This document shows positions 1 to 64,000 of a stretch of DNA of 64,000 nucleotides, one piece after another. The position numbers and the translations under genes are program-made. Under the pieces are notes generated by a model that saw nothing but the letters and a program-made list of their open reading frames with translations, ran no database searches and was not told the origin of the DNA. Position 1 is the first letter of the stretch. Every line of letters begins with the position of its first letter. The DNA lies in the NCBI GenBank assembly GCA_013204105.1, contig JABMOM010000001.1, positions 62,001-126,000 of the forward strand, written 5' to 3'. The DNA comes from Flavobacteriales bacterium (GTDB lineage: Bacteria; Bacteroidota; Bacteroidia; Flavobacteriales_G; Salibacteraceae).

Positions 1-2
1 CC

Positions 3-1364
3 TTGAAATATGTTTGGCAAGAATCCATGGTCTTGAACCCCGGCACCTATTGGATCGTTGCAGCGGCGAGGAAGGATTATGCCAGCACCCAAACGCAGTG
101 GCAATGGTTCAGCTCGAGTGCAACGGAAGGAGACACCGCCCTTTGGGTAAATCCCGGGGGAGGCTTTACATTGAACAACTGCCCGAATTGGACGGAGGTG
201 ACCACGTGCTATGGCTCCACCTATCCTGGGGTTAGCTTTAAACTCTTTGGGTGTCCCGGTCCAAAACCAGCAATTTTGGGTCTTCCAAATGATACGGGCT
301 TTTGTTCGAATTCCGAGTTGTCCCTCACGGCATCATCCAGCCTTTCAAGCGTGGATTACTTGTGGAGTAATGGCGACAGCGGACCTACAGTAACCATCAC
401 TGACAGCGGACTCTACACCGTTACTGTGACCGACACCTTATTGGGATGTAGTTCTATCGACACGGTCAGCGTGCATGTAATGGCCGCGCCTGATCCATTG
501 CTCGAAGACACGACCGTCTGCGAGGGGGAAACGCTACAAATCCCGGGGAATGGCTGTTTGGCTTGCGGATATACTTGGAGCGATGGCTCGGCCTCAGACA
601 CCCTCCAAATAGTGGCCGGGGGTGGATATTGGCTCTTGGCATTGGATACGGTCAACGGATGCGCTGCGGTGGATTCTTTCGATGTCGTTTTGATGACCAT
701 AGCACCTATTCAATTCAACAGCGACTCACCTTATGGCATTTGCCCTGGGGCATCACTGGACCTTTCCATCACGAACGATTATCAGGCTTACCTCTGGTCT
801 ACTGGGTCAACCTCCGATGCTGAAACGATTGTGGAGAGCGGATGGGTGACGATCTCTGTTACCGCTTCCAACGGTTGTTCACGCATGGATTCAATATGGG
901 TGATGGACTTTCCAGCACCGGACCCGACCATTGAAGTTGACTTTGCCGCGGGCATGTGGGTGCTAGCATGCCCAGGATTTAACACCTATTTGTGGTCAAA
1001 CGGATCGGATGACCCGACCATTGAAGTCACAGGAGGAGTTGTGTCCGTAACGGTAACAGATAGCAATGGCTGTCAAGCAAGCGATACGACGGACCTTTCA
1101 GTCGGAATGGATGAAACAGAAACCAAAGGCTTCCAATTGATTCCGAATCCCGCCTATGATGTTGTCGTGCTCTCAAAAAACTCAGCTTTTGAGAGCGCTG
1201 TGCTAAGTCTTATCACGGTAGACGGAAAGGTGATCCTACAAGAACCCATTTCTGGACAGAATACACATCGGATCGACTTGAGTTCTCTGCCTCCTGGCCT
1301 GTATCATGTCACCGTATCCGACCGACGTAACACCTTCACACAGACCTTGATCAAAGTAGAATGA
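3..1364 (+). CDS. T9SS cargo protein, 5' end cut by window edge
   Basis: The reading frame is open to the left edge, so the TTG at position 3 is not a real start and the protein is longer than the 453 residues seen. The visible part carries about four similar Ig/PKD-like units, each with a Y-x-W-S-x-G core followed by a V-T-V-T-D strand and an N-G-C ending (roughly residues 110-370). The last 80 residues (from about 373) form a type A T9SS sorting domain, with the IPNPA box and a final strand giving GLYHVTVSD. It is therefore an exported, probably surface-attached or secreted protein. No enzymatic domain is visible; it may lie upstream of the window. It overlaps the next gene by 4 bases. Confidence 0.85.
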   Translation: MKYVWQESMVLNPGTYWIVAAARKDYASTQTQWQWFSSSATEGDTALWVNPGGGFTLNNCPNWTEVTTCYGSTYPGVSFKLFGCPGPKPAILGLPNDTGFCSNSELSLTASSSLSSVDYLWSNGDSGPTVTITDSGLYTVTVTDTLLGCSSIDTVSVHVMAAPDPLLEDTTVCEGETLQIPGNGCLACGYTWSDGSASDTLQIVAGGGYWLLALDTVNGCAAVDSFDVVLMTIAPIQFNSDSPYGICPGASLDLSITNDYQAYLWSTGSTSDAETIVESGWVTISVTASNGCSRMDSIWVMDFPAPDPTIEVDFAAGMWVLACPGFNTYLWSNGSDDPTIEVTGGVVSVTVTDSNGCQASDTTDLSVGMDETETKGFQLIPNPAYDVVVLSKNSAFESAVLSLITVDGKVILQEPISGQNTHRIDLSSLPPGLYHVTVSDRRNTFTQTLIKVE

Positions 1365-2866
1365 AAAGCAAAAGAATCCTTTTTGCGGCTGTACTTCTTT
1401 CTCTGTACGGCCTCTCAGTTCAGGCTCAGCTCAACACTGAAGCGTTTGATGCGTACATCAAGGCACAATATGAGCGATTTGAACTTCCTGCCATCTCTGT
1501 TGCGATCGTGAAGGACGGTGGCGTTATCCTCACGTCGAACTATGGCAAAAGGTCAGAAAAGGGCGATAAGGCACCGGATCAAAACACCTTGTTTGGGATC
1601 GCTTCTCTTTCCAAAGCCTTCACCGCCGCGAGCATTGGTATGTTGGTAGATGAAGGAAAGCTGAGTTGGGATGACAAGGTGATAGATCACCTTCCTTGGT
1701 TTGAAATGTATGATTCGAATGTGACCCAGCAAATTACGATCGAAGACTTGCTCTGCCATCGTAGCGGTCTCATCACTTTTGATGGAGACTTGTTGTGGTA
1801 CGGAAGTACGTACACACGAGAAGAGGCGGTTAGACGGATACGCTACCGAGCACCAACGTATGCGTTTCGGGAGGAATTTGGATATCAGAACTTGATGTTC
1901 ATGACAGCAGGCGAAGTCATTGAGGAAGTTTCTGGTAAGACCTGGGACGCATTCGTAAAGGAGCGGATCTTGGATCCGTTGCGCATGAACCGCACCACGT
2001 CCTCTTTCGAGACATTCTCGACAGATTTCAATGTAGCAAAGCCGCATTTGCAAGGGAAGGAAATCTTCATGTTGAGCTATGACAACAGCGGAGCCACTGC
2101 GGCGCTCAACTCATCCACAGGAGACATGAGTAAATGGATCCAATTCTGGCTCAATCGAGGCATTGTAGGAGAGGATACCCTTCTCAGCGAGGCTGCTGTG
2201 AAAAAGATATGGACGCTGCACACGCCTTTGGGCCTCGGAGATTTCGATGCAGAAAACGGCATTGACAACAAAGGTTATGGGCAGGGGTGGTTTTTGATGG
2301 ACTACAACGGAAAGAAGGTCATGCACCACGGTGGCGGTCTTCCAGGATACATTTCAAAATTGGCCATCGTGCCAGAAGAGAACCTAGGGATCATTGTATT
2401 GACCAACGACATGACTTCGGTTCCTACACTCTTGATGTATGCTGCCATAGACGCGGCCACGGGCAAGGAGTATAGCAAGTGGAGCGACAGGTTTTATGCC
2501 TTCAAGACAGCAGCCGCGCAAAGCGAGGCGGAGCGTGATGCAAAACGATTGGAAGGGCGAAAGGAAGACCCGTTGTTATTGCCATTGGAGGATTACCTCG
2601 GAACCTATGCAGACGAAATGTACGGCGAAGCACGGGTTTCCCTTGGGGAAGAGGGATTGATTCTATCCCTATTGCCAGCAAAGGAGCTGTTCACCGGAAA
2701 AATGTCTGTTTGGAATGACCATGCCTTCCGGTTTGAGGTAAACGATCCGTTTCTTCCTTATGGAATAGCAACGTTCAAAGTGGAAAGGGACGTGGTTCAA
2801 GGCTTTACCATTGAGCTTCCCAACTACGACTTTCATTTCGACAAACTCAATTTCGTCCGTAAGTAG
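1361..2866 (+). CDS. Serine hydrolase, beta-lactamase / class C family
   Basis: A 501-residue exported protein with signal peptide (residues 1-22). It has the class C beta-lactamase / D-alanyl-D-alanine carboxypeptidase fold motifs: S82-L-S-K85 (nucleophile Ser and Lys), Y175-Q-N177, and an HHGG box at 322-325 in place of KTG. After about residue 405 there is a smaller beta-rich C-terminal domain like the one that follows this family in Bacteroidota hydrolases. The substrate could be a peptide, ester or cell-wall D-amino acid link; the sequence does not decide. The start codon overlaps the stop of the upstream T9SS cargo gene (ATGA), so the two are translationally coupled. Confidence 0.88.
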   Translation: MKSKRILFAAVLLSLYGLSVQAQLNTEAFDAYIKAQYERFELPAISVAIVKDGGVILTSNYGKRSEKGDKAPDQNTLFGIASLSKAFTAASIGMLVDEGKLSWDDKVIDHLPWFEMYDSNVTQQITIEDLLCHRSGLITFDGDLLWYGSTYTREEAVRRIRYRAPTYAFREEFGYQNLMFMTAGEVIEEVSGKTWDAFVKERILDPLRMNRTTSSFETFSTDFNVAKPHLQGKEIFMLSYDNSGATAALNSSTGDMSKWIQFWLNRGIVGEDTLLSEAAVKKIWTLHTPLGLGDFDAENGIDNKGYGQGWFLMDYNGKKVMHHGGGLPGYISKLAIVPEENLGIIVLTNDMTSVPTLLMYAAIDAATGKEYSKWSDRFYAFKTAAAQSEAERDAKRLEGRKEDPLLLPLEDYLGTYADEMYGEARVSLGEEGLILSLLPAKELFTGKMSVWNDHAFRFEVNDPFLPYGIATFKVERDVVQGFTIELPNYDFHFDKLNFVRK

Positions 2867-2894
2867 GCTTCGTCACTCCTCGCTGGCACGAAGC
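2867..2894. terminator. Possible hairpin between convergent genes
   Basis: GCTTCGT (2867-2873) pairs with ACGAAGC (2888-2894) across a 14-base loop, directly after the stop of the serine hydrolase and before the end of the convergent gene. There is no long T tract, so termination activity is uncertain. Confidence 0.3.
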
Positions 2895-2906
2895 ATTTAA
2901 TAGGAC

Positions 2907-5900
2907 TCAAAGCTTCGCCGCTACCACAAAAGGCAGTCGATACCGCTGTGTGTTGGCTTGTAGGTCAAAGGTCTCCACTAAGACTGCGTAGATCCCGACT
3001 TCTGCTTTTCTTCCAATGTCATTCGTCCCGTCCCATGTAATTAGGCCTTCCTTTCCGATGAGTCGATTGGACGCAACGGTTCGAATAAGCCTGCCCTCCT
3101 GAGAGAATACCCTGATTGAAATTGACTGGCCAGGCGGAAGACTTCTCCATTCAATAGAAAGTACGTCTTCATAGCCGTCGTTGTCAGGTGAGATGCGTGC
3201 ATTGGAAAGCTGGACGTGTGCGTCACCTTCTGTCAGCGGTAGTGCTTGTGAATTGATGTAGCCAGGTGTGCCATAGTGATCGATGCTAGAGGCGGAATGC
3301 CAATTGCCAGGATCGGAAGCAGGTTGAAATGTAGATAGGCGTTCGAGGGAGACACCAGCTGTTTCTTGGATCAGCGCAAAGTGCATATCACGGGAATAGT
3401 GAAGGCTGTCCATTACCTCCCCAAAAGGATTTATAAGAAAACACGTTCCTTCGTCATTGGGCAGAGCGGGCAGCTGTGTTATGTGCAATGTCTCATTGCC
3501 TGCAAACGGATAGTTGAGGACCAAGTCGTCAAGGTCCTCATGAAAGGCAATGAGCGCGTTAGGACCAAGTTCAAAGGGATAGTTAACCAAAGGAAATGCG
3601 CGAAGCTCATCGTCATCGCGCTGCGCGAGCGACCAACCCAACAGCGGAATAGAGGACGTAGTGGTATTTGCCAACTCAATGAATTCCGTGCCGTTATTAC
3701 GCGCCTCAAACAAGAGTTCATTGAGCACGACATCTCCCGTATCTGCTAGGTAGGTTGAGTCGATCAACCCGGAGTAGGATTGCCCATCGCATGCCGAGAT
3801 GGAGGAGATGCGCAGGGTATATACTGTGCCCTTTTGCATGTCCGACCCAAGCGTCAGGTTGGCTCTTTGCGCACCATTATCAAAACGAAGTGCAACGGAA
3901 CTGCCATTGAGAGTGGACTCGAAAACGCTTGTCGAATCCACTTTGCGATCAAAGGTCACCTCCACCTGATCTTGACGGATAAAAAGAAGGGAGGTGATTT
4001 CTATAGGGGCCAGCGTCAATTCTGAGAATACGCTATTCACCTCGCCAGGGGTTCCATGTGAAGGATGATTACTCGCCTTCCAGTTACTATCCGATCGGCA
4101 AAGGTCATTCGGATCGATCCGCTCAAGCGACCATCCGCCTGCTTGTTTTTCTGGATCCTGATACCAAGACTTCGCGTATCCCACGACATCAATGGTTGTA
4201 TGGTGCATCATCAGCCGCAAATCATCCGCATCGTTGTTCAGGCTTGGCATCGAAGAAACGGCGAGAACATTACCCTGAAAGAGCAATGCATCATCATCAT
4301 CGCAGATGATGGCATAGCCATCGGGAGCAAGAATGACTTCGGGGATTGAAGCGACGGTTGACTTATCTGCCAATTGAAGTTGAGCAGTACTGATAAGCTT
4401 ATTGGAGCGATTGTAAATCTCAACGTATTCAGCATTGGGTAAAGGCCCCGATGCTTCGGGATGAGGAAGCAGCTCATTGATCACTAAGTCAAAGGGCTGT
4501 GGAAGAACAGGAATACCGAAGAGAATGGTGGTATCCTCCATTTCGTTTCCTTGACAATCCATAAGTCCAGCAATCGAAAGAACATATGGCACACCCTCTT
4601 CAAGGGGAGGGAATGATTTAATCACCAGACGTTCAAGCTGTTTTTCTTTGACGGTTAGCGTGTGACTCACCAGTTCGAAAGAGCCGCTAGAGATGGATAG
4701 TGTGTCCAACGCTTCGCTAAATCCAAGGAGGATTTGGCCGCTGTCTTCAGCTGTCAAGTGGGTAATGCGAGGTGGGGTCAAATCCGGACTGGTATCAAGT
4801 CCTGCGTTTTGTTTTCCAGGGGTGCCTCCATCGGGCGAGAGGGAGGCTTTCCAATTCAAAGGTCCACTGCAAGGATGAAATGGATTCACCCGCTCGAGTG
4901 CGTATCCTCCATCTTGTGCTGTTTCATCTTGATACCAAGCCTTTGTGAAGGAAGTAGCATCGATCAGGTGCGATGATCGCCTCAAGACCACATCGTCACC
5001 GTCGTTGTTCAAACTCGGAAAAGAAGCGAGGCCAATGGCGGTGCCGAACGCATTAAAGAGGGAGGTGTCCTGTACGTCGCAGAGGATTAGGAAGGAATCT
5101 GGCGGCAGTCGAACACCATGAGGTATTGCAGTCGTAGATGTAGCATCGCTCAATGTGAAGCTGTCGAGACGGATAAAGCGTCCAGAGACATTCAAGAGCT
5201 CTATGTATTCACGTTCAGGCAGACCAACCACTGGAGTTGGATCTGCCATGATCTCGTTGATCACAATATCCAAATGGGAAGGGACAAGCCATGCGTAGTA
5301 CGTGAAGGATTGTATGTTCGGCTCAATCGAATTTCCGATCGCGTCGGTCACATTTTCTATACTGAGGTTGAGGGTAGTTCCGATGGGAAAACTGTCGGTG
5401 AAAACCAGCTCAACGGTGAGCGAATCTTCGAGGTCAATGCTGGCCGCCAAGGCCTGGCCTATCCCATTATCCAACGAATAATTTGTTGTTAGCACTGCAG
5501 TAGTAGGGTCAAGGGCTTCATTAAAGACAAGCGAAAGATGCGTCGCATCTAGTGGTTCAACCGAGATCAGAGAGGGAGGTGTCGTATCGGTCACCACGGA
5601 GTCTACTTCCATATTGTCGAAGTAAAAGTCTGAGCTGTTGCTCGAGGTGTACTTGCACCACACCCCAAAGTAGTTGGTATTAATGATGGTGCTATCGATG
5701 GCTGAGCCTTCCAAGACGAAAGGGCTCCCATTTTCAGCGGCGCTCTCTACTTTCCACAGCCCATCGGGATAGCGATGAACAGTGACCCATCGCTCAGAAG
5801 AGGAGGAAAGGACGGTTAGCCCATTGATCAATTGCACTTCGTTTCCACCTGAAAAGGAAAACAGCTCCAGGGCATCATCGCTTCCATTCCTTCCGAGACG

Positions 5901-6239
5901 AATGAAATAGCCTTCGCCGTTGATGAGTGAGGTATCTGAAGCGAGAAGAAATACCCGCCCCTGATTGTTATTGCTCGGGGCAAAGTCTAGCCGCCAATAC
6001 CAAGTCCATGTGATGGTGTCGTTGAAGTTTGGGGAGAACGCGGTGTACAAGTGGGCGGTATCTGATGCGGCTGGACCAGTGGACTGTAATTGTCCTTGCG
6101 CATTCACTTGAAAGAGCGTGGTGTCGCCCAACCACGCAGGGTTGGATGAAAACTCACCATCGGTAAAGTCGTCTACAAATTGGGCGAAACCAAGCGTTGG
6201 GATCCAACACAGCAGTAACAATAGCGTCCTCAATGCCAT
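2907..6239 (-). CDS. Exported multi-domain protein with three lamin-tail domains
   Basis: 1110 residues with a signal peptide ending near GFA-Q20. After an N-terminal laminin-G/concanavalin-like region come a bacterial Ig-like segment (about 215-315) and three lamin-tail domain (LTD) copies, each opening with an 'INE(I/L)' or 'LNELL' strand and an EYIEL/EYVEI/EFIEL turn (near residues 325, 590 and 845). The LTD copies alternate with Ig-like linkers. The C terminus has an SPDNDGYEDVL motif and a WDGTNDIG turn. These are typical of the CHU_C/FlgD-like domain ending many Bacteroidota surface proteins, possibly a type B T9SS signal. LTD proteins are often attached to nucleases or adhesins, but no catalytic domain is seen. 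It is divergent from asd. Confidence 0.82.
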   Translation of the reverse strand: MALRTLLLLLCWIPTLGFAQFVDDFTDGEFSSNPAWLGDTTLFQVNAQGQLQSTGPAASDTAHLYTAFSPNFNDTITWTWYWRLDFAPSNNNQGRVFLLASDTSLINGEGYFIRLGRNGSDDALELFSFSGGNEVQLINGLTVLSSSSERWVTVHRYPDGLWKVESAAENGSPFVLEGSAIDSTIINTNYFGVWCKYTSSNSSDFYFDNMEVDSVVTDTTPPSLISVEPLDATHLSLVFNEALDPTTAVLTTNYSLDNGIGQALAASIDLEDSLTVELVFTDSFPIGTTLNLSIENVTDAIGNSIEPNIQSFTYYAWLVPSHLDIVINEIMADPTPVVGLPEREYIELLNVSGRFIRLDSFTLSDATSTTAIPHGVRLPPDSFLILCDVQDTSLFNAFGTAIGLASFPSLNNDGDDVVLRRSSHLIDATSFTKAWYQDETAQDGGYALERVNPFHPCSGPLNWKASLSPDGGTPGKQNAGLDTSPDLTPPRITHLTAEDSGQILLGFSEALDTLSISSGSFELVSHTLTVKEKQLERLVIKSFPPLEEGVPYVLSIAGLMDCQGNEMEDTTILFGIPVLPQPFDLVINELLPHPEASGPLPNAEYVEIYNRSNKLISTAQLQLADKSTVASIPEVILAPDGYAIICDDDDALLFQGNVLAVSSMPSLNNDADDLRLMMHHTTIDVVGYAKSWYQDPEKQAGGWSLERIDPNDLCRSDSNWKASNHPSHGTPGEVNSVFSELTLAPIEITSLLFIRQDQVEVTFDRKVDSTSVFESTLNGSSVALRFDNGAQRANLTLGSDMQKGTVYTLRISSISACDGQSYSGLIDSTYLADTGDVVLNELLFEARNNGTEFIELANTTTSSIPLLGWSLAQRDDDELRAFPLVNYPFELGPNALIAFHEDLDDLVLNYPFAGNETLHITQLPALPNDEGTCFLINPFGEVMDSLHYSRDMHFALIQETAGVSLERLSTFQPASDPGNWHSASSIDHYGTPGYINSQALPLTEGDAHVQLSNARISPDNDGYEDVLSIEWRSLPPGQSISIRVFSQEGRLIRTVASNRLIGKEGLITWDGTNDIGRKAEVGIYAVLVETFDLQANTQRYRLPFVVAAKL

Positions 6240-6251
6240 AGCTCTAGGGGA

Positions 6252-6279
6252 TTTGTCCGCGCTAAATGTGCTATTTTCG
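6252..6279 (+). promoter_or_regulatory. Candidate asd promoter
   Basis: TTTG at 6252-6255 and TATTTTCG at 6272-6279 (one mismatch to TAnnTTTG), 16 bases apart, lie about 30 bases ahead of the asd start in the 67-base divergent gap. Confidence 0.3.
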
Positions 6280-6306
6280 CCCCTCGGTTTAATTGCAGAA
6301 TTTACA

Positions 6307-7293
6307 ATGAGAATAGCGGTAATTGGCGCGACAGGCCTCGTGGGTAATGTGATGCTGAAGGTCTTGGCAGAAAGGAGTTTTCCAATCTCTCAATTGTACC
6401 TAGTGGCCAGCGAACGGTCGGTCGGCAAAGAGGTCGTATTCGGTGGAATAGCGCATAAAGTGATCGGGTTGGCCCAAGCCGTATCGCTCAAGCCGGACAT
6501 CGCCATTTTTTCCGCAGGGGGTGCTACGAGTAAGGAGTGGGCTCCCAAGTTTGCTCAGGCCGGTACTACTGTTATCGATAATTCAAGTGCGTGGAGGATG
6601 GATCCCGACATAAAGCTGGTGGTCCCCGAGATCAATGGAGACAAGCTTACTAAAGCAGATAGGATCATCGCAAATCCAAATTGCAGTACGATCCAAATGG
6701 TGCTTGCTTTGCGCGACATCCATCGTACGTATGGCATCGAGCGCTTGGTGATTTCTACCTACCAGAGTGTTTCAGGCACCGGTGCGGATGCTATCGCACA
6801 ATTGGAAGGGGAGCGAAATGGCAGCAAACCGAAGATGGTCTACCCCTATCCGATCGATATGAATTGCCTCCCGCATGGCGGTGATTTTGATGAGGATGGA
6901 AACACCACGGAAGAGCTCAAGCTTATACACGAAACACGAAAGATTCTGGATGATGAAAGCATTCAGGTTACGGCAACGGTTGTACGCGTTCCGGTCAAAG
7001 GGGGGCACAGCGAGTCGGTCAACATCGAGACAAAGAAGCCTTTTGAATTGTTGGATGTTCGGAGCATGTTGGCCAGAACGCCGGGGGTCAAGGTTCAAGA
7101 CATGCCGGAGACCAACACCTATCCAATGCCACTGTACGCAGAAGGAAAGGATGAAGTGTTTGTAGGGCGAATCCGAAGGGATACGAGCCGGCCAAACGCC
7201 ATGAACATGTGGATCGTTTCGGATAACCTCCGGAAGGGGGCGGCCACCAATGCTGTTCAGATTGCGGAAGTTGTGAAAGACTTATTGGCATGA
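6307..7293 (+). CDS. asd: Aspartate-semialdehyde dehydrogenase
   Basis: 328 residues from the ATG at 6307. An in-frame ATG at 6118 would lie inside the divergent gene and add 63 unrelated residues, whereas 6307 gives the expected family length and begins directly with the nucleotide-binding strand MRIAVIGATGLVG. The active-site cysteine is C126 in NPNCST, and a GGHSESVNIE segment supplies the later active-site region. The enzyme reduces aspartyl-4-phosphate with NADPH in the cytosol, feeding lysine/diaminopimelate, threonine and methionine synthesis. It overlaps the next gene by 4 bases. Confidence 0.96.
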   Translation: MRIAVIGATGLVGNVMLKVLAERSFPISQLYLVASERSVGKEVVFGGIAHKVIGLAQAVSLKPDIAIFSAGGATSKEWAPKFAQAGTTVIDNSSAWRMDPDIKLVVPEINGDKLTKADRIIANPNCSTIQMVLALRDIHRTYGIERLVISTYQSVSGTGADAIAQLEGERNGSKPKMVYPYPIDMNCLPHGGDFDEDGNTTEELKLIHETRKILDDESIQVTATVVRVPVKGGHSESVNIETKKPFELLDVRSMLARTPGVKVQDMPETNTYPMPLYAEGKDEVFVGRIRRDTSRPNAMNMWIVSDNLRKGAATNAVQIAEVVKDLLA

Positions 7294-7850
7294 AGCACAC
7301 CCAAGTAGTCCTGACATTTAGTGTGCTTGCCTTGCTCACGTCGTGCAATGAAGATGCTTCCATGGAAGAGATGCGCCCCAAGCAGGAGCAGTCCATCGTC
7401 CGAAATCTTCCGACCCAAGACCGCCAATACTTGCTCGAGCCATTGGAAGCCGCACTGGATGATCTGCGGGAGGTCGTTGAATACAATCCGAGCTTTGAGA
7501 CTGTTGAGGAAACAACCCATGAGGAAGGTAAAAAAGTAGTATCCACCTATCGCCTAAATGGTGAAGACACGGTAATGGTAGAGCATGAGATGGAGCGACC
7601 CCTCCTTCGTGAAAGGCACCAACACTACTATGATGAAAGGGGTGCGATCTTTTTGCTCGAGGCTAAGATCGTTCACCTCGCGGCGGATGGAGCGCCTATT
7701 GAAAAGCGAGTCTATCGCATTTACTACGAAGAAGGACCGGTACAGCTTTCAGCTTATGGAAAAGTGGCCTATGGGGAAAATGCATTGCCAAAGGATTGGG
7801 TGACCATTTGCCCAACGAAGGAAGAAGAAACTTACCTGCTGAGCAGATAA
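7290..7850 (+). CDS. Predicted lipoprotein, unknown function
   Basis: 186 residues. The N terminus is a lipoprotein signal with an LLTSC lipobox (lipidated Cys19). The rest is charged, Glu-rich and strand-like, with no family I recognise. The start overlaps the asd stop (ATGA), suggesting co-transcription with asd, though no functional link is apparent. It ends 12 bases before a convergent gene. Confidence 0.72.
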   Translation: MKHTQVVLTFSVLALLTSCNEDASMEEMRPKQEQSIVRNLPTQDRQYLLEPLEAALDDLREVVEYNPSFETVEETTHEEGKKVVSTYRLNGEDTVMVEHEMERPLLRERHQHYYDERGAIFLLEAKIVHLAADGAPIEKRVYRIYYEEGPVQLSAYGKVAYGENALPKDWVTICPTKEEETYLLSR

Positions 7851-7862
7851 TAGGCGCAGGGC

Positions 7863-8195
7863 TTATTTCTTTGAAATCGATCGTTCGAAGATGAACGGTC
7901 CAAAAGGCAGCAGCGCTGCGATGAATCCATAGATTACTTTCAGCACATCCCATTTCAGCACCACGGCTACGTAAATCAGTTGTGCCATGTATGCCATAAA
8001 GAGGACTCCGTGCGCCCATCCCACGTATTTGACCATCAGGGGCAAGTCCATCATGTACTTCAGCGGCATTGCGATCAGTACCAAGAGGAGGAAGGAAATA
8101 GCTTCGGCGCGACCGATCAAAAGAAAGCGGCGCAGCTGGGGGTTTTGAATGATTTCCATGGACTGCGAAAATACATTCCCATTCGCCGCGAACAT
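7863..8195 (-). CDS. DUF3817 family membrane protein
   Basis: A small integral membrane protein of up to 110 residues with three hydrophobic segments. It carries the DUF3817 signature: a G-R-A-E-A-I-S segment, AMPLKY, and a G-x-x-H-G-x-L-F turn. The start may be the ATG at 8195 or the ATG at 8159 (MEIIQNPQ, 98 residues); the latter fits the usual family start just ahead of the first helix. Function of the family is unknown. It is divergent from the M28 peptidase gene. Confidence 0.8.
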   Translation of the reverse strand: MFAANGNVFSQSMEIIQNPQLRRFLLIGRAEAISFLLLVLIAMPLKYMMDLPLMVKYVGWAHGVLFMAYMAQLIYVAVVLKWDVLKVIYGFIAALLPFGPFIFERSISKK

Positions 8196-8239
8196 TTTCC
8201 ATCTGCAATTCCTTACTTTTCAGAATCAATCCATTCAGT

Positions 8240-9997
8240 ATGAAGCACCTGATACTCCTTTCCTGTACTGCGCTCTTTGGTTTCTTTGCCACGGCTCAGA
8301 GCAACATCCAATTGACAAATCCTATTGCCAACGATGTGCTCATGGGCAATTACGACCCAGCGGATTTCGCGGCGAACGATGTGATTGATGACCCGCGAGT
8401 CATTGCTTCTCAGCTCACCGACAGGATCAACCCAGACTCATTGTACAGTTACCTAAAGCGAATGAGCGCCTTTGAAAACAGGAATACCGGTTCGGATACG
8501 GTTTCCAACCAACGAGGCATTGGCGCGGCTAGAAGATGGGCATATCAAAAATTTGAGCAGTTCAGCGCACAAAACGATAGTAGGCTGATACCTAGCTATT
8601 TGCAATTTGACCAAGGGATTTGCGGAATGACGCAACACAGAAACATTGTTGCGGTGCTTCCGGGTAGAAGTCTCGAAGGACCGCCCTTAAATGGTGCGAC
8701 TGGTATCATAATAATAGAAGGCCATTTGGATAGCCGTTGCGATACACCCTGTGATACCAGTTGTTTGGCGGAAGGCATGGAAGACAATGGAAGCGGCAGC
8801 GCACTCGTGCTTGAATTGGCGCGCGTCATGTCTAAATACACCTACGACCGCACCATCGTTTTTATGCTGACCATTGGGGAGGAGCAGGGCCTGTACGGCG
8901 CTGATGCGATGGCTGACTTTGTGAAGGACAACGGTATCCCAGTAGAGGCTGTGCTGAACAACGACGTGATTGGTGGGGTCATTTGTGGAGTGACCAGTTC
9001 GGCCCCTTCTTGTCCGAGCGAGAACGACATTGACAGTACCCAAGTGAGGATCTTTTCATCCGGAACCTTCAGCTCAAGGAATAAACAGCTCGCCCGCTAC
9101 GTAAAGTTGCAGTACCTGGAAGAATTGGTGCAACACGTCAAGGTACCGCAGCAGATCACCATCATGACGGCTGAAGATCGGCAAGGAAGGGGTGGAGATC
9201 ATATCCCATTTCGAAGCCAAGGCTATGCGGCCATACGATTCACCTCGGCCAATGAGCACGGTGATGCCTCGAACGGGGCTGGCTATGACGATCGACAACA
9301 CACGAGTGAGGATGTGTTAGGGGTAGACACAGACAACGACGGGCAATTGGACAGCTTTTTTGTAGACTTCAATTACCTCGCCCGCAATGGGGCGATCAAT
9401 GCCAATGCGGCAACCATGATCGCCCAAAATGCATGTTTTGATGGCGGCTTTGAAGTTGAGCAGATCAATTGGCATCAAGTCCGAGTGAGCATTGGTGGAG
9501 ATTGGTGTCCCGGGCCTCCCTATCGCATCGCGATCCGCACAGAAACCAACGACTTTGACACCGTGCTCTCTTCAGATTCGAATGTGACCATTGTTGAAGT
9601 AACCCCCGGCTTCATGCATTTTTTCAGTGTGTGTGGTGTGAATGATAATGACATTGAGAGTTTGTTTACTGGTGAACAGTTCATCGATATCGTTGGTCAA
9701 AATGAGGTCGCCACTGAGAAAAAGGGCATCGAACTTCTCCAGAACCGACCGAATCCTTTTGATGAGAGCACCACCATTGCTTTTTTGGTACACGACATGC
9801 CGGCTTCGAAACAAGCTTCGGTTAGGGTTTCGGATGTACAGGGGCGGATTATCCAGCAGATTGACCAACCGCTGCAAGCCGGGATGAATGAGGCGCTTTA
9901 CCACCATGGTTACGGAAAGGCAGGTACCTTTTACTATTCTCTTCTTATTGATAATCAAGTAATTGACACAAAGAAAATGGTGTTTGTTGCGAATTGA
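8240..9997 (+). CDS. M28-family zinc aminopeptidase with T9SS sorting domain
   Basis: 585 residues with signal peptide (1-20). The M28 catalytic core spans roughly 80-400. Likely metal ligands and catalytic residues are H162 in EGHLDS, D182 in EDNGSG, E214/E215 in GEEQG, D242 in NNDVIGG, and a histidine in QHTSED near 352. An insertion with paired cysteines (RCDTPCDTSC) sits between the first two ligands. About residue 505 onward is a type A T9SS domain with LLQNRPNPF. The product is an exported peptidase that cuts N-terminal residues from peptides. A near-consensus -7 box (TACTTTTC, 8214-8221) precedes it. The next gene starts 3 bases after its stop. Confidence 0.93.
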   Translation: MKHLILLSCTALFGFFATAQSNIQLTNPIANDVLMGNYDPADFAANDVIDDPRVIASQLTDRINPDSLYSYLKRMSAFENRNTGSDTVSNQRGIGAARRWAYQKFEQFSAQNDSRLIPSYLQFDQGICGMTQHRNIVAVLPGRSLEGPPLNGATGIIIIEGHLDSRCDTPCDTSCLAEGMEDNGSGSALVLELARVMSKYTYDRTIVFMLTIGEEQGLYGADAMADFVKDNGIPVEAVLNNDVIGGVICGVTSSAPSCPSENDIDSTQVRIFSSGTFSSRNKQLARYVKLQYLEELVQHVKVPQQITIMTAEDRQGRGGDHIPFRSQGYAAIRFTSANEHGDASNGAGYDDRQHTSEDVLGVDTDNDGQLDSFFVDFNYLARNGAINANAATMIAQNACFDGGFEVEQINWHQVRVSIGGDWCPGPPYRIAIRTETNDFDTVLSSDSNVTIVEVTPGFMHFFSVCGVNDNDIESLFTGEQFIDIVGQNEVATEKKGIELLQNRPNPFDESTTIAFLVHDMPASKQASVRVSDVQGRIIQQIDQPLQAGMNEALYHHGYGKAGTFYYSLLIDNQVIDTKKMVFVAN

Positions 9998-10000
9998 TCT

Positions 10001-10717
10001 GTGAAAATCAGGTTGGCGATATTGATCTCTCTGCTGCAGGTCTCCGGAGTCGTTCAGGCACAAGAAGACTATTTCGGACAGTGGAATCTTCACCTCGCTC
10101 AATTAAATCCAACCCATAATGGTGATCGCTCTGTAGTAGCGGTGATTCCTTTGGGAGGATCCCTCACAACCTCGCTTGCTGCGCAATGGCTGTTGCGCTA
10201 TAATGTACAATACGCCCACAGAAATTACGATAGCAGTTGTCGCTCATGCATCGACGGCCTTCGATCGACGGATGAATTCGATCAGGTGGAGATCGGCGCT
10301 GTCGCGTATTACGATGTGGGAGAACACTATGCAGATAATAGACTGCAAGTCCTTTTTGGACTTGGGTTTGTAGCCCAGTACGCCTTTGATCAACAATCCT
10401 ATCAGGGAATAAGTTGGAGCATGCTCAATGGAACCCAAGCCTTGAGGAGTTTTGGTGTGTACGGCACGGCGCCTGTCATGCTATCTGTAAAACTGAGTTC
10501 GAGGTTTCGGCTTGAGCTGGGGTCTGAACTTAGGTTTGGCGCTAAGAACGTTGCCGTGCAAGACCGCAACAGCAGCACGATCGATGGTCAGCGCCTGGTC
10601 AGCGAGTCAGATCAATCCTTCTCCGACGTTGGCCTTGTGTTTTATCCCGCATATGCGAGTATCGGCATGCTGATCCATCGAGGTCACAAGGAGGTGGAGG
10701 TTGAGAAGGAGCAATAG
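10001..10717 (+). CDS. Exported protein, probably small outer-membrane barrel
   Basis: 238 residues from a GTG start, 3 bases after the M28 peptidase stop, so probably co-transcribed. A signal peptide ends at QAQ (about residue 21). The mature part alternates aromatic/hydrophobic and polar residues with Gly-rich turns, as in small outer-membrane beta-barrels. It contains one SCRSC cysteine pair. No ATG alternative gives a complete signal peptide. The family is not recognised. Confidence 0.65.
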   Translation: MKIRLAILISLLQVSGVVQAQEDYFGQWNLHLAQLNPTHNGDRSVVAVIPLGGSLTTSLAAQWLLRYNVQYAHRNYDSSCRSCIDGLRSTDEFDQVEIGAVAYYDVGEHYADNRLQVLFGLGFVAQYAFDQQSYQGISWSMLNGTQALRSFGVYGTAPVMLSVKLSSRFRLELGSELRFGAKNVAVQDRNSSTIDGQRLVSESDQSFSDVGLVFYPAYASIGMLIHRGHKEVEVEKEQ

Positions 10718-10723
10718 GGAGTG

Positions 10724-11422
10724 TCAGAGATCGTTGGAAGCAGCGCTTTGATCCGCGTCCTCTTTGGCTTTGTCCTCCGTCGGGAAGTACCGTTTTTGGA
10801 AGACTACAATCATACCGATTCCAGTGGTGATGGCGGTGTCGGCGATGTTGAAAACCGGCCGAAAGAATGCGAAATCATCCCCACCTAAAAAAGGGATCCA
10901 ATCGGGAAAAGTTCCTGAGACTAGTGGAAAGTAGAGCATGTCAACTACACGACCGAAGAGAAAGGGGGCATACCCGCCATTCTCGGGCATGAAGGTCGCG
11001 ATTTGGTGGTAGCTGTCATTGAACAGGAGCCCGTAAAACATGGAGTCTAAGATGTTGCCCAAGGCGCCAGAAAAGATCAGCGAACCAGCTATAATCAATC
11101 CGGGTTTTGCACCGCGAGCAGCGGTTCGGAAAAGGTAGAATCCAATAAGCGAAACGGCTATGATGCGAAAAATGGACAAGGCGATCTTGCCGCTATCTCC
11201 ACCGAACTCCATGCCAAAGGCCATTCCATTGTTCTCCGTGAAATGAATGATAAACCAATTCCCGAGCAAGGCAAATTCCTGACCCAAGTACATATTGGTC
11301 TTGATCCAAATCTTCAGCACTTGGTCAGCGATGAGGACGGAGAGCGTGATGAAAAGTGCCTTCTTCAAAGCGCCATTGGGGATGAAGGAGGGATTGCTAT
11401 GACTGCTGATTCTTCGCCTCAA
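10724..11422 (-). CDS. lspA: Lipoprotein signal peptidase (signal peptidase II)
   Basis: 232 residues, membrane-bound aspartyl protease that removes the signal peptide from prolipoproteins after diacylglyceryl transfer. Four membrane helices are visible. The two catalytic aspartates are D126 (GNILDSM) and D195 (FNIADTA), and the N-terminal helix carries the IADQVLKIW signature. An insertion between the helices (about 140-185) is typical of Bacteroidota LspA. The start region overlaps the end of the upstream DksA-like gene by 26 bases. It forms an operon with that gene and ileS. Confidence 0.95.
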   Translation of the reverse strand: MRRRISSHSNPSFIPNGALKKALFITLSVLIADQVLKIWIKTNMYLGQEFALLGNWFIIHFTENNGMAFGMEFGGDSGKIALSIFRIIAVSLIGFYLFRTAARGAKPGLIIAGSLIFSGALGNILDSMFYGLLFNDSYHQIATFMPENGGYAPFLFGRVVDMLYFPLVSGTFPDWIPFLGGDDFAFFRPVFNIADTAITTGIGMIVVFQKRYFPTEDKAKEDADQSAASNDL

Positions 11423-11780
11423 TGCTCAGTGTAGCATGGGGGACGATGCGTAGACGTTCTTTGGAAATGAGTTTTCCGGTCACGCGGCAAATGCCGTAGG
11501 TCTTGTTTTCGATGCGGATGAGCGCATCGTTCAAGTGCTTGATGAACTTCTCCTGACGAGCAGCCAATTGGGCGGTCTCTTCACGTGAAAGCACGTCTGA
11601 ACCGTCTTCGATCAATTTGAAGGTGGGCGAGGTGTCGTCCGTTCCATTGTTGTCTTTCAAAGACATGGAAGAATTCAATAAATCATAATCCTCTTTCGCC
11701 TCCGCCAACTTTGACTCAATGATGTCGCGGAACTCCTTGAGCTCTGCGTCTAAGAATCGTGTTTTTTCTTTTTCTGCCAT
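11397..11780 (-). CDS. TraR/DksA-family protein with Cys-poor zinc-finger region
   Basis: 127 residues. The N-terminal two-thirds are helical, including a coiled coil, and end in the DksA-type finger region (YGICRVTGK followed by the PHATLSIEA segment). Only C98 of the four expected zinc cysteines remains; the aligned positions are T101, S119 and A122. The fold may persist without zinc. Related proteins bind RNA polymerase through its secondary channel and modulate transcription with ppGpp, but the acidic coiled-coil tip is not clearly present. It lies between ileS (5-base gap) and lspA (26-base overlap). Confidence 0.88.
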   Translation of the reverse strand: MAEKEKTRFLDAELKEFRDIIESKLAEAKEDYDLLNSSMSLKDNNGTDDTSPTFKLIEDGSDVLSREETAQLAARQEKFIKHLNDALIRIENKTYGICRVTGKLISKERLRIVPHATLSIEAKNQQS

Positions 11781-11785
11781 GTCGT

Positions 11786-14700
11786 TTATGCTTCGTCTTT
11801 CTCTAAATATATCCTTGTTGAAACGCCTTGTTCCAATTCAATGTCTTGTGCTTGTTCGTTTGTGATGACCTCCGAAAGCGTCAGCTCAGAGGCAAGCGTC
11901 TCGTCACAAATATAATTTTTATTGGATTCGACCGCACGTACGATATCCGCTTGGTTTTCAACGAATAATTTGATGCGATCGGTCACCTCTAACCCTCTGT
12001 CTTTTCGCATGTTTTGGATGCGATTCACCAGCTCACGGGCGATTCCTTCGGAGCGCAGTGCTTCACTTATGGTGATGTCCATAGCTACGGTTACGTTTCC
12101 TTCGCTGGCTACGCTCCATCCGGGGATGTCTTTGGTACTGATCTCAACGTCTTCTTTGCCCAATTCGAACGACGTCCCATTCAAGTCGAGGACAATGCTT
12201 CCATCGCGCTCGAGCGTCGTAATTTCCTCCTGACCAAAACGATTCACTTCTGCAGCAAGTAGCTTCATGTCCTTACCGACTTTCGGTCCCAGGGTCTTGA
12301 AATTGGGCTTGATGCTCTTCACAAATACGCCTTCGTCTTTCACGTACTGCAATTCTTTCACATTGATCTCAGAGAGGATGAGGTTCTCAACCTCGTGCAA
12401 GTGACGCTCAAAATTGGCGTCCTGTACGGGGATCATGATCTTTTGCAGCGGCTGACGCACACGAATGTTTTCCTTCTTGCGCAAAGAAAGGGCGAGGGAT
12501 GAAGCCGTCTGGGCAAGCGCCATCCGTTCTTCCAAGTCTTTATCGATGAACTGTTCATTGATCGATGGCCACTCGGCTAGGTGAACCGAGGACTCCGCCT
12601 CTTGCTGTGTCACAGCATTGAGGTCACAGAAGAGGTGGTCAGAGTAGAATGGCGCGATTGGAGCGCTGAGTTTTGCCACCGTGTTCAAGCATCGGTACAA
12701 TGTCTGGTAGGCTGCGATCTTGTCTTCACTGTAGTCTCCTTTCCAGAAACGGCGTCGGCACAAACGCACATACCAATTGCTTAACTCGTCCACTACAAAG
12801 TCTTGAATCGCTCTACCGGCGCGCGTTGGCTCGTAATTTTCGTAGGCGTCTTCTACTTCCTTGACCAAACTGTTCAAGCGAGAGATCACCCATCGGTCAA
12901 TCTCCGGCCGTTGCTCCAACGGCACCTCTTCCTCGGCGTAGGTGAACTTGTCCACGTTCGCATAGAGGGAGAAGAAAGCATAGGTATTGTGCAGTGCTCT
13001 GAAGTATTTCCGTTGCACTTCCGTGATTCCTTCTAAGTCAAACTTGAGGTTATCCCATGGAGGAGCGTTGGTAATCATGTACCATCGTGTAGCATCCGGG
13101 CCATATTTTCCAAGTGTCTCAAATGGATCCACGGCATTGCCGAGGCGCTTTGACATCTTCTGACCGTTCTTGTCCAGAACCAGGCCATTGCTAACCACAT
13201 TTTTGTAGGCGACTGAACCTTTGATCATGGTAGAAATGGCGTGAAGGGTATAGAACCAACCACGCGTTTGGTCAACACCTTCGGCGATAAAATCGGCCGG
13301 AAACACTTTTCCACTATCCACCAACTCCTTGTTCTCAAAAGGGTAATGCCATTGCGCATAGGGCATCGCGCCGCTGTCGAACCATACGTCGATGAGGTCT
13401 AACTCTCGCGCAAGAACCTGTCCATTGCGGAAGAAGATCACTTGGTCTACGAACGGCCGGTGCAGGTCTAATTGTTCTTTTGGCAAGGAAGCAAAGAAGA
13501 TGACCTGCTTGCTGCGGATGAGGTCGTTCCAAACGTTGTTTACATTCTCACCGCGCAAGCGCATTTCTCCGAGGAGTTTCCTGAGCGATTGTCCGTCGTG
13601 ACGCGTGCCTTTTTCATCTAGACATGACTCCGTGAGGAAATAAGCATTCTTCTCTGTAAATTCATCAATGGCGCCTAAGCATTCTTCGAGCAGTGGCCCA
13701 TAGGGTCCCGTTCTCCAGATCGGAAGTGGCGTTCCCCAATAGCGAGAGCGGCTGAGGTTCCAGTCGTTGACGTTTTCCAGCCAGTTGCCGAAGCGTCCGG
13801 TTCCTGTACTGGCCGGTTTCCAGTTGATCGTGTTGTTCAACTCGATCATTTTTTCCCGTGCCGAAGTAGCCTTGATGAACCAAGAATCTAAGGGGTAGTA
13901 TAAAATAGGCTTGTCTGTACGCCAGCAATGAGGGTAGTTGTGTTGGTACTTTTCGACCTTGAAGGCCTTGCCTTCGAGCTTTAATTTAAGGGCGATGCGC
14001 TCGTCTACACTCAGGTAGTTGCTGAGGTTGGGAATGTATTCTTTGAGCGCTTCCTTTTGGTGTTCGAAGTCCTTTTTCAATTCTTCTTCGGTAAGGTACT
14101 CGGCCTTGACCGGCTCTCCTCCTAATCCCCAGATAGGATCCTGCACAGAAGCCACGAAACGACCGCGCAGGTCTACCAATGGAACCGGGTCCCCGTTTTC
14201 GTTGAGCACTAGCAGGGGCGGAATTCCTGCTTCCTTGGCAACGCGCATATCGTCTGCGCCAAAGGTGGGCGCGGTGTGCACGATGCCTGTACCGTCTTCC
14301 GTAGTGACGAAATCACCCGCGATTACGCGATAGGCTTTGTCAGCGTCCTGATAAGGCTGCGCGTACGGAAGGAGTTGTTCGTAGGATAAGCCGACAATAT
14401 CGGAGCCTTTGAAAGTCGCCAAGACCCGGTAAGGAAGGACTTTGTCGTTGGGGGTAAAAGACATTTCAGCGGATTCGCCATCGGGCTTAAAGTACGCCTG
14501 AAGCCGTGACTTCGCCAGGATGATTTTTTGGGAATCCGCAGTATACGGATTGAAGGTGTCAACCAATAGATACTCGATGTTGGCTCCGACGGTCAACGCC
14601 GTATTGGAAGGAAGCGTCCATGGAGTGGTCGTCCACGCCATGATGAATACAGCGCTTGCTTGAACCGCTTCTTGCAGAGCAGCTACGTTTGACTCCGTTG

Positions 14701-15358
14701 AGTTGACCTTGAACAGCGCTGTACAACTCGTATCCTTCACATCGCGATAGGTGCCGGGAAGATTGAGCTCGTGTGAACTGAGTCCGGTTCCCGCTGCAGG
14801 AGAATACGGCTGGATCGTGTAGCCCTTGTAGATCATCTGCTTTTGGTAAAGCTGGCTCAACAACCACCAAACGGTTTCGATGTATTTATTCTCATACGTT
14901 ACGTATGGATCGGTCATGTCGACCCAGTAGCCCATTTTTTCTGTGAGATCGTTCCATACATCCGTGTAGCGCATCACTGCTTCTCGGCACGCGAGGTTAT
15001 ATTTTTCGATGGTGATGCTTTTGCCGATGTCCTCTTTGGTGATCCCCAGCTCTTTTTCAACGCCAAGCTCAACTGGAAGTCCGTGGGTGTCCCACCCCGC
15101 TTTTCGGTTGACCTGAAAGCCTTTTTGAGTCTTGTAGCGGCAGAAAAGATCCTTGATCGTACGGGCCATGACATGGTGAATGCCCGGCATCCCATTTGCT
15201 GAGGGAGGCCCCTCATAAAAGACGTAGCTAGGTTTTCCTTCGCGTGCGCTGATGCTCTCTTCGAAGGTTTTTTCCTGCTTCCACTTCTCCAATACCTGTT
15301 CCGCGATGTTCGGCAGGTTCAGTCCGTCGTATTCTTTAAATGGTTTCATTTCAGCCAA
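11786..15358 (-). CDS. ileS: Isoleucyl-tRNA synthetase
   Basis: 1190 residues, full length for the long Bacteroidota type. The class I catalytic motifs are a HIGH-type box PGIHHV (about 58-63) and KMSKR starting at K734. The editing (CP1) domain lies between them, with the threonine-rich TTPWTLPSN region. An anticodon-binding domain and a C-terminal DUF5915-like extension follow. It charges tRNA-Ile in the cytosol. It is first in a unit with the DksA-like gene and lspA. A perfect -7 box sits 24-31 bases upstream. Confidence 0.97.
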   Translation of the reverse strand: MAEMKPFKEYDGLNLPNIAEQVLEKWKQEKTFEESISAREGKPSYVFYEGPPSANGMPGIHHVMARTIKDLFCRYKTQKGFQVNRKAGWDTHGLPVELGVEKELGITKEDIGKSITIEKYNLACREAVMRYTDVWNDLTEKMGYWVDMTDPYVTYENKYIETVWWLLSQLYQKQMIYKGYTIQPYSPAAGTGLSSHELNLPGTYRDVKDTSCTALFKVNSTESNVAALQEAVQASAVFIMAWTTTPWTLPSNTALTVGANIEYLLVDTFNPYTADSQKIILAKSRLQAYFKPDGESAEMSFTPNDKVLPYRVLATFKGSDIVGLSYEQLLPYAQPYQDADKAYRVIAGDFVTTEDGTGIVHTAPTFGADDMRVAKEAGIPPLLVLNENGDPVPLVDLRGRFVASVQDPIWGLGGEPVKAEYLTEEELKKDFEHQKEALKEYIPNLSNYLSVDERIALKLKLEGKAFKVEKYQHNYPHCWRTDKPILYYPLDSWFIKATSAREKMIELNNTINWKPASTGTGRFGNWLENVNDWNLSRSRYWGTPLPIWRTGPYGPLLEECLGAIDEFTEKNAYFLTESCLDEKGTRHDGQSLRKLLGEMRLRGENVNNVWNDLIRSKQVIFFASLPKEQLDLHRPFVDQVIFFRNGQVLARELDLIDVWFDSGAMPYAQWHYPFENKELVDSGKVFPADFIAEGVDQTRGWFYTLHAISTMIKGSVAYKNVVSNGLVLDKNGQKMSKRLGNAVDPFETLGKYGPDATRWYMITNAPPWDNLKFDLEGITEVQRKYFRALHNTYAFFSLYANVDKFTYAEEEVPLEQRPEIDRWVISRLNSLVKEVEDAYENYEPTRAGRAIQDFVVDELSNWYVRLCRRRFWKGDYSEDKIAAYQTLYRCLNTVAKLSAPIAPFYSDHLFCDLNAVTQQEAESSVHLAEWPSINEQFIDKDLEERMALAQTASSLALSLRKKENIRVRQPLQKIMIPVQDANFERHLHEVENLILSEINVKELQYVKDEGVFVKSIKPNFKTLGPKVGKDMKLLAAEVNRFGQEEITTLERDGSIVLDLNGTSFELGKEDVEISTKDIPGWSVASEGNVTVAMDITISEALRSEGIARELVNRIQNMRKDRGLEVTDRIKLFVENQADIVRAVESNKNYICDETLASELTLSEVITNEQAQDIELEQGVSTRIYLEKDEA

Positions 15359-15381
15359 CTACCCTTGTTTTATAAAGGCTG

Positions 15382-15389
15382 CAAAGGTA
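15382..15389 (-). promoter_or_regulatory. -7 promoter element of ileS
   Basis: On the minus strand this reads TACCTTTG, a perfect match to TAnnTTTG, 24 bases ahead of the ileS ATG. I see no TTG at the usual -33 distance. Confidence 0.4.
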
Positions 15390-15455
15390 AAACGCTCAAG
15401 GCATTTGGCACACTTGCCCTTTGATATAGTTTGTCGATGGGAAAAAGGGACAGAA

Positions 15456-16736
15456 TCAGGCAGGGGAGGGAGTGCGGCGAATGTTGTTCTTGGTGAAGAA
15501 AGCAACCCGAATCAGCCAGAGCATGGAAATGCCGCAGTAGCCCACGGTCAAGGGCACCAGCCAGCTTGCAGTCGGAGCCTCGGACATGAATTGAAAAACG
15601 ATCAGCGGAAGCGCGATCAAGCGCAACACCTCAGCTGGAAATGCCAGCCGGGTATACTCGAGCATTTGACCGTGCGCAAAGACGGAGAGCAACATGGCTA
15701 CGGTCAATGCAATGATTTCTTGATTACCGAAGATCAGGGCTAACGTTGGCTCTTGGATGCTCTTTCCAGTGAAGGTCAAGTGTGCAAACAACGTAAGGGT
15801 CACCAGTGTGCCTATAAGCAAGTACGCCCCGTACTCAAAACTGAGCCGTACCTCACGCTTCATCCTTTGACCTTGCTCATCTACTTGGTATTCTGAAGGT
15901 AGAAAGCCCACATCTTCCGGAGTCCAGGCGGGCCCTTTTAGAAAGACATTCATCTTGTTGGAGAGGCTCTTCGTTCTTGATGCGCGCGTGAACAGGTCTT
16001 TCCAGTAAGCAAATTGAGCCCGAAAGGCGCTGTTGCTTTCAAAGCCAGAGGTGATGCCATAATCTGGCTCCTCGTCTTCGCGCACGAAGGTTCCAAACAT
16101 CTTGTCCCAAATGATCAGGATATGACCGTAGTTGTGGTCCATGTATTTGACGTTGCGTGCGTGATGAACGCGGTGGTGGGAAGGGGTCGTGAAGATCTCT
16201 TCCAGGAATCCGAGTCGACCGACCAATCGGCTGTGAGTAACCAGCTGATAAAATCCAAGGAAGACGCCGAAGGTGACGATGGACAGAGCGTCATATCCTA
16301 AGAAAGGAAACCATATGAAGAAGAAGGATCGAAAGATGACGGCAAAGAAGGAGACCCGAAATACGGTCGTAAAATTCAATTCCTCGCTCTGATGATGGAC
16401 GATGTGGGCGGCCCATAGAAAGTTGATCTCGTGGCTTAGGCGGTGGAACCAATAGGCGACAAAGTCGAAAAGGACGATGCCGAGGATCCAGGTGAAAGCA
16501 TTGATCGGCATCTGAAACGGCGCGATGTGCTCATATATGTATTGAGCTCCGATTAGAAAAAGGACGCCATAGAAGACATCGAACGAGCGTTCAAGAATGG
16601 CGCAATAGGTGTTGACCAGGGCGTCGGAAAGGTTGAATACGTGCACACCTGTTTGAATCGAGACAACGATCTCATATCCGAGAATCACTAAAAATAGAAC
16701 GACTACAATGCCGGTAAGGAGGAAGAAAGTTGTCAT
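15456..16736 (-). CDS. Sterol desaturase / fatty-acid hydroxylase family membrane protein
   Basis: 426 residues with multiple membrane helices. The di-iron histidine clusters of the family are all present: H98-RLS-H102, H111-IVH-H115, and an HHRVHH box near residue 186. Such enzymes hydroxylate or desaturate lipids, hopanoids or sterols at the membrane using O2. The C-terminal 140 residues add further hydrophobic segments beyond the catalytic core. The substrate cannot be told from sequence. It sits 7 bases downstream of the next membrane-protein gene and is probably co-transcribed with it. Confidence 0.88.
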   Translation of the reverse strand: MTTFFLLTGIVVVLFLVILGYEIVVSIQTGVHVFNLSDALVNTYCAILERSFDVFYGVLFLIGAQYIYEHIAPFQMPINAFTWILGIVLFDFVAYWFHRLSHEINFLWAAHIVHHQSEELNFTTVFRVSFFAVIFRSFFFIWFPFLGYDALSIVTFGVFLGFYQLVTHSRLVGRLGFLEEIFTTPSHHRVHHARNVKYMDHNYGHILIIWDKMFGTFVREDEEPDYGITSGFESNSAFRAQFAYWKDLFTRASRTKSLSNKMNVFLKGPAWTPEDVGFLPSEYQVDEQGQRMKREVRLSFEYGAYLLIGTLVTLTLFAHLTFTGKSIQEPTLALIFGNQEIIALTVAMLLSVFAHGQMLEYTRLAFPAEVLRLIALPLIVFQFMSEAPTASWLVPLTVGYCGISMLWLIRVAFFTKNNIRRTPSPA

Positions 16737-16743
16737 GGTCTGA

Positions 16744-17445
16744 TCATCTTGATCGTTGTACTGTAATGAGTTCCAATTTTCTCACGCCGAAGATCATCAA
16801 TGCCATGAATCCACACAAGAGTACGTGACTGATATCATGATAATTGAACCATCGGTTGACGCTGATCTGTTGATTGAAGATGACGCTTGGCACTATAGCA
16901 TACACTAACGCTCCAAGGATGATAAGGTTCCCATCATTCTTGAATCGAACATATTGAAAGAGTTGAAGCGGCAAGATGAGGCCGATTACAAACACGCCAT
17001 TTGCAAGTTGAGCTACGGAGAAAGATCGCGCCGGACTGAGGATCCAAATCAGAAAAATGGCAAAGACCAGTCCCACCACCAACTGTAGTGCTTTATGCAA
17101 TCGGTCTGGCAATGCCGAACGAGCTCCACTGAGAGAGGCAAAGGCTAACAATGTTTGACCGGCCAGACTGAAGAGCCATCCAATCATTTTCCATTCGAAG
17201 CTCACGTAGGCCTGAAGCCCATGGCCAAACCATGCCGCGCTTGTCATGCCGATCGCAAACATGAGAAAGTACAATCGGTAGAAGCGAAAGGTCTGATTGT
17301 CCACTTCCTTCCTTCGGTTCAGGTAGATGAAACCGATGATGCACGTAATGGCAATCATGAAATCAGTGATGGAGGTCACTGGCTCTCGCCATTCAAAAGC
17401 GCCTAAGAATACCGTCGGATTGAGTATGGATGCTTGTTCTTGCAA
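16744..17445 (-). CDS. Multi-span membrane protein, DUF6962-like
   Basis: 233 residues with about seven hydrophobic segments and conserved-looking polar residues in the membrane (AAWFGHG, NYHDISH). This overall pattern resembles small ceramidase/DUF6962-type membrane proteins, but the assignment is tentative. It lies just upstream of the sterol-desaturase-family gene (7-base gap), so a shared lipid-related role is possible. Confidence 0.7.
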   Translation of the reverse strand: MQEQASILNPTVFLGAFEWREPVTSITDFMIAITCIIGFIYLNRRKEVDNQTFRFYRLYFLMFAIGMTSAAWFGHGLQAYVSFEWKMIGWLFSLAGQTLLAFASLSGARSALPDRLHKALQLVVGLVFAIFLIWILSPARSFSVAQLANGVFVIGLILPLQLFQYVRFKNDGNLIILGALVYAIVPSVIFNQQISVNRWFNYHDISHVLLCGFMALMIFGVRKLELITVQRSR

Positions 17446-17488
17446 GATGAGGATTAGCTAAGAAGGTGCGAAATTACTGTGCTTTGGC

Positions 17489-17821
17489 TTACCCTGCGCA
17501 GCGAACGCAAAAGGGACTTTCTGGTTTTAGAATGAGTCTGCCTGGAGGAATCTTTGTCCCGCATCGCGCGCAATTACCAAAGCCTGGACCGTCAATGTTG
17601 TCCTGCATGTATTTGAGCTTCGTGAGCTTCTCTTCTGCCGTGCGGAGCGCTGCCTGAACGATTGTCCGATTGTTGATGGCATCCATGCGTGAGATGCGAC
17701 CGATGGCGTCATCAGGAGCGATAGGAGCGGTGCTTTCTTTGTATGCAGAGATTGCCTCAATGGTCTTCGCAATCTCTCTTTCGAGTAGATGGAGGATATC
17801 CTGACGGCTAAGCTCCTTCAT
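17489..17821 (-). CDS. TraR/DksA-type zinc-finger protein
   Basis: 110 residues. An N-terminal helical hairpin region (1-75) is followed by an intact four-cysteine finger: C84-A-R-C87 and C105-V-R-C108. This contrasts with the Cys-depleted paralogue in the ileS-lspA operon. Family members act on RNA polymerase, but this short version may have another role. Its start overlaps the end of the RidA gene by 14 bases, so the two are probably translated together. Confidence 0.88.
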   Translation of the reverse strand: MKELSRQDILHLLEREIAKTIEAISAYKESTAPIAPDDAIGRISRMDAINNRTIVQAALRTAEEKLTKLKYMQDNIDGPGFGNCARCGTKIPPGRLILKPESPFCVRCAG

Positions 17822-18245
17822 CGATTGTGGCTATGCACTTCAATTCGATCGCGATGGGTGTGGGCAGGGAGTTGATCTCTACCGTGGTGCGACAAGGCTG
17901 CACATCCTTGAAGTATTCTGCGTACACCTGGTTATAGGTGGAGAAGTCTCGCTTCATGTTTACCAGAAAGACGGTCACGTCTACTAAGCTTTCCCACGTG
18001 CTTCCTGAGGCCTCGAGCACCGCGCGTACGTTGTCAAAAACGGAACGGCACTGCGCTTCGAAATCGAAGGCTTCGAAATTTCCATTGTGGTCTAACTTCA
18101 ATCCGGGGACCCCGCTATCGTTGGCATCCGAACCAGCGGTGCGTGGACCGACTCCGGAGAGGAAGAGGAGATTTCCCACTTTGCGGGCGTGGGGGTAAAG
18201 ACCTACGGGCTTAGGGGCCTTATCTGCATTGATCTTATCGCTCAT
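17808..18245 (-). CDS. RidA family (Rid/YjgF/UK114) deaminase
   Basis: 145 residues, the usual single-domain length plus a short insertion. The family pattern is visible: a G-x-Y-P-H-A start, LLFLSGVGPR, the NVRAVLEASG helix and CRTTVEI with the active-site-region arginine near the C-terminal third, then KCIATI. RidA proteins hydrolyse reactive enamine/imine intermediates; the insertion and sequence make it closer to the 2-aminomuconate-deaminase-like subgroup than to classical RidA. It is cytosolic and trimeric in known relatives. Confidence 0.88.
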   Translation of the reverse strand: MSDKINADKAPKPVGLYPHARKVGNLLFLSGVGPRTAGSDANDSGVPGLKLDHNGNFEAFDFEAQCRSVFDNVRAVLEASGSTWESLVDVTVFLVNMKRDFSTYNQVYAEYFKDVQPCRTTVEINSLPTPIAIELKCIATIDEGA

Positions 18246-18311
18246 GATGGATCGGCTTTGATTGCTTAAGCTACGAAGGTGGCACTTTCGAAGGATTTTT
18301 GGGCGTCTTAC

Positions 18312-18965
18312 TCAGACTTCAAGGTGGATCGCCTGTCCTTCTGTGATCCCAAACACTTGATGTCCTTTACGTGGCCGCACCTTCATCAACCCAGTAAGCG
18401 CGCCGAAGGCCGGGAGACAGATCCGATGGCCGTCAAAATGAAAACACGGAATCACCATGCGTTGACGGCCTTTACCGTTCAATGCAATCCCCGGATGGAG
18501 GTGACCGTGCATATTCACCGCCTCACCTTTCAACTTTTCCATGGGTTCGTGGGTGAGGATGATGCCGTTCCAATCCATAAGATCACAGGTGTCCATGTCT
18601 ATGGATCGATACACGGAATCTGGCATCACATCATGGTTGCCCTTCACAAGGATGAACTCCGTTTTTGGAAATTGACTGGTGATCATGGCAATCTCATCTA
18701 CTTCGCTGTTGTGCTCGCTGTGAAAAAGGTCTCCTAAGATGATCATCCTTTTAGGGCGATGTAGCTCTAACAGGGAAAGGAAGGCAAATTGATCGGCATC
18801 CCGAGCTTGAGGAGGAACTGCCAGGCCTGCTTTCCGGAAATGCATGGTTTTTCCAAAGTGGAGATCTGCAAGGAGTAAATCGTCATCCTTCTTCACGAAG
18901 CGATCACCTAGGTGTATTGCAACGCCAGCTATTTCTGCGCGTAGTAAAGTGCTTTCTAATGTCAA
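18312..18965 (-). CDS. pdeM: Ligase-associated DNA damage response endonuclease PdeM
   Basis: 217 residues of the calpha-beta metallophosphoesterase fold. Metal-binding motifs are in order: ADLHFGK, GDLFHSE, KGNHD, THEP and HGHLH. The ADLHFGK variant and the length are those of PdeM, which in many bacteria is encoded with a DEXH helicase, an exonuclease and an ATP-dependent DNA ligase in a repair module. Here it lies 45 bases downstream of the matching helicase, but the ligase and exonuclease are not in the window. Confidence 0.9.
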   Translation of the reverse strand: MTLESTLLRAEIAGVAIHLGDRFVKKDDDLLLADLHFGKTMHFRKAGLAVPPQARDADQFAFLSLLELHRPKRMIILGDLFHSEHNSEVDEIAMITSQFPKTEFILVKGNHDVMPDSVYRSIDMDTCDLMDWNGIILTHEPMEKLKGEAVNMHGHLHPGIALNGKGRQRMVIPCFHFDGHRICLPAFGALTGLMKVRPRKGHQVFGITEGQAIHLEV

Positions 18966-19010
18966 TACGGGCTAAGTTTTACGCTTCAAAGATGTTAGAT
19001 TTTAAGAAGC

Positions 19011-21428
19011 TCAGAGCTCTACCCGCATCTTTCGAATGCGATCCGCGAGCTTTTCAGAGCTGAGCTTTTCACGCAAGCGATCGACCAATATAGGAAAGGC
19101 AAACGGGGTGAATTTTTCAGGGCGTGTAATGACAATCTCCTGTTCACCAATGCGATTGAGCGCTGTCCGCATCCTGACCTCTTCCAGTTGAAAGTCCATC
19201 ACTTCGTCGTAGGCTTGTCGCAGCAAAAGATTGGTTTTCTCATAATCTTCAAATACGCTGAAGAAGAGTTGCGAACTAGCTTGGAGGTGACGCTCCTTCT
19301 TTTGTTTGTTGGGATAACCTTGAAAGACGAGCCCAGAAATGCTGGCGATATCTCGAAATCGTCGTTTGGCCAGCTCCACCGAATTGACGCTTGCTAGGAT
19401 GTCGTCCATCAGGTGGTCGGAGGAGAAGATATTCGTGTCGATCGCTTCGCGGATCGGAATGGGCTGGTCGGACAGCAATTCAAATCCGTAGTCGTTCATC
19501 GCGATGCTAAAACTGATCGGCTGCAGCAGTGAAATGCGGTAGGCTAAAAGTGCAGCCATTCCTTCGTGTACGAATCGTCCTTCAAAGGGAAACATGATGA
19601 CGTGATGCCCGTCCTTGCTCTCGAATTCTTCGATCAGGAATTGGTGCGCTTGGGGTACGATGGAGTAATGCTGTTGCCGCTCGATTAGGGGCTTTAGAAA
19701 AAGAACTTCAGGGTCCTTGCTCGTTCCCAAGACGGCTTCGTTAAGCTTCTTGCGTAGCATCTTAGACATCTGTGAACTCAAAGGCATGCGCCCTCCTTGC
19801 CAGCTAGGTATCGGTCCGGTTTCCTTGTTGGATTTGCGCACCTGTACGGTCATGTCCTTGATCCGAATGAGCTCGAGGCTCCTGCCTGCAAACCAAAAGC
19901 TATCCCCTGGGGCAAGCCGCGCCACGAAGTATTCTTCAACGTTGCCGAGGTATGCGCCGCGCTGTAATTTCACTTTCAGCATCGCGTCACTGACGATGGT
20001 GCCCATGCTCAAACGGTGCCGGAGTGCAACACGCTTGCTGGTAACCTTGTACACACCCTCTTCCACCACGACTTTGTGAAATTCGTCATAGCCGTTTAAG
20101 GAGTTGCCGCCATATACGATGAAGTCTAAACACCACTGCCATTCCTCCTCAGAGAGGGAGTTGTAGCAAAAGGTGCCGAGGACTTCAGGGAAGATTTCGG
20201 CAGAACGAAAGCCCTCCGAAACGGCAAGGGTAACGAGGTATTGGATCAAGACATCAAACGAGCGCACAAACGGAATCCGGCTTTCAACCAATTTGAGCTC
20301 GACGGCCTCTCGAAGCGCCGCCGCCTCGATCAGTTCCAAAGAGTGGGTGGGCAGAAAGAAGATTTTACTCGTCGCTCCGGGCTGGTGTCCGCTCCTTCCT
20401 GCGCGTTGCATGAAACGCGACACCCCTTTTGGTCCTCCGACTTGGATGATGGTATCCACGGGCCGAAAATCCACACCCAAGTCGAGACTGGACGTGCAGA
20501 TCACTACCTTGAGTCGCCCGTCGTACAAAGCGTCTTCTACCCAATGCCGGGTCTCCTTGCTCATGGAACCGTGGTGCAGCGCAACTACTCCTGCGAAATC
20601 CGGAGAGTGTTCGAGGAGCTTTTGGTACCAAATCTCCGCTTGACCTCGGGTATTTAGAAAGATGAGGGTACTCTCGCTGCGCAAGAGAATGGGAATGATT
20701 TTATCGATCAGTCGAATTCCGAGATGTCCCGCCCAAGGCAGGGTGTCGAGTTCATCTGGAAAGATCGATTCTACGTGAATGACCTTTTCGATGTCTCCGC
20801 GAATGAAGGTATGCGGACGGTCGTGGTACCAATTTCCGAGGAGCACCTCCATCGACTCTTCCATGTTGCCAATCGTAGCTGAGATTCCCCAGATCCGAAG
20901 CTGGGATGAAACCTTCTTCAATCGTGAGAGGGCCAGTTCTACTTGGACGCCTCGTTTTGATCCGATGAGTTCGTGCCATTCGTCCATGACAATGGCTGTG
21001 AGTCCTTTGAAGTAGGCAGGGTAGCCCTTTTGGGCCAAAAGCACATGCAGGGTCTCGGGTGTTGTTATCAGGATGTCGGGAGGAGATTTCTTGAGCTGCG
21101 CCTTTTCCTTCGCACTTGTATCTCCCGTTCGTATCGCTACTTCCGCGTGGATGCCCATTTCTGCGCAGGCTCTGTGTGCGCTTTGTTGGATCTCCTTGGC
21201 CAATGCGCGGATCGGAGTAATCCAAATGGCCTTTAATTTTTTTGTACTGCCACCTTCTGCAGCGATTTGCAGGAGGATGGGGAGCAACAGTGAGTAGGTT
21301 TTTCCACTTCCCGTCGGGGCGTTTACGATCCCGTTCTTCCCATCCGCAAACGCATTCCAAGCCTGCCGCTGAAAAGGAAAGACCTCCCAACCTCGAGAAG
21401 CGAACCAATCTTCCGCGACTTGAAGCAT
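19011..21428 (-). CDS. Ligase-associated-type DEXH-box helicase (Lhr family)
   Basis: 805 residues. The first RecA-like domain has Walker A (APTGSGKT, 37-44), motif Ia (TPIRALAKE) and D149-E150-W-H as the DEXH box; SAT and QRAGRSG (motif VI) mark the second. The C-terminal half matches the Lhr-core winged-helix and associated domains, without the long extra C terminus of full Lhr. Such helicases translocate 3' to 5' on single-stranded DNA and accompany PdeM. Its ATG overlaps the stop of the upstream small membrane-protein gene (TGATG), indicating translational coupling. Confidence 0.92.
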   Translation of the reverse strand: MLQVAEDWFASRGWEVFPFQRQAWNAFADGKNGIVNAPTGSGKTYSLLLPILLQIAAEGGSTKKLKAIWITPIRALAKEIQQSAHRACAEMGIHAEVAIRTGDTSAKEKAQLKKSPPDILITTPETLHVLLAQKGYPAYFKGLTAIVMDEWHELIGSKRGVQVELALSRLKKVSSQLRIWGISATIGNMEESMEVLLGNWYHDRPHTFIRGDIEKVIHVESIFPDELDTLPWAGHLGIRLIDKIIPILLRSESTLIFLNTRGQAEIWYQKLLEHSPDFAGVVALHHGSMSKETRHWVEDALYDGRLKVVICTSSLDLGVDFRPVDTIIQVGGPKGVSRFMQRAGRSGHQPGATSKIFFLPTHSLELIEAAALREAVELKLVESRIPFVRSFDVLIQYLVTLAVSEGFRSAEIFPEVLGTFCYNSLSEEEWQWCLDFIVYGGNSLNGYDEFHKVVVEEGVYKVTSKRVALRHRLSMGTIVSDAMLKVKLQRGAYLGNVEEYFVARLAPGDSFWFAGRSLELIRIKDMTVQVRKSNKETGPIPSWQGGRMPLSSQMSKMLRKKLNEAVLGTSKDPEVLFLKPLIERQQHYSIVPQAHQFLIEEFESKDGHHVIMFPFEGRFVHEGMAALLAYRISLLQPISFSIAMNDYGFELLSDQPIPIREAIDTNIFSSDHLMDDILASVNSVELAKRRFRDIASISGLVFQGYPNKQKKERHLQASSQLFFSVFEDYEKTNLLLRQAYDEVMDFQLEEVRMRTALNRIGEQEIVITRPEKFTPFAFPILVDRLREKLSSEKLADRIRKMRVEL

Positions 21429-21739
21429 CAGAAATCCAGCTCTAGTATCAAGGCGGTCATGGTCCAGATAAATCCGACCGCGATGCCCAATTGAGATACT
21501 TTCTTCACGTCTTTCTTGTGTTGCAACATAGCAATGACCGAGATGACCACAAAGCTGCCAAGGGTTCGCGTTATCATCACATCCAAGAGCGGTAGCGTGT
21601 TGATGCTATGCCAGAGTCCAAGGGCCATGATGATTCCCGGTATTACGCTGACGAATCCGATGAGTAGGTTGATGACTCTGTACATGATCCAAAAGTAATC
21701 ACCGCTGCCACGAAGCCGCCTCTTTGATATGGTTAACAA
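21428..21739 (-). CDS. Small membrane protein, unknown function
   Basis: Up to 103 residues with three hydrophobic segments. The start may instead be the ATG at 21685 (MYRVIN, 85 residues), which places the first helix at the N terminus. No family is recognised. The stop overlaps the helicase start, so it is the first gene of the helicase-pdeM unit. Confidence 0.62.
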   Translation of the reverse strand: MLTISKRRLRGSGDYFWIMYRVINLLIGFVSVIPGIIMALGLWHSINTLPLLDVMITRTLGSFVVISVIAMLQHKKDVKKVSQLGIAVGFIWTMTALILELDF

Positions 21740-21791
21740 CTACGTGCCAAAAAATCCTGGGGGACATAAGAATTCGCCGCCTTAACGTTCC

Positions 21792-21799
21792 TAGCTTTG
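21792..21799 (+). promoter_or_regulatory. -7 promoter element
   Basis: TAGCTTTG is a perfect TAnnTTTG match 22 bases before the start of the coiled-coil protein gene. No clear TTG is found 17-20 bases further upstream. Confidence 0.4.
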
Positions 21800-21821
21800 T
21801 ATTCTATTAATCCACCGGATC

Positions 21822-22727
21822 ATGGCTGAAAGCAAAGAAAAAAGTAACAAAGGTCTCATCGTCATTCTAGTGCTGTTGGTACTCACCAATGCCGCGACAT
21901 TGTTCTTGTTTTACAATGAACGGCAGGAGAATGTGCTGCTCATCACTGACAACACGGACCTAAGTACGGAGAAAGATGCCTTAAACATGGAACTGCAGGA
22001 CATGCTAGCGCAGTACGATTCGGTAAGCACTGACAACGAGGACATGCTCGCCCAGATCGCAGAGCAACGGGCAGAGATCGAAGGCTTGATGAAAGAGGCG
22101 GAGAAGCACAAGGACGATGCTTGGATCATCCACAAGCTCAGAAAAGAGGCGAAAACCTTGCGCGAGGTCATGAAGAATTACCTCGTTACGATCGATTCGT
22201 TGAATACGGCCAACCAAGAACTCATCGTTCAGAAAGCGGAGGTTGAGACCAAGCTGACCGAACAAAAAGAGCAAAATCAGGAGCTCAGCACCAAGAACGA
22301 TGAGCTGGCTGAAAAGGTGAAGATCGGGTCTAAACTCAAGGTGGTCGATCTTATTTCACTCGGCCAACGGGTGAAAAGTAACACCGTGCATCGCGAGACG
22401 GATCGAGCCAAGCGAACCGACAAGGTAAAGACGTGCTTTACCATCAATAAAAACGAAGTCGCAAAACCAGGCAAGAAATACATCTACCTGCGCATCATCG
22501 GGCCGGACGGAGAAGTGCTGGCGTTTGATCAAGACCAACAGTACATGTTTACCTACGATGGAAAAGAAGGACTCTATTCCAGGAAAGAAGAGATCATGTA
22601 CGAGAACGAAGAGACCGACATGTGTTTGTATTGGGACATGCAAAAGGAAGCCATCGAAGGCAAGTACCTCGTGGAGATCTATGCAGAGGACTACCTGATG
22701 GGAACTACCAGCTTCGAATTGAAGTAA
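21822..22727 (+). CDS. Membrane-anchored coiled-coil protein
   Basis: 301 residues. A single membrane helix (about 11-31) is followed by a long charged heptad-rich coiled coil (35-175) and a compact strand-rich C-terminal domain (190-301) ending in TTSFELK. The topology suggests that the coiled coil and C-terminal domain lie in the periplasm. I recognise it only as a type common in Bacteroidota and cannot give a function. It has its own -7 box and converges on the large minus-strand gene, with 15 bases between the stops. Confidence 0.72.
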   Translation: MAESKEKSNKGLIVILVLLVLTNAATLFLFYNERQENVLLITDNTDLSTEKDALNMELQDMLAQYDSVSTDNEDMLAQIAEQRAEIEGLMKEAEKHKDDAWIIHKLRKEAKTLREVMKNYLVTIDSLNTANQELIVQKAEVETKLTEQKEQNQELSTKNDELAEKVKIGSKLKVVDLISLGQRVKSNTVHRETDRAKRTDKVKTCFTINKNEVAKPGKKYIYLRIIGPDGEVLAFDQDQQYMFTYDGKEGLYSRKEEIMYENEETDMCLYWDMQKEAIEGKYLVEIYAEDYLMGTTSFELK

Positions 22728-22742
22728 GCGACTTCGTTTATT

Positions 22743-25700
22743 CTAGAAGAACGCCCTAGCCTCTACACCACCAGTGTGGATCATGTTCAAACCGGGAGAT
22801 TGCCTTCCATTATAGGTGAGGTTGATTTGGAGGTTGTTCGCAAGGGTTCTTTGGTAGGAAACGCCCCAAGTGGCATTGAGTCCGGGCTGCAAACCGTCTA
22901 GCATTTCAAATCCCACAGGACTTCCCGCCTCTCCTGCGTAATTGATTTGAATGACATTTCCAGTAAGCAAAAGACTGCCTTTATCAGGTGAGCTGAGGGT
23001 GAACTCCATTCCCGAACGCCGCGCAAAGGAGCGCTCCCCTCCGGTGGTTGCTCCCTCCACCATCATCGTATTTGTTTGTTCCTTGTAATTGAAGACCAAA
23101 CTCAAGCGCCACAACACGCCCGGCTGAATCACCAGCTTAGGCTCGGCTTGGATGTAGTTGATGCTGTAGTTGCGGCTGTTCAGAATGCTCGCATCGGATG
23201 AAGAGGATTTGACGCCTTGCTCTCCCCGGCCTTCTAAGCTCAATATGGAGGTGAAATTCCATCTGAAACCGACGCTGGTCTTCTCGTTCTCACGCGACTC
23301 AAATCCGCTCGTGAGCAGGTTGCGACTTTCTAATCGCTGGTAGGTTACATCAGCGCCAAATATGGGATGGCTTTGGTTGAAATAGAAAATATTGCGGAAA
23401 TTGGCGTTCGTGGATTGCAGCACAGTGTCGGCCAGGTTCAATAGAAAGGGATTGAACTGCTCGAGTAAAGGAAGTGCTAATGTCTTGCGATCGGAGACAA
23501 AAGAAAATTGATTGGAAAAGTACGAGATGGCCTTCCGGAGTCCTTGTTCTCCTCTCCAAACAGCAGCAGGGCGTATGAATAACGATTGGGAAAACTGGTT
23601 TCGAAATACCTTGATGTAGTCGTTGGTCGGCACGAAGACTTTTAGGTAATTGGCAGAGGCTACTTGGTCGGCTTGGACGGCCAATTCGAATTCATCGAGG
23701 TCTTTTTCGCCGTTGTCGTTGTAGTCGATGTGGATGTGGGTTCCCTGTCCAGGCGTGGTTTCAATGTAGACGAACTCGCGACGGTTTTCGAGCCCAGAGC
23801 CGATCTCGTAGAAGGAGGTAGAGGTAATCGCCCCTTGGAAAAGTCGAAACTGATATTCCGTTCTGGAAAGGAGGGTATTCTCAGGCTTCAGGTTGGTGAT
23901 GTCATCGTTCAGGATATCGAGCGTGCGATAGTTCAGTCGAAACCCAAGGCGAGCATTCTTCATCTTATTCAGCCCCATCTCGAACCCGTAGATCCGCGCA
24001 AAGGTTGCTCGACCAAGTGATTCGTCCTTTTTCAACCAGTCGGTACGTTCGGCATAGGAGGCCTTGTATTTGTTTACCGCCGAATCTGGATTGGAAATAG
24101 AAGCTTCCCATTCCCACCATTTGTAGGCGAGTTCGCTGAGCGTGTCCGTGCTGGGATCGAACCTCCGATTGTCCTCCAAATCGTCTTTGAACCCGAGTTG
24201 TATTTTCCAAATGGGTATGCGTAGATCCGTGTTGTGCTGAAAATATTCGGATTGAATGAGGTCTCCTTGTTGCTTAATCAAACTAGCACCATAGCTTCCT
24301 TTCAAGTGCTTCATGTCTGAGGTGAGGTCCAAGGAATTTTGCAATCCTTCGAAAGAGGACCCAGCGTTGAAGGATCGGATGCCATAGATGGCCTTGAGCT
24401 CCTTTGATTTTCGGAATCCCGCCTTAGCCCCCAGCACGTTTTGGTCGCTTGGGACATCCAAGCCTCGAATGTTCCAGTCTCGGTCGAATTCAACGCCACG
24501 AAAGCGTTCGATCTGTTGGAAATTGCGGTGGAGGTATTCGTAGTCGACCGAAGCGATTGCGTGCCAACTTCCGCGGATGCGTTGCTCGCCGTCTACTACT
24601 ACGCGCGCTCCCATGCCCAGATCGTCGTTCTCATCAGCCAGGCTGAAGGTGTTGTCGTCGCTGCCGCTTCCTGCCCATTCGATCGACGCGGTGATCTGTT
24701 CAGAGATTTTGTACTGGGCCCGCGCAGAGATCATTTGACGCTGCTTGGGGGTCACCAATTTGATGATCGGGGCATGGGTACCTTGCGATTGACCGTCGAT
24801 AGGGGCTATCCACTCGTAAATGCGGCCAAAGGCGAGTTGTTCCTTGAAGATGTAATCTCCGTTTCCTTCGCCCACATTGCTGAATACGGCTTGATAATGG
24901 GCTTTGTCGGGGTCGGTGCTGTAGACCAATACCTTCGAAAAAGAGGTGGTGCTGCCCGAGGTGGAATCGAAGTAGCTGGTATCGATCTGGTCGTAGAGCA
25001 GCTGGTTTTCAGAAAAGGCTACCGAGTCTACGCTTGAGGCTACAGCGCCGTTTAGGTCGTCTCCTGCATTGCGCAAAACGTCCTTTTGACCATCGGTGAG
25101 GGCTTGTTGCAGCGGTTGATTTTTGGCATCTTGCTCGGAATAGATGGCAAGGTCAAAATCCCAGCGGTCGCTCTGATAATTGGCGCCTCCGTATATCATA
25201 GAGCGCGCATAGTTGCGGTCTGAGTATTGGTATTCTGCAACAACCCTGCGGTCTTTTGTGATGGGCACCTTGGCGGTGAAGGTGATTTCAGATGTGTTGT
25301 AGTTGATTACGTAGTCGTTCTCTTGTCCTCGGATCAGGAGCCGACCGTCGAGGTAGACGCGTTCCGTTCCGGAGAGAACGATGATGAAGGGCTCTCCGTC
25401 TGCCCCTAGCAACCGGTAAGGGCCTTGGTTTCCTTCGACGCCTTGGATGGTTTGGCGCGCAAATTTTCCCCTTGAGACGGCGCCGCTGGCATCAACTTGC
25501 AGCACTTTATTACTGTCTCCGCCGATGTTGACCAATTCCGATTCGATGCGCGCACCTTGCAAACGCTTGTTGAATTGCATGAAATAACTCTGATCATTGC
25601 GAACTACTTGAAAGTCGCCCGCAGTGAGTCGGTTGTGGTCGTCAAATACTTGGATGTAGACCTGATCAAAGTCCTGGAGTTGTTGCGTGTTGCCGTCGGG

Positions 25701-26267
25701 TTGAATGGGTATGTTTTGGTCTGCGATGGCAGCTACGATTCCAAAGCGCTCATTAAGTCGACCAGACAATTGCAAATTAAGGCTGGAGTTTACACTGAGG
25801 TTCTGCGCACTGCCCACGGTGATGCCTCTGGATATACTGCCCCGTTTTTCAATGTCGCCCAGGGTGAGAATGTCGTTATTGCCTCGTTCGTTCGCTGTAG
25901 ATCGAAATGGATTATAGACCCTTTGGCGCGCCACGATCATTGCTTCGTCTTTGTGCCGGTATGGCTTGGTGAAGTTGAAAGGAAACGTACGAAAGGAAAC
26001 CTGCACGTCTTTCGGCAATCGAATAGAAGGAGCGAGCACCAATGTTGCCTTGGCGAAATCAATCGTGAAGTCAGCGCTATCCAGGCCCACCAGCAAAAAG
26101 CTTTCGGGAATGATGCTATTGGTGTCGAGTAGAGTCGTGTCGGAAGTCAGGGTTATGTCGACGCCTCGATCTTGCCCGAATCCTGATTGAATCCCGCCTA
26201 AACAAGCAAGGACAGTGATCAGGAAGGGGATGAAATACGGTGTAGATATGTGGCGAATGGGCCTCAT
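22743..26267 (-). CDS. Very large exported beta-rich protein, SprA-like segments
   Basis: 1174 residues from the ATG at 26267, which begins a clear signal peptide (MRPIRHIS... ending at GFGQ). An ATG at 26330 would add 21 charged residues in front. The mature protein is strand-rich with many aromatic residues and ends in a strand closing with F-F, as outer-membrane barrels do. A GQENDYVINYNTSEI segment resembles the repeated 'V-x-G-x-D-Y-x-V-D-Y' units of the T9SS translocon SprA. However, SprA is about twice as long, so this is a relative or analogue at most. Two acidic DNDDLG/DYNDNGEKDLDE stretches may bind calcium. Confidence 0.7.
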   Translation of the reverse strand: MRPIRHISTPYFIPFLITVLACLGGIQSGFGQDRGVDITLTSDTTLLDTNSIIPESFLLVGLDSADFTIDFAKATLVLAPSIRLPKDVQVSFRTFPFNFTKPYRHKDEAMIVARQRVYNPFRSTANERGNNDILTLGDIEKRGSISRGITVGSAQNLSVNSSLNLQLSGRLNERFGIVAAIADQNIPIQPDGNTQQLQDFDQVYIQVFDDHNRLTAGDFQVVRNDQSYFMQFNKRLQGARIESELVNIGGDSNKVLQVDASGAVSRGKFARQTIQGVEGNQGPYRLLGADGEPFIIVLSGTERVYLDGRLLIRGQENDYVINYNTSEITFTAKVPITKDRRVVAEYQYSDRNYARSMIYGGANYQSDRWDFDLAIYSEQDAKNQPLQQALTDGQKDVLRNAGDDLNGAVASSVDSVAFSENQLLYDQIDTSYFDSTSGSTTSFSKVLVYSTDPDKAHYQAVFSNVGEGNGDYIFKEQLAFGRIYEWIAPIDGQSQGTHAPIIKLVTPKQRQMISARAQYKISEQITASIEWAGSGSDDNTFSLADENDDLGMGARVVVDGEQRIRGSWHAIASVDYEYLHRNFQQIERFRGVEFDRDWNIRGLDVPSDQNVLGAKAGFRKSKELKAIYGIRSFNAGSSFEGLQNSLDLTSDMKHLKGSYGASLIKQQGDLIQSEYFQHNTDLRIPIWKIQLGFKDDLEDNRRFDPSTDTLSELAYKWWEWEASISNPDSAVNKYKASYAERTDWLKKDESLGRATFARIYGFEMGLNKMKNARLGFRLNYRTLDILNDDITNLKPENTLLSRTEYQFRLFQGAITSTSFYEIGSGLENRREFVYIETTPGQGTHIHIDYNDNGEKDLDEFELAVQADQVASANYLKVFVPTNDYIKVFRNQFSQSLFIRPAAVWRGEQGLRKAISYFSNQFSFVSDRKTLALPLLEQFNPFLLNLADTVLQSTNANFRNIFYFNQSHPIFGADVTYQRLESRNLLTSGFESRENEKTSVGFRWNFTSILSLEGRGEQGVKSSSSDASILNSRNYSINYIQAEPKLVIQPGVLWRLSLVFNYKEQTNTMMVEGATTGGERSFARRSGMEFTLSSPDKGSLLLTGNVIQINYAGEAGSPVGFEMLDGLQPGLNATWGVSYQRTLANNLQINLTYNGRQSPGLNMIHTGGVEARAFF

Positions 26268-26384
26268 GGAGCTTCTTGGACCCAAAGTAACGTTTCGGCG
26301 CCGAGAATAGTGAGCGAAATTGCAGACCATGATGCGGAATGAAAACCAAGGCTGCCTTGTTCATAAGTCATTGACCACGGTCAC

Positions 26385-26412
26385 TTGCGGGTTTCAGATG
26401 CCGGTAGCTTTG
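26385..26412 (+). promoter_or_regulatory. Bacteroidota-type promoter of the OmpA lipoprotein gene
   Basis: TTG at 26385-26387 and a perfect TAGCTTTG at 26405-26412, separated by 17 bases, match the -33/-7 arrangement of Bacteroidota primary sigma promoters. Start of translation is 22 bases beyond. Confidence 0.55.
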
Positions 26413-26434
26413 TCTCAAATCAAAGTGGTATACC

Positions 26435-27430
26435 ATGCGAACGACCTTTTTTATGCTTTCCATTGTACTCCTTGCAAGTGCTTGCGTTCCTTCTCGACAG
26501 TACGAAGAACTCAAAGTCAAACAGGCAGATTGCGTCGAGGCAAGGGAGAATTTGACTAACCAGAACAGAACGCTCACGGCTCAAAACGAAGAGCTCAACG
26601 CGGACCTCGAGAACCTTCTAGAGACAATGAAGGAATTGAAGGATGATACCACTTATTTGGGTAAGCGTCATCGCCAAACAAGGGACAAGTACACAGAACT
26701 GAACAAGATCAACGACCAGCTACTCGAAAAGCTGAAGCAGATTCAGTCGCAAGGGGACGCTGAGAATCGAACACTCTTGGACGCGTTGCGAGATACTCAA
26801 ATAGACCTTCAGCGTCGCGAAGATGACCTCAGAGAGCTCGAAGGAATGCTCAATGCCAAGGAGAAGCGCCTGAACGAAGTAGAAAGCGAGTTGAAAGACA
26901 GAGAGGCGCGCGTCAAGGAGTTGGAAGACATAATTGCTGAGAAAGACGCCGCAGTGCGCGCATTGAAGGACCGCATCTCTCAGGCGCTGCTAGGGTTTAA
27001 AGACAAAGGTCTTACCGTGGAACAGCGCAATGGAAAAATATACGTTAGCCTAGAGGCGAAGCTGCTGTTTCCTAGCGGAAGTACCGTTGTGAATTCGGAA
27101 GGAAAAAAGGCATTGCTCGACCTGTCGAAGGTGGTCAAGGAAGAAAAGGAAATCACCATTTTGGTAGAAGGACATACCGATACTGACCCCATCAATGGTG
27201 GGGCGGCTATGAAGGACAACTGGGACCTTTCGGTACTCAGGGCTACATCAGTGGTGCGCATCATGAATCAAGAAGGTGGGGTGGACAACGCCATGCTTAC
27301 TGCGGCTGGCCGAGGACACTACATTCCAGTTGCCGATAATTCTTCTGCCGATGGAAAGGCTAAAAACCGAAGAATCGAAATCATCCTTACTCCAAACCTC
27401 GATCGACTCTTTGAGATCCTGAATGAGTGA
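26435..27430 (+). CDS. OmpA-family lipoprotein with coiled coil
   Basis: 331 residues. A lipoprotein signal with a lipid-modified Cys17 is followed by a long coiled coil (about 25-180) and an OmpA C-terminal peptidoglycan-binding domain (about 200-325). The domain contains the motif EGHTDTDP and an RATSVVRIM helix with the peptidoglycan-contacting Asp and Arg. It probably tethers the outer membrane to the cell wall, in the manner of Pal. It has a good promoter of its own. Confidence 0.9.
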   Translation: MRTTFFMLSIVLLASACVPSRQYEELKVKQADCVEARENLTNQNRTLTAQNEELNADLENLLETMKELKDDTTYLGKRHRQTRDKYTELNKINDQLLEKLKQIQSQGDAENRTLLDALRDTQIDLQRREDDLRELEGMLNAKEKRLNEVESELKDREARVKELEDIIAEKDAAVRALKDRISQALLGFKDKGLTVEQRNGKIYVSLEAKLLFPSGSTVVNSEGKKALLDLSKVVKEEKEITILVEGHTDTDPINGGAAMKDNWDLSVLRATSVVRIMNQEGGVDNAMLTAAGRGHYIPVADNSSADGKAKNRRIEIILTPNLDRLFEILNE

Positions 27431-27462
27431 TGCTTCTTCGCCCTTAGGGATGGAGATAAACT

Positions 27463-27470
27463 TATTTTTG
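27463..27470 (+). promoter_or_regulatory. -7 promoter element of tyrS
   Basis: TATTTTTG matches TAnnTTTG, 20 bases ahead of the tyrS start. No TTG is seen at the -33 distance. Confidence 0.4.
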
Positions 27471-27489
27471 CCGGCCAAACGCTGATCTG

Positions 27490-28764
27490 ATGAATAATTT
27501 TGTAGAAGAACTGAGGTGGCGAGGCATGCTGCACGACATGGTGCCCGGCACAGAGGAAATCCTTGCCAACGGCGGCGTATCCGGATACATAGGATTTGAC
27601 CCAAGCGCTGACTCGTTGGGCATTGGAAACATGGTGCAGGTAATGACCTTGACACATTTCCAACGTACAGGAAATAAGCCCATCGCTCTGGTGGGTGGAG
27701 CGACCGGAATGGTGGGAGACCCAAGCGGAAAATCGGCCGAACGGAACTTACTCGATGTGGACCTACTCCAGCACAACCTGGATTGCCAGCGCAAGCAATT
27801 AGAGAAATTCTTAGATTTTGAAGGCAAGAATGCCGCACAGATCGTCAACAATTACGATTGGTTCAAGGACTTTGATTTCTTGGGCTTTATTCGGGATGTA
27901 GGAAAGCACATTTCCATCAACTACATGCTCGCGAAGGATTCAGTCAAGAACCGGTTGGAGCATGGCATGTCCTTTACAGAGTTTAGCTACCAGCTTATCC
28001 AAGGGTATGATTTCTACCATTTGTGGAAGCATCACGGATGTATGATCCAAATGGGAGGAAGCGATCAGTGGGGAAACATTACCACCGGTACAGAATTGAT
28101 CCGACGCTTAGAGGGGGGAGAAGCCTATGCCCTCACCACTCCATTGATCAAGAAGGCGGATGGCTCCAAATTTGGCAAGACAGAAGGCGGAAACATTTGG
28201 CTGGACCCAGCTCGGACCTCGCCGTACAAATTCTATCAATTTCTGTTGAATACGGCTGACGGAGACGTAGGCAATTACATGCGCGTGTTCTCTACCAAAG
28301 GAAGGGAAGAGATTGAGGCCATTGAGGCCGAGCACAACCAAGCACCTCACATGCGCAATATGCAGCGAGCCCTTGCGGACGAGTTGACGGCGCGCGTGCA
28401 TTCTACCAGCGACCTTGAAAAGGCGGTGAGCGCATCAGAGGTGTTGTTTGGCCGGGCGACAAGCGAAGCGCTCATGGCGTTGGATGAAGCTACTATGCTG
28501 GACGTGTTTGAAGGAGTGCCACAAGGGCGTGTTTCAAAAGATGCATTGAATGGAGGCATGAACATCGTTGACTTGCTTTCCGCTGAAAGCGGATTCCTTT
28601 CATCCAATGGTGAGGCGAGACGGGCATTAAAAGAGAATTCCATCTCAGTGAACAAGACAAAGGTTGATGACGCTTTTGCTACTTCAAGCGATGATTTGAT
28701 CGCAGGAAAATACTTGCTCTTGCAAAGGGGGAAGAAGAACTACTTCCTTGTGATTGCAGAGTAA
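27490..28764 (+). CDS. tyrS: Tyrosyl-tRNA synthetase
   Basis: 424 residues, class I synthetase of the bacterial TyrRS type. The HIGH-equivalent is LGIGN within [13 protein letters not shown], and the KMSKS-equivalent is KFGKT in [11 protein letters not shown]. The tyrosine-binding [12 protein letters not shown] and the [10 protein letters not shown] segments are intact. A C-terminal S4 RNA-binding domain occupies about 345-424. It charges tRNA-Tyr in the cytosol. A strong terminator follows. Confidence 0.97.
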
Positions 28765-28790
28765 CCTCCTATTGGAAAAGTCAGGAAACA

Positions 28791-28815
28791 AAAAAGGCCC
28801 CATTTGGGGCCTTTT
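28791..28815. terminator. Bidirectional intrinsic terminator after tyrS
   Basis: A perfect stem AAAAGGCCCC / GGGGCCTTTT around an ATTTG-type loop, with A tract before and T tract after. It lies between tyrS and the convergent lipocalin-like gene and can serve both strands. Confidence 0.85.
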
Positions 28816-28835
28816 GATTTATGTGTCAAACGCAA

Positions 28836-29822
28836 TTATTCGCGCTCAAGCATGAGCGTAGAACTACCGGTTGAAGTACCAGTGTAATCATCATCATCGT
28901 TTTCAGTATACGGATCGTTGTCCGTGTAGGTGTAGCTAGACTTGTCAACGTATGTTTGAGAATACGTACGACGCGCCTTCATCTCCTTGTTCTTCAACAT
29001 CACGATCTCCCACGTTTCGTCAGGATCGGTGCTGCTGCCGCTTGCAGTATAAGAACCTTCATAGCTGTTGGTATATGTGTAGTTCCAAAGCGGGTAAGTT
29101 TCAGATTCTGAATTATCAAAGGTCTCTTCGCTCGATTTGTACCAAAGCGCAATACGCTCGCGGTTCTCGAAGCCGTCTTCTTTATTACCTCCTATGAAAG
29201 ACCATGTTCCTGAAATCTCAGTGGTGGTGCTTTCTGAGCTTTCAGAATTGATGGACGATCCACTTTCAATGTAAGAGTAATCAAGGCTGTTCGCCATTTC
29301 GATCATGGCTGTAAATGTTCCGTCACCCTCAAAAGTGTAGGTAATGGACATTTCACTGGTGTGGTCACCACTTGCGTCGAAGCTGTAGATATCGCTTCCG
29401 CCGCCAGCGTAGGTGTAAGTATTCATGGAACTCATTTCGAAGTCGCCATTTTCCATGGTGTATTCGTAATCACCTGATTGTGTGTTCACGAGGCCGGCTG
29501 AACCATAAGAAGAACTCGTTTCCTCCATGTAGTACTGACTCATATAGCCATCAGCAAAGCTCATACGCTCTGTGTAAGTCATCTCACTTGATGAGCTATA
29601 AGAGTATCCTTCAGAGTGGGTGGAAGTATATTACGATGCGCCTTCGAAGGTGCTGGTATCGCCGTAAGAAACGACATTCCAAACACCCGTCACACGGGCT
29701 TTTCTAGATCGAAGTGATAAGGCAGGATCTTCGTTTCCTTTCTTACATCCCGAGAATTCAAGACTGGCGACTGCGAGCAGCAATCCTACTGCCAGCATCA
29801 CCTTTGTGTTTTTGTTTTTCAT
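28836..29822 (-). pseudogene. Lipocalin-like lipoprotein gene interrupted by one in-frame stop
   Basis: A lipoprotein start (MKNKNTKVM... with FSGC lipobox) runs from 29822 through the opening of a lipocalin-type domain (VTGVWNVVSYGD) and stops at a TAA at 29633-29631. The same frame then continues without interruption for 16 codons to an internal ATG (29582) and 248 more residues to a normal stop at 28836. Read through, the gene encodes about 328 residues. The second part is very rich in Ser, Thr, Tyr, Glu and Asp and includes a typical lipocalin-like 'GTWSFIGGNK' strand. A perfect -7 box precedes it. A recent nonsense mutation, a sequencing error, or a translated shorter product from 29582 are all possible; the last would lack a signal peptide. 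Confidence 0.75.
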
Positions 29823-29841
29823 AGCATTTATTTTAGTGGTG

Positions 29842-29849
29842 CAAAGCTA
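29842..29849 (-). promoter_or_regulatory. -7 promoter element of the broken lipocalin-like gene
   Basis: The minus strand reads TAGCTTTG, a perfect TAnnTTTG, 20 bases upstream of the ATG; a TTA lies at about the -33 position instead of TTG. Confidence 0.4.
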
Positions 29850-29922
29850 CGTGGTTTCTACGCTGCACTAACGTGAATCCGTGAATTATAAGTATCATTC
29901 TGGGCTATCGAAAGAAGGATGC

Positions 29923-30942
29923 TTAATAAGCCCGAGCTCGCGCTATGCGTACAAGGCTGAGCATGATTGGAACCTCAATCAACACACCGACTACAGTTAA
30001 CAATGCAGCCCCTGAATCCAATCCGAAAAGTGCGATCGCCACAGCTACGGCGAGCTCGAAGAAATTGCTTGCTCCGATCATGGCGGCTGGCGCACACACG
30101 GAGTAGCGCAGTTTCATGAACTTCCCACTGAACCAGCTGATGAAAAAGATAAAGTAGGTCTGCAGGGTCAGCGGAATGGCGATCAGGAGAATGTGAAAGG
30201 GGGCTGCAATTAATTGGTCTCCTTGAAAGGCGAAGAGAAGGATAAGGGTAGAGAGCAACGCAATGATGGAAATGGGCTTCAAGCGAGGAAGAAAGGTGTT
30301 TTCGAACCATTCCTTTCCCTTTGCCTTGAGCAGCCAGCGATTGGATAGATAACCCGCGAGGAGTGGGATGACCACAAAGGTGATGACAGAGGTAGCCAGC
30401 ACCTCGTAAGGGATTTGAAAATCGGTGATGCCGAGTAAGAACTGCACAAGCGGCACAAAAACAATCAGTAGAATCAAGTCATTGACCGAGACTTGTACCA
30501 AGGTGTAGTTTGCATCTCCATTGCTCAAATAGGACCAAACAAAGACCATTGCGGTGCAAGGAGCGGCCCCTAGCAGAATGGCGCCAGCTATGTATTCGTC
30601 GGCCAGTTCAGGGGTGATCCAGGCATCATAAAGGTGGTCAAAGAAGATCCATGCGAAAAAGGCCATGGTGAAGGGTTTGATCAGCCAATTCACCACTACC
30701 GTTAAGCCCAGGCCTTTGATGTTCGTGCGAAGATCCTTGAGAGAGCTAAAGTCGATTTGCACCATCATTGGGTAGATCATCAGCCAGACGAGGATCGCGA
30801 CGGGAATGTTCACATGCGCGTATTCCCAAGATGCCAATACGGAGATTTTATCTCCGCCCACGTAACCGAGGGCAATGCCAACGAGGATGCAAATGAGCAC
30901 CCACGCGGTCAAGTAACGTTCGAAAAACCCTATGCCTTTCAA
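29923..30942 (-). CDS. acr3: Arsenite efflux transporter, ACR3 family
   Basis: 339 residues with about ten membrane helices. The conserved thiol residue of ACR3 carriers is C129 in the GAAPCTAMVFVWS segment, and the second signature CAPAAMIGASNFFELAVA is near the C-terminal third. It exports arsenite as the last step of detoxification, driven by the proton gradient. It is last in the arsR-arsM-arsC-like-acr3 unit and overlaps the arsC-like gene by 4 bases (ATGA). Confidence 0.94.
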   Translation of the reverse strand: MKGIGFFERYLTAWVLICILVGIALGYVGGDKISVLASWEYAHVNIPVAILVWLMIYPMMVQIDFSSLKDLRTNIKGLGLTVVVNWLIKPFTMAFFAWIFFDHLYDAWITPELADEYIAGAILLGAAPCTAMVFVWSYLSNGDANYTLVQVSVNDLILLIVFVPLVQFLLGITDFQIPYEVLATSVITFVVIPLLAGYLSNRWLLKAKGKEWFENTFLPRLKPISIIALLSTLILLFAFQGDQLIAAPFHILLIAIPLTLQTYFIFFISWFSGKFMKLRYSVCAPAAMIGASNFFELAVAVAIALFGLDSGAALLTVVGVLIEVPIMLSLVRIARARAY

Positions 30943-31565
30943 TCCTCCAATCTGGATGACACTTCAGACATCACGTACATCAATTCCCGGCCAATTTCTT
31001 TTGATCGCTCAACATATCCGGTGATTGGATCCTCGTCACCGTCGAATTCTTTGGGGTCTTCAAAGGTGACCGACATCCTTTTTTCTGCCCCCTCTACAAA
31101 GGGACACGCCTCTTCAGCGGCTGAACATACCATCACAGCCGCAAATTCACGCTGTGGATTGTCGTCGTCGTTATACACCTTAGAAAAAATTTCCAGCATG
31201 TTGGCTTCGCCCAAGTCTACCAAGTAATGCGGATTGTCTCCTTCGTCTTCTCCAGCAAAGGCGAACCCAAGTGTCTCGAGTGCCGCTTTTGCATTCGGAT
31301 GGATCTGGGTTACCTCCGTTCCGCCAGAATAACATTCGATGTTCTCAAGGTCAGCGTAAAGAGAAGTAGCCGCGGCCAATAATTGACTGATATGGCTTCT
31401 TCTTGCGTTGTGAGTGCAGATGAAGTTGAGCTTCACTGGATCGTTTGCTCGCTGCTTGGAAAGGATGTATTCCACCAATGGTTGGAGCACGGGTTTTCGC
31501 TCTTCTGAAACAAGTCCCACTTCGTTGGACAGTGCTTCGAGCGTTGTTTTTAAGGTTTCGTTCAT
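30939..31565 (-). CDS. Arsenate reductase / low-molecular-weight phosphatase family
   Basis: 208 residues from the ATG at 31565 (MNETLK); an upstream ATG at 31598 lies inside arsM. The P-loop is C50-THNAR-R56-S, the CX5R motif of low-molecular-weight tyrosine phosphatases and thioredoxin-type arsenate reductases. An N-terminal extension of about 45 residues precedes it, and VCSAAEEACPF near the C-terminal half offers two cysteines that could act in the relay. In this operon the likely job is arsenate to arsenite reduction, feeding ACR3 and ArsM. Bacteroidota annotate this form as a protein-tyrosine-phosphatase. Confidence 0.85.
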   Translation of the reverse strand: MNETLKTTLEALSNEVGLVSEERKPVLQPLVEYILSKQRANDPVKLNFICTHNARRSHISQLLAAATSLYADLENIECYSGGTEVTQIHPNAKAALETLGFAFAGEDEGDNPHYLVDLGEANMLEIFSKVYNDDDNPQREFAAVMVCSAAEEACPFVEGAEKRMSVTFEDPKEFDGDEDPITGYVERSKEIGRELMYVMSEVSSRLED

Positions 31566-31570
31566 GGTAT

Positions 31571-32467
31571 TTAGCAACATCCGGATCCCGGGGTACAACT
31601 GGCATTTTGCTGGGCGAGATCAGCAATCTTGATCTTCGGTTTTGTCGCCTTTTCTCCAGGCTTCTGAGCGAAGACGGTCACGCTATAGATTCCAACACCT
31701 CCTTGGTTGAAGCTCGCTACCTCCTCAGGGCTGAGGTACTTAGAGAGGATGTCGTTCGGAATGGAAATCGTTTTTTCCTTCTGTACAGTGATGTGTCCGA
31801 ATCCTTGTGCTTCAATGAAGCCGAGGTAGGCATCGCGTTGAATGGCTCCTGAGATACAGCCGGCGTACATCTCTGCATCTTGGCGTAGGCTTTCAGGAAG
31901 ATCGCCCACCAAAACGATGTCGGAGATACTGAAATGGCCACCTGGCTTTAAAACGCGGAAGATATCAGCAATCACCGCCTGCTTGTTTGGAACCAAGTTT
32001 AGTACACAGTTGCTCACCACAACGTCAGCGCTGTTGTCAACGACGGGCATGGTTTCGATGTCGCCATATCGGAATTCTACGTTGTTGTAACCTAGCTTCT
32101 CGGCGTTCTCACGCGCTTTCTGAATCATCGCATCTGTGAAATCGATGCCGATCACTTTTCCGGTGACTCCGGTTTCGTGGCGCGCTACGAAGCAGTCGTT
32201 TCCTGCGCCCGATCCTAAATCGATTACCGTGTCTCCGGATTTGATTTGGGCGAACTGGGTGGGAAGACCACAGCCAAGGCCGAGGTCGGCGTCAGCGGCG
32301 TATCCTTCTACAGAAGTGTAGTCATCCGTCATAATGTTGTACACTTCTTTGGTTACTTCGGTGGCTCCGCAACATGAAGCTGCGTTCAATGCCTTTTCGT
32401 TGTTCGCGATCTCGGTGTATTTATCCCGTACAATCGCTTTGAGTTGTTCTTCTGTTTGCATGATCAT
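31571..32467 (-). CDS. arsM: Arsenite methyltransferase
   Basis: 298 residues from the ATG at 32467 (MIMQTEEQ); the next ATG, 32461, is equally possible. The class I SAM-binding motif is VIDLGSGAGND. ArsM arsenic-binding cysteines are visible: an early CC pair (32-33), C66 in LGCGLP and a C in YAGCISGA near 214. The C terminus is a Cys-rich tail (ASCTPGSGCC). The enzyme methylates arsenite with S-adenosylmethionine in the cytosol, giving volatile or less bound species. It lies 4 bases after arsR and 5 bases before the arsC-like gene. Confidence 0.94.
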   Translation of the reverse strand: MIMQTEEQLKAIVRDKYTEIANNEKALNAASCCGATEVTKEVYNIMTDDYTSVEGYAADADLGLGCGLPTQFAQIKSGDTVIDLGSGAGNDCFVARHETGVTGKVIGIDFTDAMIQKARENAEKLGYNNVEFRYGDIETMPVVDNSADVVVSNCVLNLVPNKQAVIADIFRVLKPGGHFSISDIVLVGDLPESLRQDAEMYAGCISGAIQRDAYLGFIEAQGFGHITVQKEKTISIPNDILSKYLSPEEVASFNQGGVGIYSVTVFAQKPGEKATKPKIKIADLAQQNASCTPGSGCC

Positions 32468-32471
32468 GAAT

Positions 32472-32807
32472 TTAGCAGCACCCCTCTCCAAGAGAAGTGT
32501 CGTATTGATCGAATAGTTCGTTGAATAATGTGCGGATCGAATTCCAAGCCTCAGGGTTGATGCAGTAGCACATGGACGTGCCCTCTATCGTTCCTTGGAT
32601 GACTCCGATTCCTTTGAGTTCTTTTAGGTGCTGGGATATGGTAGCCTGGGCTAGCCCAAGCTCCTGAACAAGGTCGCTGTTGATGCAAGCGTTGGCCTTG
32701 AGCAAATGCTGGATGATGGCAACCCGCGCTGGATGACCCATCGCTTTTGCGATGTTGCTGAGTGCGTTCTGTTTCTCCGTAAAGAGATCTGTTTTGGTGA
32801 GTCCCAT
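32472..32807 (-). CDS. arsR: ArsR-family metalloregulatory repressor
   Basis: 111 residues with a winged helix-turn-helix. The recognition region is LGLAQATISQHLKEL (51-65). Candidate arsenite ligands are C80 and C82 in MCYC just after the wing, plus the C-terminal pair C110-C111. Without arsenite it should repress its own operon; binding of As(III) releases it from DNA. It is the first gene of the arsenic unit. Confidence 0.93.
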   Translation of the reverse strand: MGLTKTDLFTEKQNALSNIAKAMGHPARVAIIQHLLKANACINSDLVQELGLAQATISQHLKELKGIGVIQGTIEGTSMCYCINPEAWNSIRTLFNELFDQYDTSLGEGCC

Positions 32808-32820
32808 GGTTATTTGTTCA

Positions 32821-32847
32821 TTGCAATATTACGATTAATTAGACGAT
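32821..32847 (-). promoter_or_regulatory. Possible arsR operator/promoter region
   Basis: A near-palindrome GCAATATTAC is followed by two ACGAT units (32831-32835 and 32843-32847), 12 bases apart, around ATTAAT. On the minus strand TAATATTG (32831-32824) is one mismatch from the -7 consensus. A repressor overlapping this site would explain autoregulation, but the match is only suggestive. Confidence 0.3.
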
Positions 32848-32917
32848 TCTTTGTGTTTGAGACATATCTGAATATTAGATTAACGCAGGGATAACTTACT
32901 GAGGCTATGTTCGCAAC

Positions 32918-34465
32918 GTGTTAAACCGACTCTACCCTATACTGCTCTCTTCCGCATTGGCCTTGATCATGTTGTATTGTGGAAGCGAACACGTAGAGGA
33001 GGTCAGGTCCAGCAAGAGTGAGGACGATCCCTCAGGGGAAGCGTTGGCGCTCGCCCGCTGTGGATCTTGTCACCTAACCCCATCTCCAAAGGATCTAGAC
33101 CGTAGGTCATGGGAGAAGTACATGCTTCCGCGCATGGGTCACTTTCTTGGCATCTATTCAGATTCATCTACGCGCGAAAGCCTGATCGAGGGAGGATCGG
33201 CCAAGGAGAGGGTCTTGGCGGCTAATGTCTACCCAGAGGGCAGGCTGATCGACGAAGCGAGTTGGAAGAAGATACAGGACTACTACCTTACAGGAGCGCC
33301 AGAGGACCCCATCCCCATCAAGCGCTACCCCATCGCTGAAAAGGGAATCTTCAAGGCGGTTCGTCCAGCATTCGGATTGCGCCCACCGAGTACTACGATG
33401 CTAAGTTATTCTCCAATTGAGCAAAGACTGTTCCTTGGAGATGCCTTCACCGGCGGACTTTACGTTTTGGACCCCAGTCTAAAGAAAATGGGTCAAGCTA
33501 AGATTGACGAGGCGCCAGTTTGGATGAGTGCTGATGACAAACACTATTATGTTACCGTCATGGGGTCATTCTCACCCACTGATGCCCCGATCGGTAAGTT
33601 CGTTCGACTTCGAAAGGACGGAGAAGGCAGCACAGAAACGCTCATAGAGAGTCTTCAACGGCCTGTTCATCATGCCATGGCCGATCTGGATGGCGATGGT
33701 TCGACGGATATCGTTGTTTGTGAATTTGCCAAGTGGACAGGAAGTCTTAGCTGGTGGCAGAATAAGGGTGACGGGGATTACGTTCGTCATGTACTTCGCC
33801 AGGAACCCGGCAGCATCAAGGCCTATACGGTGGATTGGGACAAGGATGGTGATCAAGACATCGTTGCGCTCTTTGGTCAGGGAGACGAAGGCATCTGGTG
33901 GTATGAGAATCAAGGACAAGGAAAGTTCGAGGAACGAGTATTGCTACGCTTCCCTCCGAGCTATGGCTCCAGCTTCATGGAACTGCATGACCTGGATGCG
34001 GACGGATGGAAGGATGTCGTTTATTGCGCTGGAGACAACGCCGACTTCCCACCGATCCTTAAGCATTACCATGGTATTCGTATCTTCAAGAATAGATCCG
34101 GCGAACTCACGGAACAGAGCTTCATTCCTTTAAATGGGGCCTATGCAGCAAAGGTCTTGGACTTCGATCTCGATGGCGATCTCGACATTGCTGCAATCTC
34201 CTTCTTTCCTGACTACGCAGATCACCCCGAAGAGGGCTTTGTATTCCTAGAGAATGATGGCAACGGAAACTATTCGGCGTCTTCATTCCCTGAGGTAAGC
34301 AGCGGAAGGTGGATCGTAATGGAGTGCACAGACATCGACCGAGATGGTGATCAAGACCTGCTTTTAGGTTCACTCGCATTCGAGGTGCCTGGACGAGAAG
34401 ACCTCGTAGGCCAATGGGCAGAAAGTGGGATCTCCTTTGTGCTTTTGGAGAACCTCACTCGCTGA
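32918..34465 (+). CDS. Haem lipoprotein with five FG-GAP/VCBS repeats
   Basis: 515 residues from a GTG start; no in-frame ATG gives a signal peptide. The lipobox LYC (Cys21) is followed by one haem-binding motif C48-G-S-C51-H52. From about residue 245 there are five repeats with the calcium-type D-x-D-x-D-G-x-x-D core: DLDGDGSTD, DWDKDGDQD, DLDADGWKD, DFDLDGDLD and DIDRDGDQD, as in integrin-like beta-propellers. The combination suggests an outer-surface electron-transfer or binding lipoprotein; the substrate is unknown. It is a single-gene unit, flanked by a divergent arsenic operon and a convergent small gene. Confidence 0.85.
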   Translation: MLNRLYPILLSSALALIMLYCGSEHVEEVRSSKSEDDPSGEALALARCGSCHLTPSPKDLDRRSWEKYMLPRMGHFLGIYSDSSTRESLIEGGSAKERVLAANVYPEGRLIDEASWKKIQDYYLTGAPEDPIPIKRYPIAEKGIFKAVRPAFGLRPPSTTMLSYSPIEQRLFLGDAFTGGLYVLDPSLKKMGQAKIDEAPVWMSADDKHYYVTVMGSFSPTDAPIGKFVRLRKDGEGSTETLIESLQRPVHHAMADLDGDGSTDIVVCEFAKWTGSLSWWQNKGDGDYVRHVLRQEPGSIKAYTVDWDKDGDQDIVALFGQGDEGIWWYENQGQGKFEERVLLRFPPSYGSSFMELHDLDADGWKDVVYCAGDNADFPPILKHYHGIRIFKNRSGELTEQSFIPLNGAYAAKVLDFDLDGDLDIAAISFFPDYADHPEEGFVFLENDGNGNYSASSFPEVSSGRWIVMECTDIDRDGDQDLLLGSLAFEVPGREDLVGQWAESGISFVLLENLTR

Positions 34466-34491
34466 CCACAGCGCCAAGATCTCAGACCTGA

Positions 34492-34710
34492 TCAACCCCC
34501 TTTCGTCAAGCGGTTTCTCAATGTACTCAAGCCAAAAGGCAAGTACAGAGGACAGAAGCTTACCAAGCTGGTTAAAATGAAGATCGCAGCGAGCACAAGG
34601 CCAATGATGGCTACTGTTCCACTAATGACCTCTGCGTACCACAATGCCGCGATGACCAAAGCAATAACTACGCGTACTACCCGGTCGATTGTTCCCATAT
34701 TCTTTTTCAT
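34492..34710 (-). CDS. YgaP-type (DUF2892) small membrane protein
   Basis: 72 residues from the ATG at 34710, which gives the normal MKKNMGTIDR family start. Longer versions run into the Crp-type gene. Two membrane helices are present, with the RVVRVVIALV segment and a SLVSFCPLYLPFG turn. The family sits near rhodanese or redox genes, and its cysteine may be functional. It is downstream of the Crp/Fnr regulator. Confidence 0.82.
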   Translation of the reverse strand: MKKNMGTIDRVVRVVIALVIAALWYAEVISGTVAIIGLVLAAIFILTSLVSFCPLYLPFGLSTLRNRLTKGG

Positions 34711-34789
34711 GATTCCTTGTTTTTGTTGGTTATCATGAATCAAATGTAGGGGTGCGAGTTGCCAGAAAACGGTGACCGCGGTCACCACC

Positions 34790-35422
34790 TCAGAGCAGTT
34801 CGATTCCCTCCTCTCGCTGTGCAACCTTCCCTTCAACCTCGAGCTTTTTCATCACGCGTGTGATCACCTCACGCGCGGTACCCAATTCGTTCGCGATCCT
34901 TCTATGAGACATCTTCACTACTGACTTACCAGTAACTTCTGTTCGGCCCTTGAGGAAGTCCAATAAGCGCATGTCCATTTTTTGGTAGAGTAAATGATTG
35001 ATCGTATCGATCAATTCACTGTACCTCGTGTTGAACAGCGTAAAAAAAAGACGATTCAGTCCAGGGTATTGGCGAGTCCACTCCTGGAGCTCATCTGCGG
35101 GAAGTAGAATGGCACTGGTGGGTTCTTCCGTCACAGCAAATACTTCACTGGGTGCATTTTGGAGCGCCGCAGAAAAGCTCATCACACAGCTTTCATTGGG
35201 CTGGATGTAATAGAGTAGAAGTTCCTTTTCCTCGTAGCGCGCATAGACCTTGATCAATCCATCAAGCACCAGCGGAACCACCTTTACATATTGCCCGTGG
35301 CGGAGGAGTTCTTGGCCCGCTTCAAGGGTAACGCTCGCTGACTTGGAAACGATCGCGTCTACAAGCTCACGATCCAACATATTCAACTGCTTTCTAAGTT
35401 CTTGCTCTACCTCTGGCTCCAT
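34790..35422 (-). CDS. Crp/Fnr-family transcriptional regulator
   Basis: 210 residues: cyclic-nucleotide-binding-type beta-roll (about 15-125), dimer helix, and a C-terminal winged helix with SHRRIANELGTAREVITRVMKKL as the DNA-recognition region (split here only to show position, about 168-190). No N-terminal cysteine cluster for an iron-sulfur cluster is seen, so direct oxygen sensing of the FNR kind is unlikely. It lies between the cytochrome c peroxidase gene and the small DUF2892 gene, so it may respond to redox or energy state and regulate them. Confidence 0.9.
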   Translation of the reverse strand: MEPEVEQELRKQLNMLDRELVDAIVSKSASVTLEAGQELLRHGQYVKVVPLVLDGLIKVYARYEEKELLLYYIQPNESCVMSFSAALQNAPSEVFAVTEEPTSAILLPADELQEWTRQYPGLNRLFFTLFNTRYSELIDTINHLLYQKMDMRLLDFLKGRTEVTGKSVVKMSHRRIANELGTAREVITRVMKKLEVEGKVAQREEGIELL

Positions 35423-35461
35423 GCAGCTAAGATAGGACTGGATAAGTTAAAACCCCGGCTA

Positions 35462-37351
35462 TTAACGCCCTTGCAATTCAGCTACTCCTTCGAAAGCAGG
35501 CAGTAGTGGTGCATCTCCAACGAACGCCTCGATGTCGGTCAAACTCTTCATAAATGCGACCACGTCAGCGATCTCTGCCTGAGTTAGTCCAAGCTCATCG
35601 GGTGGAAGGGTCTGATTCGGAACGTCAAGTCCGATTCCCTGTCCGCCGCCCTGATTGTAAAACCACATGACCTCTTCAAGCGTAGGGTATGAGCCATTGT
35701 GAAAGTAAGGAGCGGTAAGCTCAATGTTTCGTATCGTCGGTGTCTTGAAGGAGAATCGGAAGTGCTCGGCATGCTCAGCGCGGATGCCATTCGCGAACCG
35801 ACCTTCATCAGCGTCCAATACCGGATTGAGAGTATCATTGCTTGCTGTCACACCCAGGACCTCGCTCTCGGTATCGTCATAGAAAGGAGGAACGATCCCG
35901 CTGAAGTTTGGTGCGAAGTGGCAGGTTCCACAGGTGGCTTTGCCCATGAACAAATTGTAGCCGTTCTTCGCTGCTTCGCTCAGGGCATCGGATTCGCCGC
36001 GAACGTATTTGTCGAAAGGTGAGTCCCACGATACGAGCGTACTGACATAGGCGGCCAACGAACGTTTGATCATTTTGGGCTGGATGGGATCCTTTGATCC
36101 AGGATAGGCTTCTTGAAACAGCTGAACGTAGCCTTTGCTTTGTTTCAGCTTCTCGGCAAGCTCGGTAGAAGGAATATTAAATTCCTTAGGACTCGCCATG
36201 ACATGCTCGGTTTGCATGTCGAGCTTTCCTGCTCTGAGGTCGTGGAAGTAGGCTCCAGAAAATAGTGCATTGACGAGTGTAGGGGCGTTGCGATCTAAGG
36301 TTTCGCTTGGATCATTTGATAAGCTCTTTGGTCGACCGTCGGTGAAAGCCTTGGAAGGATCATGACAGCTGCTGCACGAAAGACTGTTGTTATATGAAAG
36401 GGCTGGATCATAGAAGAGCATCTTGCCTAGCGCATATTGCTCCTCACTGAGGTCTTCAATGCGGTATTTCAAGAAATAGTCCTTGTTCAGTAGGTTGATA
36501 TCGAACAAGCTTTTTGCGGCATAGTTCGTCGCCACCGGTGCCGTATTGACTTCATCGTGTGTTTCAATGCCAAGATGTGTGTGGATGTCATAGAGCAATG
36601 CAAAGAGCGGGTCGACCACGGTTTTTAGGAATTCCAAGCGGTCGAAGGTGTCGAAATCAGCCTGATGTAGGTGTTTCTTTCCGTCAGCAATCACAGCTTC
36701 GGCACGCCGAGCGTAGTGGGCTCCGGCTTTTTGCGCGTAATGCATGGTTGGTCGTTCCAATGCCTCGAAGGCATAATAACACTCTTGCAGGCTGCTGTCT
36801 GAACCTGGATTTTCAAAACCGGTTACCCCCAGTGTGTAGATACGGATGAGCTCGTACCGCATGGCTTCAATGACATGCCGATCGTAGAGTCTGATGCGCT
36901 CCTGATACATACTGATCGGCTCGAGTTCTTCGCTGAGGTGCTTGACCAACCACTTCATTTCAGCCCAATCGACCTGGTCGGTGTAGAGCAGTTCTTCCAT
37001 GCGTTGAAATCCCTGTGGCGGAAGAACATTGAGGTCGGCAACCTTTTCTTCGATCTTCGGTAAAGGCGCGCCATTTATCTTCTTGTTGATGGAACTGTGA
37101 TGGAAATATTCCAGAAGGAACTCATGCTGTTTGAACGTTCTGCGCGACTTGTGAAAAAGGCGAAGAGCGCCTGTGTGATCATGCGCTTCCACCGCACGAT
37201 CCAAGTCGGCAATATGAGCTTTTAGCGTTAGAATGCCGTTGAGTGTGCGCGTTTGTGTCTGTTCGAGAAATGAGTCTACTGGGGTGAACGCTGTTGGGAT
37301 GGCGAGCAAGCAGCATACCATGATCGAGATGAATGGTAGGGATAGTTTCAT
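35462..37351 (-). CDS. Di-haem cytochrome c peroxidase-type protein with N-terminal helical domain
   Basis: 629 residues with signal peptide. Residues 30-285 are a helical region resembling imelysin-like or peroxidase-associated domains. Residues 290-620 are the di-haem cytochrome c peroxidase (MauG/CcpA) domain: haem sites C326-S-S-C329-H330 and C474-G-T-C477-H478. A final TPTIRNIELTAPYFHNG segment is typical of the family. It probably reduces peroxide in the periplasm using electrons from c-type cytochromes, or modifies another substrate like MauG. The Crp/Fnr gene follows 39 bases downstream. Confidence 0.88.
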   Translation of the reverse strand: MKLSLPFISIMVCCLLAIPTAFTPVDSFLEQTQTRTLNGILTLKAHIADLDRAVEAHDHTGALRLFHKSRRTFKQHEFLLEYFHHSSINKKINGAPLPKIEEKVADLNVLPPQGFQRMEELLYTDQVDWAEMKWLVKHLSEELEPISMYQERIRLYDRHVIEAMRYELIRIYTLGVTGFENPGSDSSLQECYYAFEALERPTMHYAQKAGAHYARRAEAVIADGKKHLHQADFDTFDRLEFLKTVVDPLFALLYDIHTHLGIETHDEVNTAPVATNYAAKSLFDINLLNKDYFLKYRIEDLSEEQYALGKMLFYDPALSYNNSLSCSSCHDPSKAFTDGRPKSLSNDPSETLDRNAPTLVNALFSGAYFHDLRAGKLDMQTEHVMASPKEFNIPSTELAEKLKQSKGYVQLFQEAYPGSKDPIQPKMIKRSLAAYVSTLVSWDSPFDKYVRGESDALSEAAKNGYNLFMGKATCGTCHFAPNFSGIVPPFYDDTESEVLGVTASNDTLNPVLDADEGRFANGIRAEHAEHFRFSFKTPTIRNIELTAPYFHNGSYPTLEEVMWFYNQGGGQGIGLDVPNQTLPPDELGLTQAEIADVVAFMKSLTDIEAFVGDAPLLPAFEGVAELQGR

Positions 37352-37382
37352 AGGGAGTTACAAAGATTTTTGAAATGAGAAA

Positions 37383-37411
37383 GAGCCCCGGGCATTCAAC
37401 CGAGGCTCTAT
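37383..37411 (-). terminator. Terminator of the PhoX-like gene
   Basis: Reading on the minus strand, GAGCCTCGG pairs imperfectly with the later CCGGGGCTC around a short AT-rich loop, followed by TTTCTCATTT. It sits between the PhoX-like stop and the peroxidase gene. Confidence 0.6.
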
Positions 37412-37430
37412 CATTAGGGGAAGCGTAAAA

Positions 37431-39275
37431 TTATTGGATGACCACGCGCTTGGTCTCACCTTTTCCATTTCGGATAAAGTAGATGCCTTTGTTAAGGTCC
37501 ACAATATCAAGGCTACGTACTTGTCGGGCAACGCGGATGCGCTTTCCTTTCATGTCATACAGCGCGACATCCTGGATGTCGTTGAAGTAGATCATACGTG
37601 ACGTTGGGTTTGGATATACTGAGAAGGCGGCCTCTTCCAGCTCTTCCTGACCCAGTGGCACCATGAAGATATCCTCCGGAGCAAGCTTATCCCAGCCAGT
37701 TAATGCTACTGTCAACGAGTGGTTATATGGATAAGGGTTGCTTGAGCTTGGGTGCTGCGAGTTGAAAAGCAAGGTCTTTCCATCAGGTGTGCTGGTAGCA
37801 CCGGTGATCTCAGCGCCGGAAGGAACAACCGCAATGCGGATCAGGTCTTCGGTGGTTGGATTGGTAACATCCATGTCCAAAAGGAAGAGCTCACAAGTTC
37901 GATTGCTGATCTCAGCAGGCATACGACCATAAGAAGTACCGTTGAGGTCTTCATTGATCAGCATGTAGTTTTTGTCTCCCACTTTAATAAAGCCAAGTCC
38001 GTCAGGATTGGAAAGATGGACGTCCGGATACGAACCGATCCCAGTTCCATCCTCCAGATCGGGACCTCCTTCGATGTAAGAAGAAGCAACGTCATTGGAA
38101 AGATCGAGCTTCCAAACACGACCGTAGTAGTCAGCGTAGTCCGAACTGTCAGGATGCGTACCCTGTGCAGAGGCGCGAGCCAAAGCTACCGTGTTGTGAA
38201 CGGCACCGTCTGCGTGCTCTCCTCTCCATCGACTACCAGGGTTATCGCGACCGGTTTCGGTAAAATAGATAGCGTCGGTTTCTTCGTCATAGCGGACCCA
38301 TTCAACGCGATTGAACATGGTGGCCCCAGCTGAGACAGCAGCATCACTAATGTTTAGCATTACATCGAGATCCGTATTGTCAATCTGTACCCACTTGCTA
38401 CCTGTGGCGTCGTGCTTGTAAAGAAACAGATCGCCTGCTGTGAAGTCACCTGGAGTGTCTGCGACGAACTTCGCTAACCAACCAGGAGTTGCGTCTTCAC
38501 CGATGAAAACAGTTTTGTTGTCAGGAAGAACAGCGCCTCCTTCGAAGCCCATGCGACCCCAGTTGTACTGCTTACGCAACGCAACTGCCTCGCGTGGATC
38601 GACCTCAACCATCCAGTTTACGTTCTGGTACTTCTTAATGGTCTGGCCATTGAAGCCAGGAAAGCCGTTGCTTACGGTTTGGCCGTTGGCCGTCCCTGTG
38701 CCGATCGTAAAGTCAGAGGTGTCTCGGTCTGCAATGCTTGTGTTGGACGTTCGGAACCACTCCTCGGCAGTCCAGATACGGCCATCAAAAGAGCTTTCGA
38801 TACCCCCACAGTTCATACCGGTCTCGCCTACTGTGTTCACAAAGTCGATCGCGAAAAACTTTCCTTGACGACCATCAGCGAGCGTTTGTTCCATTACAAT
38901 CAGGGTGTCATTATTGGTGTCGCGAGTCACACGGAACGCACTCATCCCTCCACCGTCACCGATGTGGTCATTCTGTACGATCATCTCGTGATTCACAGTG
39001 ACCCAGCCTAGGCTGTTTCCAGTCTCGTCAGGCGTAAATCCGATGAAGTCGTGCCACTCTTTTGCGGGATAAGAACCACCAGCGTTTCCATAGGTAGGAT
39101 TGGTTTCAACAAGGTGTGTACCTCCGATAAACAAGTGTTGCAAGATGAGTGGTGAACTCGGAACGATCACCTCATCTGTTACATAGGTAGGTTCGATCGA
39201 TGGGTCGAACTGAATTTGGGCATGCGCACCTATAGCGCCAGCGAGGGCAAGTGCGGATAAGTAAAACTTTTTCAT
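37431..39275 (-). CDS. PhoX-like (DUF839) protein with T9SS sorting domain
   Basis: 614 residues. A signal peptide ends at AHA (about 19). The long middle part resembles the PhoX/DUF839 beta-propeller: GWVTVNHEM, the GGGMSAFRVTRD segment, a MNCGGIESSFDGRIWTAEEW strand region and GEDATPGWLAKFV, plus later EGADAVHNTVALAR-type loops. PhoX proteins are calcium/iron alkaline phosphatases. From about residue 535 there is a type A T9SS domain with VYPNPTSRM, so it is exported and anchored or released at the surface. Presence near PhoB/PhoR-like genes fits phosphate scavenging, but the catalytic residues are not verified here. Confidence 0.82.
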   Translation of the reverse strand: MKKFYLSALALAGAIGAHAQIQFDPSIEPTYVTDEVIVPSSPLILQHLFIGGTHLVETNPTYGNAGGSYPAKEWHDFIGFTPDETGNSLGWVTVNHEMIVQNDHIGDGGGMSAFRVTRDTNNDTLIVMEQTLADGRQGKFFAIDFVNTVGETGMNCGGIESSFDGRIWTAEEWFRTSNTSIADRDTSDFTIGTGTANGQTVSNGFPGFNGQTIKKYQNVNWMVEVDPREAVALRKQYNWGRMGFEGGAVLPDNKTVFIGEDATPGWLAKFVADTPGDFTAGDLFLYKHDATGSKWVQIDNTDLDVMLNISDAAVSAGATMFNRVEWVRYDEETDAIYFTETGRDNPGSRWRGEHADGAVHNTVALARASAQGTHPDSSDYADYYGRVWKLDLSNDVASSYIEGGPDLEDGTGIGSYPDVHLSNPDGLGFIKVGDKNYMLINEDLNGTSYGRMPAEISNRTCELFLLDMDVTNPTTEDLIRIAVVPSGAEITGATSTPDGKTLLFNSQHPSSSNPYPYNHSLTVALTGWDKLAPEDIFMVPLGQEELEEAAFSVYPNPTSRMIYFNDIQDVALYDMKGKRIRVARQVRSLDIVDLNKGIYFIRNGKGETKRVVIQ

Positions 39276-39298
39276 GTCGGTCTTTTAGAATTTGACCG

Positions 39299-39326
39299 CA
39301 AAGCAACCGCGCCGACATTATCTCAA
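39299..39326 (-). promoter_or_regulatory. Promoter of the PhoX-like gene
   Basis: On the minus strand TTG (39326-39324) and TTGCTTTG (39306-39299) are separated by 17 bases, the same spacing as the 26.4 kb promoter. The -7 box differs from the consensus by TT for TA. Confidence 0.45.
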
Positions 39327-39452
39327 CCTCCATAAAGCTTTAACAAATGATGAAAAGGCTGGGAGGAGCGGCACTTTATAAATGATTGAAAAACAGGCGT
39401 TAATGATCGCGGGAGGGTTTCTGAAGTTATCTTCTATTTAAACCCAATTTTA

Positions 39453-39473
39453 GTGCATGCACATGCCCATGTG
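39453..39473. repeat. Two overlapping palindromes
   Basis: GTGCATGCAC (39453-39462) is self-complementary, and CACATG-CC-CATGTG (39460-39473) overlaps it. Both could bind dimeric regulators for the PhoX-like gene (promoter about 130 bases away), but no partner is known. Confidence 0.5.
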
Positions 39474-39600
39474 AATCATTCATTTTCTATGTGAAGGATG
39501 TGTTATTGGGTTTGAGCAGAGCATGTCAGAAGTCTCAGACAATCAACATATTATAAGTCTTATGAAAGACATAACACACTATTTTCCGGGGATGACCACA

Positions 39601-40581
39601 CTAGGTATACAACAAATTACACCCCCGCAAATCGCTGTGATCCAAACGGCCCTCCACGGAAAATGTTCCGTCCTCCATTACACTTCCGATGTCTTGCGTC
39701 TGAATGAAGGAACAACTGTGATAATTCGCGAGGTCGATGAAGGCCAAAAGCCCACGTTTTCCTGGCTCCAAGATCCGCAAGGGATCACTGATCTCTGTGG
39801 TGTATGCCCTCATCCACGGGGGTGGGATGAAAGCGTGACCGTCTCGCATGTATCCTTGGGAGAGGAGCTCGGTCATTCCGTATTCCGAGTGGATCTCGGA
39901 GGAAGGGAACCCCTTTTTAATAGCGCGGTGCAATTCACTGCGAGTCATCTCTTTTCTCCTTCCTTTCATGCCCCCGGTTTCCATCACGATGAGTTCCGGA
40001 AAGTCAATCTCAATCTGCTCCGCCGTGTCGAGCAGCGCATAGCTCACGCCAAATAGAACCGTTGCTTTCTTTTCTTGCTTCAACGCCTGGAGCGTTTCTA
40101 TCAACTTCTTGGGTTGATGGAGTAAAAAACTAGACCTGGGGTCGGCTTTCGCTATGAATCGATCTACCATGTACACAAGCGATGAATCTCCATTCTCGAG
40201 GTAGGAAGGGAGCAGTGCCAGCACTACCTTTTCATTCAAAGGCCCATACAACCCTTCAAAATGGGAGGTAGAGAGCGCATCGTAAAGCGAAAGATCGTGA
40301 ACGTGATGGGTTGACCGCTCTGCTCCAGATGTTCCGCTGCTCATGAACGAAGCTTCTTGATGCGGACTGCAGGAAAGACGCAGGTGCTTAAACAATTCGA
40401 TGGGAAGGAAGGGAGGGGTTTTCAGATCCAAATGATCTGCACGGTATACGTCTTGAACGAAACGGCCGTATGGAACGTTGTTCTTTAACTGGAATTCAAA
40501 AGCTTCGCTTGCCAATGCGGCAAAGTCCTCGTCTGAGATAACGGAAGCGATTCGGTCTATGATTGTTACTTTCGAGTTCAT
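39601..40581 (-). CDS. LuxE-like acyl-protein synthetase
   Basis: 326 residues from the ATG at 40581 (MNSKVT); the ATG 9 bases upstream would overlap the divergent gene further. The LuxE/acyl-protein synthetase signature is visible: FMSSGTSG early (adenylate-binding loop), the METGGMKGRR segment and HSEYGMTELLSQ later. The family activates fatty acids as acyl-AMP and transfers them to a protein cysteine. No LuxC reductase or luciferase is nearby, so a role in lipid or polysaccharide modification is more likely than light production. Its start codon shares bases with the divergent gene's. Confidence 0.86.
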   Translation of the reverse strand: MNSKVTIIDRIASVISDEDFAALASEAFEFQLKNNVPYGRFVQDVYRADHLDLKTPPFLPIELFKHLRLSCSPHQEASFMSSGTSGAERSTHHVHDLSLYDALSTSHFEGLYGPLNEKVVLALLPSYLENGDSSLVYMVDRFIAKADPRSSFLLHQPKKLIETLQALKQEKKATVLFGVSYALLDTAEQIEIDFPELIVMETGGMKGRRKEMTRSELHRAIKKGFPSSEIHSEYGMTELLSQGYMRDGHAFIPPPWMRAYTTEISDPLRILEPGKRGLLAFIDLANYHSCSFIQTQDIGSVMEDGTFSVEGRLDHSDLRGCNLLYT

Positions 40582-41086
40582 GCAACGCAAGCACGCATAT
40601 CAGTTATCAAAGGTAATGGCATTTGCCATGGCTCTTGGCGTGACCATGGCGTGTAAAAAGATCAAGTGCGAAGAGCCAGCACCGACACTCAGCTATGATA
40701 CGTTGATGTTGGATGATACGCGAGAGAACCTGGTTTTTAAAACGGAATTTGAAGATTGCCAAGGCGACATTGGAAACCTTGGCGCTGTTGATTCAAATAC
40801 CATTCGTTCGGTCAGAACCTTTTTGTTTGAGCAGGTCGATGGTGAATGGAAGCGCTGGTATCCCAGCAACCTAGCCGATACATCCAGTTTTTTTAGTGTT
40901 ATTCCTGCCTCTAAGAAGAACCGAGATGGTTGGTTGCTAAAAGGCACGGTGGTTCAGACGTTCCCTTTGGTGCAGTTATACCAAGGAAGGGATACCATTC
41001 GCTTGGAAACTTACATAATTGATCAAGCGGGGAACAAGAGTAATCGGGTTGAGAGCGTCCCGTATATCTTTCAATTCGAAGGGTAA
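40580..41086 (+). CDS. Predicted lipoprotein, unknown function
   Basis: 168 residues from the ATG at 40580. The lipobox is TMAC in ALGVTMACKK. An earlier ATG at 40478 lies inside the divergent LuxE-like gene and gives no signal peptide. The mature part is strand-rich with an FEDCQGDIGNLG turn and no recognised family. The start overlaps the start of the divergent LuxE-like gene within the four bases CATG, so its promoter must lie in that coding region. It ends 3 bases before the convergent Na/Pi transporter gene's stop. Confidence 0.75.
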   Translation: MQRKHAYQLSKVMAFAMALGVTMACKKIKCEEPAPTLSYDTLMLDDTRENLVFKTEFEDCQGDIGNLGAVDSNTIRSVRTFLFEQVDGEWKRWYPSNLADTSSFFSVIPASKKNRDGWLLKGTVVQTFPLVQLYQGRDTIRLETYIIDQAGNKSNRVESVPYIFQFEG

Positions 41087-41089
41087 GGG

Positions 41090-42781
41090 TTAGACTTTCC
41101 CTGCAATAGCCTCGTTGATCTGAAATATTAGATCCCCAGCACGCTCTAGGGATGAATACAAGTCGTTGTAAATCATACCACTGTCGATGTTGTAATCTCC
41201 CTTTCCCATATTGTCCAAATGCTCTTTGCGAATCCGATCGCGCAGTTGATTCACTTGTTGTTCTAGACTCTCGGCTTTTCCCAGATCGATATCCGCATAG
41301 TTATTCTCCAAATTGTAGATCATGTTCTCGAATGTCAAGTCAATCAGGTCGAACATTTCGAGCAGATTGCGGCGTTGCTCAAGTGTGAACCAAGCTTTGG
41401 AGTTGATCTTTCTATCGAAGGTGAGGGACATTTGAAAGAAAATGTCTCCCATTTGTTCCATTTCACTGACGATATCGAGCATGCTGCGGATGGCCTTACT
41501 GCTCTCCTCACTCAAATCACCTTGGGAAACAGTCATCAAGTAGTCTGCAATTTCTATCTCAATCTTATCTGTGATCTTTTCATATTTTTCAAGCCGTTCC
41601 AACTTTATTGTCTGCTCTTTCCTGTCTTTCTCGAATAGGAGCTCTTTCAAAAATCCGAGCATTCGGTGCGCTACTCGGCTGAACTTTACGAGTTCCTTTT
41701 GAGCTTCTACGAGGGATAGCTCAGGAGTGCTCATGATGCCTCCGCCAATGTATTCCAGGGAGAACTGTTCATCCTCATCAGATTTGGATGGAACGAGCTT
41801 CGTTACGAGGCTGGCAATGGGGGATACGAACCATATGAGCAAAGAGGTATTGACGATGTTGAAGGACAGGTGAAAGAAGGTGAGCGCCCATTTTGTAGCC
41901 TGACTGTTCTCTGGGGAAGGAACGCCAATTGGTGTGTCTTCCATTTGCACTTCGATTCCGTGCAAGAAGAAAGGAAACACGAAAAGCATCCAAGTAACCC
42001 CGATCAGATTGAAGATAAGGTGAGCGCGAGCCGCTCTCTTTGCGTGTACGTTAGCGATCAATGCAGCGAGATTCGCTGTGATGGTCGTTCCAATGTTTTC
42101 TCCGAGTACAATGGCCGCGGCCATTTCTAAAGGCATGCCGCGCTCACACATGATAATGGTAAGCGCCATTGCTGCACTTGATGATTGTACGATTATCGTC
42201 AAAGCAGTACCAATTCCTACAAAGAGCAGCGTAGAGAAGATGCCATATTCGGTAAGGCCGATGAGGTATTCTAACTGGGATCCGCTTATTACCGGAACGC
42301 TTGACTTGAGGAAGTCAAGGCCCATGAAGAGCACACTAAAACCAATGATGGTTTCTCCTGCCGACTTGATTTGATTGTTTTTGAAAAACAACATCGGAAA
42401 CCCAAATGCAATCAAAGGCAATGCATAATCCGCAATGCTGAACTTCGAAAAGCCGAAGACTAAGATCAGAACAGCGGTCATGGTGGTTCCAATGTTCGCG
42501 CCCATGATCACTCCAATCGCCTGTCTGAGTGTGAGCAACCCAGCATTGACAAAGCTCACAATCATTACAGTGGTCGCTGAACTGGATTGAATAAGTGCAG
42601 TAGTGAAGAATCCGGTGAAGAGCCCTGTGAATCGATTGGAGGTCATGGCACCGAGTACCTGACGCATCTGATTGCCGGCTACCTTCTGTATCCCATCACT
42701 CATCATCTTCATACCGTAGATGAAAAGCCCTAGAGAGCCGATTAGACGCAGGGTCTCGAAAATGCCAAAACTGGACTCCAT
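41090..42781 (-). CDS. Na+/phosphate cotransporter with PhoU-like domain
   Basis: 563 residues. Two NptA/PNaS repeats each carry the QSSSA signature (Q65-SSS-A first; second near residue 200), with GANIGTT and GENIGTT partner motifs. About eight membrane helices end near 345. Residues 360-563 are a cytoplasmic helical PhoU-like domain. It takes up phosphate with sodium. Its position beside PhoB/PhoR-like genes, with no pst operon in the window, suggests it is the local phosphate importer. A perfect -7 box precedes it. Confidence 0.93.
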   Translation of the reverse strand: MESSFGIFETLRLIGSLGLFIYGMKMMSDGIQKVAGNQMRQVLGAMTSNRFTGLFTGFFTTALIQSSSATTVMIVSFVNAGLLTLRQAIGVIMGANIGTTMTAVLILVFGFSKFSIADYALPLIAFGFPMLFFKNNQIKSAGETIIGFSVLFMGLDFLKSSVPVISGSQLEYLIGLTEYGIFSTLLFVGIGTALTIIVQSSSAAMALTIIMCERGMPLEMAAAIVLGENIGTTITANLAALIANVHAKRAARAHLIFNLIGVTWMLFVFPFFLHGIEVQMEDTPIGVPSPENSQATKWALTFFHLSFNIVNTSLLIWFVSPIASLVTKLVPSKSDEDEQFSLEYIGGGIMSTPELSLVEAQKELVKFSRVAHRMLGFLKELLFEKDRKEQTIKLERLEKYEKITDKIEIEIADYLMTVSQGDLSEESSKAIRSMLDIVSEMEQMGDIFFQMSLTFDRKINSKAWFTLEQRRNLLEMFDLIDLTFENMIYNLENNYADIDLGKAESLEQQVNQLRDRIRKEHLDNMGKGDYNIDSGMIYNDLYSSLERAGDLIFQINEAIAGKV

Positions 42782-42800
42782 TGGTGTGTTCTAAAGGAGG

Positions 42801-42858
42801 CAAATGTAGGTTGAACCCAAGCCTGCCTCCGGACGCCAAGGTTAACATATCATTAAGA
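42801..42858 (-). promoter_or_regulatory. Promoter and possible 11-bp repeats of the Na/Pi transporter gene
   Basis: The minus strand has a perfect -7 box TACATTTG (42808-42801), with the start codon 20 bases beyond. Upstream, TAAT (from 42855) and TAAC (from 42844) are exactly 11 bases apart, giving TTAA cores on both strands. Their distance to the -7 box (36 and 47) differs from the two-component-linked promoters. Confidence 0.35.
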
Positions 42859-43023
42859 TGGGAAAAGCGTGAAATACTTGAATTACTCGCCGCAAAGGCC
42901 ATGAAAATGCCTTTTAGCCCTTACAAATGAAAGAACGAATAAACACCCTCATATGACTTGGTAATCACATGATATACAGTGATATAAGGCCGAAAACCGG
43001 TGGGGTTGTGTGTGGGCTTAAGT

Positions 43024-43084
43024 TAACATTGAAGTAAAAAAGGTAACATTGAGGTAACATTGAGTCAATAATTGATTAACTTTA
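43024..43084 (+). promoter_or_regulatory. TAACATTGA direct repeats and promoter (Pho-box-like)
   Basis: TAACATTGA occurs three times, at 43024-43032, 43044-43052 and 43055-43063; the second and third are exactly 11 bases apart. A -7 box TAACTTTA follows at 43077-43084, 22 bases after the last repeat start. This is the layout of an activator bound as tandem subunits just upstream of the promoter. Confidence 0.5.
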
Positions 43085-43108
43085 CTTCAGATTTAAGAAA
43101 GAGAAGTC

Positions 43109-43417
43109 ATGAAAAGATTCGCAATAACAATGATGATGGTGGTAATTGCAGCATGCAGTTTCGCCCAGTCTCCATCCGATATCGAGGTTGCCAAACTCGA
43201 CAACGGAAACATCATGGTAGCAGGAGTTGACGCTTTAGGAGCTGACGTATATGTCCTATATAACAGCGATCAAGTTAAGATCTATCAAGAGCGAACCGTC
43301 AATGACATCACGACCTTTGCGCGTTTCGATCATGGAGCAGTTGTGGATCATGGAACTTTTGACAAGCCCATGGTAAACGTCGATGAAAAATCAAAGTCGC
43401 TTTTCGTAGAGAAATAG
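43109..43417 (+). CDS. Small exported protein, unknown function
   Basis: 102 residues with a signal peptide ending at FAQ (about 20). The mature domain is compact and strand-rich (DIEVAKLDNGNIMVAG...), ends in SLFVEK, and matches no family I know. It lies directly behind the strongest repeat cluster in the region and ahead of a strong terminator, so it forms a single-gene unit probably induced by the neighbouring response regulator. Confidence 0.72.
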   Translation: MKRFAITMMMVVIAACSFAQSPSDIEVAKLDNGNIMVAGVDALGADVYVLYNSDQVKIYQERTVNDITTFARFDHGAVVDHGTFDKPMVNVDEKSKSLFVEK

Positions 43418-43434
43418 GCTGACAACATAAACGC

Positions 43435-43467
43435 AAAAAGGCGGCACCGAAAGGGCCGCCTTTTTTT
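43435..43467. terminator. Bidirectional intrinsic terminator
   Basis: AAAAAGGCGGC pairs with GCCGCC followed by seven T, around an ACCGAAAGG loop. It lies between the small exported protein and the convergent TonB receptor gene and works for both strands. Confidence 0.88.
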
Positions 43468-43482
43468 ATGCGGTATGGTGGA

Positions 43483-46323
43483 CTAGAAAGTGAACTGGTA
43501 TTTCAAGCTGATTCCAACGCCTGGCTTGTACGATGTATATATTCCGTCTTCTGCGCCATAGGAGCTATAAACCAACGTGCGATCGTCGTTTAGAATATTG
43601 CTCAAACCTAACGTCACGCGTGAACGGAAGTCTTTCCCGAAGTTCTTATAAGCATTAAAATTCAAGCTGTGAAAAGGAACAGTATAGATATCTGGAACGC
43701 GCCCTGAAGCTATAATAGTGAGCTGTTCACCTTGAACGTTGTAGGCAATGGATACACTGCTTTGAGACTCTGCATCTTCATAAGAAAGACCTACGTTCAC
43801 CGCATAAGGTGATTGACCTGACATGGCTCGGTACTGGCCCAATACTTCGCCATCTCTCAAGTTGTTTGTTCTCAATTCGAATTCGGTAAGTCCGGTGTTG
43901 TTCACGAGCACAGTGTTCATATCTACACGGGATTGAACCAAGGAGAAGTTGGTGCTCAAGAACAACTTGCTGAAGAAACCCGTTTCAACCCCTGGAACTG
44001 ACTTCCGCAGCTCTACCTCTACTCCGTAGGTCTCAGCACTTCCTGAGTTCCGTGGTTTAAGGTTGTCTGGCGCAGTAGCAAACGATACCAATTCAATGTG
44101 GCCATCAAATTGCTTGTAGAATAAGCTAACGGCAAACAATTCCTTCGATGACATGAAGAACTCGTATCGCAAATCGAAATTGTTGATGGAGGTTTGCTCA
44201 AGGTCTAAGTTTCCAATAAACGTTCGCTTGGTGATGGGATCATAAATCTGCGCAATGGATTTTTCCTTGAAGGAGGGACGCGCCAAGGTTTGGCTAGCAC
44301 CTGCCCGCAGATTCATTTTTTCACTCAATTCAAACACTAGGTTGGCGGAAGGAAGAAAGTTCAAATTATCGAGCGTTTTTTCGTCACGGTATTGTTCACT
44401 TCCAGAGTTATTGCGACCAGTGTAATACATCGCAGTCTGTTCCACTCTGACGCCATAGTTGAGCTTGATGAATGTGGCTAACCTATGATTCATCAAGGCG
44501 TAGCCGGTAAACAGTGTTTGTCTCGCGTCGTATGAATTAGCGGGTTGGTAGGTGCCGATAGTGTACGTTCCTTCCGTATTCCCTCCGCCTGCAAGCTCAG
44601 GAGACCAAATATTCTCGTCTTGCAAGTACCAATCCGGATCGATAGAGATATCGTTCAGGTTTCTTCGCGTGTGCTTATAACTGTAGGTATTGAATTCTCG
44701 AGACTTCAAGGTTGCGAGACCGCCAAATTTGACGTAGGCCTTTTCTGCGACTTGCACCTTCAAATCGATTTTAGTGGAATTATTAAATTCCTGTAAATCC
44801 CTCCAAAATCGAAACAAACCGGATCCATTCCCTGTGCTGAGTGTCGTGTCTCCATCCGTGATGGAAATACGGGATTCGCGAAAATCGGGATCATAAACCC
44901 TTGAATAACTGAGCGCGTTAGCCCAGTTGAGCTCGACACGGCCAAATTTATGTTTGCCGTTTAGGATGCCGGTAGACAATTGCCGCTGGCTATAGGTCAG
45001 CACATCCTCCATCAACGTTGCCTGATTCTGATTAAAATCTTGATTGATTCGCCGTGAAGCCGAAGTCTCAGCACTCTGTGAATTCAATAGTGTTAGGGCA
45101 ACAGAATGGTTGTCTTTTTTATATGCTCCAGAGGCCAGAGCGCTCCAAAGAACATTGTTCTTTCCCACGTCACCCACTCGTGCTACTTGTTTGAAAAGGG
45201 AATTTACACTTCGATTGTTGTCCTTCAGATAATCATTGGATTCGAAGTCGGTGTAAAAGACGGATTCGTTCGAATAATTGAGAACGAAGTTGTACCCGAT
45301 GGTAGCGCCATTTTCCTTATTCATTTGATTGCCATGAATGAAAGAAAACGAACCATTTGGATACGCAGTCTTGTTCTTTACGGACAGCTGTGGGCTAAAG
45401 CTTCGAGTGATTTCCTCCTGAAGAGGATCTCCAAGCACCGGATCTGGAATGGTCTTGTTTCGGATGGGATCGAATTGCAAAGCCCTCTGTCCAAAATCAA
45501 AACCAGTAAAAGCAGTCGCCTTGCGATCATAGAGGATAAAGTCGGGGTTGAAATGCATTCCGGGAATGAACGTAGCTCCTAACCTAATCTGAGTGGTCTT
45601 TTCGTCTGGAAAATTCTTGGTTACCACGTTCACCAGACCACCAGTGAAATCGCCGTCTAGATCTGGCGAAAAGGTCTTGGCTACGCTAACGTTTTCGAGG
45701 ATAGAAGTAGGGAAAATGTCGATTTGCACCGCGTTCGCGTCTGGATCCAAACCTGGTAGCGCCATACCGTTCAGGGTGGTTTTGGTATACCGATCACCTA
45801 GACCACGCACGTAGACGTATTTTCCATTCTGCACCGTTACGCCAGTTACGCGTTTGATGGCTCCAGACAAATCTGAGTCACCGATTTTTCGGAACGACTG
45901 TGCTGAAAGGCCGTCGGAAACGGTGGTAGCATTCTTCATGTCCATGAGCATAGCCACTTCTGAGTTCCTGCGAACTTCTGCGACAACCTCAACCCCCGCT
46001 AATTCTGCAATGGCAGATTGCATTACTGCATCGATTATTGTCACTTCGCCGGCCTTGATTTCAATGCCGGGATAAGATTGCGATGCGTAGGAGATAAACG
46101 ACACTTGAACAGTGTACACCCCAGGATCCAAGGGAAGAGAGTAATTACCATCAAAATCAGTTGCGGCACCTACTCCAGGAAGTTCATCCACGGTTACCGT
46201 GGCTCCGATCATTGGACCTCCAAAATCGCCATCGGCGATATTTCCACGTAAAAAACCTTTCTCCTGGGCAAAGAGTTGAGCACTCAAAAAGAAGGAGATG
46301 AAGATGGTTAGCGATTTTGACAT
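43483..46323 (-). CDS. TonB-dependent receptor with carboxypeptidase-D-like N-terminal domain
   Basis: 946 residues. Signal peptide, then a CarboxypepD_reg-like domain (about 22-105), a plug domain (about 130-270) with the YVYVRGLGDRYTKTTLNG block, and a 22-strand barrel ending in ...LKYQFTF with a terminal Phe. The plug has 'VRG.G..Y....LNG', the group to which many phosphate-linked receptors in Bacteroidota belong, but the ligand cannot be read from sequence. It lies downstream of the beta-helix lipoprotein on the same strand (97-base gap containing a hairpin) and likely shares its promoter. Confidence 0.92.
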   Translation of the reverse strand: MSKSLTIFISFFLSAQLFAQEKGFLRGNIADGDFGGPMIGATVTVDELPGVGAATDFDGNYSLPLDPGVYTVQVSFISYASQSYPGIEIKAGEVTIIDAVMQSAIAELAGVEVVAEVRRNSEVAMLMDMKNATTVSDGLSAQSFRKIGDSDLSGAIKRVTGVTVQNGKYVYVRGLGDRYTKTTLNGMALPGLDPDANAVQIDIFPTSILENVSVAKTFSPDLDGDFTGGLVNVVTKNFPDEKTTQIRLGATFIPGMHFNPDFILYDRKATAFTGFDFGQRALQFDPIRNKTIPDPVLGDPLQEEITRSFSPQLSVKNKTAYPNGSFSFIHGNQMNKENGATIGYNFVLNYSNESVFYTDFESNDYLKDNNRSVNSLFKQVARVGDVGKNNVLWSALASGAYKKDNHSVALTLLNSQSAETSASRRINQDFNQNQATLMEDVLTYSQRQLSTGILNGKHKFGRVELNWANALSYSRVYDPDFRESRISITDGDTTLSTGNGSGLFRFWRDLQEFNNSTKIDLKVQVAEKAYVKFGGLATLKSREFNTYSYKHTRRNLNDISIDPDWYLQDENIWSPELAGGGNTEGTYTIGTYQPANSYDARQTLFTGYALMNHRLATFIKLNYGVRVEQTAMYYTGRNNSGSEQYRDEKTLDNLNFLPSANLVFELSEKMNLRAGASQTLARPSFKEKSIAQIYDPITKRTFIGNLDLEQTSINNFDLRYEFFMSSKELFAVSLFYKQFDGHIELVSFATAPDNLKPRNSGSAETYGVEVELRKSVPGVETGFFSKLFLSTNFSLVQSRVDMNTVLVNNTGLTEFELRTNNLRDGEVLGQYRAMSGQSPYAVNVGLSYEDAESQSSVSIAYNVQGEQLTIIASGRVPDIYTVPFHSLNFNAYKNFGKDFRSRVTLGLSNILNDDRTLVYSSYGAEDGIYTSYKPGVGISLKYQFTF

Positions 46324-46366
46324 GACTTAATGCTTATTCCTGTTTTAGGTTATCCCTTGTATATAG

Positions 46367-46397
46367 TTAAAGCCCTGCGCAGAGCGCAAGGCTTTAA
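46367..46397 (-). terminator. Hairpin between beta-helix lipoprotein and TonB receptor genes
   Basis: TTAAAGCC and GGCTTTAA flank an inner stem TGCGC-AGA-GCGCA with one mismatch, giving a nearly continuous stem of 13 pairs. No long T tract follows on the minus strand, so it may act as partial terminator or mRNA-stability element that sets the receptor level relative to the lipoprotein. Confidence 0.5.
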
Positions 46398-46420
46398 TAT
46401 TTCCTATTTACTATCTCGTT

Positions 46421-47734
46421 TTATAATTGACCATTGTTTCCAGCGGCACCCCATGACCAAGTCGAAAGGTCTACTGATCCACCAGCTCCGTCAACGTCAA
46501 CCTCACTTGCTGCATCCGTTTGAGCTGCATCCATTTCGTCGGTGCATGTATCTGTTTCGTCACCGTCATACACTTCAACCCCAGCAGCTTTAATCGCTGT
46601 GAAGGTCAAATTGCCTGAAAGAAGATTCGCATATGCATCAGACTTGTGCGTGCAATCAACACCTGGATCTGTGAATTTGGTTCGGAACTTCAAAGGCTTA
46701 CTGCCGTAATCGAAGGTTACGTTTTCCACCATTCCTTGTGCCTTAGACTTGAAGTCTGCAGCAGAACCGTCGCTTCCTTCTGCGCGGCAAAGACCGTTTT
46801 TCAAGGTGAATTTACCAGAGGTATTGGTAGATCCTTCAGGTCCGTCAATCTCAAGGCCTTCATCTGTTCCAATTCCATCACCGTGGATCACCGCGAAGTT
46901 GTCTACTGTTCCAGCGTAATTCTGATCGATGTCGATTCCGTCATCACCTTGATAGAATACAAGAACGTTTTTCACATTCACTGTACCGCCAAAGAACTCA
47001 ACTCCATCATCAAGCGTAGCGTAAATCTCGATGTTCTCGATGGTGGTACCATTACCAACTCCAGCGAGTGTCAAACCGTTCAGCTCGTTTCCTTCTCCAA
47101 TCGAAATGCCTCCGTGGCGAATAGAAACGTACTTAAGAACACCTGAGTTGTCAGATGCGTTGGTTCCACCGTACTTACCGTAAGACTCCTCTGCAGGCAC
47201 GCCTTCGAGGTTGCCTTCTGTGTCACCATTTTCAGTAGACACGGGCGCACTTCCCAAGATTGCAACACCTCCCCATTTTTCGTTGTCGACTTTGCTGAGG
47301 TTGGTGCCGACCAATTGACCTTCGGAGATATTGTCGAGTTCTGAGGTAAAGATGATGGGCTGTGTAGCAGTACCTTCTGCCATGATCTTTCCGCCACGTG
47401 CTACGATCAATGCAGCAGCAGCAGCTTCTTGTCCTGCTTTGCCCTTGATAATAGTGCCTGGTTCGATGGTGAGTGTAACGCCTGAAGGCACAACCACTTT
47501 TCCTTCGAGGTACCAGATGCGATCAGAAGTCCATGTTTGATCACCAGAAAGCTCACCCGTCAAGGACTCGTCAGAAAATTCGCAGGAGCCGTCATCTTCC
47601 TTTGCTTTTTCATCGTAGTTGGTAGCTGTTTCATCCATGCAGCCTTCGCGCTTGCATGAAGACATTGATAGAACAAATCCGAGCGAAAGAAGGATCGCAG
47701 CGGACTTGGTTGCGGATAGGTAAATTAGTCTCAT
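46421..47734 (-). CDS. Right-handed beta-helix-type lipoprotein
   Basis: 437 residues. Lipobox SMSSC (Cys27), then a 'GCMDETATNYDEKA' and 'DDGSC' unit (about 31-53) like those found in many Bacteroidota exported proteins. The rest is repetitive with many short V/I-strand and G/N turns (GVTLTIEPGTIIKG, GGVAILGSAPV, ISIGEGNELNGLTLAGVG, ...), typical of a parallel beta-helix. The C terminus is SWGAAGNNGQL. It is exported to the cell surface and partners the TonB receptor in the same unit; it may bind or process the ligand. It has an 11-bp repeat promoter shared in style with phoB-like. Confidence 0.82.
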   Translation of the reverse strand: MRLIYLSATKSAAILLSLGFVLSMSSCKREGCMDETATNYDEKAKEDDGSCEFSDESLTGELSGDQTWTSDRIWYLEGKVVVPSGVTLTIEPGTIIKGKAGQEAAAAALIVARGGKIMAEGTATQPIIFTSELDNISEGQLVGTNLSKVDNEKWGGVAILGSAPVSTENGDTEGNLEGVPAEESYGKYGGTNASDNSGVLKYVSIRHGGISIGEGNELNGLTLAGVGNGTTIENIEIYATLDDGVEFFGGTVNVKNVLVFYQGDDGIDIDQNYAGTVDNFAVIHGDGIGTDEGLEIDGPEGSTNTSGKFTLKNGLCRAEGSDGSAADFKSKAQGMVENVTFDYGSKPLKFRTKFTDPGVDCTHKSDAYANLLSGNLTFTAIKAAGVEVYDGDETDTCTDEMDAAQTDAASEVDVDGAGGSVDLSTWSWGAAGNNGQL

Positions 47735-47770
47735 TGTTTTCGTTTTGATTTGAGAGCAAAGGAATTTCGA

Positions 47771-47811
47771 CAGGATTATTACGTGATGATTTAGCGGTTA
47801 ATTCTACGTTA
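47771..47811 (-). promoter_or_regulatory. 11-bp TAAC repeats and promoter of the beta-helix/TonB unit
   Basis: On the minus strand TAAC starts at 47811 and again at 47800 (11 apart), and TAATCCTG at 47778-47771 is a partial -7 box 22 bases beyond the second. The -33/-22 geometry is that of the small-exported-protein promoter at 43 kb. Confidence 0.42.
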
Positions 47812-47909
47812 TGAAACTGTTTCAGCAATGTTGCACGCTCCGCGTATGTTATGCGAACATTACATCCTTCCTCTCACGACTGCCAGCGCCTGCCTTTAAG
47901 GAGAAAGTG

Positions 47910-47960
47910 TTTACATTCGAGTAAATTAGAAGTAATACCAAGTGAAGATTTCTAACTTTT
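47910..47960 (+). promoter_or_regulatory. 11-bp repeats and promoter of the two-component genes
   Basis: TTTACATTCGA, GTAAATTAGAA and GTAATACCAAG follow each other directly (47910, 47921, 47932), 11 bases apart. TAACTTTT (47953-47960) is a -7-type box; TAA of the last two repeats lies 31 and 20 bases upstream of it. This fits autoregulation by the response regulator. Confidence 0.45.
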
Positions 47961-47987
47961 TCATAACGCTTCCATAATCGCCTCCCT

Positions 47988-48716
47988 ATGTCAAGCAATC
48001 TACATTCGGGCTCTGTATCCGATAACCAAGAACCGATGCTTTCACGTAAGAAGATCCTTGTTGTAGATGATGAAGAGGATATATTGGAATTCCTCAGTTA
48101 CAATATCTCTAAGGAGGGGGCGAAAGTTTACAAAGCAAACAATGGCTTGGAAGCCATAGGTATCGCCAAAAGCAAAAAGCCAGACCTGATTTTATTGGAT
48201 GTGATGATGCCAGAAATGGACGGGGTTGAGACGTGCATACAGCTGCGCGAACACGGTGACACAAAGAACATCATCATTGCCTTTTTGACCGCTAGAGGCG
48301 AAGACTATTCGCAGATCGCTGGGTTTGACGCTGGGGCGGACGACTACATCACTAAGCCCATCAAACCGCGCGTTTTGATCAGCAGAATCAAGGCATTATT
48401 GCGCAGAAAAGAAGGTGCAATACAAAGCGTTGGCACCACCGAGGTGAAATCCTTGAAGATCGATAGAGACCGTTACGTTGTGGTCAAGGACGAGGTCGAA
48501 TTGAATCTTCCAAAGAAAGAGTTCGAACTGTTAGCGTTGCTGATTTCTGTTCCTGGAAAGGTGTTTACGCGAGAAAGCATTCTATCGTCTGTATGGGGTG
48601 AGGATGTTGTCGTGGGAGATCGCACGATCGATGTACACATTCGAAAACTTCGTGAAAAGATAGGAAGCTCCCACATTAAGACCATCAAAGGAGTGGGCTA
48701 TAAGTTTGAGGAGTAA
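47988..48716 (+). CDS. Response regulator, PhoB/OmpR family
   Basis: 242 residues: receiver domain (about 20-138) with phosphoacceptor D71 in LLDVMMPEMDG and conserved acidic pair in VVDDEED, conserved Lys in ITKPIKP, then an OmpR/PhoB winged helix (about 145-242) with the VFTRESIL and RTIDVHIRKLREKI segments. The N-terminal 17 residues are unusual; the start may be M17 (48036). It probably controls the repeat-bearing promoters around it. The kinase starts 33 bases downstream. Confidence 0.9.
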   Translation: MSSNLHSGSVSDNQEPMLSRKKILVVDDEEDILEFLSYNISKEGAKVYKANNGLEAIGIAKSKKPDLILLDVMMPEMDGVETCIQLREHGDTKNIIIAFLTARGEDYSQIAGFDAGADDYITKPIKPRVLISRIKALLRRKEGAIQSVGTTEVKSLKIDRDRYVVVKDEVELNLPKKEFELLALLISVPGKVFTRESILSSVWGEDVVVGDRTIDVHIRKLREKIGSSHIKTIKGVGYKFEE

Positions 48717-48749
48717 CTATTGTATATCTATGCCTTACTTAGGCCTACT

Positions 48750-49796
48750 ATGAAGATCGAGAATCCAAAGGAAGTTGCCCTTCTGATTGCAAGCTTAGTC
48801 GCCGGGGCCACCTTGATGGTGTTTTTAACAGTGCACTTTGCCTTGGGCCTAGCACTGCCTATTTTCACCTGGGTTGTGATTCTGACCATCGTCTTTGGCT
48901 CTGCTTATTTTATCTCGTGGTGGTCGGTAGAAACGTTTTTGCACGGGAAAATCCAGCTACTCTTTCGTTCGATTCATTCCACAGAAAAGACCAAGGAAAA
49001 ACTACGCGACGTTGTCAAATTGAAGGATGCGTTGGCCGAAGTGCAGAAGGATGTAGAAGAATGGGCAAGCGTAAAGCAAAGCGAGATCCAAACCCTCAAG
49101 GCACAAGCGAAATTTCGGCGTGATTTTATCGGTAATCTGGCCCATGAGCTAAAGACACCGATCTTCAATATGCAGGGGTACTTGCTCACCTTGATAGAAG
49201 GAGGGTTAGAGGACAAGAAGATCAATGTTGATTACCTGAACCGGGCGGATAGAAATCTAGAACGCCTCATCGCACTGGTCGAAGACTTGGACAGCATCTC
49301 AAAACTGGAATCAGGAAATGAAGTTCTTAAGACCGCTAAGTTCAATATGGTTGAGTTGGTGGAAGAGGTGTTCAATCTCTTTGAACTTAGGGCGAGGGAT
49401 AAAGAGATCGAGCTTCGATTCAATAAAAAATACGACAAGCCCATTTTTGTGAAAGCTGACAAGAGTAAAATCCTCCAGGTACTTACAAACTTGGTGACCA
49501 ATGCGATCAGCTATGGCCAAGATAAAGGACATTGTGAAGTGCGCTTTTTTGATATGTCTCACAACATCTTGATCGAAGTGGCAGATGATGGCATCGGCGT
49601 CAGGCCAGATCATCTCCCGAGGTTGTTTGAACGCTTTTACAGGGTAGATCGCAGCCGCTCCCGCCACGAAGGAGGTACGGGACTCGGCCTGGCAATCTGT
49701 AAACACATCATCGAATCGCATGGCCAGACCATCAGCGTACGCAGTGTTGTAGATAAAGGAACCACCTTTTCCTTTACCCTAGAAAAAGCCAAGTAA
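48750..49796 (+). CDS. Sensor histidine kinase, PhoR/KdpD-like
   Basis: 348 residues from the ATG at 48750; a TTG start at 48720 would add 10 unlikely residues. Two membrane helices (about 10-30 and 36-57) with almost no periplasmic loop, a coiled coil, then HisKA with H132 in NLAHELKTP and the ATPase domain with N-box (LTNLVTNAISYG), G1 (DDGIGV) and GGTGLGLAIC. Lack of a periplasmic sensor suggests signals come through the membrane or a partner protein, as in PhoR. It forms a pair with the preceding response regulator. Confidence 0.93.
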   Translation: MKIENPKEVALLIASLVAGATLMVFLTVHFALGLALPIFTWVVILTIVFGSAYFISWWSVETFLHGKIQLLFRSIHSTEKTKEKLRDVVKLKDALAEVQKDVEEWASVKQSEIQTLKAQAKFRRDFIGNLAHELKTPIFNMQGYLLTLIEGGLEDKKINVDYLNRADRNLERLIALVEDLDSISKLESGNEVLKTAKFNMVELVEEVFNLFELRARDKEIELRFNKKYDKPIFVKADKSKILQVLTNLVTNAISYGQDKGHCEVRFFDMSHNILIEVADDGIGVRPDHLPRLFERFYRVDRSRSRHEGGTGLGLAICKHIIESHGQTISVRSVVDKGTTFSFTLEKAK

Positions 49797-49806
49797 GCCC
49801 ACTTTA

Positions 49807-50793
49807 ATGGAACACTTTAGAACAGAGGTTGAAGCGCCGGAATTTCCCTTTTTCATCGACCATGAAAGTCGGGTGGTGATGCTGGGGTCTTGTTTCGCTG
49901 AGAACGTGGGAGATCGACTCCAACAAAACAAAATCGAGACGCTCATCAATCCATTTGGGATCCTGTTCAATCCGTTCTCCATCATGAATGCCTTAGAGCG
50001 GATGCTCAATGATAGGCCCTACACCAAGGAGGATCTCATACAAGTGGGAGAACAATGGGTCAGCTTGGACCACCACGGGAGTTTCAACCATAGCAATGCA
50101 GCTACTTGCGTGGAAGGCATCAACGCATCCTTGACCAATGGCGCCGAGGCGTTGAAGAAAGCAGATACACTCTTCATTACGCTGGGCTCAGCTTGGGTGT
50201 ATGAACACATCGCAAGTGGTCGCACGGTTGCCAATTGCCACAAGATCCCAAACAAGGAATTCAAGAAGCGCCTGCTTTCTTTTCAGGAAGTTCACCTCAT
50301 CCTTCGGCACATTCCCGACTTCTTGCGCTCGAAGGGAATCAAGGCGAACGTGGTCTTCACGGTGAGTCCCGTTCGGCATTGGAAAGATGGAGCCATAGAA
50401 AACCAACGATCCAAAGCCCACCTGGTAGCAGGGGCCCATGCGGTGGTCGATGAATTCGATGCGTGCCACTACTTTCCAGCCTATGAATTGTTGATGGACG
50501 ACTTGCGTGACTACCGCTTCTATGGCCCAGACATGTTGCATCCCTCCCCCCAAGCGATCGATTATATATGGCAGAAGTTTGAGACGAGTTTTTTCTCAGA
50601 CGAAACGCGCATCATGGGGAATGAATTGAAGGCGATCATGCAAGCGGTTCAACACCGTCCTATGGACCCGGAGAGCAATTCCTTTCAGCGTTTTCTGAAA
50701 AAGCAGATCGACATCATCACCGCGCTAGAAAAGAAGTACCCCAGCCTAGATCTATCCAAAGAAAGAGAACATTTCAAAGGCTATCAATTCTGA
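49807..50793 (+). CDS. GSCFA domain-containing protein
   Basis: 328 residues. The name-giving motif is G27-SCFA31 in MLGSCFAENVG, followed by INPFGILFNPFSI and, near the end, DMLHPSPQAIDYIW. GSCFA proteins are SGNH-hydrolase-like and may be esterases or acyltransferases acting on polysaccharide or glycolipid. The Ser in GSCFA and the Asp/His in DMLHP form the plausible catalytic set. It follows the kinase by 10 bases, and its last 10 bases overlap the convergent glycosyltransferase gene. Confidence 0.9.
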   Translation: MEHFRTEVEAPEFPFFIDHESRVVMLGSCFAENVGDRLQQNKIETLINPFGILFNPFSIMNALERMLNDRPYTKEDLIQVGEQWVSLDHHGSFNHSNAATCVEGINASLTNGAEALKKADTLFITLGSAWVYEHIASGRTVANCHKIPNKEFKKRLLSFQEVHLILRHIPDFLRSKGIKANVVFTVSPVRHWKDGAIENQRSKAHLVAGAHAVVDEFDACHYFPAYELLMDDLRDYRFYGPDMLHPSPQAIDYIWQKFETSFFSDETRIMGNELKAIMQAVQHRPMDPESNSFQRFLKKQIDIITALEKKYPSLDLSKEREHFKGYQF

Positions 50794-51740
50794 CCTTTGG
50801 ACGCATGTAGTTGCGCCAAATACTCCTGCTCGGTTTGTCCTGGCGTCGGATGATACTCGACGTTTTGCACTCCTAAGGCATTGAGGTCCATGATCGTGGA
50901 GTAGCCGCTGCGGGCAATGACGAGATCTGCGGAAACCAATGCCTCCGCTAGCCGATTGTCATCCAAGTGATGGACCACCGTGAGTTGGTCGATGTAGCTT
51001 TCTTTCGGATCGTCAGGTTTCCCTTCTAGGATCAATGCGCGTTCTCCACCTTCGATCAGTCGCCGCGCGACTTCCGCTTCGAAGATGCTCCGCTGCGGTT
51101 CGGGTCCGCTGATGACCGCAACTACTTTCCACGAATCGCCGCTTTTGGATTCAGGCTTTCCTGCAAATCGACTCAAGGGACCGATATACCGGTAGTGCTT
51201 TGGCATTTTGTCGGGATGAGATAGTTCCCCTGCCAGACCAGGAGATTGGGCGTGATCTGGGATCCACACTTCGTCGTATTGGTTCATGACCCAGCGGTTG
51301 AGCCTATTGATGAGCCCTTCAAAACGAGGACTCATGATCTTGATCTGGTGGCTCACGAATACGCATCGACAATGCCTGGACCATAAGCCGAATCGGGAAT
51401 CGGAAATGACCAGGTCGATCGACTCAGAACGAACGAGTCGCTGCAACTTCCGATGCTCTTTCCAAATGCTGGCCATTAAGCCCAGACCATGCCAAGTGAA
51501 ATGGCGCACCATGTTTCCATCGGCGGGATAGGTGATGGTTTTGAAGGGCAGCGCAACAAAACGAAGAGAGGGAAAATGTTCCTTGAGCAAAGCAAGCGGG
51601 CCACCTGAAGCGGCGACCACAACTTCAAGTCCCAAGTCCAATTGCTCTTGAATCAGCGGAATACATCTCGCAGCGTGACCTAACCCCCAATGCAGAGGAG
51701 CGACTAGAACGCGCTCACGCTTGGGGTCGTTATCGATCAA
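50784..51740 (-). CDS. MurG-like GT-B glycosyltransferase
   Basis: 318 residues with an N-terminal GT-B half (LVAPLHWGLGHAARC, ISDSRFGLW) and a C-terminal half with the ISGPEPQRSIFE loop and an ARSGYSTIMDLNALG donor-binding segment like MurG/GT28. The donor is probably a UDP-sugar; the acceptor is unknown. It overlaps the start of the metalloprotease-side gene by 4 bases (ATGA), so it belongs to the metalloprotease operon, and it overlaps GSCFA at its end. Confidence 0.82.
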   Translation of the reverse strand: MIDNDPKRERVLVAPLHWGLGHAARCIPLIQEQLDLGLEVVVAASGGPLALLKEHFPSLRFVALPFKTITYPADGNMVRHFTWHGLGLMASIWKEHRKLQRLVRSESIDLVISDSRFGLWSRHCRCVFVSHQIKIMSPRFEGLINRLNRWVMNQYDEVWIPDHAQSPGLAGELSHPDKMPKHYRYIGPLSRFAGKPESKSGDSWKVVAVISGPEPQRSIFEAEVARRLIEGGERALILEGKPDDPKESYIDQLTVVHHLDDNRLAEALVSADLVIARSGYSTIMDLNALGVQNVEYHPTPGQTEQEYLAQLHASKGQN

Positions 51741-54196
51741 CGGGCGATGTTGAATGCTTCGATCAGGGTACGTCCGTCACTGAGTTCAACCTGGAGGAAA
51801 TAGGATCCTGAAGGAAGGCCCTGAACGTCGATGCTTCGATCGGTGGTTTCTGTTTGCATGGTTACAGTGCGGCCCAGTTCATCCAAGATCGCCAGCGTAG
51901 CGATGCGTTCCTCTGCGCTCAAGCCGATGTGCAATGCATCCGAAACGGGATTCGGGTAGAGCACGAGCCCTGAGCCGGAAAGTTCATCCACTCCCACTCC
52001 CGACCAACTGTCTTCGTTGCTGAAGGCAGAGCTACCGGCAGGATTGATTGCGAAGACGCGGTAATAGTATTCTGTGCCCAACATACTCACGTTTGGATCG
52101 CTGTAGGTGGTGCTGTTTACGGCTACTGTATCGATCGGCGAGAAGCTACCGTTTCCTCCTACGGACCGCTCGATCACCCAATCGTTTTCATTGGTGAAGG
52201 GATCATTCCAAGCCAGATTGATGGAGCCGGTTGGGAATTGAGGAGCCACGCTCAGAACGATATCGTTGCCCACAGGGGCAAGTGGGTTCACGATGGTGAA
52301 CACGCCTGGATTGTAGTTAAAGAAAACGTTGTCTGCCGCTTCTACGCGGATGCGGTTACCACCGCCTAGATTGTTAGCCATGATCACCATGGCGCTTCCT
52401 GTATTCGGCACATCGGCGACCAAGGTATCCGAGAATGAAAGTCCGTTGTTGTCGTACAACAGGATGTGTACGCTTTGACAATTGATGGGGCTTTGGTCGG
52501 TGCCGGCCACGTCCCATTCTATTTGATAATAGATGCCGCTTTGGGCTTGGCCGCCTGTTGGTGGAGAGGTTACTACGAACGGGCCTTTATCGCCATCTAC
52601 TTCCATCGAAACTTCATCATAGGCCACTCCACCGCCAGCGATGTTGTTGTCCCGAACGGTCAAGCGAAAATTCAAGTCCCTTCCATAGGTTGGATAAAGT
52701 TCACCGTAGGCCAAACTGCCCGTCAGAACGGAAATCAGCCGAGGGAAAGTACGTTCGCCATGGTCAACCGGATCCCAAGAGCGGAATATAGGAGCGTTTA
52801 AGCTTGGGCTTTGGGGATTGCCTTGTGGACCAAAATCTATTTCTTCCCAGCAATAGCTCAGGTCATCGCCTTCGTTATCGGTTGCCGAACCCCTGAGCAC
52901 GAAAGGAGTTTCTTTGGGAATGGAATAGAATGCTGGGTCGACAGATACTTCAGGCGCTGTATTTCCTGTGCTAGATTGCTGACTGCATCCATTTCCGCCA
53001 CCATTAAATGCATACTGACCCATGCTGTTGTAGGATCCCGCGTTGAAGTAATCGTCTGAATTGTTCTGTAAATTCTGTGGCGAGCAAATGCCCGCATAGG
53101 CCATGATGGTAGATCCACTTCCCGGCTCAAGTCTATTGCTTGAAGAAAAGCTAGCATTCGACAAGCAGGATCCCGCGCTACCATTGAAGGAATGCGGCCC
53201 ACCGAATTGGTGCCCTATTTCGTGGGCTACGTAATCGATATCAAAGGGATCGCCCGTTGGGCTATTGGTGCCTGTGACACCGCTCGCTTTACTTCCGCCA
53301 CACACAACACCTAGTCCAGCGAGTCCACCTCCACCGGTACTGAACACATGCCCGATGTCATAACTAGAACTGCCTACGAGGCTATTAAGAACACTATCGT
53401 TGGCGTTGATCATTTGCCAAGCACTGTTATTTTGATACGGGTCGGTCGTGGAATTCAAAAAGATCAGATCATCATTGTTGCCGATCAATTGCATGGTAAT
53501 CGAAAACTCTCTTTCATACACGCCATTTATCCGGTTCATTGATACCACCATGGCGCTGAGCACACCGGAAAGGGTGCCCCCGTGGAAGGAAGCATACTCA
53601 CCCGTGCAAGCCAAAGCCAAGCGGTAGGTTCTCAATGTCTCGCCTGATTGCCTTGCACCTCGGGCCATTGCTACCTCTGCAGGGCCGGATTGACCACTGT
53701 CGTCCAACAAACATTGGTGGTCTTTGGTATGCTTGTAAAAATCGACGTAGTCTTTGCGGTTGTAGGTGTGGTATGTCTGTGCTTCATCGCCGATAGGATC
53801 AATGTACAAGGTGCCTTTGGTCGTAAAGAGGATGGCGTGCAATCCCTTGTCGGTATATCCGATGCGCCCACTCACGCCTTTCCCTTTCACCTTGTAGGTT
53901 TTGATGTTTGGGAAGCGCTCGGCCAGTTCGGGGGCCATGATGGGACTTTCATACGCTTCCAATTCAAGCGTGTTTCCCGAAGGATCGGGTAACGTGATGG
54001 TAACCCCAGAACTGCGTCCTGCTTCGGTCATCAGGGGAGCGTCAACCAGGCTGGTTTTCAAGCCGTTGTCATCAAGGGTATATACATAAGAGGTGTACCC
54101 CGTTTTCAGGGTTTTGACCTCGTTGATAAGGCTTTGAGCGTTGAGGCTCAGACTGGTTGCAAGCAACACAAGTGTTGCGAAGTATCTGTTTTTCAT
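51737..54196 (-). CDS. Reprolysin-type (M12B-like) metalloprotease with T9SS domain
   Basis: 819 residues from the ATG at 54196 (MKNRYFAT...), which starts a clean signal peptide; a longer start at 54244 lies inside the upstream gene. A propeptide-like region (about 22-150, containing MAPELAERFPNIKTYKVKG) precedes the catalytic domain. The zinc motif is H325-E326-I-G-H329-Q-F-G-G-P-H335, followed by a Met-turn (IMAYAGIC). Fibronectin-type segment (about 640-740) and type A T9SS domain (from about 750, LYPNPVSD) complete it. It is a secreted zinc protease, probably made as an inactive zymogen. Confidence 0.93.
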   Translation of the reverse strand: MKNRYFATLVLLATSLSLNAQSLINEVKTLKTGYTSYVYTLDDNGLKTSLVDAPLMTEAGRSSGVTITLPDPSGNTLELEAYESPIMAPELAERFPNIKTYKVKGKGVSGRIGYTDKGLHAILFTTKGTLYIDPIGDEAQTYHTYNRKDYVDFYKHTKDHQCLLDDSGQSGPAEVAMARGARQSGETLRTYRLALACTGEYASFHGGTLSGVLSAMVVSMNRINGVYEREFSITMQLIGNNDDLIFLNSTTDPYQNNSAWQMINANDSVLNSLVGSSSYDIGHVFSTGGGGLAGLGVVCGGSKASGVTGTNSPTGDPFDIDYVAHEIGHQFGGPHSFNGSAGSCLSNASFSSSNRLEPGSGSTIMAYAGICSPQNLQNNSDDYFNAGSYNSMGQYAFNGGGNGCSQQSSTGNTAPEVSVDPAFYSIPKETPFVLRGSATDNEGDDLSYCWEEIDFGPQGNPQSPSLNAPIFRSWDPVDHGERTFPRLISVLTGSLAYGELYPTYGRDLNFRLTVRDNNIAGGGVAYDEVSMEVDGDKGPFVVTSPPTGGQAQSGIYYQIEWDVAGTDQSPINCQSVHILLYDNNGLSFSDTLVADVPNTGSAMVIMANNLGGGNRIRVEAADNVFFNYNPGVFTIVNPLAPVGNDIVLSVAPQFPTGSINLAWNDPFTNENDWVIERSVGGNGSFSPIDTVAVNSTTYSDPNVSMLGTEYYYRVFAINPAGSSAFSNEDSWSGVGVDELSGSGLVLYPNPVSDALHIGLSAEERIATLAILDELGRTVTMQTETTDRSIDVQGLPSGSYFLQVELSDGRTLIEAFNIAR

Positions 54197-54200
54197 AGGT

Positions 54201-54809
54201 TTAGCGATAGGAGCCATCTCGAGGGGCACTTGGGGGCAAGGCATCCTCGGTATAAACGGCGTAGTAAGATTTGCTTCCTTTTAATATGGGCGAGATGAGA
54301 TGCTTTGTTCCTGTTCCGATAATCTCAGCAAACAGCCCTTCTTCATTGGTGTCTAGCCTCACGCTTAGTTTCCCATCAGCAGACTTCCCTTTATAACTCC
54401 GGATCTCCGGAAATTTTGCCGCCAGTTCCGGGCTCATGGTCTGCGCGTTCACGACCAAGAAAGAGACCAATCCATCCAACGTAGGCAGCGCCAAAGCCAT
54501 GTTTCCTTGATCCAATGCATAGGTCAATTGATCGAAGTCACATGCATAGGCATCAAACGACGAAAGCTCAATGCGATGTTCCAGGTCTGGAAATGAATAG
54601 GCATCCCGTTTTACCCAAAGCGCTTCGACATCGACCTCTTCTTCGACGTTCCCCTCGGTTTCAGCAGACTCTGTTGAAGCAGCATCGATGGCTTGAGGGG
54701 CGTCTTCAACTTGCACGGCGGGGGTTTCGGCCCCATCGCTTCCTTTTCGCTTGGAGGAAGAACACGCTGCTAGACAAAGGCACAGCAGGATCGTTAGGTA
54801 TTTCAGCAT
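54201..54809 (-). CDS. Lipoprotein resembling the metalloprotease propeptide
   Basis: 202 residues from the ATG at 54809, which begins a lipoprotein signal with LAAC (Cys16). An acidic linker (about 25-65) is followed by a domain similar to the N-terminal propeptide of the adjacent protease: MSPELAAKFPEIRSYKGKS (125-143) against MAPELAERFPNIKTYKVKG (87-105), with the same spacing to the preceding LP and following GL and PI residues. It has no catalytic domain. It may inhibit the protease, escort it, or protect the cell. The protease gene starts 4 bases downstream. Confidence 0.85.
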   Translation of the reverse strand: MLKYLTILLCLCLAACSSSKRKGSDGAETPAVQVEDAPQAIDAASTESAETEGNVEEEVDVEALWVKRDAYSFPDLEHRIELSSFDAYACDFDQLTYALDQGNMALALPTLDGLVSFLVVNAQTMSPELAAKFPEIRSYKGKSADGKLSVRLDTNEEGLFAEIIGTGTKHLISPILKGSKSYYAVYTEDALPPSAPRDGSYR

Positions 54810-54918
54810 AGCGGGGTTAAATATAGCATCACTGAAGCCAAACAAGGGGAGTAGTCTCAAAGTTTAGTTGGAATGCCGTCCATTGCAAGGCCGCCAAGTT
54901 CTGCACATCTTTGTCCCC

Positions 54919-55617
54919 ATGAAGAATGCGATCATTACAGGGTCTACCAAAGGAGTCGGAAGGGCAATTGCCGAACGCTTGTCAGCCATGGGTTACAGGG
55001 TTTGGATTACCGCAAGAAACCAACAAGACCTCGATGCAGCCAAGGCTGAAATGGAAAAAGCGACGGGGAATCCTGTCGAGGCACACGCAGTGGACTTTTC
55101 TAATTCTGCCGAAGTGGAAAGCTATGCGCAAGCAGTTTTGAAGGGATGTGAGCGCATCGACGTCCTCGTGAATAATGTGGGCATTTACATTCCTGATGCA
55201 TTGACAGACGAAACCCAAAAGATCGACCTGCAAATGGCGGTCAATTTCAAAGCGCCGTATACCTTAACCCAGTCCCTCCTGAAGCGTATCAAGGAACAGG
55301 GAAGCGGAAACATCTTCAATATGTGCTCCGTAGTGAACCGAAATCCAAGGGTGGAAGGAGCGAGCTATACGATCTCGAAATTTGCCTTTTATGGATACCA
55401 CCAATTGTTGCACAAGACGCTGCTTCCTGCTGGGATCAAGGTCACGGGCTTCTTCCCTTCTTCCATAGCTACCTCCAGCTGGGATGGTATGGACGCTCCG
55501 TTTGAGGAGTTCGTGCAACCCGAAGACATCGCTTCCATGGTGGAAAACATCATCGGCATGCGACGCGGCACCGTTCCTTCAGAAATTGACTTAGTAGCCA
55601 TCAACCCGGATTATTAA
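54919..55617 (+). CDS. Short-chain dehydrogenase/reductase
   Basis: 232 residues from the ATG at 54919 (MKNAIITG). Classical SDR: cofactor motif G8-STKG12-VG14, NNVG near 82, and a YxxxK catalytic pair in SYTISKFAF. The substrate is unknown. The protein is cytosolic. The trmB start overlaps its stop (TAATG), indicating co-transcription. Confidence 0.88.
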   Translation: MKNAIITGSTKGVGRAIAERLSAMGYRVWITARNQQDLDAAKAEMEKATGNPVEAHAVDFSNSAEVESYAQAVLKGCERIDVLVNNVGIYIPDALTDETQKIDLQMAVNFKAPYTLTQSLLKRIKEQGSGNIFNMCSVVNRNPRVEGASYTISKFAFYGYHQLLHKTLLPAGIKVTGFFPSSIATSSWDGMDAPFEEFVQPEDIASMVENIIGMRRGTVPSEIDLVAINPDY

Positions 55618-56330
55618 TGGGAAAGAACAAGCTGAAGAAGTTCGCGAAAGTCAAAGAGATGGACCACGTGATCGAGCCACCGTTCAGCGAGGTGCTCAAC
55701 AAAGACTTTCGCCTCAAAGGAAAGTGGAGCGAGGAATTTGGGAATGATGGGCCCATCGTGCTGGAGCTGGCATGTGGAAAAGGAGAGTATTCGGTAGGGA
55801 TGGGCGAGATCTATCCAGGTAAAAACTTCATCGGAATCGACATCAAAGGGTCGCGGATGTTCAGCGGGGCGATGGAGGCAGAGGAAAAAGGGATGGAAAA
55901 CGTCCGGTTTTTGCGCACCAAGATCGATATGATCACCTCCTTCTTCGCAAAGGATGAGGTCGACGAAATTTGGATTCTCTTTGCTGATCCCCAGTTGGGA
56001 AGACCACGCAAGCGACTCACAGGATACCTTTTCTTAGACCGGTATATTCAGCTCTTAAAACCCGGAGGCACTCTGCACTTGAAGTGCGATAGCAAAGACC
56101 TTTATGCCTTTACCAAAGATGAGGCAATCCCTGAATTCAATGCTTCAAACAAAGGGTTTCAATTTGAAAAGGAGTTCGATACGAACGAATTGTACGAAGA
56201 GGGAATTCACGCCTTGGATGAGACGATGCAACAGGTGTTGAACATACGCACCTACTACGAGCAAATGTGGTTGGACCAAGGAAAGAAGATCAAGTACCTC
56301 CGCTACCGGTTAGAGCGGTCCTTGAAATAG
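55617..56330 (+). CDS. trmB: tRNA (guanine-N7-)-methyltransferase
   Basis: 237 residues of the TrmB fold. The SAM site is LELACGKGEYSVGMG, followed by FIGIDIKG and the catalytic-region motif FADPQLGRPRKRL (D-P of the family). It adds a methyl group to N7 of G46 in tRNA. Its end overlaps the convergent DUF5916 gene by 28 bases. Confidence 0.94.
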   Translation: MGKNKLKKFAKVKEMDHVIEPPFSEVLNKDFRLKGKWSEEFGNDGPIVLELACGKGEYSVGMGEIYPGKNFIGIDIKGSRMFSGAMEAEEKGMENVRFLRTKIDMITSFFAKDEVDEIWILFADPQLGRPRKRLTGYLFLDRYIQLLKPGGTLHLKCDSKDLYAFTKDEAIPEFNASNKGFQFEKEFDTNELYEEGIHALDETMQQVLNIRTYYEQMWLDQGKKIKYLRYRLERSLK

Positions 56331-58732
56331 TTCCGGGGTCGGTTGTAGTCTAAGAAGTAGGTCAAGCGAATGGAGAAATTGTTCTGCATCGGTGAATTGA
56401 AGGTCTGTTCAAGGTTCACCAAGTAATTCTCACCCACGGTATTGTCGACCCGAGCGATCACATTTCTGTACAAAAGCACCAGTTCTGATGCCGGAGCAAA
56501 CCACCAGGAAAACTTAAAGTCCACGTTGAAGGTATTGAAATTGAGGTCGTTCACGCCCTCCAAATCAGCGGCTGATAAATCGCCGTTTTGTTCGAGCAAG
56601 TAAAAGTCTTGGTAATCCACATCGAAGTAGGAATGACGGAGGCTCAAGCTTAGAGAAGAGGTAGGGGTAAACACGTAACGCGCTCGGATGATGCTCTCGA
56701 TCGACAGGTTGTTGCGTCGACCAAAGAAGATCTCGGTGGGCATGGTGTCTGGAACGAATCCGTAGTCGTTGATCCACTTTGTGAGCCGCACTTCGGGCAG
56801 CATGAAGAAGTGATCTCCTAACCGAATCCGTGGATTGATCCTTGTCCATAGCATATCCCGATCAAAGGCTCCTATGCGTTCGTAACCCGCACGTGCATCA
56901 ATGGCGAGTACTTTCCGGTAATCAGAAGAGATAAAGAAACTTGACTCAAACCCTGCTGGAACTTTAAACCAACGCCCAAACTCTCGAGGCTCGAAGTAGT
57001 CGTAGGTTTCTATGGGTCGTGCAGTAAGGTCTCCTCCAAAGGCGAAAAAGCTGCGGGTCAAGAAGAATACCCTTCCGTAGGTAGAAAAGTCTTCATAGCG
57101 GAAGGGTCGATACAGCTGTTCGTAGCCCGCATTGATTTCGGCTTCCATCCGATTGAATTTTCCAAAGGGCTGAATCGTCTGGAAAGAGAGCATACCGTAG
57201 GTTGCGACTTGGTTGTTGCGCTGAAGAAAGCCGAGGTCATTGTTGTCGTAGCGATCGGTGATGATCTTATTTGCCACGGCCCATCGCCAATTGCCGTCCA
57301 CATCTCCGATGGCGTTCTCTGTGAAATAGCCATCATCCACCGCACTACCTTCGAAAATTGCACTTTGCTTCACGTCGGTATTCAAGAAGTACTTTCCTGA
57401 CTTGGTGTTGAATCGACCAACGACTGCGGCGACGTTCGCATCTCTGTCACTGCCTTTTCGCAGGGTATTGGTATTGACAAAACTGACAGATGAATTTCGA
57501 TTAAAGCGTTGGTCCAGCACGATGACATTGTAGTTGGTCATGGGTTCCGTGAGCAGGCGTGTCTCCTTTCCATCCTCGATCCGAGTGCTGTAGTTGTCGT
57601 CAGTAAGTGCGTTTAGAAAGCCAATTCCCAAATTATTTTTGGTGCGACCTGAGACCTTGGTCGCGTTGAGCAATCGAGTGTACTCTTGGCGTATCGTTAC
57701 GGAATCGTTCGAATTGAGGTCCTGTCCGCGGATGTTTTTAGGTTGTCCTCCGATGCGACGGGTGTATAAGAGATCGCCGATCGTGAAGAGGTCCGTTCCT
57801 TCAACAAAGAACTGCCGGTTTTCATCGAATTGATTCTCAAAGGGGGAGAGGTTCAAGAACTGCTGGTCAAAGGCCACCTGTCCGAAATCCGGCACCAAGG
57901 TCATGTCAAGCGTGAAACTCTCATTGATGCCATACTTAAGGTCCATGCCGGCATTGAGGTCAAAGGCCGACTTCCCATTGTAATAGTCGACGTAGCTGGA
58001 TAAGTATGGGGTCGCGGAAAGGCGCACGGGAGGCTTGATGTCGCTCATTCCACTGAGCAGACCACATTGGTATTCGAAGCGATAGCCCAGGCTTTTATCG
58101 AGGAAATTCCAAGTGGAGGTTTTGCGCGAACGTCGAATGCTGCGCATGAAATTCAATCCCCAATCTTTTACGGGGGTTTCAGGGAAACGAAGGGCGATGT
58201 AAGGAATTTCTACTTCCATGATCCAGCCGGAGTCAACGATACTGACGGCACTCTTCCAGATCGAATTCAAACTGAAGTCGTCTCCGTTAGGAGTGGTTTT
58301 ACTGTCGGCTTGGGTGCCTGCGGCGGTTACCCAAAAGTTGAAGTCGCTTAGGCCGTCGTTGTACGGATTGATGAAGAAGCCGAGCCAATCGGTGTTTTGA
58401 TTGAACTCATCCCGTTCGGTCATTTGGGTAAGGACGCTGTCTGGATTCGGGTCGTACATCATGGCTCCGATGTAGATCGCTTGGTCGTCATACAACACCC
58501 GCACAACCGTCTGTGTTTCACGCGAAATGGCACCACCGTTTTCCGGTTCGAACATCACAAAATCCGTGGCGATGGGGGCGGTGGACCAAACGGCATCGTT
58601 CAGCTTCCCGTCGATCTTGGGGCTCTCTGTGGCGCGGGTAGCGGGAATCGTTTTGCGCTTAACTTCTTGTGCCATAGAAGGGCCCTGCCAAAGCAGCAAG
58701 CAGGTCAATCCGATATGCCCAAGGCGGTTCAT
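56303..58732 (-). CDS. DUF5916 exported protein with CBM9-like N-terminal domain
   Basis: 809 residues from the ATG at 58732 (MNRLGHIG...), which starts the signal peptide; the ATG at 58771 adds 13 residues before it. Residues 25-220 match a carbohydrate-binding module 9-like domain (KIDGKLNDAVWSTAP, YDDQAIYIGAMMYDPNP). The rest, with barrel-like strands, is DUF5916, common in Bacteroidota and probably an outer-membrane barrel. Ligand unknown. Confidence 0.86.
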   Translation of the reverse strand: MNRLGHIGLTCLLLWQGPSMAQEVKRKTIPATRATESPKIDGKLNDAVWSTAPIATDFVMFEPENGGAISRETQTVVRVLYDDQAIYIGAMMYDPNPDSVLTQMTERDEFNQNTDWLGFFINPYNDGLSDFNFWVTAAGTQADSKTTPNGDDFSLNSIWKSAVSIVDSGWIMEVEIPYIALRFPETPVKDWGLNFMRSIRRSRKTSTWNFLDKSLGYRFEYQCGLLSGMSDIKPPVRLSATPYLSSYVDYYNGKSAFDLNAGMDLKYGINESFTLDMTLVPDFGQVAFDQQFLNLSPFENQFDENRQFFVEGTDLFTIGDLLYTRRIGGQPKNIRGQDLNSNDSVTIRQEYTRLLNATKVSGRTKNNLGIGFLNALTDDNYSTRIEDGKETRLLTEPMTNYNVIVLDQRFNRNSSVSFVNTNTLRKGSDRDANVAAVVGRFNTKSGKYFLNTDVKQSAIFEGSAVDDGYFTENAIGDVDGNWRWAVANKIITDRYDNNDLGFLQRNNQVATYGMLSFQTIQPFGKFNRMEAEINAGYEQLYRPFRYEDFSTYGRVFFLTRSFFAFGGDLTARPIETYDYFEPREFGRWFKVPAGFESSFFISSDYRKVLAIDARAGYERIGAFDRDMLWTRINPRIRLGDHFFMLPEVRLTKWINDYGFVPDTMPTEIFFGRRNNLSIESIIRARYVFTPTSSLSLSLRHSYFDVDYQDFYLLEQNGDLSAADLEGVNDLNFNTFNVDFKFSWWFAPASELVLLYRNVIARVDNTVGENYLVNLEQTFNSPMQNNFSIRLTYFLDYNRPRNYFKDRSNR

Positions 58733-58824
58733 GGCACGAAAGTAATTTCCTCTGCACGTATCCTGACGCAAACAAATCGCAAGAAGCGGGATGTGTGACG
58801 AACCGAGCTGCTTAGTTTTGGGCG

Positions 58825-59160
58825 ATGGAGAAAGATTTTTTCGATCAGGTGTACCAGGTAGTTCGGCTCATCCCAGAGGGGCGGGTAACCAGCTATGGTA
58901 CGATTGGAAAATATTTGGGGGCGCCGCGCTCCGCTCGAATGGTCGGATGGGCTATGAATGGGAGCCACCGGCAAGACCCTCCAGTGCCAGCACACCGGGT
59001 CGTGAATAGTCAGGGCTTACTCACGGGTAAGATCCATTTTGAAACGCCCTTTGCCATGCAAGAAAGATTAGAAGCGGAGGGCATTGAGGTGAAAAAGGAT
59101 AAGGTGGTAAACTTCAGGCAGTTGTTCTGGGACCCATCCATCGAATTGAGCCTGGACTGA
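58825..59160 (+). CDS. Alkyltransferase-like (ATL) protein, MGMT family without active cysteine
   Basis: 111 residues, only the DNA-binding C-terminal domain of O6-methylguanine-DNA methyltransferase. The helix-turn-helix region (VTSYGTIGKYLG...RMVGWAMNG) is intact, but the PCHR active-site cysteine is replaced by alanine: P55-A56-H57-R58. ATL proteins bind O6-alkylguanine lesions without repairing them and hand them to nucleotide excision repair. It is followed directly by the convergent GT9 gene. Confidence 0.9.
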   Translation: MEKDFFDQVYQVVRLIPEGRVTSYGTIGKYLGAPRSARMVGWAMNGSHRQDPPVPAHRVVNSQGLLTGKIHFETPFAMQERLEAEGIEVKKDKVVNFRQLFWDPSIELSLD

Positions 59161-60135
59161 TCATTCCGCCACGGCACGCACCACCGATTCCAAGTCGAGG
59201 TTGAATACACACCCGTCTTCATAGCCACGATTTCCCAATTTGCTTGTAGGCCGCTTGGGGCAGTCGGCTTCAATCATACGAGAACCTTCCACCGCTTGCC
59301 AAGGCGAGAAGCCCAATGCTGGGGTAGTCGCAAACCAAAGCGAGATAACAGGGCGTCCTAGGGCGGTTGCGATGTGCATCAATCCGGTATCATGACTGAT
59401 TACCTTTTGCGCTTGCTGCATCAGGCTGGCCGATTGGTGCAGCGAAAAAGCCCCACAGGCATTGAACACCCTATCTCCGCAAGCCTTTACCACTTGATCT
59501 CCGCACTCTCGATCCTCGACGCCGCCCAGTAATACGATGGGGATCGAAATGCGCGTACATAATTCGATCATTTGTTGGGAGGGTAAGATCTTTCCCATCA
59601 TTTGGCCGCCGATGGCATAGACGATGTAGCCATTTTGAAAAGGGGCGGGGAGCACATTCAAGGAGACTTCCTGCTGCGCTGGAATGAAATAGTCTAGGCC
59701 TTTTCCGTCGTCTTGAACGCCCAAAGATGTGACCGCATCAAAGCTTCTGGATACCACATGGCCGATGGGTTGCACCTCGCGTTTGGCGCGCACGTAGAGC
59801 CACTTGGCGATGTTTCGTTTGTCGAGGGTAAAGGCAAGGGCACGGCACACTTTTTTTACTTGTCTCGAGCGGATATTGTTGTGCAAGTCGATGACGTAAT
59901 CGTACATCCCATCGCGAAGCTGATCTTGTACTTCACTGACCTTTTCCTCAATCGTGATCACCTCGTTGAGGTGGGGGTTGTACTCGAGCAGGGTCGCAAA
60001 CTTGCTTTTCGTAATGAAATCGATCTGTACCTCGCCTTCGAGCTGTGTCTTCAAAGCGCGTATGATCGGAGAAGTCAAGACGATGTCTCCGATGGAGCTA
60101 AAACGCACGATGAGGATTCGAGTAGGCTGGGACAT
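59161..60135 (-). CDS. Glycosyltransferase family 9 (heptosyltransferase-like)
   Basis: 324 residues from the ATG at 60135 (MSQPTRIL). GT-B fold: N-terminal ILIVRFSSIGDIVLTSP loop and C-terminal GGVEDRE, ISHDTGLMHIATALGRPVI and LWFATTP donor-binding segments. It probably adds a heptose or related sugar to lipopolysaccharide core. An in-frame ATG at 60231 would intrude on the divergent promoter gap and adds 32 unlike residues. Confidence 0.88.
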   Translation of the reverse strand: MSQPTRILIVRFSSIGDIVLTSPIIRALKTQLEGEVQIDFITKSKFATLLEYNPHLNEVITIEEKVSEVQDQLRDGMYDYVIDLHNNIRSRQVKKVCRALAFTLDKRNIAKWLYVRAKREVQPIGHVVSRSFDAVTSLGVQDDGKGLDYFIPAQQEVSLNVLPAPFQNGYIVYAIGGQMMGKILPSQQMIELCTRISIPIVLLGGVEDRECGDQVVKACGDRVFNACGAFSLHQSASLMQQAQKVISHDTGLMHIATALGRPVISLWFATTPALGFSPWQAVEGSRMIEADCPKRPTSKLGNRGYEDGCVFNLDLESVVRAVAE

Positions 60136-60257
60136 TGAGAACGGGAATTGCGCGAATTTCACGAATTTGGTCCACCTAACGCGCACATTTACACTTTCGG
60201 TATGCGGTGATTTGGCGATGAGAAGTTCCAATCACCCATTCCGACTACATTTGACCT

Positions 60258-61085
60258 ATGCTCATCGACAGTCACACCCACATTTACCTCGATGCCTTTG
60301 AGGAGGATTTCGACGCGATGATTGAGCGCGCTCGCGCGGCGGGAGTGAAGTATTTTTTGATGCCTAACATCGATGTAGAGAGCATTCCGTCCATGCACAA
60401 ATGTGCGGATCGGCTCAGCGACAATGCCTTTCCCATGATGGGATTGCACCCCTGCTCTGTCAAGGACGACTACCAGGATAAGTTGGAGGAGATCAAGCGA
60501 CACTTGTTTCAGCCGGTCAGAAAGTATTGGGCCGTTGGTGAGATCGGCATTGATCTGTATTGGGATAAATCAACGCTGCCTCAACAGATCGATGCGTTTG
60601 AACAGCAGATCCAATGGGCGAAGGCATTGGACCTTCCGATTGTCATACACGTACGAGAGGCCTTTGATGAGACCTTTGAAGTGGTGGATCGACTGATGGA
60701 CGATCGCCTCCGAGGCGTGTTTCACTGCTTTTCAGGAACGGCCGAGCAAGCGCAACACATCGCAAACTATGGCAGTTTCAAAATGGGATTGGGCGGGGTG
60801 CTGACGTTCAAGAATGGTAAGATAGACAAGTTCATCAGCGACTTTGACCCATCCTTATTCATCCTAGAAACGGACGCCCCTTATCTGGCTCCAGTGCCCT
60901 ATCGCGGAAAGCGCAATGAGCCGGCATATGCTGCTATTGTTGCTCAAAAAATGGCTGAATGTTACGGGGTTACAACAGAAGAGATCGCGGCCATTACCAA
61001 TGCGAATTGCAATGAATTGTTTCGACTAAACCTACCCACCCATGAAACGAATACTGACGCTCATCCTGAGCATTTTGACGATTAG
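60258..61085 (+). CDS. tatD: TatD-family metal-dependent hydrolase
   Basis: 275 residues of the TIM-barrel hydrolase family. Metal ligands are H6 and H8 (DSHTH), E in AVGEIGID, H in IVIHVRE, H in FHCFSG and D in ETDAPYL. Family members are deoxyribonucleases or exonucleases with varied roles. The last 44 bases overlap the start of the outer-membrane gene in a different frame, so the two are translationally linked. Confidence 0.9.
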   Translation: MLIDSHTHIYLDAFEEDFDAMIERARAAGVKYFLMPNIDVESIPSMHKCADRLSDNAFPMMGLHPCSVKDDYQDKLEEIKRHLFQPVRKYWAVGEIGIDLYWDKSTLPQQIDAFEQQIQWAKALDLPIVIHVREAFDETFEVVDRLMDDRLRGVFHCFSGTAEQAQHIANYGSFKMGLGGVLTFKNGKIDKFISDFDPSLFILETDAPYLAPVPYRGKRNEPAYAAIVAQKMAECYGVTTEEIAAITNANCNELFRLNLPTHETNTDAHPEHFDD

Positions 61086-62217
61086 CGCGATCGGTCAAGA
61101 GGAAGCAGACACCTCTTCGGTGACGATTGGAGCCTACGCCGATGGTTATTATGCGTATTACAACAATGCTCAAAATGTTGCTATACAACAGCACAACAGC
61201 ATCGGAGCTTACCACAATAATCTAGGGCTCAACACGGCACAGATCACGTCGAGTTTTTTGACCAAGCACTTTCGCGGAACCATCACCATACATCACGGAG
61301 ACATTGCCGAGATAGCTTGGGGAGATAAATACAGGGAGGTGCAAGAAGGGAACATCGGCGTGCAGATCACCGACGGATTGTGGTTGGATGGAGGCTATTT
61401 CAAAACCCATGTCGGAACGGAATCCTTCCTTCCTAAGGACAACCTGATGAGCATCATTACCCTGGGCACGTTTTACGGCCCATTCTATCAAAGTGGATTG
61501 AGGCTCAGTTACGATAAGGGGCCCATGCATTACGAAGCGCATTTGATCAATGGGTACAACCTCCACGTTGACAACAACCCAGAAAAATCAGTGGGACTGC
61601 TCGTTTCCTATGCCATGTCCGATGAAAATTCAGTCACCTACTCAACGCTCTATGGCAGCGAACAGACGGGTGCGCTTGACAACGACAATTTGTGGTACCA
61701 GAACATTTATTTCAACCATTCGGGAGAGAAATTGGAAGTGCAGGCAGGCTTGGACGTGGCCTTTGCTTCGCGAGGGACCCAATCTCTGAAAGCCGGAGGA
61801 AAGCCGTTGGTTACAGGTTTGATCACCGCCAAATACCACGTGAGCGACGCCTTTGCGGTGTCGGCTAGGGGAGAGTATTTCTCAGACCCATCCAATATCA
61901 ATTCGTTCGCGTTTGTTCCGTACTACGATGCCAGCATTGATTCATCTGCGGTCTTCCAAAGGGGCGGGATCAATCCAGGGCTGAATGTTTTCGGAGTAAC
62001 CGCTGGACTGGAGTACAGTCCGTTGAGCAATGGTTACCTGCGATTGGAAGCGAGGTACTTGAATGACATGAACGGCGATGCTGGAATAGGGGTCAAGGAC
62101 GATTTGAGTGGCTTCAATGCCGCGGTCGTTGGTTTCAACCCGCATGTGACCGAACGCTGGGAAGTTGTGGTAACGGCAGGCTTTTATTTCGATAAAACAT
62201 TCACATTCGCACGGTGA
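61042..62217 (+). CDS. Outer-membrane beta-barrel (porin-like) protein
   Basis: 391 residues with signal peptide (1-18). The rest is alternating aromatic/polar beta strands with Gly turns and short loops, ending in FYFDKTFTFAR. It resembles Bacteroidota porins (BBP2 superfamily), with a GGYFKTHVGTE segment. Transported solute unknown. Its start lies 44 bases inside the TatD gene, and its stop overlaps the asparaginase start (GTGA). Confidence 0.8.
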   Translation: MKRILTLILSILTISAIGQEEADTSSVTIGAYADGYYAYYNNAQNVAIQQHNSIGAYHNNLGLNTAQITSSFLTKHFRGTITIHHGDIAEIAWGDKYREVQEGNIGVQITDGLWLDGGYFKTHVGTESFLPKDNLMSIITLGTFYGPFYQSGLRLSYDKGPMHYEAHLINGYNLHVDNNPEKSVGLLVSYAMSDENSVTYSTLYGSEQTGALDNDNLWYQNIYFNHSGEKLEVQAGLDVAFASRGTQSLKAGGKPLVTGLITAKYHVSDAFAVSARGEYFSDPSNINSFAFVPYYDASIDSSAVFQRGGINPGLNVFGVTAGLEYSPLSNGYLRLEARYLNDMNGDAGIGVKDDLSGFNAAVVGFNPHVTERWEVVVTAGFYFDKTFTFAR

Positions 62218-63236
62218 GTAAGATCTTGATCATATACACCGGTGGTACGATCGGAATGGTAGAGTCCGAAGATCAGCAGACGCTGGTACCCTTCGACCTG
62301 AAACATATCCTGGAGAAAGTTCCTGAGATGAACAAACTGGGCGCGACGCTGGACTCCATGTCCTTCGAACACCCGATCGACAGTTCCGACATGATGCCGG
62401 AGCATTGGACGATGATCGCGAACCAGGTACAGGCGAACTATGAAGACTACGATGGCTTTGTTATCCTCCATGGATCCGACACACTTGCATACACGGCATC
62501 TGCACTCAGTTTTATGTTCGAAGGATTGCAAAAGCCAGTAATCATTACAGGATCTCAGCTTCCCATTGGGATGATCCGAACAGATGCGCGCGAAAATTTG
62601 ATTACTGCAGTGGAATTCGCGATCCAGAAGATCAAAGATGAACCGGTGATTCAAGAAGTGGCGGTCTGTTTTGAAGATCAGCTGTTTCGAGGGAACCGCA
62701 CCAAGAAATTTTCGACCGAGGCATTTGATGCGTTTATTTCACCAAACTACCCCGAACTTGCTTTGGCGGGGGTGAACTTGAATTTTAATCACCAGGAGTT
62801 ATTCCGATCCGAAAAGGCGGCCTTTCATTTGACGGACGGCTTTGACCGCAGAGTTGCCGTGCTTACATTTTTCCCCGGCATTACCGAGCAATTGGTAACT
62901 ACAGTTCTTTCCAACATCGAGCTGAGGGGCATCGCGCTGATGACCTTCGGTTCAGGCAACCTTCCACAGCACGATTGGTTGCTCAAAGCCATAGGAGAAG
63001 CCGTGGAACGCGGCGTGGTCATGGTCAACGTTACCCAATGCGCCAAGGGAAATGTGGAACAAGGAAAATACGAGACAAGCACCGGACTCGTGGAAGCGGG
63101 AGTTGTAAGTTGCGGTGACATGACCTTGGAAGCGACCTTGACAAAATTGATGTTCCTCTTGGGGCAAAGCGATGACCCACAATGGGTACGCGACCAGATG
63201 GCGACCAATTTGAAAGGAGAATTATCGATACGTTGA
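62214..63236 (+). CDS. ansA: Type I L-asparaginase
   Basis: 340 residues from a GTG start that overlaps the previous stop (GTGA). Catalytic threonines are T12 in the YTGGTIG motif and T90 in HGSDTLAYTAS; the usual lysine-region follows. No signal peptide, so it is cytosolic. It deaminates asparagine to aspartate. Family type I is 330-340 residues long, matching. Confidence 0.94.
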   Translation: MSKILIIYTGGTIGMVESEDQQTLVPFDLKHILEKVPEMNKLGATLDSMSFEHPIDSSDMMPEHWTMIANQVQANYEDYDGFVILHGSDTLAYTASALSFMFEGLQKPVIITGSQLPIGMIRTDARENLITAVEFAIQKIKDEPVIQEVAVCFEDQLFRGNRTKKFSTEAFDAFISPNYPELALAGVNLNFNHQELFRSEKAAFHLTDGFDRRVAVLTFFPGITEQLVTTVLSNIELRGIALMTFGSGNLPQHDWLLKAIGEAVERGVVMVNVTQCAKGNVEQGKYETSTGLVEAGVVSCGDMTLEATLTKLMFLLGQSDDPQWVRDQMATNLKGELSIR

Positions 63237-63237
63237 A

Positions 63238-64000
63238 ATGGCCAAGCGCAAAGGATATACGCCCAAGAAGCAGCCGGTCCCCGTTGAAGAGCAGGTAATA
63301 ACGGAGCCCCAGAAGGTAATCCAACCCAAGCGGAACAACCTCCCCTATTTTCTTGTCTTCGCCTTAGGGTTCTTACTCTACGCGAACACCATCCCCTTTG
63401 AGTACGCCTTGGATGACAAGCTTTACATCACGGCGAACGAATTCACCAAGCAGGGCATCGATGGGATAGACGAAATCTGGACCAACGACTTGATGACCGG
63501 CTTCTTTGGTGCCAAGAAGAAACTGGTGGAGGGAGGCAGGTATCGGCCTTTGGCGCTGACGACACATGCATTGGAATGGCAGGTCTTTGGCAATGCGCCG
63601 CGACTCAGCCATTTCATCAATGTGGTTTTGTACGGACTGATTGGGGTCGTATTGCTCATGGTCTTGCGCTCGATCTTTGGGTGGCGCGAAGAACGATGGT
63701 GGTTTACCTTGCCCTTTTTAGCGACGATTCTTTTCATTGCGCACCCGCTGCACACGGAGGTTGCGGCCAACATCAAAAGCCGCGATGAGATCATGAGTTT
63801 ACTCTTTGCGCTCCTCTCTTTCAAGGCAGTGCTAGACTTTATGAAATCCGAGGATAAGAAGTTGCTGGCCTATGCCGGTATATGGTTTCTGTTGAGTCTG
63901 TTCTCGAAGGAATCGACGGTCACTTTCCTGGGCGTAATTCCCTTGACGCTGCTGTTCTTTCCAAAAGGCGACCTGCGCAAATCTTTGGTGGCGATTGCGC
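63238..64000 (+). CDS. Multi-span TMTC/PMT-like protein, 3' end beyond window
   Basis: Starts at the ATG at 63238, one base after the asparaginase stop, and stays open for 254 codons to the window end. An N-terminal basic tail (about 30 residues) leads into several membrane helices. The DDKLYI segment and an AHPLHTEVAANIKSRDEI segment resemble TMTC/GT-C-type membrane mannosyltransferases that usually carry C-terminal TPR repeats. The later part is not visible, so the function is tentative. It is probably co-transcribed with asparaginase. Confidence 0.72.
   Translation, partial: MAKRKGYTPKKQPVPVEEQVITEPQKVIQPKRNNLPYFLVFALGFLLYANTIPFEYALDDKLYITANEFTKQGIDGIDEIWTNDLMTGFFGAKKKLVEGGRYRPLALTTHALEWQVFGNAPRLSHFINVVLYGLIGVVLLMVLRSIFGWREERWWFTLPFLATILFIAHPLHTEVAANIKSRDEIMSLLFALLSFKAVLDFMKSEDKKLLAYAGIWFLLSLFSKESTVTFLGVIPLTLLFFPKGDLRKSLVAIA

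What the first reader, a model, noticed from the sequence alone, without database searches (positions are those of the whole stretch)
51737..54809. Free-standing lipoprotein copy of a protease propeptide beside its metalloprotease
Seen: the lipoprotein at 54201-54809 has the stretch M125-S143 aligning to M87-G105 of the reprolysin-type protease (11 of 19 residues identical), with the same spacing to preceding LP and following GL and PI residues. It has its own lipobox and is encoded 4 bases upstream. Family knowledge: propeptides of such proteases keep them inactive or help folding. Inference: the lipoprotein is a lipid-anchored inhibitor, immunity protein or chaperone for a T9SS-exported protease. 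I know of no described two-gene system of this kind.
Basis: partly seen in the sequence, partly recalled or inferred. Interest (0 to 1): 0.68.

Follow-up and report, generated by a model that had tools for sequence, protein, structure and literature searches.

The report
Membrane-anchored spare prodomain beside its protease
Next to the gene of a secreted metal-dependent protease, this bacterium keeps a separate, membrane-anchored copy of the part that normally holds such proteases inactive; the gene pair is old and kept in several families of Bacteroidota, so it is probably a safety lock rather than a chance similarity.

Summary
The lipoprotein (54201-54809) and the prodomain of the adjacent reprolysin-type T9SS protease (51737-54196) are homologous: BLASTP E=2e-7 over 97 aa, and the prodomain is the lipoprotein's only other match in its genome. 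AlphaFold gives the same order of strands and helices. Both models match the same solved folds: CpaB, the membrane-bound chaperone of the Acinetobacter protease CpaA, the ADAM17 prodomain and profragilysin. The pair is conserved. In the window's family, 13 of the 14 genomes with the protease also have the lipoprotein; none of the other 21 has either. I found 47 free-standing copies in six families, all directly upstream of a reprolysin with its own prodomain. On a tree the free-standing forms need only 2 changes (shuffled mean 35), so they look like one ancient lineage, not recent copies of their neighbours. Most end in an aromatic-acidic motif at the spacing where fused prodomains carry their putative zinc-blocking cysteine. 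The window's own copy ends Tyr-Arg instead. Best reading: a dedicated trans-prodomain that restrains its protease; function is inferred, not shown. "No described two-gene system" is wrong: CpaA/CpaB and the Tannerella potempins are precedents. New variant of a known kind.

The parts
54201..54809 (-). Gene of the free-standing prodomain lipoprotein (202 aa)
   Evidence: 12 relatives in the genus/family aligned
54762..54809 (-). Signal peptide with lipobox LAAC; Cys16 is the lipidated residue
   Evidence: sequence; Cys16 invariant in the 13 relatives of the family
54624..54761 (-). Low-complexity acidic linker, residues 17-62, predicted disordered
   Evidence: pLDDT under 50 for 16-59; dN/dS 0.55 against 0.06 for the core
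54240..54617 (-). Folded prodomain-like core, residues 65-190
   Evidence: AlphaFold2 pLDDT mostly above 85; matches CpaB Z 10.3 and ADAM17 prodomain Z 7.7-9.3
54381..54437 (-).
   Evidence: 11/19 identical to protease M87-G105; inside the 97-aa BLASTP match
54540..54542 (-). Cys90, invariant in the 13 lipoproteins of this family only; role unknown
54204..54239 (-). C-terminal tail, residues 191-202 (LPPSAPRDGSYR), placed where fused prodomains carry the switch cysteine; most relatives have Phe/Tyr-Glu/Asp here, this copy has Tyr-Arg
51737..54196 (-). Partner gene: reprolysin-type (M12B-like) T9SS protease, 819 aa
   Evidence: the only Reprolysin_4 protein found in this genome
53735..54127 (-). 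Protease's own (cis) prodomain core, residues 24-154
   Evidence: same element order as the lipoprotein core; CpaB Z 9.1
53711..53713 (-). Cys162 (KDHQC), putative cysteine switch of the cis prodomain
   Evidence: invariant in the 13 partner proteases; Cys at 12-17 residues past the last core strand in 75 of 86 fused prodomains
53012..53638 (-). Catalytic domain, residues 187-395 (zinc motif HEIGHQFGGPH 325-335)
   Evidence: Reprolysin_4 E=9.5e-35
51773..51961 (-). T9SS C-terminal sorting domain, residues 746-808
   Evidence: Por_Secre_tail E=3.2e-11; TIGR04183 E=4.4e-9

Best explanation
The lipoprotein is a free-standing prodomain that acts in trans on the protease encoded right after it. Shown: homology and shared fold with the cis prodomain; strict gene pairing; an ancient, separate lineage of free-standing forms; purifying selection on the folded core; a tail in most relatives with an aromatic-acidic pair at the spacing of the cis cysteine switch. 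Inferred: the lipid anchor holds it in the cell envelope, probably facing the periplasm because acidic lipoprotein-export residues are missing after Cys16. There it docks on the catalytic domain as an ADAM or CpaB prodomain does, and its C-terminal tail lies in the active-site cleft. This keeps protease that has lost or loosened its own prodomain inactive until T9SS export. In most relatives a Glu/Asp would stand in for the zinc-binding cysteine; in the window's own copy the tail could only block sterically. A help to folding in the same complex is possible, as for CpaB.
For: Homology. Same element order in both AF2 models, and both match the same chains: 6o38_H = CpaB (lipoprotein Z 10.3, 111 aligned; prodomain Z 9.1, 108 aligned), the ADAM17 prodomain and profragilysin. 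Both alignments end at CpaB residue 175, reached by lipoprotein residue 202 and protease Cys162. Published: CpaB's C-terminal tail blocks the CpaA active site (PMC7542363); ADAM17's prodomain barrel binds away from the cleft while its C-terminal switch region fills it (PMC12184519). Pairing: 13/14 protease-bearing genomes of the family, 0/21 without, in at least three gene neighbourhoods; 47 free-standing copies, all directly upstream of a reprolysin. One or two origins: 2 changes against shuffled mean 35.4; a single clade is not rejected (p-AU 0.46). Tail: 32/47 have [FYW][ED] at 13-16 residues past the anchor (shuffled mean 5.0, max 14 over 2000 shuffles); 11/11 fused prodomains without the Cys have Glu there, 6 changes on the tree. 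Core dN/dS 0.06.
Against: No activity, binding or localisation data. The window's copy and its closest relative end Tyr-Arg, so the acid-switch detail does not apply to it as such; about nine of 47 copies lack a clear aromatic-acid tail. The partner already has a cis prodomain with a conserved Cys, so why it needs a second one is unexplained. G001, same genus, has an intact protease and no lipoprotein. Copies in family f51 mostly show no lipobox, so the anchor is not universal. There is no sequence-level match to CpaB, so that link is fold only. The catalytic domain model was poor (pLDDT mostly under 50), so docking could not be examined.
Confidence: 0.6

Rival explanations
1. Dedicated folding and export chaperone. 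The lipoprotein is mainly needed for the protease to fold or reach the T9SS, as CpaB is for CpaA and Lif foldases are for lipases; any inhibition is a side effect.
For: Best fold match is CpaB, required for CpaA secretion (PMC4713064, PMC7542363). Lipoprotein encoded first, so it is made before its client.
Against: CpaB is the separately encoded partner of CpaA, whereas this client keeps a full cis prodomain. G001 keeps an intact protease without the lipoprotein. In an even sample of 395 genomes of the phylum, 74 have this prodomain and only 3 have a free-standing copy, so most such proteases do without one.
Confidence: 0.22
2. Surface-exposed immunity protein of the potempin type: it sits on the outside and stops mature, already secreted protease from attacking the cell.
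For: Potempins are small lipoproteins encoded directly upstream of the Tannerella proteases they inhibit (PMC7296668).
Against: No acidic residue at +2 to +6 after the lipidated Cys in any of the 13 family copies (CSSSKRK and the like). The single SusD lipoprotein of six of these genomes has acidic residues there (CNKFLDLD and the like). The Bacteroidetes surface signal needs acidic residues (PMC5080379). The signal rule has not been tested in this genus.
Confidence: 0.12
3. Tether or adaptor: the prodomain fold is used to hold the protease at the membrane, with no control of activity.
For: Lipid anchor plus a long flexible linker.
Against: The T9SS tail already gives the protease a route to the surface. 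Conservation of the tail at the switch position is not explained. Copies in family f51 mostly lack the anchor.
Confidence: 0.04
4. Relic: a leftover duplicate of the prodomain without function.
For: Lost in G001; linker evolves fast.
Against: Core dN/dS 0.06, retention with the protease across families and neighbourhoods, ancient lineage.
Confidence: 0.02

Closest known systems
CpaA/CpaB (Acinetobacter; T2SS adamalysin-like protease and membrane-bound chaperone; PDB 6o38)
   Same: Two adjacent genes; membrane-anchored partner with the same fold (Z 10.3); metzincin client; CpaB tail blocks the client's active site (PMC7542363)
   Different: CpaB has a transmembrane helix and is encoded downstream; its client goes through T2SS. 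Here the partner is lipid-anchored, upstream, and the T9SS client keeps its own prodomain. No sequence-level match found
Potempins with KLIKK proteases (Tannerella forsythia)
   Same: Small lipoprotein gene directly upstream of the secreted protease it inhibits (PMC7296668)
   Different: Client proteases are of other families (e.g. mirolysin, a pappalysin); I know of no report that potempins are prodomain homologues (own knowledge, not tested)
ADAM17 prodomain and profragilysin (BFT) prodomain
   Same: Same fold class (Z 7.7-9.3 and about 5.5); ADAM17 uses a C-terminal switch cysteine (PMC12184519)
   Different: Those are parts of the protease chain; here the domain is a separate protein
Propeptide-like inhibitors: SpeB/Spi, and I9 and I29 inhibitors (own knowledge); C10/Bti pairs of Bacteroides
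   Same: Separate inhibitor gene beside the protease; for Spi, I9 and I29 resemblance to the propeptide
   Different: Cysteine or serine proteases and unrelated folds; Bti proteins are staphostatin-like, some are lipoproteins (PMC3462683)

Membership tests
Reprolysin/ADAM-type metzincin prodomain | Sequence homology to the prodomain of an M12B-like protease | tested here: met
Reprolysin/ADAM-type metzincin prodomain | Prodomain fold | tested here: met
Reprolysin/ADAM-type metzincin prodomain | Switch cysteine after the core | tested here: not met
   No Cys in the tail; Glu/Asp in most relatives, Arg in the window copy
Reprolysin/ADAM-type metzincin prodomain | Part of the same chain as the catalytic domain | tested here: not met
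   separate ORF with its own signal peptide and stop
CpaB-type protease chaperone | Adjacent to the protease gene and anchored to the membrane | tested here: met
   lipid anchor rather than transmembrane helix
CpaB-type protease chaperone | Fold | tested here: met
   Z 10.3, 4.1 A rmsd, 111 residues
CpaB-type protease chaperone | Sequence relationship | tested here: inconclusive
   profile search of PDB sequences did not return CpaB
CpaB-type protease chaperone | Needed for protease secretion; tail in the active site | not testable with these tools
   needs a knockout and a complex structure
Potempin | Small lipoprotein directly upstream of a secreted protease | tested here: met
Potempin | Sequence or fold homology to potempins | not tested
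   no potempin sequence was compared
Potempin | Inhibits the neighbouring protease | not testable with these tools
   needs an assay
Bacterial lipoprotein | Signal peptide with lipobox cysteine | tested here: met
   MLKYLTILLCLCLAAC; Cys invariant in 13 relatives

The most novel reading that the evidence does not exclude
An undescribed, ancient class of trans-acting prodomains in Bacteroidia: one early lineage split off from the reprolysin prodomain, stayed beside its protease in several families, and swapped the zinc-binding cysteine for an aromatic-Glu/Asp tail. Each protease would be locked twice, by a cis cysteine switch and a separate acidic switch that outlives removal of the cis prodomain.
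Probability: 0.4. Interest if true: 0.72.

Novelty: new variant of a known kind. Interest (0 to 1): 0.58.

Why it matters
How T9SS bacteria keep large secreted metalloproteases from damaging their own envelope is poorly understood. A conserved, separately encoded prodomain beside the protease gives a testable answer. It links CpaB, so far seen as an unusual T2SS chaperone, to the ADAM prodomain fold and to Bacteroidota. If the tail model holds, the natural Cys/Glu interchange at the switch position, in both cis and trans prodomains, offers many variants for studying zymogen latency.

Tried and rejected
Pfam and NCBIfam give no domain for the lipoprotein. A first, position-free count of the tail motif was discarded because chance gives it in 38% of tails; it was replaced by the anchored count with shuffles. 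Recent duplication from the neighbouring prodomain was considered and rejected on the tree. A profile search of PDB sequences found no CpaB, ADAM or BFT match, so the link is by fold only. The protease catalytic domain was poorly modelled, so docking could not be judged. A plasmid search with a free-standing copy found only a fused prodomain in a Legionella lytica plasmid. The idea that pairing goes only with Cys-type proteases was not used, because the loci were partly picked for free-standing copies.

Full report
CHECK OF THE OBSERVATION. The coordinates, the 4-base gap, the lipobox and the 11/19 identity are all correct. The similarity covers 97 residues (BLASTP E=2e-7), and in the whole genome the lipoprotein matches only itself and this prodomain at E<=10. 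Across 13 lipoproteins the profile finds the cis prodomain at E=1.1e-8 in this genome.

STRUCTURE. With a 13-sequence alignment, AlphaFold2 models the lipoprotein core with high confidence (104 residues at pLDDT 90 or more). Order of elements: E86-90 H92-100 E105-110 E113-121 H127-132 E137-143 E149-155 E158-165 E168-174 E182-186. The protease prodomain, modelled separately, gives E36-41 H43-51 E65-70 E76-83 H89-94 E99-105 E108-115 E118-125 E128-134 E141-146, the same order throughout. The first solved structures matched by the lipoprotein are CpaB of the CpaA/CpaB complex (6o38, Z 10.3), the ADAM17 prodomain (Z 7.7-9.3) and profragilysin (Z about 5.5); unrelated folds follow at 4.8 and below. 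The protease model matches ADAM17 zymogens (Z 11-12), CpaB (Z 9.1, 3.3 A, 108 residues, all within the prodomain) and profragilysin. Both alignments to CpaB end at its residue 175, reached by lipoprotein residue 202 and protease Cys162. The tail has low pLDDT, so this is only suggestive.

PAIR CONSERVATION. In the GTDB family of the window, 14 of 35 genomes have the protease, 13 of these have the lipoprotein, and none of the 21 without the protease has it. The pair sits in at least three different neighbourhoods and is adjacent each time. The exception, G001, has an intact protease, and T9SS-type reading frames stand where the lipoprotein would be. The window genome has one Reprolysin_4 protein, so the pair is one to one. 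Searches in other families and fetched loci gave 47 free-standing copies in families coded f1, f24, f29, f37, f51 and f63, each directly upstream of a reprolysin with its own prodomain (in two cases the protease is cut by a contig or locus end). They are a minority: in an even sample of 395 genomes of the phylum, 74 have the prodomain and three have a free-standing copy.

ORIGIN. In a tree of 43 free-standing and 76 fused domains, with tail columns left out, two changes separate the forms (shuffled mean 35.4), and a single clade is not rejected (p-AU 0.46). Many forks are unresolved because there are only 139 columns. Free-standing forms therefore look like one old lineage that travels with the protease. 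Core dN/dS between the two closest genomes is 0.06, against 0.55 for the linker and 0.09 for the protease.

THE TAIL. Fused prodomains carry a cysteine 12-17 residues after the last core strand in 75 of 86 cases. The other 11 all have Glu at about the same place, which needs six changes on the tree. The free-standing forms mostly end shortly past this place, and 32 of 47 have an aromatic followed directly by Glu or Asp at 13-16 residues (shuffled tails: mean 5.0, maximum 14); six more have Phe/Trp-x-Glu. In seven of 26 measurable pairs the acid falls at exactly the partner's cysteine offset, and in the other 19 within one to three residues. The window's own copy and its closest relative end Tyr-Arg. 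The zinc role is inferred from ADAM17, whose C184 coordinates zinc and whose preceding region fills the cleft (PMC12184519), and from CpaB, whose tail blocks CpaA (PMC7542363).

PLACE IN THE CELL. None of the 13 family copies has an acidic residue at +2 to +6 after the lipidated cysteine, while SusD of six of these genomes does. By the published Bacteroidetes export signal (PMC5080379) this predicts a periplasm-facing protein; the rule is untested here. Most copies of family f51 have a signal peptide without a clear lipobox.

MECHANISM. Taken together: a trans-prodomain held in the envelope that docks on the catalytic domain and blocks the cleft, guarding against protease activated before export (0.6). 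A chaperone role as for CpaB is the main rival (0.22). Against an obligate foldase: the client keeps its own prodomain, G001 does without, and so do most such proteases. Steps shown: homology, fold, pairing, lineage, selection, tail pattern. Steps inferred: binding, inhibition, location, timing.

NOVELTY. The concept has precedents: CpaA/CpaB, potempins, C10 protease/inhibitor pairs and Spi. What I found no report of is this family, its spread in Bacteroidia, a client that has both a cis and a trans prodomain, and the acidic tail in place of the cysteine. The literature search covered open-access papers only.

Noticed in passing
window 54540-54542 (Cys90 of the lipoprotein): A second cysteine, in the first core strand, is invariant in all 13 lipoproteins of this family and absent in the free-standing copies of other families and in the partner prodomains. 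A free thiol, an intermolecular disulfide or a metal ligand is possible.
   Followed up: partly
L074:2107-4503: In G001, of the same genus, the lipoprotein is missing and the space before the protease holds a T9SS-type protein split over two reading frames (2107-3396 and 3439-4503).
   Followed up: partly
L042 and L044 (G010): The protease gene is cut at the end of contig C9 and appears again, in two frames, at the end of contig C2; an assembly break or a broken gene.
   Followed up: no
fused prodomains L097, L101, L104, L106, L108, L109, L114, L138, L139, L141, L017: The switch cysteine is replaced by Glu in these protease prodomains, with six changes on the tree, suggesting repeated Cys-to-Glu exchange in zymogen switches.
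   Followed up: partly
plasmid NZ_CP071528.1 (Legionella lytica), 326589-327029: The same prodomain family occurs in a reprolysin-like metallopeptidase outside Bacteroidota (tblastn E=1e-11).
   Followed up: no
L178, L185 and L186 (family f51): Two reprolysins of the family lie close together, with one free-standing prodomain upstream of one of them.
   Followed up: no
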